The notes beneath the pieces were generated by a model. That model saw only the letters and a program-made list of their open reading frames with translations, was not told the DNA's origin and searched no databases. Shown here piece after piece: positions 1-35,373 of a DNA stretch of 35,373 bases. The stretch spans positions 1 through 35,373 of the forward strand of contig JANYCG010000204.1 of NCBI GenBank assembly GCA_025360385.1. The letters run 5' to 3'. This DNA comes from Burkholderiales bacterium (GTDB taxonomy: Bacteria > Pseudomonadota > Gammaproteobacteria > Burkholderiales > Burkholderiaceae_C). Every line of letters starts with the position of its first letter. Positions within the stretch are counted from its first letter, which is position 1. The position numbers were made by a program, and so were the translations under genes.

Positions 1-836
1 ATGCGCTCATTGCCGATGGCCGTGCGATGGGTGTAGCGGCTCAGGTATTCCAACACCTGGGCCGGGCCACCCAGGGGAGTCTTGGCATACACCACCCAAT
101 CGTGCTGGTAGAGCTGCTTCTGGCGCTCACACCACGCACCATAGCCTGCCTGCGGATCACCATCGAGCGTGCCCGCTTTGTGCGCAGCGCCCAGGGCCGC
201 CAGAAACTTGCCCCGAAACACTTTGGACAGGGCCCGCACCGGGAACAAGAAGTCTGGCTTGCGGCTCGGGGTGTGCCAGGTATCGAAACCCTTGCCATCC
301 TGCCCCAACACCCCACAGGCCATCACCGCGTGCAGATGAATGTGGCGGCGCAAATCCTGCGTCCAGGTGTGCAGCACCAGACTGAAGGCCGGTGTGCCTT
401 TGGCTACCTCTACACCAGCACCCATCCACCTGGGGTTGGCCGCGAACTCGGCCAGGGTCTGGGAGGTGCAGGCAAACAGAGTGTCAATCACCCAACGCGG
501 ATGCGCCCCATACAGGCCATTCAAGCTGTGCGGCAGCGTGAACACCAGGTGGCAATACGGCACAGGCAGCACCTCAGCCAAGCGGCCTTGCAGCCACGCA
601 TCTTTGGTCCGCGTGCCACAGGTGGGGCAATGCCGGTTGCGGCAGGAGTGGTATTGCCAGTGGCTGTGGCCACAGGCATCACAAGCCAACTGCTGGCCAC
701 CCAGCGCGGCGGTGCGGCAGGCAACGATGCCGCGCCAGGCTTTGGCCTGTGGGGTTGAAAGGGTGTGTGACTGCAGGTACGCCGCGCCATGCTGGCGCAA
801 CACCTGTGCCACACTGTGGGCCGCAGTGCCAGCCAT
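1..836 (-). CDS. IS91-family HUH transposase, N-terminal part (cut by window edge)
   Basis: The minus-strand frame is open from an ATG at 836 to the window edge, about 278 residues. IS91 transposases move single-stranded DNA by a rolling-circle mechanism. Near residues 55-80 is a zinc-binding cluster (CDAC, then HSC, RNRHCPTC) typical of the IS91 N-terminal domain. Further on, RRHIHLHAVM carries the His-x-His metal site of HUH nucleases. The catalytic tyrosines would lie beyond the window. The start is 26 bases after the stop of the upstream recombinase, so the two are probably co-transcribed. A TTG 21 bases upstream in frame (857) is an alternative start. Some IS91 relatives are known to pair such a transposase with a phage-integrase-like protein, which fits this arrangement. 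Confidence 0.88.
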   Translation of the reverse strand, partial: MAGTAAHSVAQVLRQHGAAYLQSHTLSTPQAKAWRGIVACRTAALGGQQLACDACGHSHWQYHSCRNRHCPTCGTRTKDAWLQGRLAEVLPVPYCHLVFTLPHSLNGLYGAHPRWVIDTLFACTSQTLAEFAANPRWMGAGVEVAKGTPAFSLVLHTWTQDLRRHIHLHAVMACGVLGQDGKGFDTWHTPSRKPDFLFPVRALSKVFRGKFLAALGAAHKAGTLDGDPQAGYGAWCERQKQLYQHDWVVYAKTPLGGPAQVLEYLSRYTHRTAIGNER

Positions 837-862
837 GGCGGGGCAGCTTGGGCGCAATGTCT

Positions 863-1723
863 TCAGATCTGCCGCAGCCCGGCCAGCAAGTCCAACGGAT
901 CGATGTCCTGGGATGGCCGAAACTGCGGGCTGATGAGGTGCAGATAGCGCGCGGTGGTGCTGATGTGGCTGTGCCCCAGCAGCTTCTGGATAGTGAACAG
1001 ATCAACCCCGCCCTCCAATAGATGGGTGGCAAAGCAGTGGCGCAGGGTGTGGATTCCCCCGCCTTTGGTGATGCCCGCGCGGGCGCAGGCACCTCGGTAG
1101 GCGCGTTGGGCCATCTCGATGCTCATCGGCTGATTGCCACTGGGGTCGCTGAACAGCCAGGTGCGCGGGTGTACGCAGCGGGCGTAAAAGCGCAGCAATT
1201 CCAGCAAGGTCGGACTGAGCAAGGTGTAACGGCCTTTGCCGCCCTTGCCGCTGCAAACCCGGATGCACATGCGATCCGTGGCGCTGTCGATGTCGGCCAC
1301 CCGCAAAGCGCAGGCCTCCGACACCCGTAGGCCCGTGGCGTACAGGGTTTGCAGCAGCATGCGCTTGGCCGGGTGGGCGCTGGCGTAGAACAGGCGCGAG
1401 ATCTCATCACGCGCCAGCAGTTCGGGTTGTTTGGCCGCAACCTTGGCAAACGGGATATGAAACTGTTCGCGCCCATGACCCAGCACGGTCTGGAACAGGA
1501 ATTGCGCCGCGCTGGCGGCCTGGTTCATGCTGCTGTAGGAAAGTTTCTGCTCTTTGACCATGTGCAGCAAGTAGGCCTGCACGTCGTGTTGGGTGTACAG
1601 CGCCGGGTCGCGCCGGTAGTGTTTGGCCATGCACCGGATGGCCCGTTTGTAGGTCTCTTGGGTGCGCAGTGCAAAACCGCGTTGCACCATGGCATCCAGC
1701 ATGCGTTGGCGTAGTTCAGTCAT
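863..1723 (-). CDS. Tyrosine recombinase of the IS91-like element
   Basis: This 286-residue protein is a complete XerC/phage-integrase-type tyrosine recombinase. It has a SAM-like N-terminal core-binding domain (residues 1-95) and a catalytic domain. The catalytic Arg lies in ATGLRVSEACAL near residue 133, Lys in SGKGGKGR, His-x-x-Arg in HTLRHCFATHL near 225, and the His and nucleophilic Tyr in LLGHSHISTTARYLH near 250-262. A strong Shine-Dalgarno (AAGGAG) lies 7 bases before the ATG at 1723. It is transcribed toward the transposase with a 26-bp gap. The protein probably helps resolve or target the IS91-type element, but its role in such elements is poorly known. It is unrelated in position and orientation to the integron integrase at 1999. 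Confidence 0.9.
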   Translation of the reverse strand: MTELRQRMLDAMVQRGFALRTQETYKRAIRCMAKHYRRDPALYTQHDVQAYLLHMVKEQKLSYSSMNQAASAAQFLFQTVLGHGREQFHIPFAKVAAKQPELLARDEISRLFYASAHPAKRMLLQTLYATGLRVSEACALRVADIDSATDRMCIRVCSGKGGKGRYTLLSPTLLELLRFYARCVHPRTWLFSDPSGNQPMSIEMAQRAYRGACARAGITKGGGIHTLRHCFATHLLEGGVDLFTIQKLLGHSHISTTARYLHLISPQFRPSQDIDPLDLLAGLRQI

Positions 1724-1743
1724 GAGGTAACTCCTTCAAAGCC

Positions 1744-1757
1744 GGGGAATATTCCCC
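1744..1757. promoter_or_regulatory. 14-bp perfect palindrome upstream of the recombinase
   Basis: GGGGAATATTCCCC is a perfect palindrome 20 bases upstream of the recombinase start codon, just before its ribosome binding site. Its place in the leader suggests an operator or a cleavable symmetric site, but no binding protein is identified. Confidence 0.4.
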
Positions 1758-1800
1758 AGCCCGAAAGCTTCACCTGAACGCCCCAAAACGCAAGCACCGC

Positions 1801-1846
1801 GCAAAACAAAACGCGGTGGCCGTCCCTTTCAGACTAGCCACCGCGT
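1801..1846 (-). terminator. Perfect 10-bp stem-loop with a T-rich tail on the minus strand
   Basis: ACGCGGTGGC (1811-1820) and GCCACCGCGT (1837-1846) form a perfect 10-bp stem with a 16-base loop. On the minus strand the stem is followed by TTTTGTTTTG, as in an intrinsic terminator that would shield the IS91-type genes from transcription entering from the right. Alternatively it is the hairpin of the element's terminal region. The exact end of the element is not visible. A GTTC/GAAC tetranucleotide, the target type of IS91, lies at 1857-1860. Confidence 0.5.
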
Positions 1847-1966
1847 CAGCGGTTTAGTTCAACGTAATGTACACCGCAACACCCGCAAAATAAAACACCC
1901 GTTGCAATGTAATGTGGCCATAAAAATCCCTCAAAAGCGTTATCCAGTAAGGGTTTCAACTCGTTT

Positions 1967-1991
1967 AGCTGGTTATTTATCCAGCTATAAT
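1967..1991 (+). promoter_or_regulatory. Candidate intI promoter with LexA-like dyad
   Basis: AGCTGG (1967-1972) and CCAGCT (1981-1986) are perfect 6-bp arms around an 8-base AT-rich centre. The dyad has the CTG-N10-CAG geometry of SOS boxes (consensus CTGT-N8-ACAG, so one base per half differs). It abuts a perfect -10 hexamer TATAAT (1986-1991), eight bases before the integron integrase start. No good -35 is seen. Many integron integrase genes are LexA-repressed through a site in this position, so this is a plausible SOS operator. Confidence 0.5.
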
Positions 1992-1998
1992 TTAAACC

Positions 1999-2871
1999 AT
2001 GAAACCCGGCAGCGCGCCTTTGAAGTCAATCCGCCTTTTGGACCAGGTTCGCGAGCGTATTCGGTACTTGCACTATAGCCTGAGCACTGAAAAAGTGTAC
2101 GTGCATTGGGTGAAATTCTTCGTTCGCTGGCACGGGCGGGATGGGCCCATGAAGCACCCGCGTGACATGGGTGCGCGTGATGTCGAAGCCTTTTTGACGA
2201 TGCTGGCGGTTGAGCGCAAAGTATCCGCGTCCACTCACAACCAGGCCTTGAGCGCCATTTTGTTTTTGTACCGTGAGGTGCTGGACATTCGGTTGCCGTG
2301 GCTTGACGACATCGGCCGGCCGCACAGCAAAAAGCGCATTCCCAGTGTTTTGACGCGTGACGAGGTGGCCGGCCTGCTGGCGCAGATGCAGGGCGAAACA
2401 GCGCTGCTGGCGCGCCTGCTTTACGGCACGGGTATGCGGTTGATGGAGGGCATTCGCCTGCGGGTGAAAGACGTTGACTTCGACCGCTCGGTGATCATCG
2501 TGCGCGAGGCCAAAGGTGGCAAAGACCGGGTGGTGATGCTGCCGCGTTCCTTGTCGGCAGCGTTGCGGCACCAAATGCTGGCGGCACGCGCGGTGTGGGA
2601 GGCCGACCGCCATGCCCAGCAGGGTGGGGTGGAAACGCCGCATGCCTTGGAGGGCAAGTATCCCAAGGTTGGTCAAACCTGGGGCTGGTTCTGGATGTTT
2701 CCTTCACCCTCGCTGTCGACAGACCCGCGCACTGGTGTAGAGCGCAGACACCACTTGTTTGAAGAGCGCCTGCATGTCGTGGTGTATTGCGTTCGAGGGC
2801 CACTCAAACGAATTATTTCATTGAGAAAAGCCAATGCCAGAGAAGCACAAAAATATGCGAATTCAAACTAA
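1999..2871 (+). pseudogene. intI: Truncated integron integrase fused in frame to a BrnT toxin tail
   Basis: Residues 1-258 are an integron-type tyrosine recombinase: the N-terminal domain (SIRLLDQVRERIRYLHYSL), the catalytic Arg in YGTGMRLMEGIRLRVKDVDFD, and the extra IntI-specific segment (YPKVGQTWGWFWMFPS, STDPRTGVERRHH). Family members are about 320-340 residues. Here the protein stops matching after HHLFEERL, so the HxxR box, the second His and the nucleophilic Tyr are missing and it cannot recombine DNA. The last 33 or so residues read as the C-terminus of a BrnT toxin (HVVVYCVRG, RIISLRKANAREAQKYA). The junction is near 2765-2780. The frame is open across it, so a chimeric protein could be made. 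No attI site or gene cassettes were found upstream. Confidence 0.85.
2770..2871 (+). pseudogene. brnT: BrnT toxin, C-terminal remnant
   Basis: The reading frame from about 2770 to the TAA at 2871 encodes HVVVYCVRG-PLKRIISLRKANAREAQKYANSN, recognised as the last third of BrnT, the RelE-like ribonuclease toxin of BrnTA modules. Full-length BrnT has about 90-100 residues. The first two thirds, including the substrate-binding fold core, have been replaced by integron integrase sequence. Its stop lies 38 bases inside brnA, the overlap expected of an intact brnTA operon. This shows that a complete module once stood here. Confidence 0.75.
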
Positions 2872-3196
2872 ATCAGGGCGCTGGATTATTCTGCCGACCG
2901 CTGAGGAAGACGCCAAAATCAACGCGGGGATTGCCCAAGACCCGGACAACCCCGAGCTGGATGCCGACTGGTTCAAGCGTGCCCGCCCGGCACGCGAGGT
3001 GGAGCCACCTGAATTTTTTGAAGCCTGGGAGAAGCTGCGCCGCGCGCGGGGGCGGCCACCCTTGGAAACCCCGAAAGTGGCGACCGCCATCAGGTTTGAC
3101 GCTGACGTGCTGGCCGGTCTGCGGGCCACGGGCAAAGGTTGGCAGACGCGGGTGAATGATGCCATGCGGGAATGGTTGGCAAAACGACCGTCCTGA
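2834..3196 (+). CDS. brnA: BrnA-family antitoxin, orphaned
   Basis: This 120-residue protein ends in a ribbon-helix-helix segment, RPPLETPKVATAIRFDADVLAGLRATGKGWQTRVNDAMREWLAK, the hallmark of BrnA antitoxins. These bind BrnT and repress the brnTA promoter. The N-terminal part (ILPTAEEDAKINAGIAQDPDNPELDADWF) matches the acidic linker region of proteobacterial BrnA forms. A second in-frame ATG at 2855 (MRIQTKSGR) is an equally possible start; both overlap the brnT stop. Because brnT is truncated, this antitoxin has no local full-length toxin. Its native promoter, upstream of brnT, is lost too, so expression would come from the intI promoter. Confidence 0.8.
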   Translation: MPEKHKNMRIQTKSGRWIILPTAEEDAKINAGIAQDPDNPELDADWFKRARPAREVEPPEFFEAWEKLRRARGRPPLETPKVATAIRFDADVLAGLRATGKGWQTRVNDAMREWLAKRPS

Positions 3197-3220
3197 TGAC
3201 ATCCCGCAGTAGTTTGTGGC

Positions 3221-3274
3221 TTATCAAAAATCATAGCAAACTATTCAATAGAGATGGGGATTACTGTTTATTTT
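3221..3274 (+). repeat. Dispersed AT-rich repeat, copy 1 (intergenic)
   Basis: This AT-rich stretch between brnA and the radical SAM gene shares an exact 11-base core, TAGCAAACTAT (3234-3244), with the copy inside the feruloyl-CoA synthetase gene. The similarity continues downstream through the A-TGGG and TATTTT ends. It is a member of the repeat family described in the findings. Confidence 0.55.
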
Positions 3275-3281
3275 ATGATTT

Positions 3282-4388
3282 ATGCCAATGGCCGCCGCTG
3301 TGTCCATCATCCCCATCCACGCCATTAAAGGCCGTGGCACGGCAACGCAGATTGCGCATCGCTTTTCACGCGACGAGCGCGCGGCGTTTGACGATGGCTG
3401 GGGCACGCTGGAAGACGGTGTGGCCGAGGCCGCAGACCGGCTGCCACTCGCAACCCAGGTGACGTTTGAAGACTGCAAAAGCGCCATCACCCATAACGAC
3501 TCGCCCGACATTTACTTTGACTACGGCCTGAACCCCTACCGGGGCTGCGAGCATGGCTGCGTGTACTGCTATGCCCGGCCCACGCACAGTTATCTCAACC
3601 TGTCGCCGGGGCTTGATTTTGAAACCAAGATCATTGCCAAGCGCAACCTGGCCGACGTGTTGGCCCGAGAGCTGCAGGCGCGCAGCTATGTGCCCAAACT
3701 CATCGCCTTGGGCACGGTGACCGATGGCTACCAGCCGATTGAGCGCGATCTCAAAATCACCCGCAGCGCGCTGGAGGTGCTGGCGCGTTGCCACCACCCG
3801 GTGGCCATCGTCACCAAAGGCAGCGGCGTGGAGCGCGACCTGGACCTGCTCAGCGCCATGGCTGCGCGCAATCTGGCAGCGGTTTACGTCACCATCACCT
3901 CGCTCGACGGCGTGCTCACCCGCAAGCTGGAGCCGCGTGCTGCCGCCCCGCACCGTCGCCTGCGCACCATCCGCGCGCTGGCGGATGCGGGCGTGCCGGT
4001 GGGCGTGAGCGTGGCGCCGCAAATCCCCTTCATCAATGAAGACATGGAGCAAGTGCTGCAAGCCGCGTGGGAGGCCGGCGCACGTACCGCGTTTTACACC
4101 GTGCTGCGCCTGCCCTGGGAGCTGAACCCTTTGTTCCAGGAGTGGCTGGGCCTGCATTACCCGCAGCGCGCCGCGCGGGTGATGGCGCGGGTGCGCGAGA
4201 TGCGTGGCGGAAAAGATTACGACGCCAATTTTGCGACCCGCATGAAAGGCTCAGGCCTGTGGGCCGATCTGGTCAAACAGCGTTTTGAGAAAACCTGCGC
4301 AAAACTGGGCTTGAACCGTGAACGCGTGGAGCACGACGTCAGCCAGTTTGACCCCGGCCTGCTCAGCGGCCAAAGCAGCCTGTTTTAG
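3282..4388 (+). CDS. Radical SAM protein, PA0069/Rv2578c family
   Basis: The 368-residue protein has the radical SAM cysteine motif in [15 protein letters not shown] (near residues 86-100; CxxxCxxC), which binds a [4Fe-4S] cluster and S-adenosylmethionine. The spacing and the flanking Tyr-Arg-Gly and Tyr-Ala-Arg-Pro are typical of the PA0069 family, related to spore photoproduct lyase-like enzymes. The reaction is unknown for this family. The length is normal. Starts at 3282 and 3288 are both possible; neither has a strong ribosome binding site. The stop overlaps the stop of convergent dnaJ by four bases. Confidence 0.9.
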
Positions 4389-5527
4389 CTGAAGAAACTC
4401 TTCAACCGGTCCGTCCAGGAATCCTCTGAAGGCATGTGTTTGCCGCCGCCCTTTTTAAGCGACTCGTCCAGCTCCTTGAGCAGCTTGCGCTGGTGTTCGG
4501 TCAGCTTGACCGGGGTTTCAACCGTGATGTGGCAATACAGGTCACCAGGGTAACTGGCGCGCACGCCTTTGATGCCTTTGCCGCGCAGGCGGAACTGCTT
4601 GCCGGTTTGGGTGCCCTCGGGGATGTCAATGGCAGCCTTGCCCGCCAGCGTGGGCACGTCGATTTCGCCGCCTAGCGACGCAGTGACGATGCTGATGGGC
4701 ACGGCGCAATGGATGTCGTCACCATCACGCTCAAAGATGTCATGTTTTTTCAGGCGAATTTCAATGTACAAGTCGCCCGGCGGGCCGCCATTGGTGCCGG
4801 GCTCGCCATTGCCGGTGCTACGGATGCGCATGCCGCCGTCAATGCCGGCCGGGATTTTGACTTCGAGCGTTTTCTGCTTTTTGATCTTGCCCTGGCCGCT
4901 GCACGCAGCGCACGGATCGGGGATGACCCGGCCGGCGCCACGGCAGGTTGGGCAGGTTTGCTGCACGCTGAAAAAGCCCTGGCGCATTTGCACGGCACCA
5001 GAGCCCTGGCAAGTGCCGCAAGATTTGACCGAGGTGCCCGGTTTGGCACCGCTGCCTTTGCAGGTCACACAGGCCTCCCAGCTTGGGATGCGGATCTGCG
5101 CGTCTTTGCCGTTGGCCGCTTCTTCCAGCGTGATCTCCATGGCGTAGCTCAGGTCGCCGCCGCGGAACACCTGGCGCCCGCCGCCGCCGGCACGGCCACG
5201 TTGCTGGCCGAACATGTCGCCAAAGATGTCGCCAAAGGCCTCGGCAAAGCCGCCAAAACCTTCAGTGCCCGGGCCGCCGGGGCCGCGCATGTTCGGGTCC
5301 ACGCCGGCGTGGCCGTACTGGTCGTAGGCCGCGCGTTTTTGCGCGTCGGACAGCATCTCGTAGGCCTCTTTGGATTCCTTGAATTTCTCTTCGGCCACCT
5401 TGGACGCATCACCTTGATTGCGGTCAGGGTGGTGCTTCATCGCGTGTTTGCGGTAGGCTTTCTTGATCTCTTCCTCGGAGGCGTTTTTGGGAACACCGAG
5501 GACTTCGTAATAGTCGCGCTTAGCCAT
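4385..5527 (-). CDS. dnaJ: Chaperone protein DnaJ (Hsp40)
   Basis: DnaJ delivers unfolded clients to DnaK and stimulates its ATPase. The 380-residue sequence is complete. It has an N-terminal J domain with the essential HPD (HHPDRN, near residue 33), a Gly/Phe-rich linker (residues 75-125), and four zinc-binding repeats ([32 protein letters not shown]). The C-terminal client-binding domains follow, with a short tail. It is the last gene of the grpE-dnaK-channel-dnaJ run, 17 bases after the channel gene. It probably lacks its own promoter in that gap. Confidence 0.98.
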
Positions 5528-5544
5528 TTTGAATCGTCAAGTTT

Positions 5545-6132
5545 CTATTTGGAGGAAGGGGAGCCAAGGGCCTGTTCGATCCGTCGGTCGGGGATGAACC
5601 ACATCACCGACACGGTCGCAAAAAGAGCGAATGAAATCGCCGTGTTCCAGTGTGCGGCGATGATGGACAGCACGTACATCAGCAGCGAAATGTTGCCTTT
5701 GTGGCTGTTCTTGACGCCCTCGCCCAGCAGGTTGTGCACGTGGTTGGCGCGGCGGCAGGCCAACACCATCAGCTGATACGCCAGGCCTGCCATCAAGGCG
5801 TCGATGCCATACAGGATGGTCGGATTCTTGGCAAAGTGGTTTTCGCCCATCCAGGCCGTGACGAAGGGAATCAACGACAGCCAGAACAGCAGATGCAAAT
5901 TCGCCCACAAGACCCCCGCATCCACCCGTTTGACCATGTGCAGCATGTGGTGGTGGTTGACCCAATAAATGCCGACATACACAAAGCTCAGCACGTAGCT
6001 GATAAACACAGGCCAAAGCGTCAAAAGGTCCGCCCAGCTTGCCCCGTGCGGGACCTTGAGTTCCAGCACCATGATGGTGATGATGATGGCGATCACGCCA
6101 TCACTGAACGCTTCAAGCCGGGATTTGTTCAT
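5545..6132 (-). CDS. TMEM175/DUF1211-family membrane protein (potassium channel-like)
   Basis: The 195-residue protein begins with [21 protein letters not shown], the FSDG signature of bacterial TMEM175 (DUF1211) proteins, which form potassium-permeable tetrameric channels. Further hydrophobic segments suggest five or six membrane helices (around residues 10-25, 38-58, 78-95, 106-122, 147-180), and [10 protein letters not shown] is also family-typical. The start codon overlaps the dnaK stop by one base (TGATG), and dnaJ follows after 17 bases. It should therefore be translated from the heat-shock transcript. A channel gene between dnaK and dnaJ is not the usual layout. The specific ion is inferred from the family only. 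Confidence 0.88.
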
Positions 6133-8099
6133 CAGCCTTTTTTGACTTCTTTGACTTCGGCGTCGACCACGTTGTCGTCTTGCGGTTTTGCGCCTTGTGC
6201 ACCACCTGCATGCGCGCCCGCATCAGCGCCTGGCATGCCGCCACCCGCCGCCGCGCCTTCAGCGGCTTGCTTGGCCTGCATGTCGGCGTACATTTTTTCA
6301 CCGAGTTTTTGGCTGGCCGTCATCAGCACCGTGTTCTTGTCGTCAATCGCGGCTTTGTCTTCGGTTTTGAGAGCGGCTTCCAGGTCCTTGATGGCGGCTT
6401 CGATCTTCTCTTTTTCACCCGCGTCAAGTTTGTCGCCGTATTCGGCCAGGCTCTTCTTGACGCTGTGCACGCTGGCTTCACCCTGGTTTTTGGCTTGGAC
6501 GATCTCCAATTTTTTCTTGTCGTCGGCGGCGTTCAACTCGGCGTCTTTCACCATCTGCTGGATCTCGGCTTCGGTCAGGCCCGAGTTGGCCTTGATGGTG
6601 ATTTTGTTCTCTTTGCCGGTGCCTTTGTCTTTGGCGCCGACGTGCAGGATGCCGTTGGCGTCAATGTCAAACGACACTTCAATCTGCGGCGTACCGCGGG
6701 CGGCCGGCGGGATGCCTTCGAGGTTGAACTCGCCCAGCATCTTGTTGACGGCAGCGATTTCGCGCTCACCCTGGAACACCTTGATGGTCACGGCCGGCTG
6801 GTTGTCGTCAGCCGTCGAAAAGGTCTGCGCAAATTTGGTCGGGATGGTGGTGTTCTTGGTGATCATCTTGGTCATCACGCCGCCCAGGGTTTCAATGCCC
6901 AGGGAGAGTGGTGTCACGTCCAGCAGCAACACGTCCTTGCGGTCGCCGGCCAGCACCTGGCCCTGGATGGCTGCACCCACGGCGACGGCTTCGTCAGGGT
7001 TGACGTCCTTGCGCGGCTCGCGGCCAAACAGTTCCTTGACCTTTTCCTGCACCTTGGGCATGCGCGTCATGCCGCCGACCAGGATCACGTCGTGGATGTC
7101 TGCGGTGCTGACACCCGCGTCCTTGATGGCAGTGCGGCAGGGCGCAATGGTGCGCTCGATCAGCTCGTCCACCAGGCTTTCGAGCTTGGAGCGCGAGAGT
7201 TTGATGTTCAGGTGTTTCGGGCCCGATGCGTCGGCCGTGATGTAGGGCAGGTTGATGTCGGTCTGGGCGCTGCTGGACAGCTCGATCTTGGCCTTTTCAG
7301 CGGCCTCTTTCAAACGTTGCAGGGCCAGCACGTCTTTGCCCAGGTCCACGCCTTGTTCTTTTTTGAACTCGGCAATGATGTATTCAATGATGCGTTGGTC
7401 GAAGTCTTCACCACCCAGAAAGGTGTCGCCATTGGTGGCCAGCACTTCAAACTGTTTTTCGCCATCGACGTCGGCGATTTCGATGATGGACACGTCAAAC
7501 GTGCCACCACCCAGGTCATACACGGCGATTTTGCGGTCGCCTTTTTCTTGCTTGTCCAGGCCAAAAGCCAGCGCGGCTGCGGTGGGTTCGTTGATGATGC
7601 GTTTGACGTCCAGGCCCGCAATGCGCCCGGCGTCTTTGGTGGCCTGGCGCTGGGCGTCGTTGAAGTAGGCGGGCACCGTGATGACGGCGTCGGTGACGGG
7701 CTCGCCCAGGTAGTCTTCGGCCGTTTTCTTCATCTTGCGCAGCACTTCGGCGCTGACCTGCTGGGGCGCGAGGCGGTCACCACGCACCTGAACCCAGGCG
7801 TCGCCATTGTCGGCAGCGGCGATCTTGTAGGGCATGAGGTCGATGTCCTTTTGGACTTCTTTCTCGGTGAACTTGCGGCCAATCAGGCGCTTGACGGCGT
7901 ACAGCGTGTTCTTGGGGTTGGTGACCGCCTGACGCTTGGCCGACGCGCCGACCAGCACTTCGCCGCCGTCCTGGTAGGCAATGATGGACGGCGTGGTGCG
8001 CGCGCCCTCGGAGTTCTCGATCACCTTGGGCGTGTTGCCCTCCATGATGGCCACGCAACTGTTGGTGGTTCCCAGGTCAATGCCGATAATTCTTCCCAT
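6132..8099 (-). CDS. dnaK: Chaperone protein DnaK (Hsp70)
   Basis: DnaK is the ATP-dependent Hsp70 chaperone of the cytoplasm. The 655-residue sequence is complete. It starts [21 protein letters not shown] (phosphate-binding loop 1), carries [22 protein letters not shown] and the [13 protein letters not shown] loop, the GGMTRMP adenosine motif, and the linker [16 protein letters not shown]. The beta-sandwich substrate domain and helical lid follow. The C-terminus ends [15 protein letters not shown] after a Gly/Ala-rich tail, as in other proteobacteria. It lies 107 bases downstream of grpE with its own heat-shock-like promoter, and overlaps the next gene by one base. Confidence 0.99.
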
Positions 8100-8140
8100 G
8101 ATTTTCTCCAGACTTCAGACGGTTATAAGATGTTTGTAAC

Positions 8141-8179
8141 TTGTGGATAAGTTGAAAAGTTTCAAGTCAAACTTTTCAA
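8141..8179 (-). promoter_or_regulatory. Candidate sigma-32 promoter and 11-bp dyad before dnaK
   Basis: On the minus strand CTTGAAA (8166-8160) is followed after 13 bases by CCACAAGTT, close to the sigma-32 pattern CTTGAAA ... CCCCATNT. Overlapping the -35 element is a perfect inverted repeat: TTGAAAAGTTT (8152-8162) and AAACTTTTCAA (8169-8179) with a 6-base loop. The stem is AT-rich and has no T-tail, so it is more likely an operator or mRNA structure than a terminator. Confidence 0.5.
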
Positions 8180-8206
8180 AATCCGCTCAATTGAGTTGGC
8201 CGGGTT

Positions 8207-8812
8207 TTATTTGGGTGCAGAGACCGTCACCAGGGCAGGGCGCATCACGCGGTCGGCAATGGCATAACCCTTTTGCAGCACCACCACCACGCTGTTGGCC
8301 TCAAACTCTGAGGGCACCACGCTGATAGCCTGGTGAACATGCGGGTCGAACTTGGCACCCGGCTCCGGGTTGACGGCGATGACTTTGTTGCGTTCCAGCG
8401 CGGCAGTGAGTTGGCGCAATGTGGCCTGGGCCCCTTCGCGGACTTGCTCGATCGAGGCGTCCTGGATGGCCAGACCGGCTTCAAGGCTATCCATGACGGG
8501 CAGCAGGCTTTCGGCAAAACTTTCGACGGCAAATTTGCGTGCCTTGGTGATCTCGTCCTCGGCGCGGCGGCGGGCATTTTCAGCCTCGGCCTTGGCGCGC
8601 AGGTATTGGTCGGCCAGGTCGGCGCTTTTGGCCTTCAGGGTGGCCAGCTCGGCCTGCGCGGCGCTCAGGGCATCGACCTCATTCGCAGCTTGAGCCGCTT
8701 CGAGTTCTTCAGGGCTCATGGGTGCAGCGTTTTGTTGGGCCGCTGGCACAGGGTTCTGCTCAGTGGGCACAGCAGCGCCCGGCTGGGATTGCTTTTGGGA
8801 CGGTTCAGACAT
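8207..8812 (-). CDS. grpE: Nucleotide exchange factor GrpE
   Basis: GrpE releases ADP from DnaK. I place the start at the ATG at 8812 ([10 protein letters not shown]), giving 201 residues. The longer frame to 8884 adds a basic tail that overlaps the promoter and is not family-like. After a Gln/Pro/Ala-rich flexible N-terminus comes a long coiled coil (residues 45-110, with [23 protein letters not shown]). The beta domain follows, with [14 protein letters not shown] and the C-terminal [24 protein letters not shown]. It is the first gene of the chaperone run. Confidence 0.97.
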
Positions 8813-8857
8813 GCTAAAAGTGAGTAAACGGGTAAGTAAGCGGCGAATACCCCTACG

Positions 8858-8886
8858 AAGTCGGGGCAATATGGGCGGTTTCAAGG
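8858..8886 (-). promoter_or_regulatory. Candidate sigma-32 heat-shock promoter for grpE
   Basis: On the minus strand CCTTGAAA (8886-8879) is followed after 12 bases by CCCCGACTT (8866-8858), resembling the sigma-32 consensus, about 45 bases before the grpE start. No CIRCE (HrcA) inverted repeat was seen. Spacing is one base short of the usual range. Confidence 0.5.
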
Positions 8887-8989
8887 GGGTTTCAGCGCAA
8901 TCTGGGGCTGAACATGATGCGAATCAAGGTGCGCGCCGGGATGCCCCAATTGTCACCCGGCAGTACACGCCAGGACGTGCTGCGCCAAA

Positions 8990-9340
8990 TCAGCGAACGC
9001 CCAGCAGCTCGACGTCAAACTTTAAGGTGGCGTTGGGCGGAATTGCGCCGCCAGCGCCGCGAGCGCCGTAACCCAGGCTGGCGGGGATGATCAAGGTGCG
9101 CGCGCCACCTACCTTCATGCCGGCCACGCCTTCGTCCCAACCCTTGATGACCATGCCCGCGCCGAGCGAAAACACAAACGGGTCGCCACGGTCTTTGCTG
9201 GAGTCAAATTTTTTGCCTTGCACGCCGTCGTTGTAGATCCAGCCGGTGTAGTGCACCGTCACGCTGTGGCCCTTGCGCGCTTCGTCGCCCGAGCCAATTT
9301 GGGTGTCTTCGTATTGCAGGCCTGAGGCATTGGAAATCAT
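8990..9340 (-). CDS. FKBP-type peptidyl-prolyl cis-trans isomerase
   Basis: The 116-residue single-domain protein matches the FKBP fold from end to end: GHSVTVHYTGWIYNDG, FDSSKDRGDPFVFSLGAGMVIKGWDEGVAGMKVGGARTLIIPASLGYGARGAGGAIPPNATLKFDVELLGV. The active-site Tyr, Phe, Val-Ile, Trp and the C-terminal Phe of FKBP12-type enzymes are present. No signal peptide is seen, so it is cytoplasmic. It lies upstream of grpE in the same direction with a 177-base gap holding the grpE promoter. Function in proline isomerisation follows from the family. Confidence 0.95.
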   Translation of the reverse strand: MISNASGLQYEDTQIGSGDEARKGHSVTVHYTGWIYNDGVQGKKFDSSKDRGDPFVFSLGAGMVIKGWDEGVAGMKVGGARTLIIPASLGYGARGAGGAIPPNATLKFDVELLGVR

Positions 9341-9516
9341 GTGTTAAACGTATTTAAAGTAAAAAATTGCCTAATAATTAAGTAATTTACTATCAATTAA
9401 TATAGCAATATACATAATATTAGAAGGAACTGCTGAGCATTTATGCTTAGAAAATGGCGAAGTAAAAGTTTTTACCCGACTTAAGGCATTTAAACCCTAG
9501 GCCAGCCAGCGTTGGA
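9341..9516. other. AT-rich intergenic region
   Basis: This 176-base gap between the FKBP gene and the hydrolase gene, both on the minus strand, is far more AT-rich than its surroundings. It contains a short stem, CTGAGCAT / ATGCTTAG around 9434-9451 with one G-T pair, but no T-tail. It should hold the FKBP promoter; no convincing -35/-10 pair was fixed. Confidence 0.4.
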
Positions 9517-10710
9517 TTATGCCAGCACAGCGCGGCGCGCCAGGTCTTTCATCAAGGCCGTGGTGCCGTAGACCCAGGGTGCCACTTTGTCGCTGGTGTT
9601 GACGCGGTTGACCAAGCTGCCCAGCGTGCCGGTGGAAACAGTCACCACGTCACCCACCAAATGCGTGAAACCTTGGTTTTTTGCGTCCGGGTTGCCGGGC
9701 ACCGGGCGGTCTTGCGTGGGCGCAAACATGGTGCCCAAAAACAGCACCAAGCCGTCCGGGTACTGGTGGTTGGCGTTGATCGTCTGGGTCACCAAGTCTG
9801 CCGGGTCGCGACTGATTTTGTTGATCTGGCTGATACCTTCCATCACAAATCCGTCGGGGCCTTCCACCTTCACGGCCAGTTCGCACTGGCGCACTGAACC
9901 CAGAGTGAAAGTGTCGTCAAACAAGCGGATGAAAGGGCCGATGGCGCAGGACGCGTTGTTATCTTTGGCCTTGCCCAACAGCAGGGCGCTGCGGCCTTCA
10001 AAATCACGCAAATTGACGTCGTTGCCCAGCGTGGCCCCCTGAATTTGCCCGGCGCTGTTAACACACAGCACGATTTCCGGCTCGGGGTTGTTCCAACTGC
10101 TGCCAGGGTGAATGCCGATGTCTGCCCCGACGCCGACGGCACTCATGGGCTGCGATTTGGTGAAGACTTCGGCATCCGGGCCAATGCCCACCTCAAGGTA
10201 CTGCGACCACATGTTCTGCGCCACCAGCACCTCTTTGAGTTTTGCCGCTTGGGGCGAGCCGGGCACGACTTTGCCGAGGTTGTCGCCGATCACCTGGGTG
10301 ACCGCGCGGCGCACGCTTTCGGCCCGGGCTGGGTTGCCTTTGGCCTGCTCTTCAATCACCCGCTCCAGCATCGAGGCGACAAAGGTCACGCCCGCCGCCT
10401 TGATGGCCTGCAGGTCAATGGGGGCCATAAACCAAGGCAGGCTGGCGTCACGCCCGACCGGCCCAGAATTGGCCAAAACGGCAGCCGTGTCGGCAATGCG
10501 GGTGCCGGTGTTGTCACGCACGCGCGCCGTCACGTCGGGCAACTCCAGCAACTGGCTGCAGGTGGCCCCAAGGTGGGACAGGTCATACAGGCCATACTGG
10601 CGCACGCGCACCAGCACGGCGCCCTGGCCTGGCACCCAGATGCGCCCGATCAGCACGGCTTGGTTGTGGTCCTGCGGGAGGATGTGGTTGATCTGAAGGT
10701 GGCGCTGCAT
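9517..10710 (-). CDS. Fumarylacetoacetate hydrolase (FAH) family protein
   Basis: With the start at the ATG at 10710 (MQRHLQINHILPQDHN) the protein has 397 residues. The longer frame runs through an upstream terminator and is rejected. The C-terminal half carries FAH-fold features: PEPEIVLCVNSAGQIQGATLGNDVNLRDFEGRSALLLGKAKDNNASCAIGPF, in which the Glu-x-Glu (EPEIV) and downstream Asp are the usual metal ligands. Members hydrolyse or hydrate 2-keto acids in aromatic or sugar-acid breakdown. This 390-residue subgroup resembles sugar-acid dehydratases as much as hydrolases, so the substrate is open. Its position beside an aromatic-catabolism locus is suggestive only. Confidence 0.82.
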   Translation of the reverse strand: MQRHLQINHILPQDHNQAVLIGRIWVPGQGAVLVRVRQYGLYDLSHLGATCSQLLELPDVTARVRDNTGTRIADTAAVLANSGPVGRDASLPWFMAPIDLQAIKAAGVTFVASMLERVIEEQAKGNPARAESVRRAVTQVIGDNLGKVVPGSPQAAKLKEVLVAQNMWSQYLEVGIGPDAEVFTKSQPMSAVGVGADIGIHPGSSWNNPEPEIVLCVNSAGQIQGATLGNDVNLRDFEGRSALLLGKAKDNNASCAIGPFIRLFDDTFTLGSVRQCELAVKVEGPDGFVMEGISQINKISRDPADLVTQTINANHQYPDGLVLFLGTMFAPTQDRPVPGNPDAKNQGFTHLVGDVVTVSTGTLGSLVNRVNTSDKVAPWVYGTTALMKDLARRAVLA

Positions 10711-10804
10711 GACGATCCAAAATAGTGGGGTTGGCTTGGGCAGATTATCGCGTCTGGGCGCAGGGCCAAACCGCTTCGGTCGGGCCGCAGACCTGGCCTT
10801 GGGC

Positions 10805-10830
10805 AAAAAAAAGGACAGCGAGCTGTCCTT
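10805..10830 (-). terminator. Intrinsic terminator after the HxlR-type gene
   Basis: On the minus strand AAGGACAG and CTGTCCTT form a perfect 8-bp stem with a 4-base loop, followed directly by a run of eight T (two of them shared with the stem). It lies 36 bases after the HxlR stop and separates it from the FAH gene. Confidence 0.85.
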
Positions 10831-10865
10831 GTGGCGGCCCGGCCCGGCGGGGGCCTTGTGGCGCG

Positions 10866-11180
10866 TTATTTGGCGGCTTTTTTCGCCTGTGCCGTGACCC
10901 ATTTCACCGAGAAACCTTGCAAATCGCTCAAGCGCTTCATCAAGTCCAAGCCGGACTGCGTGATGTAGTAGCCTTCGCCGCTGTGGGACATGAAGCCGGC
11001 TTCGCGCATTTCTTTAATGCGGGTGTTCAGCGTATTGGGGGTAATTTGGCCCACGCTGTCTTGCAGCAGACGAAAAGTCTGGTGATGGCCGTCTTTCAGG
11101 GCCCACAACACACGGATGGCATAACGGGACTCCAGCAAACTCAAAAGCTGGGTGATGGCGGCGGATTCTTTGGAACTCAT
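10866..11180 (-). CDS. HxlR/winged-helix transcriptional regulator
   Basis: The 104-residue protein is a single winged helix-turn-helix domain: LLSLLESRYAIRVLWALKDGHHQTFRLLQDSVGQITPNTLNTRIKEMREAGFMSHSGEGYYITQSGLDLMKRL. The pattern (recognition helix TPNTLNTRIKEMREAGF, then a wing ending YYITQSG) fits HxlR or a PadR/ArsR relative. No cysteine sensor is present. It is followed by its own terminator and preceded by four tandem 13-bp repeats that could be its operators. The target is unknown. Confidence 0.78.
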   Translation of the reverse strand: MSSKESAAITQLLSLLESRYAIRVLWALKDGHHQTFRLLQDSVGQITPNTLNTRIKEMREAGFMSHSGEGYYITQSGLDLMKRLSDLQGFSVKWVTAQAKKAAK

Positions 11181-11194
11181 TCAAATCTCCTCAG

Positions 11195-11246
11195 GTGGTC
11201 GGTCAACGTGGTCGGCAAAAGTGGTCGGCAAAAGTGGTCGGCAGCA
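11195..11246. repeat. Four 13-bp tandem repeats upstream of the HxlR-type gene
   Basis: Four head-to-tail 13-base units begin with GTGGTCGG: GTGGTCGGTCAAC, then GTGGTCGGCAAAA twice, then GTGGTCGGCAGCA. The array starts 15 bases before the regulator's start codon, inside its leader or promoter. Confidence 0.85.
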
Positions 11247-11480
11247 GGAGCCAGTCTAGGTAAAAAAACTGGCGGCGTGCATGTTTGGGTTTTCAATTCG
11301 AGGTTCTGCCAAGAAAAATTGACCCGCATGGCTTCTGCCCACGCACAAACTATAGCGCAATTTTTAGAACGCTACAAGTTTCATAGCCTGCTTTCCATGA
11401 CGTGTGGGGACAAACGGCCAAAATATTGTGAAAAAGTAACACAAAGGTGCGCAGAACCGGGTGCTTTGCGTCCAGTTGGG
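11247..11480. other. Intergenic region between HxlR-type and marR genes
   Basis: This 234-base gap contains an AT-rich stretch. On the minus strand (11387-11367) it begins GCTATGAAA and continues TGTAGC, resembling the head of the dispersed repeat family. It should also hold the HxlR promoter. No gene is seen. Confidence 0.4.
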
Positions 11481-11981
11481 CTAAGCGGTGGCACCCTTGC
11501 CGGACGGTTTTTGGTAGATTTTTTTCAATAGGCTCATCAACTGCCGGTTTTCTGTGGGGTTCAAGGCGCTGGTGGCGTTGCGTTCAAGCTCAGCGGCCGT
11601 TTGTTCGGCATCCCGCATCATTTTTTTGCCTTTGGCGCTCAAATGCAGGCCCATCGCGCGGCCATCGTGCGGGTGCGGGCGCCGCAGGATCAACTCACGC
11701 CCCTGAAGGCTGTTGACCAGGCCGACCAGATTCGGCGGCAGCAGGCCCAAGGCAACGCACAATTGGCGCGACGTGATGCCCGGATTGTGGGTGATCAATG
11801 ACAACACAGAAAAATCAACGGGACGCAAGCCGTAGACCGACATCTGTGCCAAAAACTCGGAAATGATGGCCAGTGAGGCCCGCCGGGCGTTGTAGCCCAT
11901 CAGGCTTTCCAGGTAACTGGTGTCGACGGTCTGAACGCTCGGGTCAGCGGCTTTGCTGACTGTCTTTGCGGGGTGCGGCAC
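11481..11981 (-). CDS. MarR-family transcriptional regulator
   Basis: The family region starts at SYLESLMGYNARRASLAIISEFLAQMSVYGLRPVDFSVLSLI. It continues through the winged helix (GITSRQLCVALGLLPPNLVGLVNSLQGRELILRRPHPHDGRAMGLHLSAKGKKMM), which has the DGR wing typical of MarR. The open frame extends upstream into the tannase gene, so the true start must lie after its stop at 11998. A GTG at 11981 or a TTG at 11987 fit, giving about 166-168 residues; neither has a clear ribosome binding site. It is the last gene of the aromatic-ester run. MarR proteins often sense phenolic acids or their CoA esters, so it may regulate this locus. Confidence 0.85.
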   Translation of the reverse strand: MPHPAKTVSKAADPSVQTVDTSYLESLMGYNARRASLAIISEFLAQMSVYGLRPVDFSVLSLITHNPGITSRQLCVALGLLPPNLVGLVNSLQGRELILRRPHPHDGRAMGLHLSAKGKKMMRDAEQTAAELERNATSALNPTENRQLMSLLKKIYQKPSGKGATA

Positions 11982-11997
11982 GTTCAATCGGAGAAGC

Positions 11998-13593
11998 TCA
12001 GCGGCAACTGAAGCTGGCCGCGTCCTCCACGTTGCCGCTGCCGTTGTAGCGTGCCACGCTGGGGTAGGCGCACAGGGGCCGGGTACGGTCTGGAAAGACG
12101 GCCGTGCCTTTGGCGAGGATCTGCGTCGGGGCCTGGCCCTTTTCAACCCAGTCCACCATGGCTTGAAGCCCGTCCCATGCATCAGTGGCGGCACCACCTT
12201 GGCAATGGCCCATGCCAGGGATCAGGAACAGCCGGGCGAAGTCCCGCGCCGCAGCGCCGTTTTCGGCGTTCAAGCGCTGGTAATAATCGATGGAGTCGTG
12301 GGGCGAGAAGATCGGGTCTGCCAGGCCATGCGCGATCAGCAGCTTGCCGCCGCGCGCCTGGAAGGCGGCCAGTTTTGCGTCGGCGGCCGTGTCGAAAATC
12401 CAGGCGTGTGCGGCCATGCGGGCCGGGTCTTTGTCAAAGTCGAAAGAAAGAAGACTCACACTGCGGTCCGGCGGCGTGACAAAGTAGGCTTGCAAGGCGT
12501 CTTGCATCAGGAACACATGGCGCGAATTAGGCACCGCGGTGGTCGAGGTGCCCAACTTCCAGGCACGCCAATCGTTCTGCGGATGTCCAATGCCCGGGTC
12601 GTAGGGCCAACCGGCGTACAGCGCTTTGCCCTTGCTGTCTTTGGCTCCCTCAAATACCTTTTTGACAGCAGCCACTTGCGCAGGCGCCAGGCAGCTGTCA
12701 TTTTTGGCGGCCTGGCATTGCAAAACGGCAGGGTCGAACTTGCAGGACGCCGGGTCTGACACCAGGCCGTCTTTCACGCCGTCTTGCGCGTCGCACGCGG
12801 CCAGAATGCCGTCGGACAGCAATTTCAAATCGGCATTGCCCAAGGCCTGGCTGAGCACGGTTTTGCCATCCGCGCCAACCGGTGCGATCGCGTTGAAGGC
12901 CTGGGTGTCCCACGCTGCGGCTATGGTGGCTCCGCTGGAAACGCGCATGGCTGGGGCCATGGCAATCACGCCGTCAAAATAGCTGGGGAAGCGCTGGGTG
13001 AACATCATGCCTTGGCGGCCCCCGCCCGAGCAGCCAATGAAGTAGGACTTGTCCGGTCCTTTGGCGTAAAACTTCTGGATGATGTCTTTGGCGGTCACCG
13101 CCACCCGGTCGTGCGCGTTGTAGGCGTTGTCGGTGCGGGCGATGGGGTCAAAGCCAAAATCAGCCGTTGGCCCCTGGTGGCCGGCGTCGGTGGTGACCAC
13201 CGCAAAGCCTTTGTTCAAGGCGAAGGTGGGTGAGGCCTGGGGGCCAATGGCAGGGCGGATGATGCCGTCATTGCCGCCACCGCCCTGGTACAAAAAGCGG
13301 CCATTCCATTGGGTCGGCAGGCGCATCTCGAAGCCGATGAAATACGGCTTGCCGTCCTGGCCTACCCGTTCATTCATGCGGCCGCTGACGCGGCAGTGCG
13401 CGGCCAGCACCGGGCCTGTGGTGGCTCCTGGCGGGCGCGTCACACCATCGGCAATGGCTTCAGTGGTCAGGGTCATGCCGGCCGGTGCCTTGGCCGCCAG
13501 CGTCGCACAGTCGCGTGTTTGGGCCTTGGCGCTGGCAGCCACTGCCGCCAATGCCAGGCACACGACCGACACGGGAAAATTGCAATGAAACAT
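11998..13593 (-). CDS. Tannase/feruloyl-esterase-family hydrolase, secreted
   Basis: The 531-residue protein begins with a cleavable signal peptide (MFHCNFPVSVVCLALAAVAASAKAQ). It belongs to the tannase/FaeB alpha/beta-hydrolase family, which cleaves esters of hydroxycinnamic or gallic acids. The catalytic Ser lies in YFIGCSGGGRQGMM, the Asp in GLADPIFS and the His in PGMGHCQGG. The Cys before Ser and the Cys after His form the family's CS-D-HC disulfide arrangement. The C-terminus RPLCAYPSVARYNGSG is also typical. It is 21 bases after its paralogue, and feruloyl-CoA synthetase lies in the same run, pointing to ferulate-type esters as substrates by inference. Confidence 0.9.
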   Translation of the reverse strand: MFHCNFPVSVVCLALAAVAASAKAQTRDCATLAAKAPAGMTLTTEAIADGVTRPPGATTGPVLAAHCRVSGRMNERVGQDGKPYFIGFEMRLPTQWNGRFLYQGGGGNDGIIRPAIGPQASPTFALNKGFAVVTTDAGHQGPTADFGFDPIARTDNAYNAHDRVAVTAKDIIQKFYAKGPDKSYFIGCSGGGRQGMMFTQRFPSYFDGVIAMAPAMRVSSGATIAAAWDTQAFNAIAPVGADGKTVLSQALGNADLKLLSDGILAACDAQDGVKDGLVSDPASCKFDPAVLQCQAAKNDSCLAPAQVAAVKKVFEGAKDSKGKALYAGWPYDPGIGHPQNDWRAWKLGTSTTAVPNSRHVFLMQDALQAYFVTPPDRSVSLLSFDFDKDPARMAAHAWIFDTAADAKLAAFQARGGKLLIAHGLADPIFSPHDSIDYYQRLNAENGAAARDFARLFLIPGMGHCQGGAATDAWDGLQAMVDWVEKGQAPTQILAKGTAVFPDRTRPLCAYPSVARYNGSGNVEDAASFSCR

Positions 13594-13614
13594 GGTCAGC
13601 CCGGGAATTGAAAA

Positions 13615-15354
13615 TTATTGACAGGCAAAACTGGCCGCGTCATTGATGTCGCCTGAACCTTTGTAGCGAACCTGTTTTGGGTAGGGGCACAGTGGCCGGG
13701 TGCGGGGTTTGCCGTTGCTGACCCAGTTGGCAGGTACATCGGGATTGACACCGGTCAGGGCGGTGGCGATCACCTGGTCGGGTGCCTGGCCTTTTTCGAC
13801 CCAGTTGACCATGGCGGTCAGCATGTCGAACTGCTCGGTAGCGGGGCCGCCCTGGCAGTGGTTCATGCCGGGCACCGGGAACAGGCGGGCAAAACTGTCA
13901 GCCTTGCCGGCATGATTGCGATCCAGTGCCTCATACCAGTTGCGTGTGTCATTGAATGAGAACACCGGGTCGCTGGTGCCGTGGTAGACCATCAGCTTGC
14001 CGCCTTTGGCTTGCAACTGCCGCAAGGCGGACGCGTCGGGTGGGGTCATGAACTGCACGGACGATTCCTTGAAGGTCTCGTGGGTAGCAAATATTTTCGG
14101 TGCGTCAATGTCAAAGTTGTATTCCATCAGGGACTTGATCAGCGCTGGCGGGTTGCCTGCCACCGGCTTGGGTGGCGTGGTGAAGGTATAGGCCAATGAG
14201 CCGCCACCCAAAACACCAATGATGGGCAAACCGGCAATTGGCCCTTGCAATTTCCAGGAGCGCCAGCTACCAAAGCCGATTTGCGAGGCACCCACGCCGG
14301 CATCCCATGGCCAGTCGGCATAAAGCTGTTCACCTTTGCTGTTGACAGGGCCTGCGAACACTTTTTGCAAGGCGATGACTTGCGGTGCACTCAGGCATTG
14401 CGCGGTCTTGCCGGCAGTGCATTGCAGTGCTTTGACGTCAAAGGCTTTCTGGCAGGCGGCAAGGTTATTCACCATGCCATCCACCAGGCCGTCCAGGGCA
14501 TCGCATTTGTCCAGCACCGCATCAGCCAGCAGTTTCATGTCAGCGGGCGGGAATGCAGCCTTGACATCCGGGTTGACGGCGCTGAAAGACTGGATGTCCC
14601 AGGCATGCTGCACTGCGGCCTTGGGCAGGTTGAAGCCGGGGTTGCCAGCGATGAGGCCGTCAAACTGGTCCGCATACCTCGATGCCGCCACCATGGCGTG
14701 CCGCCCGCCGTTGGAGCAACCCATCATGTAAGAGGTTTTGGGCGGTTGGCCATAGTGCGACGAGATCAGCTTTTTGGCCATGGGTGCCAGCGCGCCGTTG
14801 GCCTGGTAGCCGTAATCAAGCCGCGCCTGCGGGTCCATGCCGAACAGGTTGCCGCCCACCAGGCCAACCACCGGTCCGCTCTCTGCGGTGTGGCCTGCGT
14901 CGCTGGACAAGACCGCAAAACCCTGCATCAGCGCGTTGGTGGTGGCCGCACTGGACACGTTGCCAACCGCTGGCGGAACCACTCCATCTGCACCGCCATT
15001 GGCCTGTAGCAAAAAGCGCCCCGACCAGGCAACCGGCAGGCGCATCTCGAACCCGATGGCATAGGGTTTGCCATCTGCGCCGGTGCGCTCGTTCATTTTT
15101 CCGCTGACCTTGCAGTGCGCCGGCATTGGCAGCGGGCCGGCCATGCCTGGCACCGTAAGGCCCGCAGGCACCGATTCCGTGGCAGTGAGGCGCACGTTGC
15201 CATTTGTTGTTGACGCTATAAAATTAGAAGCTAACTGAGTACATTCCACGGGGACTGTGGATGCATTTGACTGGTAATTGGCACAGGAGGCCACGAACAG
15301 CAGGGCGACCGCCCCAGCGACAGGAATCAAACGGGCGGAGATCGGTGCGTGCAT
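13615..15354 (-). CDS. Tannase-family lipoprotein hydrolase, MHETase-like
   Basis: A paralogue of the next gene, 579 residues from the ATG at 15354 (15366 also possible). The N-terminus is a lipoprotein signal (VALLFVASC, lipobox Cys), so it is probably anchored to the outer membrane or periplasm. The catalytic Ser is in YMMGCSNGGRHAMV, Asp in GTSDPVFSFND, His in GMNHCQGG, again CS-D-HC. Overall it resembles Ideonella MHETase (FGMDPQARLDYGY, RTRPLCPYPKQVRYKGSGDIN). However, by manual alignment the position of the MHETase carboxylate-binding Arg is Gly here (GGSLAYTFTTPP), so an ordinary aromatic ester is more likely. Near the N-terminus it contains a copy of the AT-rich repeat (15215-15260), antisense. 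Confidence 0.88.
   Translation of the reverse strand: MHAPISARLIPVAGAVALLFVASCANYQSNASTVPVECTQLASNFIASTTNGNVRLTATESVPAGLTVPGMAGPLPMPAHCKVSGKMNERTGADGKPYAIGFEMRLPVAWSGRFLLQANGGADGVVPPAVGNVSSAATTNALMQGFAVLSSDAGHTAESGPVVGLVGGNLFGMDPQARLDYGYQANGALAPMAKKLISSHYGQPPKTSYMMGCSNGGRHAMVAASRYADQFDGLIAGNPGFNLPKAAVQHAWDIQSFSAVNPDVKAAFPPADMKLLADAVLDKCDALDGLVDGMVNNLAACQKAFDVKALQCTAGKTAQCLSAPQVIALQKVFAGPVNSKGEQLYADWPWDAGVGASQIGFGSWRSWKLQGPIAGLPIIGVLGGGSLAYTFTTPPKPVAGNPPALIKSLMEYNFDIDAPKIFATHETFKESSVQFMTPPDASALRQLQAKGGKLMVYHGTSDPVFSFNDTRNWYEALDRNHAGKADSFARLFPVPGMNHCQGGPATEQFDMLTAMVNWVEKGQAPDQVIATALTGVNPDVPANWVSNGKPRTRPLCPYPKQVRYKGSGDINDAASFACQ
15215..15260 (+). repeat. Dispersed AT-rich repeat, copy antisense in the tannase lipoprotein gene
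   Basis: Plus-strand GCTAT (15215) leads into a pattern with AGCTA-CTG at 15230-15237. This matches the repeat in the LivHM gene at about 28 of 46 positions by eye. It encodes the rare-codon stretch TQLASNFIAS on the other strand. Confidence 0.4.
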
Positions 15355-15375
15355 GTTGGCTTCCAATGTTGTAGA

Positions 15376-16365
15376 TCAGGACTCAGCCGTAAAGCCAATG
15401 CGTTTGACGTAGCCGCCCCACAAGTCGGAGTCCGCCTTCACGGTTTTGGCGAAGTCCTCGAGGCTGGCAGAAACGGTGGGTACCAGACCCAGCGGCGCGG
15501 CAAAATCTGCCACGTCCTTGGCGACGATCAAGCCTTTGAGCGCGTCGCTCATGCGGTTGGCGATGGCAACCGGGGTTTTGGCGGGCATGAAAAAGCCAAA
15601 CCATTCTTCCATGGTGAGTTCAGGAAAGCCTTGCTCCGCATAGGTAGGCACGTTAGGCGCAAATCGCGAGCGGGTTTTGCCTGTGACTGCCAGCAGGCGG
15701 ATTTTGCCGGCCGGCAGGTGTTGCAGGTAGTCGCCAATGGGGGAAGAGAAACAGGGCAACTGGCCACCCAGCAGCTCGATGATGGCCGGGCCCGAGCCGC
15801 GGTAAGCAACCTGCTTCATGTCGGTGCCGGCCGCTTTGTCCAGCAGGGCTGCCACCATGTGGGGCATGGAGCCTGCGCCCGGAGTGCCGTAGTTGCCCAT
15901 GTTGGGGTTGGCTTTGACCCAGGCGATGAATTCCTTGACGTTGGTGACCGAGGCCGGGACCGCCGGGCCCACGCCCAAACCAAAGGCCGTGAACAGGCCG
16001 GTGCTGATGGGCAATACGTCGCTGGGCTTGTATTGCAGCTTGGGGTAGCTGTGCGGATAAATCGTGATCATTGAACCCGGCGTGAACAGCATGGCCGTGC
16101 CGTCGGCTGGCGCATCACGGACCGTCAACACGCCGATCTGCCCACCCGCGCCGGGTTTGTTCTCGACGACCACGTTGGTGGCGTAAACGCCGCGCAGTTT
16201 TTCGGCCATGCGCCGCGCAAACGCATCAGTGGTGCCGCCCGGCGGAAAGCCGACAATCATGCGTAGTGTGTCAATCATGCCTTGAGCCCGCACCAAAGAA
16301 GCAGGAAATGCTCCTAATACAGTAGCGGCAGCAGCGATTTGGGTAAATTGGCGACGTGTGGTCAT
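15376..16365 (-). CDS. Bug-family (TctC-like) periplasmic binding protein, Tat leader
   Basis: Bug proteins are periplasmic solute receptors, usually for carboxylic acids, either for a tripartite tricarboxylate transporter or as orphans. From the ATG at 16365 (with GGAG upstream) the protein has 329 residues and a twin-arginine leader (MTTRRQFTQIAAAATVLGAFPASLVRAQ). The family core follows: MIVGFPPGGTTDAFARRMAEKL, VENKPGAGGQIG, YGTPGAGSMPHMVAALL, VAYRGSGPAIIELLGG. It lies between feruloyl-CoA synthetase and the tannases, so its ligand is probably an aromatic acid or ester. The frame extends to 16461 and includes a second Tat-like start at 16449; see findings. Confidence 0.9.
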   Translation of the reverse strand: MTTRRQFTQIAAAATVLGAFPASLVRAQGMIDTLRMIVGFPPGGTTDAFARRMAEKLRGVYATNVVVENKPGAGGQIGVLTVRDAPADGTAMLFTPGSMITIYPHSYPKLQYKPSDVLPISTGLFTAFGLGVGPAVPASVTNVKEFIAWVKANPNMGNYGTPGAGSMPHMVAALLDKAAGTDMKQVAYRGSGPAIIELLGGQLPCFSSPIGDYLQHLPAGKIRLLAVTGKTRSRFAPNVPTYAEQGFPELTMEEWFGFFMPAKTPVAIANRMSDALKGLIVAKDVADFAAPLGLVPTVSASLEDFAKTVKADSDLWGGYVKRIGFTAES

Positions 16366-16500
16366 GGAGGACTCCAGGTGGGATGAACCAGTGAATGAAC
16401 TGACGAGTTGAGGGGAAATGGCGGCTTGGCTGAATTGACGGCGTTGCATAAAAATCTCCAAAGAAAAGTTGAGGTATTTTGAACCGGACAGTCGAGCTTG

Positions 16501-18360
16501 TTACTGCGGGGAAACCATGTGGGGCGCTGTGCCCGCGTGCAAAGCATCGACCAGCGCCGCCCGGTGCTTGAGCACCGCGCGCTGGTTGATAGAACCCTTG
16601 TCGGTGACTTCACCCAGGTCGATCGAGGGCGGCTCGGTCAGGATGATGGCGCGGGCGATGCGCGTGGCGCTGCCGGTCGAGGTTTTGGCCAGCCGTGTGA
16701 CCAGTTCCTGCAACCATTGCCTCACGGGCGCTGACGCTGCCACCTCGGCCAGGCTGGCCTGCGCACCCAGGCCGCTCAGGCCGCGCAGTTCGGCGGTCGG
16801 GAAAAACATGGCACCCACGTCACGCAGATCCAGCCCGGTGATGACCGCGTCTTGCACATAGGGTGCGCCAGCGGTGGTGATCTTGCTGCGCAAGGGTCCC
16901 ACACTGACAAAAGTGCCGGTGTTGAGCTTGAAGTCTTCGGCAATCCGGCCATCAAACCGCAGGCCCTGGTGGTGGTCATCTGGGTCAATCCATTTGACTG
17001 CGTCGCCGGTGCAGAAAAAACCTTCATCGTCGAAAGATTCAGCGGTGGCCTGTGGGTTGCGCCAATAACCCGGCGTGATGTTCGGGCCGCGGTAACGCAC
17101 CTCGGTTTTGTCGCCCAAGGGCACCAGTTTGAGTTCGAGGGCTGGGCAGGGCAAGCCCAGGTCGCCGGCTTTGGAATGCGGTGTGGTGACAAACAGGCCA
17201 AACGGGCTGGACTCGGTCATGCCAAGGCCTGCCGTCATCACCACACGTTCGCCAAACTCGGCTTCGGCGCTGGCGTACAGGCTGTCCCAAATGGGCTGCG
17301 CCAGGGAGGCACCGGCGTAAAAAAGCTGGCGAACGCGGCTCAAAAAATTGCGCCGCAATTGTTCGTCAGACGTCATGGCGTTGGCGATGGCCTCAAAGCC
17401 GACTGGCACGTTGAAGTACCAAGTGGGCGAGACTTCACGCAGGTTGCGCAGTGTTTCGCCCAAGAGTGCGGGCGTGGGTTTACCGTCGTCGATGTACAGG
17501 GTTCCGCCGTTGTGCAGGACCATGTAAAAGTTGTGGTTGCCGCCCGCGGTGTGGTTCCAGGGCATCCAGTCGACCAACACCAGCGGGTCTTGCGCCACAG
17601 CGGGCATGGACTGCATCATTTGCTGCTGGTTGGCGCAGATCATGCGCTGGGTGTTGATGACGGCTTTGGGCAGCTTGGTCGAGCCGCTGGTGAACAGGAA
17701 CTTGACAATGGTGTCTGGCCCGGTGGCCTGCATTGCCAAATCGACCGCTGGCGTGGGTTTGACTGCCAATAGAGAGTCAAAATCGATTAAAGTTCCCGTG
17801 TATGCTGGATAGTTTGCTACACTATTTATAACAACCTCGGTGCCCATCGGCACGACGGTTTCGATCGCGCGGCCATATCGCGCCCAGTCGGATGCGTACA
17901 CCATGCCGGGTGTCAGCGTGTCCAGCACATGGCGCAATTTGTCAAAGTCCTGGCTGACGACGGAATAGGCCGGCGACACGGCACAAAACGGCACGCCCGC
18001 AAACATGGCACCCAGGGCGAGCATGGCATGTTCCAGGCCGTTTTCACTCAAAATGACCAGCGGCCGGTCTGCGTTCAAGCCGCGATCCAGCAAGGCCTGG
18101 CCGATGCTGCGCGCGGCGTCCAGCGCCTGTTTGAAGCTCAGTGTTTTCCATTGACCGCCTGCGGCCGGGTCGCGCCGTGCGTACAGAATCCGGTCAGGCG
18201 CGGTGTTGGCCCAATGGACGAGCCGGTCGGTCATGCGGTGTGCGTAAGGCAACAAGGCCTGGTCCGCCGTCAGGAAGGTGGCACCCTGGGCCTCATGCAC
18301 TCGCGCACGGGTCACGCCGAACTTGAAGTCGCGGAATTTTGGGCGGGTGTTGCTGTGCAT
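16501..18360 (-). CDS. fcs: Feruloyl-CoA synthetase
   Basis: The 619-residue protein is an ANL-superfamily acid-CoA ligase. It has the ATP loop LFTSGSTKLPKAVINT (near residue 221), the YFNVPVGFEAIA region, the GLGMTESSP adenylate motif, and FDGRIAEDFKLNTGTFVSVGPLR. The latter, with DWMPWNHTAGGNHNF, is characteristic of the feruloyl-CoA synthetase group in Burkholderiales. It activates ferulate or related hydroxycinnamates with ATP and CoA. A copy of the AT-rich repeat forms codons for INSVANYPAYTGTLIDF (17778-17830), between N-terminal and core motifs. The crotonase gene ends 13 bases upstream, consistent with an operon. Confidence 0.9.
   Translation of the reverse strand: MHSNTRPKFRDFKFGVTRARVHEAQGATFLTADQALLPYAHRMTDRLVHWANTAPDRILYARRDPAAGGQWKTLSFKQALDAARSIGQALLDRGLNADRPLVILSENGLEHAMLALGAMFAGVPFCAVSPAYSVVSQDFDKLRHVLDTLTPGMVYASDWARYGRAIETVVPMGTEVVINSVANYPAYTGTLIDFDSLLAVKPTPAVDLAMQATGPDTIVKFLFTSGSTKLPKAVINTQRMICANQQQMMQSMPAVAQDPLVLVDWMPWNHTAGGNHNFYMVLHNGGTLYIDDGKPTPALLGETLRNLREVSPTWYFNVPVGFEAIANAMTSDEQLRRNFLSRVRQLFYAGASLAQPIWDSLYASAEAEFGERVVMTAGLGMTESSPFGLFVTTPHSKAGDLGLPCPALELKLVPLGDKTEVRYRGPNITPGYWRNPQATAESFDDEGFFCTGDAVKWIDPDDHHQGLRFDGRIAEDFKLNTGTFVSVGPLRSKITTAGAPYVQDAVITGLDLRDVGAMFFPTAELRGLSGLGAQASLAEVAASAPVRQWLQELVTRLAKTSTGSATRIARAIILTEPPSIDLGEVTDKGSINQRAVLKHRAALVDALHAGTAPHMVSPQ
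17778..17830 (-). repeat. Dispersed AT-rich repeat, sense copy inside fcs
   Basis: Reading the minus strand from 17830, this copy matches the one at 28715-28767 at about 38 of 53 positions without gaps. It is read in the same codon frame, giving V--Y-A-TG-L--F in both proteins. It stands out by AT content and rare codons (ATA, AGT, GTA, TTA) in a GC-rich gene. Confidence 0.65.
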
Positions 18361-18373
18361 GTCAGTCGCCTAT

Positions 18374-19177
18374 TCAGTTGCCGATTCCGGTGGGTTTGAC
18401 TTTGGGTCCCGTGCCATCCAGAAACGCCCGGACACGGGCTTTGGCCTCGGGGGCGGATTGCACGACGGACGACATCAGCGCCTCCATCAAAAACCCGTGG
18501 TCGGCGGTTTGCTCTGCGATGCGGGGCAGGGCGTGCATCAACGCGTAGTTGGTCATGGGCGCGTTTTGTGCGATGCGCTCGGCCAGCTCGATGGCCTTGG
18601 CCAGCGCCTGGCCGGCTGGCACGTGGTACTGGGCGAAGCCTCTGGCGACGCCGTCAGCGGCTTTGTAGACACGCCCGGTCATCATCATGTCCATCACCGT
18701 TTGCGCACCCACCAGCTTGGTGATGCGCACCGAGCCGCCACCGCCGACAAAAATGCCGCGCGAACCTTCGGGCAAGGCAAAAAAAGTGGTGTCGTCGGCC
18801 ACGCGAATGTGGCACGAAGTGGCCAGCTCCAGCCCGCCGCCGACCACGGCACCATGCAGCGCCGCGATGATAGGCACCTGGCCAAACTCAATCGCCGTGA
18901 GCACCTTGTGCCAGGAGCGCGAGTGGTGCACGCCGTCAACCGCGTCCATCTCTTTGAGCGAACTCAAATCAAGGCCGGCGCAGAAGTGTTCGCCTTCGCC
19001 GTCAATGACCACGGCCTTGGTCGTTTCCGGCAACTCATCAAAACGTTGGCCAATGGCGGCCATAACGCCATCGCTGATGGCGTTGCGTTTTTTCGGGCGG
19101 GTCAGGCGGATGATGGAGATCGCACCCCGGTGTTCAACGGAAACGTCGCTCAAGGTGGCAATGGGTTTGGCAAACAT
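18374..19177 (-). CDS. Crotonase-family enoyl-CoA hydratase
   Basis: The 267-residue protein has the crotonase core: RPKKRNAIS, HFCAGLDLSSL (oxyanion hole), AALHGAVVGGGLELATSCHIRVADDTTFFALPEGSRGIFVGGGGSVRI. Both hydratase glutamates are present (GGGLELA and LPEGSRG). The Pseudomonas feruloyl-CoA hydratase/lyase (Ech/HCHL) has Ser at the first position, so this enzyme looks like a plain hydratase and not the vanillin-forming lyase. It is encoded 13 bases before feruloyl-CoA synthetase and probably acts on the CoA ester made by it. The exact product is unproven. Confidence 0.88.
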   Translation of the reverse strand: MFAKPIATLSDVSVEHRGAISIIRLTRPKKRNAISDGVMAAIGQRFDELPETTKAVVIDGEGEHFCAGLDLSSLKEMDAVDGVHHSRSWHKVLTAIEFGQVPIIAALHGAVVGGGLELATSCHIRVADDTTFFALPEGSRGIFVGGGGSVRITKLVGAQTVMDMMMTGRVYKAADGVARGFAQYHVPAGQALAKAIELAERIAQNAPMTNYALMHALPRIAEQTADHGFLMEALMSSVVQSAPEAKARVRAFLDGTGPKVKPTGIGN

Positions 19178-19243
19178 GGTGCGTATCTATTCAATCAAAG
19201 GGTAAAAAAAAGCCACGAGAATTCAAAAGGTTATAGTTAATAA

Positions 19244-20206
19244 TCAATTTTGACTCTGTTTGCGGCGGACAAAATCAGTATTTACCCCTATCGCGGGCTG
19301 TGTGCCCATCGAGGCGTTGGAAAACAAGTCGGCCAGCGTGCGGCGCAGCCAGATGTTCCCCGCGTCCAGGTTGAAACGCTCATGCCAATGTTGTTTGACT
19401 TTGTACGCTGGCAATGGGACGGGGGGCTCCAACACCCGCACCCGCTCCTGCAACGCCAGGGCATTGCCCAGCAGGCGTGGCACGATCACCAGGAACTCGG
19501 TTTGCGCCACGACGCGAGCCACGCCAAGGAAGCTGGGCACCCGCAACACGGCGCGCCGCACAATCTTTTGGCGGGCCAGCACCTTGTCAACCACGGCGTG
19601 GCCGGTGGCGGCGCTTGTGACCAAAATATGGCCCTCTGCAGAAAAGTTGCGCACCGTCAGTTTGGCCCGGATACGGGGATGGTCGAGGGCCGCCAGGCAA
19701 ACAAAGTCTTGTGCAAACAGGGCCTGCTGGTAAAAGCCCGCCTCCAGGTCGGGCGTGAACCCGATGGCCAGGTCGGCCTCTCCGGATTCCAGGCGGTGGC
19801 GGCTGGCGGCAGAAATTTGGTCAACTGCAAGCGTCAGCCCAGGGGCTTTTATTTGCAAATACGTGATCAACCGGGGCAGCAAGATGATCTCGCTGATGTC
19901 TGTCATGCACAGGCGGAACTCGCGCACGGCCGTGCCTGGGGAAAACGCATCCGGCCTGCCACGGGCCTTTTCAAGGCGCGTCAAGGCTTCGAGCAACTCG
20001 GGGTAGATCGCCTGCGCCCGGGGCGTGGGTTCCATGCCTTGCGAGGTGCGGATGAACAAGGGGTCTTCAAAGTGACGGCGCAGCTTGTTCAGCGCCAGGC
20101 TGGCGCTGGGCTGCTCAATGTGCAGCGACAGCGCTGCCCGCGACACGCTTTGGGTTTTGTAGACTTCAACGAAGACGCTGAGCCAGTCCAGGTCAAGCTT
20201 TGCCAT
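19244..20206 (-). CDS. LysR-family transcriptional regulator
   Basis: From the ATG at 20206 (MAKLDLDWLSVFVEVYKTQSVSRAALSLHIEQPSASLALNKLRRHFEDPLFIRTSQGMEPTPRA) the protein has 320 residues, normal for LysR. The helix-turn-helix is at residues 18-37. The effector domain follows, related to the NahR/LinR type by its LPRLITYLQ and GEADLAIGF segments. The upstream frame to 20386 has no family match and crosses the promoter. It is divergent from mobA with 205 bases between, and leads the ferulate run, so it could control either or both. Confidence 0.92.
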   Translation of the reverse strand: MAKLDLDWLSVFVEVYKTQSVSRAALSLHIEQPSASLALNKLRRHFEDPLFIRTSQGMEPTPRAQAIYPELLEALTRLEKARGRPDAFSPGTAVREFRLCMTDISEIILLPRLITYLQIKAPGLTLAVDQISAASRHRLESGEADLAIGFTPDLEAGFYQQALFAQDFVCLAALDHPRIRAKLTVRNFSAEGHILVTSAATGHAVVDKVLARQKIVRRAVLRVPSFLGVARVVAQTEFLVIVPRLLGNALALQERVRVLEPPVPLPAYKVKQHWHERFNLDAGNIWLRRTLADLFSNASMGTQPAIGVNTDFVRRKQSQN

Positions 20207-20238
20207 GGCGGCAGTGTAATGTTCTATATCAAAAAAGC

Positions 20239-20254
20239 ATACTGAGTATTGACA
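20239..20254 (+). promoter_or_regulatory. Candidate LysR operator and mobA -35 element
   Basis: ATACTGAGTAT (20239-20249) is an 11-bp dyad of ATAC-N3-GTAT form, resembling LysR-type sites. It overlaps a perfect -35 hexamer TTGACA (20249-20254). The -10 at 20272 (TAGTCC) is poor, as expected for an activator-dependent promoter. The site lies between lysR and mobA, about 160 bases before the mobA start. Confidence 0.5.
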
Positions 20255-20411
20255 ATTTGACTTTGACGCAATAGTCCAAGCCTGCGACAGTTGGGGCAAA
20301 TCAAGAAACCCAGGGAGATTTCGTGGCGGGCCGCGGGCAGTATTTGCCTGCACTGCAACACCTCTAATGAAGCTGCGCAGTTGCAAGCCCCGAATCTAAG
20401 GAAAGAACAAA

Positions 20412-22394
20412 ATGCAATTTCACCTCAACGGATTTCGAACCGGCGATCCAGGGCTTCTGGATGCCGCCACGGGCGTGCCGACCTCGGCGAGCTCTAATCA
20501 GCCCTCGGGGAATGCGCTTCCCGTTGACGCTGATGTCTTGATCATCGGATGCGGCCCTGCAGGACTGACCCTCGCCGCGCAGTTGGCCGCCTTCCCGGAC
20601 ATCCGCACCGTGATCGTCGAGCAGAAACCCGGCCCCTTGCAGTTGGGCCAGGCCGATGGCGTGGCGTGCCGGACGCTGGAAATGTTCGAGGCCTTCGGTT
20701 TTGCCGAGCGTGTCTTGAAAGAAGCGTATTGGGTCAATGAGACAAGCTTCTGGAAGCCTGACCCCGAACAAGGCGCTGGCGACGTCAGCCGCATTGTGCG
20801 CAGCGGGCGCGTGCAGGACGTGGAGGACGGCCTATCGCATATGCCGCATGTGATCCTCAACCAGGCGCGCGTGCACGATTTTTACCTTGAAACCATGCAA
20901 AGGTCGCCTTCGCGGCTAGTGCCGCATTACGACCGCCGTCTGGTGGGCCTGGAGCGTGCACCCGAAGCTGTGCCGGATGGCCCATCCGCCTACCCTGTCA
21001 CCGCCCGCTTCGAGCGGCAAGACGCCGGGCGCGAGGGGCAAGTCGAGACCATCCGCGCCCGTTACGTCATTGGTTGTGATGGCGCGAGAAGCCAGGTGCG
21101 CCAGTCGATGGGCCGAGTGCTGAAGGGCGATTCCGCCAACCATGCCTGGGGCGTGATGGACGTGCTGGTGGTCAGCGACTTTCCTGACATCCGTTTCAAG
21201 TCGCTGATCCAGTCCGCCAATGAAGGCAGCATCCTGGTCATCCCGCGTGAGGGCGGCTACCTGGTGCGCGTGTATGTGGAGCTAGACAAACTCAAGGTGA
21301 ACGAACGCGTCGCGGCCCGCAACATCACCATTGAGCAGCTGATTGCAGCGGCCCAGCGAATCTTTCATCCCTATACCCTGGATGTGAAAGAAGTGGCCTG
21401 GTGGTCAGTCTATGAAATCGGCCAGCGCCTGTGCGACAAGTTCGACGACGTTGACCCCCCCCAAACGGATGGACAGGCCACACGCCTGCCGCGCATTTTC
21501 ATTGCGGGCGATGCCTGCCACACCCACAGTCCCAAAGCGGGGCAGGGCATGAACGTCTCCATGCAGGACGCCTTCAACCTGGGATGGAAGTTGGTGGCCG
21601 TCTTGCAAGGGCGCAGTCCGGCCAGTCTGTTACACACCTATTCTGCCGAGCGGCAAGCGGTGGCCAAACAACTGATCGACTTCGACCGCGAATGGGCTGC
21701 CATGCTCAGCGCGCCTTTGCAAAAGCCTGGTGAGGCACCAGGCACTGGCATGGACCCGGCCGAGGTGCAGCGTTACTTTGAGCAGCATGGCCGCTACACG
21801 GCGGGCACTGCAACGCAATACCAAGCTGCGCTGCTGACCGGCCCATCCACCCACCAGCCTCTGGCCTTGGGCCTGGTGATCGGAACACGTTTTCACTCCA
21901 CGCCGGTGGTTCGCGTGGGGGATGGCAAACTGATGCAGCTAGGCGCGGCCCTGGCGGCGGATGGCCGTTGGCGTCTGCTCGCCTTCGCGGGAGCGGGCGA
22001 CGACGCGGGGCCTTCATCGTCCGTCGGCAAGCTGTGCCGCTACTTGGTTGAATCGCCGCAGTCTCCGCTCAAGCGCTACACCCCGCCAGGCGCAGACCCG
22101 GACGCCGTGTTTGATGTGCGGGCAGTGTTTCAGCAGAGCCACCGCCAATTGGCCATCACCGCCATGCCCGAGTTGCTGTTCCCGCCCAAGGGCCGCTACC
22201 GGCTGCGTGACTATGAAAAGGCATTCTGTGCGCTGGACGATGCGAAACAGAACATCTTCACCCTGCGGCAAATAGACCGAGAGCAGGGTTGCCTGGTGGT
22301 GGTGCGGCCCGACCAGTACATCGCGCACATCTTGCCACTGTCCGACACTGCTGCACTGGCCGCGTTCTTTGACGACTTCATGCGGCTTGCCTGA
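20412..22394 (+). CDS. mobA: 3-hydroxybenzoate 4-monooxygenase
   Basis: This FAD- and NADPH-dependent aromatic hydroxylase converts 3-hydroxybenzoate to protocatechuate. The 660-residue protein opens MQFHLNGF like Comamonas testosteroni MobA. It has the FAD fold DVLIIGCGPAGLTLAAQLA, the LGQADGVACRTLEMFEAFGFAERVLKEA substrate region, the YVIGCDGARSQVR motif, IFIAGDACHTHSPKAGQGMNVSMQDAFNLGWKL, and the thioredoxin-like C-terminal domain of phenol hydroxylase type ending VVRPDQYIAHILPL. Length matches the family (about 640). GGAAAG lies 8 bases before the ATG. It is divergent from lysR and convergent with a Bug gene. No ring-cleavage genes are in the window. Confidence 0.95.
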   Translation: MQFHLNGFRTGDPGLLDAATGVPTSASSNQPSGNALPVDADVLIIGCGPAGLTLAAQLAAFPDIRTVIVEQKPGPLQLGQADGVACRTLEMFEAFGFAERVLKEAYWVNETSFWKPDPEQGAGDVSRIVRSGRVQDVEDGLSHMPHVILNQARVHDFYLETMQRSPSRLVPHYDRRLVGLERAPEAVPDGPSAYPVTARFERQDAGREGQVETIRARYVIGCDGARSQVRQSMGRVLKGDSANHAWGVMDVLVVSDFPDIRFKSLIQSANEGSILVIPREGGYLVRVYVELDKLKVNERVAARNITIEQLIAAAQRIFHPYTLDVKEVAWWSVYEIGQRLCDKFDDVDPPQTDGQATRLPRIFIAGDACHTHSPKAGQGMNVSMQDAFNLGWKLVAVLQGRSPASLLHTYSAERQAVAKQLIDFDREWAAMLSAPLQKPGEAPGTGMDPAEVQRYFEQHGRYTAGTATQYQAALLTGPSTHQPLALGLVIGTRFHSTPVVRVGDGKLMQLGAALAADGRWRLLAFAGAGDDAGPSSSVGKLCRYLVESPQSPLKRYTPPGADPDAVFDVRAVFQQSHRQLAITAMPELLFPPKGRYRLRDYEKAFCALDDAKQNIFTLRQIDREQGCLVVVRPDQYIAHILPLSDTAALAAFFDDFMRLA

Positions 22395-22448
22395 ACGCAT
22401 CCTGCGCCTTTTGCTTGTCACGATGTCCCACTGCATCCAACCGGGCAC

Positions 22449-22483
22449 GGTGAGCGGGCGGACCCCCACCGGCCCGCATCACC
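22449..22483. terminator. GC-rich hairpin between convergent mobA and Bug genes
   Basis: GGTGAGCGGGC (22449-22459) can pair with GCCCGCATCACC (22472-22483) with one bulged base. It lies between two convergent stops and may end transcription from either side, but no T-run follows. Confidence 0.4.
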
Positions 22484-22494
22484 GATTGGCCCAC

Positions 22495-23469
22495 TTACTG
22501 CGCTTGCAAATTGATCGATTTGGCAATGGCGGCACCACGGGCCGCTTCTTTTTTGTAGAAGGCATCGAGTTGCTGCAAATTCATGGGTTCAGCAATCACG
22601 GTGCCTGAGGCTTCTATGGTCTTGCGCACATCTGGGTTGGCCAGTGCGGCATAGGCTGCTTTGTGAATGGCAGCCAACGGGGCCTCTGGCATTTTGGTGC
22701 TGGCCTGCAGGCCGATCCAGATGCTGAACTGGTAGTCTTCAAATCCTTTGGTGAGGCGCGCGGGAGGCAGCTTGGGCAGGCGCGCGACCGACTCGTTTGA
22801 TGCCACTGCCAGCGCCTTGATTTGGCCACCGTCAATTGCACCCAGCACCGGGCCAACCAGCGGCACCACGGCAAAATCAATCACGCCGCCCATCAGGTCT
22901 TTCAGGTAGGGTGCCAGGCCGCTGTAGGGCGCATGCAAACCCGTGGCACCGGCGTTGTGCAGGGCTTTTTCTGCCATCAGATGGTACAAGGAGCCAATGC
23001 CAGTGGAACCAAAACTCAGGGGCTTGTCGGCCTTTTTGGCATAAGCCACAAATTCTTCGAGCGTGTTGACGGGCAGGTCTTTTCTGACGGCGATGGCAAT
23101 GTTGGTGTGGCCCACCAGGGCGGCCATGCGCATGTCTTCAGGTTTGTTTTTGGCTGCCGCAAGCCCCAGGGGGGTGTAAATCAGTTCCAGCGGCGAGCCG
23201 GCCAGAATGGTGTAACCATCAGGCGTGGCGTTTGAGGCCTTGAGCACGCCGAGTGAGCCACCTACACCCACCACGTTTTCGACAATGACGGGCTGGCCAA
23301 GGGTATCTTGCATACCTTTGCCCACCGCACGGCCCAACACGTCCGAGCCACCGCCCGCCGGGAAGGCGACGATCATCGTCAGCGGTTTGCCGGGGAAGTT
23401 CTGTGCTGCGGCAAATGGTGCCAGCGCGGCTATGCCCGTGCCCAGCAGGATGTTTATCCAGGATTTCAT
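22495..23469 (-). CDS. Bug-family (TctC-like) periplasmic binding protein
   Basis: The 324-residue protein has a Sec signal peptide (MKSWINILLGTGIAALAPFAAAQ) and the Bug fold: PLTMIVAFPAGGGSDVLGRAVGKGMQDTLGQPVIVENVVGVGGSLG, FGSTGIGSLYHLMAEKAL, HAPYSGLAPYLKDLMGGVIDFAVVPL. It is a periplasmic receptor for a carboxylate. It follows the dadA-like gene by 122 bases on the same strand and is convergent with mobA, so its ligand may be an amino acid-derived or aromatic acid. No TctA/TctB membrane genes are nearby. Confidence 0.92.
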   Translation of the reverse strand: MKSWINILLGTGIAALAPFAAAQNFPGKPLTMIVAFPAGGGSDVLGRAVGKGMQDTLGQPVIVENVVGVGGSLGVLKASNATPDGYTILAGSPLELIYTPLGLAAAKNKPEDMRMAALVGHTNIAIAVRKDLPVNTLEEFVAYAKKADKPLSFGSTGIGSLYHLMAEKALHNAGATGLHAPYSGLAPYLKDLMGGVIDFAVVPLVGPVLGAIDGGQIKALAVASNESVARLPKLPPARLTKGFEDYQFSIWIGLQASTKMPEAPLAAIHKAAYAALANPDVRKTIEASGTVIAEPMNLQQLDAFYKKEAARGAAIAKSINLQAQ

Positions 23470-23591
23470 GGTTTGTTCCTCAATTCTTTAAAGTTGATAG
23501 TCACTATGGACTGGTCGGGTTGAAATGCGTCGCTGCTGACCAGACCGCGGGCATTGTAGAAATCGAAACCGGGCCGGTCCGGCCACAAAAA

Positions 23592-24857
23592 CTAGCCACA
23601 AAATGCAAAGTCAACCTCGGGTGTCAGGCCGCTCACAATGCGGGCAATGCTCTTGCCCGAACCGCAGGCATGTGTCCAGCCCAGCGTTCCGTGGCCCGTG
23701 TTGAAAAACAGGTTCTTCAATTTGCTTTTGCCAATGATGGGCACATTGCTGGGGGTGGCCGGTCGCAGGCCAGTCCAAAAGCTGGCCTGTGTCGTGTCGC
23801 CCGCGCCGGGGAAGAGCTGTTCCACGCGGCGCACGATGGCCTCGCAGCGCACGCGATTCAGGTCGCGGTCGTAACCATTCAACTCTGCCGTGCCAGCGAT
23901 GCGCAGGCGGTCGCTGCCCGGTCCGGTCAAACGTGAGAACACCAGCTTGAACTCGTCATCGGTCAAGCTCACCTGATGCGCCATGCTGGCGTCTTTCACC
24001 GGCAGGGTGACGGAATACCCTTTGGCTGGATAAATCGGCAAACGAATGCCCAGCGGCGCGGCGTAGATCGGGCTCAAAGACCCCATGGCCAGCACGTAGG
24101 CATCTGCGCGCAGCCGCTGGAAGCGCCCTTCGCTGTCCGTGGCTTCCACGTGGTCGATCTGCTCACCGGCTTCGCGCAATGCCGTGATGGTGTGGCTCAT
24201 CAAAAACTTGACGCCGGACGCCTCACACAGCTTGACCAGCTCGCGCGCAAAACGGTTGGCATCCCCCGATTCGTCTTCGGCGGTGTAAGTGGCGCCGGCC
24301 AGTTGCACCCGGATGTGGGCCAGGGCCGGCTCAATTTTCACGGCTTCGTCGGCGCTGATCACCTGGCGCTCGCAGCCCAGTTCGCGCATTTGCAAGGCGG
24401 GGCCCTGTGCGCCATCAAACTCTTTTTGCGAGGTGTAAAAATGCAAAATGCCCTGCGTGCGCTGGTCGTATTGCAGGCCGGTGTTGCGGCGCAGCTCTTG
24501 CAACATGGCACGGCTGTAGGTGCCCAGGCGCACGATCTGCGCGATGTTGTGGCGCGTGCGCGCGGGCGTACATTCGCGCAAGAACTGCAAGCCCCAGAGC
24601 CACTGGCGCATGTCGGCGCGCAGCCGAAACAGCAAGGGCGCATCTTCTTTGCCCAGCCACTGCAGTAACTTCAGTGGCGCGCTGGGGTTGGCCCAGGGTT
24701 CTGCGTGGCTGACCGAGATTTGCCCGCCGTTGGCAAAGCTGGTCTCGGCCGCCGGATTCGCCTGGCGATCCACCACGGTGACGTCGTGGCCGAGTTGAGA
24801 CAAGTAGTAGGCCGAACTCACGCCGAGCAGACCGCTACCAAGGACGAGAACTTGCAT
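23592..24857 (-). CDS. FAD-dependent amino-acid dehydrogenase, DadA-like, under a glycine riboswitch
   Basis: From the ATG at 24857 the protein has 421 residues. It begins with a dinucleotide-binding fold (MQVLVLGSGLLGVSSAYYLSQLGHDVTVVDRQ), followed by TSFANGGQISVSHAEPW, typical of D-amino-acid dehydrogenase small subunits. Near the C-terminus are WTGLRPATPSNVPIIGKSKLKNLFFNTGHGTLGWTHACGSG, the FAD-binding tail. DadA oxidises D-alanine and other D-amino acids at the membrane, passing electrons to quinone. The frame continues upstream to 25034 only because the riboswitch happens to lack stops. Control by glycine suggests that glycine may be a substrate or linked signal. Confidence 0.9.
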   Translation of the reverse strand: MQVLVLGSGLLGVSSAYYLSQLGHDVTVVDRQANPAAETSFANGGQISVSHAEPWANPSAPLKLLQWLGKEDAPLLFRLRADMRQWLWGLQFLRECTPARTRHNIAQIVRLGTYSRAMLQELRRNTGLQYDQRTQGILHFYTSQKEFDGAQGPALQMRELGCERQVISADEAVKIEPALAHIRVQLAGATYTAEDESGDANRFARELVKLCEASGVKFLMSHTITALREAGEQIDHVEATDSEGRFQRLRADAYVLAMGSLSPIYAAPLGIRLPIYPAKGYSVTLPVKDASMAHQVSLTDDEFKLVFSRLTGPGSDRLRIAGTAELNGYDRDLNRVRCEAIVRRVEQLFPGAGDTTQASFWTGLRPATPSNVPIIGKSKLKNLFFNTGHGTLGWTHACGSGKSIARIVSGLTPEVDFAFCG

Positions 24858-24940
24858 TTGAGAGCCTTGTAAGTGAAGAGGCGGCATGAAACAATCGTAT
24901 TTTGCTACAAAAAAAGTAGCGTACGAATTTGCCATGCACT

Positions 24941-25160
24941 GCCGCTCCCCCTGTCCTTGGTACCTGAGAGTTTCACTGCGGTGCCACAACGGCACACAGC
25001 TTGCTCCTTCGGTGCGTTGTGCCTTGATGCTCAAAACACAACGGCTCTCCAGACGGCCTTCAACAAAAATAGGCAGTGGTGGTGACCTGAGCGTTCATGG
25101 GAGTTTGCGCCTTCGGTGGATGAAGCCAGCAATATACTGCCTCATCACTCTCCTGCCTAC
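24941..25160 (-). ncRNA. Tandem glycine riboswitch
   Basis: Two glycine aptamers lie in series in the dadA-like leader. Aptamer 1 (25157-25072) has GGCAG/CTGCC as its P1 helix, GGAGAG, CACCGAAGGCGCAA and CGCTCAGG. Aptamer 2 (about 25056-24945) has TGGAGAG, CACCGAAGGAGCAAG, ACTCTCAGG and the hallmark GGACAG. The linker is about 15 bases. After aptamer 2, GAGCGGCA (24947-24940) can pair with TGCCGCCTC (24886-24878), 21 bases before the start codon. This is a possible expression platform acting on translation. A TTTTTTT-loop hairpin GCTAC/GTAGC (24920-24904) sits between. Confidence 0.92.
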
Positions 25161-25164
25161 ATGA

Positions 25165-25193
25165 ATTATATTGCATAAACTGCAGCTTGTTAC
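25165..25193 (-). promoter_or_regulatory. Promoter of the glycine riboswitch and dadA-like gene
   Basis: On the minus strand a perfect -10 TATAAT (25170-25165) lies 17 bases after GTAACA (25193-25188, four of six -35 bases). Transcription would start near 25158, exactly at the beginning of aptamer 1. Confidence 0.7.
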
Positions 25194-25241
25194 TATCAGC
25201 TTTTATTCTTTTAATTTTTCTCAACCTTTCAGGAGACAAGC

Positions 25242-25655
25242 ATGGCCAGCAGTCCGCAAAACCCCTTCGGTGACGTCACCAAAATGCTCGAAAAATTCAA
25301 GGTGCCCGGTGTGGACATGAGCGCCATCATCGAAGCCCGCCGCAAGGACATCGAGGCGGTGGTCGAGGCCAACCAGGCAGCGATGGAAGCCATGCAGGCC
25401 ATGGGGCGCAAACAGGCTGAAATGCTCAGCGCTGCGATGCAGGAAATCCAGGAAACGACCAAGTCCTTGGCAGGCAGCGCGGGTGATCCGGCCAAACAGA
25501 CGGCCATTGCCAAAAAAGCCTTTGCCAAGGCGGTGGCCGACGTGAAAGACCTGGCCGACATGGCCCGTAAATCACAAGCCGATTCCATGGCCAGCATCAC
25601 CAAACGGGCCAACGAGCACATGGCGGAAATCAAGAAAATGATGACGCCCAAATAG
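25242..25655 (+). CDS. Phasin-family protein
   Basis: The 137-residue protein is rich in Ala, Lys and Met and almost wholly helical (MEAMQAMGRKQAEMLSAAMQEIQETTKSLAG, VADVKDLADMARKSQADSMASITKRANEHMAEI), as in the short phasins of proteobacteria. Phasins coat polyhydroxyalkanoate granules. AGGAGA lies 6 bases before the ATG. It is divergent from the riboswitch-controlled dehydrogenase and may lead a plus-strand transcript with the next genes, although the 89-base gap to the amidohydrolase leaves room for a promoter. It is not similar to phaP at 30152. Confidence 0.85.
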   Translation: MASSPQNPFGDVTKMLEKFKVPGVDMSAIIEARRKDIEAVVEANQAAMEAMQAMGRKQAEMLSAAMQEIQETTKSLAGSAGDPAKQTAIAKKAFAKAVADVKDLADMARKSQADSMASITKRANEHMAEIKKMMTPK

Positions 25656-25744
25656 GCCATGACGACGGGCCATTCGCCCGTCGCTTGGCCCCGCCATCCG
25701 AACAGGCTGTCAAACCCATTTCCATTTTCACATCAGCTGACCTC

Positions 25745-26608
25745 ATGGACACCAAAAACCTGATCGCCATCGACACCCACACCCACCTTGAGGTGTCATG
25801 CCGCAACCCGTTTGACGCCTACGGCGAAGAATATGACCGCGCGGCGGACAAATACTTTCGCAATGCCAAACGCCCCACCATGGACGAGACGATTGCCTTT
25901 TACCGCGAGAAGAAAATCGGCTTCGTCAATTTCACTGTCGACGCCGAATCCCAAATGGGCCGGGCCCGCATCACGAATGAAGAAATTGCCGATGCCGCCG
26001 CTGCCAACAGCGACATCATGATTGCCTTTGGCAGCATTGACCCGCACAAAGGCAAGATGGGTGGCCGCGAGGCGCGTCGCCTGGTGGAAAACCATGGCGT
26101 GAGGGGCTTCAAGTTTCACCCCACCGTGCAGGGCTTTTTACCTGCAGACAAGATGGCCTGGCCGATTTACGAAGTCATCAATGAATACAAGCTGCCGGCC
26201 ATCTTCCACAGCGGCCACAGCGGCATTGGCAGCGGCATGCGCTGCGGCGGCGGCCTGCGTTTGCAAAACTCCAATCCCATGCTGCTCGAAGACGTGGCCA
26301 TCGCCTTCCCGGACATGCAAATCGTGGTGGCGCACCCGAGTTGGCCGTGGCAGGACGAAGCCATTTCACTGGCCTTGCACAAGCCGAACATCTGGATCGA
26401 CCTGTCCGGCTGGAGCCCCAAATATTTTGCGCCGCAACTTGTCCAGTACGCCAACACCTTGTTGAAAGACCGGATCTTGTTTGGCAGCGACTACCCGCTG
26501 ATCACGCCCGACCGCTGGATGGCAGACTTTGAAGTGGCAGGTTTCAAGGACGACGTGAAGCCCTTGATTTTAAAAACCAATGCCATGAGGCTGTTGGGGC
26601 TGTCCTGA
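25745..26608 (+). CDS. Amidohydrolase_2-family metal-dependent hydrolase
   Basis: From the ATG at 25745 (MDTKNLIAIDTHTHLEV) the protein has 287 residues. A TTG at 25685 would add an unmatched tail. The metal ligands of the TIM-barrel fold are visible: HxH in DTHTHLEV, FKFHPT, FHSGHSG, VVAHPSWPW, and the Asp in LFGSDYPLI. Relatives include decarboxylases and, in phenylpropanoid catabolism, the amidohydrolases that cleave 4-hydroxyphenyl-beta-ketoacyl-CoA (CouO-type of Rhodococcus). Its neighbours, an acyl-CoA synthetase and a Bug protein, fit that role, but substrate is inferred. Confidence 0.85.
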   Translation: MDTKNLIAIDTHTHLEVSCRNPFDAYGEEYDRAADKYFRNAKRPTMDETIAFYREKKIGFVNFTVDAESQMGRARITNEEIADAAAANSDIMIAFGSIDPHKGKMGGREARRLVENHGVRGFKFHPTVQGFLPADKMAWPIYEVINEYKLPAIFHSGHSGIGSGMRCGGGLRLQNSNPMLLEDVAIAFPDMQIVVAHPSWPWQDEAISLALHKPNIWIDLSGWSPKYFAPQLVQYANTLLKDRILFGSDYPLITPDRWMADFEVAGFKDDVKPLILKTNAMRLLGLS

Positions 26609-26641
26609 GTTCCTGGCCTTTGGGCAGCGCAATCTCCTGCA

Positions 26642-28675
26642 ATGGCCGGCCCGATGAAATTCATCGCGACACTGGCCGACATTGAAGCGCTGGAGTCGCA
26701 GCCCTACGAATTGTCGGTGCCGGCCGGTTCGACGTATGAACTGATTCAACGGGCCGCCGAGCGATTCCCCCAGCGCCACGCGTTTCGATACCTGCCCGAT
26801 GGCGACTTGGCCACTGCGCCGCGTTGCATACGCTACGCAGACCTGCTGCACAACATCAACCGCGCGGCAAATTTATTTCGCTCGCTCGGCGTGGGGCCCC
26901 ACGACGCGGTGGCCATCCTGGCACCCAACATGCCTGAAACGCATTACGCGCTGTGGGGTGCCCAGGTGGCGGGGCGGGCTTGCCCCATCAACTATTTGCT
27001 GCACGCCGACCACATTGCGGCCTTGCTGAAAGCGGCCCGTGCGAAAGTGATTGTGGCCTTGGGCCCGAATGACGAACTGAAGCTGTGGCCGACAGTGGAA
27101 AAAGTCCATGCACTGACTGGCTTGCCTGTGCTGCAAATTCAGCTGGCCGACGATGTGGCTGGCGGTTTCCTGGTGTTTCAGAGTGAAATGGGTCTTATGT
27201 CCCCGTGCTTAATGGATAGTATGCTGCATAATTTAGAGCATTCTGGCCATCGCATCGCGGCCCTTTTCCACACCGGTGGCACCACCGGCGCGCCCAAACT
27301 GGTCTTGCACACCCATGGCAACGAGGTGCACGCCAGCACGCTCGCGCCGCTGTTTTACGGCTTTGACGAACACACGGTTGAGGTCAACGGTTTCCCGCTG
27401 TTCCATGTGGCGGGCGCTTTTGTTTATGGCCTGGCCCTGCTGTCAGTGGGGGCCACCCAAATATTGCCGACCTTGAGCGGCATGCGCAACGCGGCATTCG
27501 TCAAACACTACTGGCGGTTTTGCGAGCGTGAAAAAGTCACGGCGCTGGCCTGTGTGCCCACGGTGCTGGCCACGCTGGCAGGATTGGTCGTAGACGCAGA
27601 CATCTCAAGCGTCAAGGTCGCTTACACCGGCGGTTCCCCTTTGCCCATTGAACTGGCCGCACAGTTTGAACGCAAGCTGGGCATCCCGGTGCGCAATATT
27701 CTGGGCATGACCGAAAGCGCCGGCCTGGTGGCGATCGAGCCCGCCGCGTCGCCGCGCGTGCCGGGCTCGGTCGGCCTGCGCCTGCCGTACACGCAGGTGC
27801 GGGTGGTGCCCTGGCGAAGTGGGGCCGCTTGCCTGGCCGAAGATTGCGCCGTCGGTGAAACGGGTGTCGTCGTCATCCATGGCCCGCACGTCAGCCCAGG
27901 CTACAGCGACCCGCAATGCAACGCAGGCATGTTTGCAGCCCTGTCCCAATCCGTCGGCCAGCTCGACGTGTCTCCTGGCCGTGTTATCGGCCCTGACTTC
28001 GACGGCACGCACACTTCAAGGATGATTGACGCATCGAAGGAGCCGCTCCCGATTGCAGAGCATTGGCTGGTCTCTGGCGATCTGGGCCACATCGACGCGA
28101 AAGGCCGCATTCACCTCACGGGACGGGCCAAAGATGTGATCATTCGGGGCTCCCACAACATCGACCCTGGCTTGGTTGAAGACGCTTTTCTGGCCCACCC
28201 GGCCGTGGCGCTTTGTGCCGTGGTGGGCGAGCCCGATGCCTACGCGGGCGAATTGCCGGTGGCCTTTGTCACCTTGAAACCCGGCTTTGCCATTGCGCCG
28301 CAAACCCTGCTGGCCGACGTGGCCCCAAGTGTTTATGAACGTCCCGCCGTGCCCAAGCGGCTGACCCTCATCGACGCCATGCCGATGACGGCGATTGGCA
28401 AGATCTTCAAGCCCGCGCTGCGTCTGAAAGCCATTGACGTGAAGTTGACGGAAATGCTTGACGGCGTGGCACCGGGTCAAACGGTGTCCGTGCATTCTGA
28501 AGACAGGCCCAGCGGCCAGGTGGCGGTGATTGCCGTTTCCGGTGTCGATTCAACATCAATTCGCGCCGACATCCAACTGCGACTGGCGGCTGTCGCGACA
28601 CGTTATGACATAGTGTTTGAACCCAATGAAGACGGAAATGATGATGAAATGGAATTCGAGGTGTTGCGGGTTTAG
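26642..28675 (+). CDS. AMP-binding acyl-CoA synthetase with C-terminal extension
   Basis: The 677-residue protein (start at 26642 or the in-frame ATG at 26654) is an ANL-family ligase. It carries FHTGGTTGAPKLVLHTHGNE (ATP loop, near residue 211), NILGMTESAGL, HWLVSGDLGHIDAKGRIHLTGRAKDVIIRGSHNIDP, and the catalytic lysine in MTAIGKIFKPALR. It activates a carboxylic acid with ATP and CoA. Beyond the catalytic Lys are about 80 extra residues, ending acidic (EPNEDGNDDEMEFEVLRV). A copy of the AT-rich repeat, antisense (27185-27239), encodes MGLMSPCLMDSMLHNLEH in a poorly conserved stretch. It lies 33 bases after the amidohydrolase gene. Confidence 0.9.
   Translation: MAGPMKFIATLADIEALESQPYELSVPAGSTYELIQRAAERFPQRHAFRYLPDGDLATAPRCIRYADLLHNINRAANLFRSLGVGPHDAVAILAPNMPETHYALWGAQVAGRACPINYLLHADHIAALLKAARAKVIVALGPNDELKLWPTVEKVHALTGLPVLQIQLADDVAGGFLVFQSEMGLMSPCLMDSMLHNLEHSGHRIAALFHTGGTTGAPKLVLHTHGNEVHASTLAPLFYGFDEHTVEVNGFPLFHVAGAFVYGLALLSVGATQILPTLSGMRNAAFVKHYWRFCEREKVTALACVPTVLATLAGLVVDADISSVKVAYTGGSPLPIELAAQFERKLGIPVRNILGMTESAGLVAIEPAASPRVPGSVGLRLPYTQVRVVPWRSGAACLAEDCAVGETGVVVIHGPHVSPGYSDPQCNAGMFAALSQSVGQLDVSPGRVIGPDFDGTHTSRMIDASKEPLPIAEHWLVSGDLGHIDAKGRIHLTGRAKDVIIRGSHNIDPGLVEDAFLAHPAVALCAVVGEPDAYAGELPVAFVTLKPGFAIAPQTLLADVAPSVYERPAVPKRLTLIDAMPMTAIGKIFKPALRLKAIDVKLTEMLDGVAPGQTVSVHSEDRPSGQVAVIAVSGVDSTSIRADIQLRLAAVATRYDIVFEPNEDGNDDEMEFEVLRV
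27185..27239 (-). repeat. Dispersed AT-rich repeat, antisense copy in the acyl-CoA synthetase gene
   Basis: Read on the minus strand from 27239, this copy matches the fcs copy at about 36 of 55 positions without gaps, including TAAAT, AGCA, ACTATCCA and CACGGG. It sits in the coding sequence in a segment with rare codons. Confidence 0.6.
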
Positions 28676-28712
28676 CGCAATTTGTGAAATTCAGACCAGC
28701 AGGAATACTATT

Positions 28713-28767
28713 GCTATGAAAAATGTATCTAGCTATGCAGCAAAGACAGGAGCTTTAGTCCTTTTTT
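28713..28767 (+). repeat. Dispersed AT-rich repeat supplying the start of a Bug gene
   Basis: The copy begins GCTATG at 28713 and its ATG is the Bug start codon at 28716. It matches the fcs copy (about 38/53) and the LivHM copy (about 37/57), both ungapped and in the same codon frame. Confidence 0.65.
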
Positions 28768-29699
28768 ACCTTGTGGCTGCAGCCCAGGCGGCGCTGGGGC
28801 AAACGTTTCCATCCCAAAACCTGCGCCTGGTTGTGCCATTTACCGCAGGCACCGGCATGGACACCATCGCCCGGGCGGTGGCACCCAAACTGGCTGAGCG
28901 CCTCGGCCAAAATGTCGTGGTGCAAAACGTGCCAGGAGCCAGCGGCAACATTGGCACCGACCAGGTCGCCCGGGCAAACGCAGACGGCTACACGCTGCTG
29001 GTCGGCGCCAACACCATGCTGATGGCCTCGCAGCTTTACGCCAATGTGCCGTTTGATCCCCTGAAAGATTTTTCGCCGATCTCTATGGCCGCTTACGGCA
29101 GCTTGATGCTGGTGGCCAACCCCAAGACCGGCATCAAGACGGTGCCGGATTTGTTGGCGCAGGCCCGCGCCAAACCGGGCGCCATCAACTACGGTTCACC
29201 GGGCATCGGCACGCCGCACCACATGGCGATGGAGTTGTTCAAAACCCATGCCAAGCTTTTCATGCTGCATGTGCCTTACCGGGGCACGGCCGGTTACACG
29301 CAAGATCTGCTGTCGGGTGAAATCAATGTCGGCTTTTTGCCCGTCCACATTGCCCAGGGCTTTGTCTCGGCCGGCAAGCTCAACGCGCTGGCCGTCGGCA
29401 GCAGCAAACGCCACCCGGTCGCGCCTCAGGTTGCCACCCTGGAAGAGTTGGGACAAAAAGGGGTTGAAGTCGACATGTGGTACGCCTTCATGGCACCAGC
29501 CAAAACGCCAGCACCCGTGGTGGCACGGCTCAATGCCGAGATCAGCGCCATCCTGAAGTTGCCTGAAGTCGCCTCGCTCCTGGGCCGTGCAGGCCTGGAC
29601 GCCGTGTCGTCGTCGCCCGAGGAGTTGGGCCGTGTCATGCGCAAAGACTACCCCCGCTGGGGCGAGGTGATCCGCACCAATGGAATCAAGGCTGAATAG
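28716..29699 (+). CDS. Bug-family (TctC-like) periplasmic binding protein
   Basis: From the ATG at 28716 the protein has 327 residues with a Sec signal peptide (MKNVSSYAAKTGALVLFYLVAAAQAALGQ). The Bug fold follows: LRLVVPFTAGTGMDTIARAVAPKLAERLGQNVVVQNVPGASGNIGTDQVARANADGYTLL, YGSPGIGTPHHMAMELF, HVPYRGTAGYTQDLLSGEINVGF. Its signal peptide N-region is encoded by a repeat copy. No Shine-Dalgarno is close; AGGA lies 12 bases upstream. It follows the acyl-CoA synthetase by 40 bases and probably binds the acid that enzyme activates. Confidence 0.92.
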   Translation: MKNVSSYAAKTGALVLFYLVAAAQAALGQTFPSQNLRLVVPFTAGTGMDTIARAVAPKLAERLGQNVVVQNVPGASGNIGTDQVARANADGYTLLVGANTMLMASQLYANVPFDPLKDFSPISMAAYGSLMLVANPKTGIKTVPDLLAQARAKPGAINYGSPGIGTPHHMAMELFKTHAKLFMLHVPYRGTAGYTQDLLSGEINVGFLPVHIAQGFVSAGKLNALAVGSSKRHPVAPQVATLEELGQKGVEVDMWYAFMAPAKTPAPVVARLNAEISAILKLPEVASLLGRAGLDAVSSSPEELGRVMRKDYPRWGEVIRTNGIKAE

Positions 29700-29756
29700 T
29701 TGGCTGACCCAGCCGGAATCACTGTCCCCACCGCAGTGGCTGCCAACGGGTTTGCA

Positions 29757-29888
29757 CGGCCATAAACTGATTTTTCGGGATGAAGTGCAAGGCGCACGGA
29801 GCGCAGCAACCGGAATGCACTTCGGGTGCATGAGGATTGTGAGCACCGCGCAACGCCGCAATTCGCCCGACAAATCAGTTTATGGCCG
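29757..29888. mobile_element. 132-bp MITE-like element with 23-bp terminal inverted repeats
   Basis: The arms 29757-29779 and 29866-29888 are inverted repeats matching at 22 of 23 positions (CGGCCATAAACTGATTT ... TCGGG). The GC-rich interior has no ORF but contains a perfect stem ATGCAC-TTCGG-GTGCAT (29815-29831). Size and structure fit a miniature transposable element or a large REP-like palindrome. No clear target duplication was found. Confidence 0.7.
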
Positions 29889-29895
29889 CGCAAAC

Positions 29896-29928
29896 AAAAA
29901 AAAGGGCTAGTCTTGCGACTAACCCTTT
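29896..29928 (-). terminator. Strong intrinsic terminator, minus strand
   Basis: On the minus strand AAAGGGTTAGTC and GACTAGCCCTTT form a 12-bp stem with one G-U pair and a GCAA loop. A run of eight T follows, three of them within the stem. It would end transcripts coming from phaP, 224 bases after its stop, or a small RNA starting in between. Confidence 0.85.
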
Positions 29929-30151
29929 AAGGGATCCCTGAACCTAGAGGTTTCGAAAGGATCCGAGGAGACAACCATTAAGAACTTGACTCTGCAATTA
30001 AGTTCCCGAAATCTGATGAGCAAAGTATGTCAGGGTTTTCCCGATTTTGCGAGAGTCGCCGCTCCAAAAAGTGGTTCAATTTGAGACCAAATTCACAAAG
30101 TGGCGGCTTGATTGCCTGGAGTCCCTGTGTGTGTGACAGCGATTTGAAAAA
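29929..30151. other. Intergenic region downstream of phaP, function unknown
   Basis: This 223-base stretch lies between the terminator and the phaP stop. On the minus strand it would be a long phaP 3' untranslated region. On the plus strand a good Shine-Dalgarno (GAGGAG, 29965-29970) is followed by ATT at 29978 and 35 sense codons to a TGA. That peptide is unrecognised and ATT is a rare start. No standard gene is seen. Confidence 0.4.
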
Positions 30152-30694
30152 TTAACGCTTTTTGCTGACCGTTTTGGAAGCATCGACAGCGTTGGCAGCC
30201 ACAGTGTTGAAATTGGCTTCAGCAGCGTCGGTGGCTTGTTTCACGGCCTTTTGCACAGATTCCAGTGCGTTGTTGGCAGCGGAGACGGCGCTCTTGAACA
30301 CGGCCACAGCGGTTTCAGAACCGGCAGGTGCGTTTTTAGCAGCGGAGTCAACCACATCCGCAAATTTCTTCTGGGCAGCGGCAGCCTGGCCTTCGAAGGC
30401 TTTGGTGAACTCGGCGGTGGAGCCTTGGGCGATGTCATACAGGTGACGGCTGTAAGCAGCGGTCTTTTCAGCCAAAGGCTGGAACAGGCCGGCTTGCAGA
30501 GCCATCAGCTCTTGCGCGTCTTTGACGGACAGGATGGACTTGGCGGTGTCGGTGGCTTCTGACAAGGCAGCTTTGGAAGCGGCCAGGTTCAGTTCAACCA
30601 GTTTTTCAACGCCTTCGAAGGCTTTGCTGGTCAGGCCGAACAAGGTCTCGAAATTGGCTTTGTTGGAAGCGACGACTTGGTCTACGGTAAACAT
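30152..30694 (-). CDS. phaP: Phasin, polyhydroxyalkanoate granule protein
   Basis: The 180-residue protein begins [44 protein letters not shown] and is alanine-rich and helical throughout. It matches the PhaP type of Burkholderiales (phasin family, about 180-190 residues). It coats polyhydroxybutyrate granules and controls their number and size. A strong GGAGA lies 8 bases before the ATG. Upstream is a good promoter flanked by two TGC-rich palindromes like PhaR sites, consistent with repression when no granules are present. Confidence 0.95.
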
Positions 30695-30787
30695 AAAAAA
30701 ATCTCCAGTTAAAGTGATGACAATGAAAAAAATATCTGCCCCGTAACCTCTGTCTTCAACGTGTCCAGCCGGTCTGGATTCGGTTTA

Positions 30788-30802
30788 TGTTGCAGTGCAG
30801 CA
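30788..30802. promoter_or_regulatory. PhaR-like operator, proximal
   Basis: TGTTGC-AGT-GCAGCA is a near-perfect dyad (one mismatch) of the TTGC-N3-GCAG type bound by PhaR repressors. It lies just downstream of the phaP -10 element, over the expected transcription start. Confidence 0.6.
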
Positions 30803-30810
30803 TGGCCTGA

Positions 30811-30838
30811 ATTATAGGGTTATCCCGATGTTGTGCAA
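30811..30838 (-). promoter_or_regulatory. phaP promoter
   Basis: On the minus strand TTGCAC (30838-30833) and a perfect TATAAT (30816-30811) are 16 bases apart. The promoter lies between the two PhaR-like dyads, about 115 bases before the phaP start. Confidence 0.7.
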
Positions 30839-30846
30839 GTCTTTTA

Positions 30847-30861
30847 TGCTGCAATGCAGCA
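30847..30861. promoter_or_regulatory. PhaR-like operator, distal
   Basis: TGCTGC-AAT-GCAGCA is a perfect dyad containing CTGC-N3-GCAG, the pattern described for PhaR of Paracoccus. Its centre is 59 bp from the proximal site, upstream of the phaP -35. Confidence 0.65.
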
Positions 30862-30930
30862 ATTTAGATGGTATTTTCTAATACCGGCAGGTGTCATACC
30901 GCTGTCATAGGGGCAACTTGAGCGCGGCCA

Positions 30931-30974
30931 GAGGGTGATGTGAGGGTGATGTGCGGGCGATGTGAGGGTGACGT
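30931..30974. repeat. Four 11-bp tandem repeats upstream of the deacetylase-like gene
   Basis: Four 11-base units follow each other: GAGGGTGATGT twice, GCGGGCGATGT and GAGGGTGACGT. The array ends 19 bases before the next start codon. The 11-bp period places each unit on about the same face of the helix. Confidence 0.85.
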
Positions 30975-30993
30975 GAGCGCTATATAAGGTGAA

Positions 30994-31947
30994 ATGAAGG
31001 TTTTTTACTCGGCTCAATTTGTCTTGCCGCTGCCCGTGGGGCATCGCTTCCCCATGCCGAAATACGCCCTGTTGCGCCAGCAGTTGGAGGCGTTATGCCC
31101 TGATGTGGTGTGGCATGAAGCACCCCGTGCCAGCGACGGCGAGCTGGCGCTGGCGCATACACCCGCCTATGTGGATGCCATTTCAAGTGGGCGTATCAGC
31201 CCGGCGGCGATGCGCGAGATCGGGTTCCCCTGGAGCGTCGGCATGGCCGAGCGGGCGCGCCGCTCGGTAGGCGCGACGGTCGCCGCCTCGCGTGCGGCCT
31301 TGTTTGACAAATCCAGCGGCGGCATCGCGGCCAATTTGGCGGGCGGCACCCACCACGCCAGCGCCAGCAAAGGCAGCGGGTTTTGTGTCTTCAACGACGT
31401 GGCCGTGGCGGCCCGAATGGCGCAAGCCGAATGGGGCCGATGGCATGGCAGCCGCCAGCCCTTGCAGGTCGCCGTGATTGACCTGGATGTGCATCAGGGC
31501 AATGGCACAGCGGGTATCTTCAAAAGCGATGCGTCGGTGTTCACGCTGTCGATACATGGCGAGAAAAACTTCCCGTTTCGCAAAGAAGCCAGTGACCTGG
31601 ATGTGAACTTGCCTGACGGCTGCGCCGATGCCGACTACCTGAACGCGCTGGACCTGGCGCTGGATGAGCTTGAGCGGCGCTTCCTGCCCGGCCTGGTTTT
31701 TTTTCTGGCCGGTGCCGACCCGCACGAAGGCGACCGCCTGGGGCGACTGCGGCTCAGTTTTGATGGCCTGGAGGCCCGAGACCGCCGCGTGATGGACTGG
31801 TGCCATCAGCGGCGTATACCCCTGGCCCTCACCATGGCGGGTGGTTATGGGCGGGACATCGCCGATACTGTGCAGGCCCAGGTCAACACCTTTCGTGTGG
31901 CGCTGGCTTACTGGCACCGCTGGCAAAATCGCAGGGCCACTTTTTGA
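30994..31947 (+). CDS. Histone deacetylase-like amidohydrolase
   Basis: The 317-residue protein has the zinc-dependent arginase/deacetylase fold. The paired histidines lie in GGTHHASASKGSGFCVFNDVAVAA, the zinc Asp-x-His in VIDLDVHQGNGTAGIF, the third ligand Asp in FLAGADPHEGDRLGRL, and the catalytic Tyr in MAGGYGRD. It removes acetyl or similar acyl groups from amines in the cytoplasm; the bacterial substrate is unknown (polyamines, acetoin enzymes or others). AAGGTGA lies before the ATG. The nitroreductase follows after 12 bases. Confidence 0.93.
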   Translation: MKVFYSAQFVLPLPVGHRFPMPKYALLRQQLEALCPDVVWHEAPRASDGELALAHTPAYVDAISSGRISPAAMREIGFPWSVGMAERARRSVGATVAASRAALFDKSSGGIAANLAGGTHHASASKGSGFCVFNDVAVAARMAQAEWGRWHGSRQPLQVAVIDLDVHQGNGTAGIFKSDASVFTLSIHGEKNFPFRKEASDLDVNLPDGCADADYLNALDLALDELERRFLPGLVFFLAGADPHEGDRLGRLRLSFDGLEARDRRVMDWCHQRRIPLALTMAGGYGRDIADTVQAQVNTFRVALAYWHRWQNRRATF

Positions 31948-31959
31948 AATCAACCACCC

Positions 31960-32670
31960 ATGACCGCCCCTGAACACCACCCCGACATTGTTGATGCCGC
32001 CATCACCTCGCGCATGTCAGCCCGCGCCTTTACCCCGCAAAACGTCAGCCGTGAGACCATTGCCGAGCTTTTGGCGGTGGCCAGCCGCGCGGCCTCTGGC
32101 ACCAACACCCAGCCCTGGAAAACCTATGTGTTGCAAGGCGCCACGCGCGCCGGTCTGGTGGCCAAAGTCTGCGCCGCACATGATGCGGTGCGCGCCAACC
32201 CTGAGGCGGCCAATGAGTACCGTGAGGCGTACGACTATTACCCGACAAAATGGGTCAGCCCCTACATTGACCGCCGCCGTGAAAATGGCTGGGGCCTGTA
32301 CGGCCTGCTGGGCATTGGCAAAGGCGACAAGGACAAAATGCACGCCCAGCATCAGCGCAACTACAGTTTCTTTGATGCGCCGGTGGGCTTGATGTTCACC
32401 ATCGACCGCGTGCTGGGCCGGGGCAGCCTGGTGGATTACGGCATGTTTCTGCAAAGCTTCATGGTGGCGGCGCGCGGGCGCGGCCTGCACACCTGCCCGC
32501 AGGCGGCCTGGAACCCGTTCGCAAAAATTATTCTGCCGCACATTGGCGCGGCCGAAGGTGAAATGCTGGTGTGCGGCATGGCGCTGGGTTATGCCGACGA
32601 AGCCGACAAGGTGAACCGCTTCCACACCCCGCGTGAACCGGTGTCCGCGTTCACCACCTGGCTCGATTGA
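31960..32670 (+). CDS. Nitroreductase-family flavoprotein
   Basis: The 236-residue protein starts its fold at AITSRMSARAFTPQNVSRETIAELLAVASRAASGTNTQPWKTYVL. The SRMSARAF and NTQPW segments bind FMN in NfnB/nitrobenzoate reductase-type enzymes. The C-terminal part (GLHTCPQAAW, LVCGMALGYADEADKVNRF) completes the FMN site. It reduces nitroaromatics, quinones or related compounds with NAD(P)H. It is the second gene of the cluster; its stop overlaps the TTG start of the permease (TTGA). Confidence 0.93.
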   Translation: MTAPEHHPDIVDAAITSRMSARAFTPQNVSRETIAELLAVASRAASGTNTQPWKTYVLQGATRAGLVAKVCAAHDAVRANPEAANEYREAYDYYPTKWVSPYIDRRRENGWGLYGLLGIGKGDKDKMHAQHQRNYSFFDAPVGLMFTIDRVLGRGSLVDYGMFLQSFMVAARGRGLHTCPQAAWNPFAKIILPHIGAAEGEMLVCGMALGYADEADKVNRFHTPREPVSAFTTWLD

Positions 32671-34556
32671 GCCTGAGCTTGAGCTTGAGCTGGACGCCCT
32701 TGCTGACCCAGGCCGTCAGCGGGCTGCTGAACGGCATCAGTTACGCCACCACGCTGTTCCTGATGGCGGCCGGATTGACGCTGATTTTTGGCGTGACGCG
32801 CATCGTCAACTTTGCCCACGGCAGTTTCTTCATGCTCGGCGCGCTGTTCACCGCGCATTGGGTGACGAACTGGTTCCCCGCCTGGGGCGAGAGCGCCGTC
32901 CTGTATGCATTTGCTATGTTAATGGGAGCTATCTGTGCAGCATTGGCAGGGGCTTTGGCTGAATTTTTTTTGCTCAGGCGAATGTACGGCGTGCCCGAGC
33001 TGTACCAGCTTGTGGCCACCTTTGGCCTGTCGCTGGCCCTGCACGACGCCATGCGCTGGGGCTTTGGGCCCGATGAAGTGTTTGCACCGCGTTTCCCCGG
33101 CTTGAAGGGTTCCGTCGACCTGGCGGGCGAGTATTTTCCGCAGTACCAGCTGCTGTTGATTGTGCTTGGGCCACTGGTCTGGCTGGGTCTGCACGGGCTG
33201 CTGAACAAAACCCTGTTTGGCCAGCGCCTGCGGGCCGCCACGCAAGACCGCGCCATGCTCGACGCGCTGGGCGTCAACCCCAAACCCCTGATGCTGGGCG
33301 CCGTGGTGTTGGGCTGCGCCCTGGCAGGCCTGGGCGGCGCCCTGCAATTGCCGCGTGAACCCGCCACCTTGCAGATGGACACCAATGTGCTGGTCGAAAC
33401 CTTTGTGGTGGTCGTCACGGGCGGGCTGGGCAGCATCACCGGCGCATTCATCGCAGCCGTCGTGATTGGACTGGTGCATGCGTTTGGAACCACGCTGTTT
33501 CCGCAATCCACCCTGGTGCTGGTTTTTTTGACCATGGCGCTGGTGCTGGCCGTTCGGCCCCTTGGCCTGCTGGGCAAGCCGCACGACGCGCCGCCCCGTG
33601 AAGTGGCACAGAAATTCATGCTAGTCCCCGTTAACAGGGCCTATGCCGCGATGGTTTATGTCGCTTTTGCCACAACTTGCGGCATCGCCTGGTGGGCCGG
33701 TGACTACTGGCGGTCACTGGCTGCAGACGCTTTGATCCTGCTGATTTTTGGCATCAGCCTGCAAGCGGTGATGGCGCTGGGCGGCTTGGTCAGTTTTGGC
33801 CATGCCGCATTTTTTGCCCTGGGTGCCTACGGTACCGCGCTGGCCAACACCCTGTGGACGGCGTCATTGCCGCTGGCGCTGGCCACCGGGTGTGCAGCGG
33901 CGCTGACAGTCGCGGCGGTGTTTGGGGCAGTGGTGGTGCGCAGTGCCGGCGTCTACCTGGCGATGTTGTCGCTGGCGCTGGCCCAGGTGGTGTGGGCTGG
34001 CGCGTCGCAGTGGGTGGGCCTGACTGGCGGCGACAACGGTGTGATTGGCCTGAACTTGGTCACCCCCGACACCTTTGGCCTGTTCTACGTCGTGCTGGCG
34101 GCCCTCGCGCTGCTTGCCGTGGCGGTCATGGCCCGCTTGGCCCGCTCGCCCTTTGGCGCGGCCTTGCAGGCGGTGCGTGATGCACCCACACGCGCCGCTG
34201 CCAGTGGCTTGGGCGTCGGTTGGGTCAAATACCGCATGTTTGTTGAAAGCGCGGTGCTGGCGGGTTTGGCCGGTGGCTTGTTTGCAGCGCACAAAGGCGC
34301 AGTGTTTCCGTCTGTGGCCAGTGTGTCCACCTCGGTCGACGCCTTGCTGGTGGTACTGCTGGGCGGCGTCCACCAATTGTGGGGCGTGGCCGCCGGCAGC
34401 GCCGTGCTGGTGTGGGCGGGCGCTGAACTGGGGCGGCATTTTGAATACTGGCGTGGCGCCCTGGGCCTGTTTGTGATGGCAATCATGGTCATGTCCCCGT
34501 CAGGGCTTCTTGGGCTGCTACAAAACAAGAAGCAAATGGAATGGCCATGGCGATGA
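32667..34556 (+). CDS. Fused LivH-LivM branched-chain amino acid-type ABC permease
   Basis: The 629-residue membrane protein joins both permeases of a Liv-type importer. Residues 1-290 are LivH-like (LLNGISYATTLFLMAAGLTLIFGVTRIVNFAHGSFFMLGA; VVTGGLGSITGAFIAAVVIGL). Residues 330-629 are LivM-like (LIFGISLQAVMALGGLVSFGHAAFFALGAYGTALA; AAASGLGVGWVKYRMFVESAVLAGLAGGLFAAHKGAVFPS). The start is a TTG overlapping the nitroreductase stop, followed by AGCTTG repeats encoding SLSLSLS. A repeat copy (32913-32971) encodes part of a helix. The substrate could be an amino acid or an aromatic acid; no binding protein is in view. Confidence 0.92.
   Translation: MSLSLSLSWTPLLTQAVSGLLNGISYATTLFLMAAGLTLIFGVTRIVNFAHGSFFMLGALFTAHWVTNWFPAWGESAVLYAFAMLMGAICAALAGALAEFFLLRRMYGVPELYQLVATFGLSLALHDAMRWGFGPDEVFAPRFPGLKGSVDLAGEYFPQYQLLLIVLGPLVWLGLHGLLNKTLFGQRLRAATQDRAMLDALGVNPKPLMLGAVVLGCALAGLGGALQLPREPATLQMDTNVLVETFVVVVTGGLGSITGAFIAAVVIGLVHAFGTTLFPQSTLVLVFLTMALVLAVRPLGLLGKPHDAPPREVAQKFMLVPVNRAYAAMVYVAFATTCGIAWWAGDYWRSLAADALILLIFGISLQAVMALGGLVSFGHAAFFALGAYGTALANTLWTASLPLALATGCAAALTVAAVFGAVVVRSAGVYLAMLSLALAQVVWAGASQWVGLTGGDNGVIGLNLVTPDTFGLFYVVLAALALLAVAVMARLARSPFGAALQAVRDAPTRAAASGLGVGWVKYRMFVESAVLAGLAGGLFAAHKGAVFPSVASVSTSVDALLVVLLGGVHQLWGVAAGSAVLVWAGAELGRHFEYWRGALGLFVMAIMVMSPSGLLGLLQNKKQMEWPWR
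32913..32971 (+). repeat. Dispersed AT-rich repeat, sense copy in the LivHM gene
   Basis: The copy starts GCTATG and ends in a T-run. It matches the Bug-start copy at about 37 of 57 positions, ungapped and in the same codon frame; shared codons include GCA GCA and GGG/GGA GCT TTG/TTA. It encodes AMLMGAICAALAGALAEFF in a membrane helix. Confidence 0.55.
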
Positions 34557-35373
34557 CGGCAAAAGCGTCAGCAAGCCAAAACCCGGTGCCCGCAGGTTTG
34601 CACGTGAGGCAGCTGGTCAAACACTTTGGCGGCGTCAAGGCGGTCAATGGGGTGAGTTTTTCTGTGGCGCCGGGTGAATGCGTGGCGCTGATCGGCCCCA
34701 ACGGCGCCGGCAAATCAAGCTGTTTTGCCTGCATTGCCGGGCAACATCCGGTGACCTCGGGCACCGTGGAATGGGCCGGGCAGGCCCTCAACGGCTGGCC
34801 GGCCGCGCAGCGGATGCGCGCTGGCGTGGCCCGCACCTTCCAGGTGGCGCAAAGCTTTGAGGCTTTGACAGTGCTACAAAATTTGCAGCTGCTCAGGGCC
34901 AATGCACTGGGACTCAGCGCCTGGACGGCTCTTAAATCCGTTGAAATTGACGACTGCATGGCAGGGTTGGCGCAAGTGGGTTTGCAGGCGCAAGCGCAGG
35001 CAGAGGTGACGGACTTGCCCTATGGTGCCAAAAAACGGCTGGAGCTGGCCATGGCGCTGGCGGGCATCGCGACGCCGCGCGGCCCGGTTCAGACCGCTTC
35101 CAGCCAGCCTGGCGCAAGTGCAGTCCCGGCACCCAGACTGCTGTTGCTGGACGAACCCGCCGCCGGCTTGAGCAGCACCGAGCGCCATGACCTGATGCGT
35201 CTGGTCAAGTCCCTGTGCGCCCAGGGCATTGCGGTGCTGTACACCGAACACAATATGGACGCCGTGTTCGGTGTGGCGGATCGGGTGCTGGTGCTGATCG
35301 ACGGCTGCATTGCCGCGGAAGGGTCACCGGGCGAAATTGCCCAAAACCAGACCGTGCAGAGGCGCTACCTGGG
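34553..35373 (+). CDS. LivG-type ABC transporter ATPase, partial at window end
   Basis: The frame is open to the window end (about 273 residues). The ATG at 34553 overlaps the permease stop; in-frame ATGs at 34541 and 34547 are alternatives. Walker A is GPNGAGKSS, Walker B RLLLLDEPAAGL, and the H-loop His is in LYTEHNMD. The signature reads LPYGAKKRLELA, a weak form of the LivG LSYGxxRRLE motif. An insertion of about 20 residues (TPRGPVQTASSQPGASAVPAP) separates it from Walker B. It powers the fused permease. A short repeat-like stretch begins at GCTAC, 34874. Confidence 0.93.
   Translation, partial: MTAKASASQNPVPAGLHVRQLVKHFGGVKAVNGVSFSVAPGECVALIGPNGAGKSSCFACIAGQHPVTSGTVEWAGQALNGWPAAQRMRAGVARTFQVAQSFEALTVLQNLQLLRANALGLSAWTALKSVEIDDCMAGLAQVGLQAQAQAEVTDLPYGAKKRLELAMALAGIATPRGPVQTASSQPGASAVPAPRLLLLDEPAAGLSSTERHDLMRLVKSLCAQGIAVLYTEHNMDAVFGVADRVLVLIDGCIAAEGSPGEIAQNQTVQRRYL

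Follow-up and report, generated by a model that had tools for sequence, protein, structure and literature searches.

A tandem glycine riboswitch ahead of a DadA-family dehydrogenase gene in Burkholderiales, and a predicted role in glycine oxidation

Genes of the glycine regulon have been reported to function in glycine metabolism, in transport and in serine metabolism (PMC3766115). The riboswitches concerned come in ON and OFF versions, and the P5 pseudoknot is frequent in the former and absent from the latter (PMC13104608). The closest precedent for the locus described here is the translational tandem riboswitch of Neisseria gonorrhoeae gcvT, for which an OFF structure is supported by mutation and glycine raises expression; overlap with an sRNA is a further feature of that system (PMC13104608). 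Statements drawn here from the cited papers are limited to the parts of their text that were available.

Work on the DadA family bears on the other half of the arrangement. DadA of E. coli acts on glycine with a KM above 500 mM and a kcat/KM of 0.275 per M per s, compared with 5.71 per M per s on D-serine, and according to the same authors glycine use in E. coli runs through serine (PMC9436414). In engineered C. necator, dadA6 was deleted as a possible sink, and neither growth nor yield improved (PMC11879842). In engineered P. putida, ThiO-dependent glycine oxidation was negligible (PMC12421819).

A search of open-literature text found no paper joining a glycine riboswitch with DadA among the texts covered. 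The term 'dadA' is absent from the main text of PMC3766115, the regulon supplement of which may already tabulate the link. Both 'dadA' and 'D-amino acid' are absent from the main text of PMC12452182, where the related COG0665 is mentioned, in the text available, solely as thiO controlled by TPP switches in Bacillota, and term counts for 'dehydrogenase' and 'oxidoreductase' were zero in the available text of PMC6944388. PMC4710047 was set aside as a DadA paper, its 'dada' being part of the species name dadantii. The dadA target described below lies outside the two usual target groups of glycine riboswitches.

Riboswitch, promoter-like site and putatively controlled gene in the window

The window is the whole stretch of DNA analyzed, 35,373 nucleotides from a Burkholderiales bacterium. 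The features from promoter to downstream gene are as follows.

25165..25193, minus strand: sigma-70-like promoter, GTAACA (25193-25188), 17 nt, TATAAT (25170-25165); consensus scan, 10/12 matches
25165-25064, minus strand: glycine riboswitch aptamer 1; RF00504, 49.7 bits, E 1.9e-7
25062-24941, minus strand: glycine riboswitch aptamer 2; RF00504, 54.1 bits, E 1.3e-8
23592..24857, minus strand: DadA-family FAD dehydrogenase of 421 aa, the controlled gene; NCBIfam PRK00711, Pfam DAO
22495..23469, minus strand: TctC-type solute receptor gene, 122 nt downstream of dadA; Pfam PF03401

The original prediction was of a tandem glycine riboswitch before a DadA-like gene, with a promoter starting at aptamer 1. 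A covariance-model search recovered both aptamers above the RF00504 gathering score of 32 bits, each spanning model positions 1-94 of 94, and the arrangement proved to be conserved in relatives. The 4.12 Mb assembly contains no other RF00504 match at E <= 0.001, and besides these two an Rfam scan of the whole window reached no family threshold. A single nucleotide separates the two matches, and 83 nt lie between aptamer 2 and the start codon. The promoter was found where it had been placed, the last base of its -10 element being the first base of the aptamer-1 match; promoter-like sites in 24800-25300 number 2, compared with 0.3 expected from shuffles, and a scan of the same interval detected no terminator-like site. 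Transcription probably starts near 25158. Judged by its sequence, the window RNA is a typical glycine riboswitch and would be expected to bind glycine.

The target had been taken for an FAD amino-acid dehydrogenase resembling DadA, an assignment borne out by scores of 489.3 bits against PRK00711 (cut-off 383) and 226 bits against the FAD-binding domain DAO, PF01266. Glycine oxidases are the nearest PDB neighbors of its AlphaFold model (mean pLDDT 88.8), followed by iminodiacetate and sarcosine oxidases, and glycine oxidases also rank first in a sequence search against solved structures. Because the fold is common to the whole family, the substrate is not fixed by structural likeness alone. In E. 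coli the corresponding gene belongs to the dadAX operon, together with alanine racemase. The window dadA is not part of such an operon: the gene downstream encodes the TctC receptor, with which it is possibly co-transcribed, and its divergent neighbor is a phasin gene. The latter (25242-25655) starts about 50 bases from the dadA promoter, and both promoters therefore occupy one short intergenic region.

Between aptamer 2 and the start codon lie the elements of a putative expression platform.

24940..24960, minus strand: switching strand CCAAGGACAGGGGGAGCGGCA, comprising aptamer-2 J3/1, the P1 3' strand and the GCGGC linker; Rfam alignment
24904..24920, minus strand: inner linker hairpin GCUAC-UUUUUUU-GUAGC, present in both modeled states
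24872..24886, minus strand: anti-aptamer segment immediately upstream of the ribosome-binding site, pairing with 24952-24940 in the OFF state; minimum free energy (MFE) pairs
24865..24868, minus strand: Shine-Dalgarno-like AAGG, 7 nt before the start codon; sequence

In the predicted OFF fold, the switching strand pairs within 24865-24886. The MFE structure of the leader 24969-24855 contains the pairs 24947-24878, 24946-24879, 24945-24880, 24944-24882, 24943-24883, 24942-24884, 24941-24885 and 24940-24886, and thus every pair of the interaction between 24940-24947 and 24878-24886 that had been proposed from the sequence. The helix ends beside the Shine-Dalgarno element, which is mostly unpaired in both modeled states; pairing probabilities across AAGG are 0.02-0.23, with one G at 0.97, and the bound-state model changes them little. 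The effect of the bound-state model falls on the adjoining segment 24875-24879, where pairing drops from 0.62-0.95 to 0.16 or less. The folding energy of the window leader is only slightly better than that of shuffled sequences (z -1.71; 16 of 200 shuffles as good), and support for a switch therefore rests on the relatives. Among nine relatives' leaders, the MFE was 3.7-5.5 standard deviations better than shuffles for L129, L126, L184, L160 and L167 and only 0.45-1.55 better for L155, L180, L164 and L148.

Distribution of the array and covariation in its leader

We refer to the window's type of DadA as clade A and to a second, more distant type as clade B. The 80 closest of 566 DadA-relative loci were kept (82-90% identity), from Variovorax, Rubrivivax, Acidovorax, Polaromonas, Pseudacidovorax and other genera, and RF00504 is found upstream of 74 of them (by batch, 20/20, 20/20, 19/20 and 15/20). 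One of the six loci with no match, L200, has no upstream sequence, and at L176, L188, L193, L195 and L205 upstream RF00504 is absent even at E up to 1. With L209 and L107, these five make up a group of close clade-A dadA genes that lack a detectable array and could serve as natural controls for glycine induction. In a set of 30 DadA loci, 16 carry the array (61-100% identity), and the other 14 (50-76% identity), negative in the first survey, again gave none in a more sensitive scan at E up to 0.5. The array is thus missing from many remoter copies of DadA and tracks one part of the tree rather than sequence identity by itself.

The first survey returned 110 RF00504 matches outside the window, equivalent to 57 arrays. 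DadA-family genes are the target in 18 cases (16 of clade A, in 15 genomes, and 2 of clade B), and many of the remaining 39 arrays precede gcvT, as judged collectively from downstream reading frames and gcvP coordinates. Fifty further genomes contributed 16 arrays before clade-A DadA (62-91% identity to the window's) and 12 before a clade-B DadA-like protein (38-42%). The DadA array is a widespread member of the regulon, not an isolated oddity of the window genome. Two arrangements of another kind were also seen. At L046:1201-2601, in genome G008, an array precedes a gene resembling those for branched-chain amino acid ABC-transporter receptors, below the family cut-off; the same genome carries arrays at dadA and beside gcvP. 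At L162:515-619, an additional glycine aptamer match precedes the dadA array by about 700 bases.

Clade B is clearly distinct from the window's enzyme. Two of its members score 733 and 727 bits against NCBIfam PRK12409 (cut-off 494), and its loci with arrays (L222, L224 and ten alike within L214-L225, together with L062 and L063) come from genomes both with and without gcvP. A quick tree of 84 proteins, with a midpoint root and a long-branch warning, separates clade B with a support of 100 on a branch of 2.5 (14 members with the array and 2 without), and array-less DadA clades branch between it and clade A. The labels of each of the two clades are more clustered than in all 500 shuffles. Clade A does not come out as a single clean group on the tree, where its label needs at least 5 changes. 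Since a second, separate clade also carries the array, these sequences suggest that glycine control has probably been acquired at least twice by DadA-type enzymes, with several losses besides.

The candidate strands of a P5 pseudoknot lie in aptamer 1 and in the strand that follows aptamer 2.

25099..25103, minus strand: CUCCC in the P3b loop of aptamer 1, candidate 5' half of P5, assigned by complementarity only
24949-24945, minus strand: GGGAG after aptamer 2, candidate 3' half of P5, inside the switching strand

CUCCC, complementary to GGGAG, occurs in the P3b loop of 86 of the 89 parsed dadA arrays (44 of them distinct, with some genomes represented twice), in a parse that covers 138 of 144 arrays and in which some gcvT loops are probably mis-cut; a stricter earlier parse covered 58 of 91 dadA arrays and a few others. 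The partner strands of clade B are CGCCCC/GGGGCG in 7 of 13 arrays and ACCCC/GGGGU in 2 of 13. Over the 49 non-dadA arrays, with clade B included among them, the mean complementary run is 4.63, a slight excess over the 4.09 of shuffled partners (highest shuffle 4.41). L073, the third array of genome G029, has a dadA-type CUCCC loop and a GGGAGCGGC strand, and no DadA was found behind it.

In leaders of 70 nt or more, the strand formed by the P1 3' side and linker pairs 45 nt or less from the start codon in 68 of 70 cases, and the Shine-Dalgarno element itself is paired with aptamer-2 nucleotides in only 30 of 70. Covariation was scored in an alignment, A2, of 34 Variovorax-type leaders out of 75; the remainder are 17 short leaders, 12 that differ in length, and 12 that are long but of another type, to which the window leader belongs. 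Two structures were compared, both drawn from the sequences scored, and kinship inflates the values for both. The OFF structure, written by hand from the L129 fold and leaning towards the L129 sequence, has 88.8% standard pairs, falling to 29-50% when partners are slid, with changes on both sides in 4 pairs and 10 cells compared with shuffled means of 1.5 and 1.9; 9 and 0 of 500 shuffles, respectively, were as high. A local hairpin that competes for the same linker bases, taken from RNAalifold on the very sequences it was scored on, has 95.9% standard pairs (6-52% with sliding partners) and both-side changes in 4 pairs and 14 cells, compared with means of 2.0 and 2.5, values reached in 24 and 0 of 500 shuffles. 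RNAalifold itself gave partial structures only, at -2.3 kcal/mol for the 17 short leaders and, with the 34 long leaders, just the local hairpin. Across these 34 leaders there is hardly any variation in A2 columns 1-28, which hold the 3' portion of aptamer 2 and the nucleotides that follow. That two mutually exclusive helices both covary is what a switch predicts, and the translational control proposed for the window is supported by this covariation in the relatives' expression platform together with the covariance-model matches and the conserved arrangement.

Glycine metabolism and the role of the enzyme

In the 98.3% complete assembly of the window's genome, gcvP has no match and no gcvT exceeds the cut-off of 235.85; there are two weaker matches, of 143.9 and 28.5 bits, one of them a GcvT-like domain in a protein of 839 residues. 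One gcvH is over its cut-off (L094:6446-6919), located beside a short-chain dehydrogenase-like gene. No gcvP was seen in the 6.4 kb downstream of it, and the contig ends 0.7 kb upstream. An assembly gap may lie behind the missing gcvP. The window array departs from the pattern of the glycine cleavage regulon in that it sits at dadA, not gcvT.

An array precedes a DadA-family gene in all 16 of the surveyed gcvP-less genomes that keep any array (8 per sample). Within these 16, the only genomes in which the two enzymes were counted, malate synthase G is over its cut-off in 13, with fragments in G000 and G157, and glyoxylate carboligase in just 3, for which reason malate synthase is the likelier outlet for glyoxylate. 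In the first sample, clade-A arrays were present in 8 of 13 gcvP-less genomes (the window's included, and G009, 65% complete, excluded) compared with 8 of 46 with a gcvP match, split, fragmentary and below-cut-off matches included (p 0.003); adding clade B brings the latter to 10 of 46. The second sample comprised all 17 new gcvP-less genomes and 33 of the 153 new gcvP-bearing ones, taken in list order with one per genus, and DadA arrays of clades A and B were found in 8 of 17 and 20 of 33, respectively (p 0.39). Genomes G222 and G225 count as gcvP-less by elimination, every other of the 200 genomes being accounted for. The DadA array as a special mark of genomes lacking the cleavage system was therefore seen in one sample and not repeated in the other, and the claim of enrichment was dropped. 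The array is not enriched in gcvP-less genomes, yet in all those surveyed that keep one it stands before a DadA-family gene. Within the family, DadA thus seems to be a second regulon member of general occurrence, and the only one that persists after loss of the cleavage system.

With a probability of roughly 60%, we propose that the window carries a tandem translational ON glycine riboswitch that induces a DadA-family dehydrogenase oxidizing glycine to glyoxylate and ammonia. When glycine is lacking, the 3' part of aptamer 2 (J3/1, the P1 3' strand and the GCGGC linker) would pair just 5' of the Shine-Dalgarno element and, in part of the relatives, the pairing would cover that element as well, so that little enzyme would be made. 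Glycine binding would fold the tandem aptamers; P1 would then retain the strand, as probably would a P5 pseudoknot formed with the aptamer-1 CUCCC loop, and the ribosome-binding site would be free for the start of translation. The glyoxylate produced would enter metabolism via malate synthase G. We only infer the ON direction and the ligand, because the Shine-Dalgarno element is mostly open, the fold is weak and aptamer 2 outscores aptamer 1, which has been listed as a trait of OFF versions (PMC13104608). Glycine would likewise be the physiological substrate of the window DadA.

Two ideas had been offered at the outset, namely that the enzyme oxidizes glycine and that glycine merely signals an excess of amino acids. 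Of these, glycine oxidation appears the better supported, because two DadA clades have arrays, the window's genome is without gcvP and without a gcvT over cut-off, and C. necator DadA6 has been called a glycine oxidase. The results cited above for E. coli DadA, for the dadA6 deletion and for ThiO in P. putida count against it, as do the D-amino acid name of the matching profile and the lack of enrichment in gcvP-less genomes of the second sample. A riboswitch of this class before a gene named for a D-amino acid dehydrogenase, seen throughout a large bacterial group, suggests that the enzyme really burns glycine. A broader proposal, to which we would give even odds, is that clades A and B are dedicated glycine-induced glycine dehydrogenases, independently recruited, forming a glycine-glyoxylate-malate route beside the cleavage system and remaining the sole riboswitch target where that system has been lost.

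Excess glycine competes with D-alanine in peptidoglycan, and the controlled gene might encode an ordinary D-amino acid dehydrogenase, acting mainly on D-alanine, for which glycine is only a signal of amino-acid surplus or cell-wall stress. The PRK00711 profile that the protein matches above cut-off bears the name of that activity, in E. coli the enzyme favors D-amino acids and acts very poorly on glycine (PMC9436414), and genomes that have retained glycine cleavage show the arrangement just as often. We regard this explanation as unlikely, since two separate DadA clades are glycine-controlled and several others in the same bacteria are array-less, glycine riboswitch targets are mostly glycine enzymes or transporters (PMC3766115, PMC13104608), DadA6 of C. 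necator is called a glycine oxidase (PMC11879842), and removal of D-alanine would, by our reasoning, aggravate glycine stress.

The direction of control can also be questioned. Among the 31 clade-A arrays in which both aptamers match, aptamer 2 is the higher-scoring one in 28 (hand count), a pattern described for OFF versions (PMC13104608), and glycine would then lower DadA expression. The same order is found in 24 of 28 non-DadA arrays of the same family with both matches (also counted by hand) and is thus no clear mark of an OFF switch; in clade B it is reversed, aptamer 1 outscoring aptamer 2 in 14 of 14 arrays (hand count). Glycine-bound aptamer 2 would moreover sequester the very strand by which the ribosome-binding region is closed, and the P5 strands, absent from OFF versions (PMC13104608), are present in nearly all parsed dadA arrays. 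An OFF switch is on this evidence improbable. Least credible of all, and in our view very improbable, is a degenerate leftover or a variant aptamer for another ligand, exerting no glycine control. Of the 74 loci with a match, only 40 have both aptamers at or above the gathering score, and the seven close relatives named above have no array at all, but the window aptamers match all 94 positions at 50-54 bits, and the aligned leaders hardly vary from the 3' portion of aptamer 2 through the strand that follows.

If clades A and B are indeed glycine dehydrogenases, the annotation 'D-amino acid dehydrogenase' would be misleading in many Burkholderiales genomes. The genes placed under glycine riboswitches show what counts as glycine metabolism for a cell, and arrays at two DadA clades suggest a directly testable function for enzymes that have been labeled by a broad profile. 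The arrangement points to a glycine-oxidizing route in bacteria without a glycine cleavage system, and it bears on engineered glycine pathways, where DadA6 has been deleted as a possible glycine sink.

Comparison with described systems

The dadA array shares its tandem aptamers, conserved core and candidate P5 strands with the ON-type RF00504 riboswitches at gcvT of B. subtilis, Burkholderia and Neisseria, and in both settings the downstream gene encodes an enzyme that acts, or here is presumed to act, on glycine (PMC13104608). The difference lies in the target, here a single DadA-family flavin dehydrogenase and not the cleavage system or a transporter. The likeness to N. gonorrhoeae gcvT extends to the OFF structure predicted at dadA, in which, as at gcvT, bases of the aptamer-2 pocket and P1 pair with the region just 5' of the start codon (PMC13104608). 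ON behavior has been measured at that gcvT, whereas at dadA it is predicted, and the Variovorax-type dadA leaders differ in adding a covarying competing hairpin in the linker.

On the side of the enzyme, the nearest likeness is to C. necator DadA6, compared by family and name: a DadA-family enzyme of the Burkholderiales that is called a glycine oxidase (PMC11879842, PMC12421819). A glycine riboswitch is unmentioned in the available text of either paper, and a plasmid search for DadA6 itself yielded only matches below 60% identity. The riboswitch of Pelagibacter glcB provides a parallel of a different kind, since there, too, glycine controls glyoxylate-linked metabolism outside the cleavage system (PMC2211319). 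The two cases stand at opposite ends of the same metabolite: the enzyme controlled in Pelagibacter uses glyoxylate (PMC2211319), and the one controlled here would be expected to make it.
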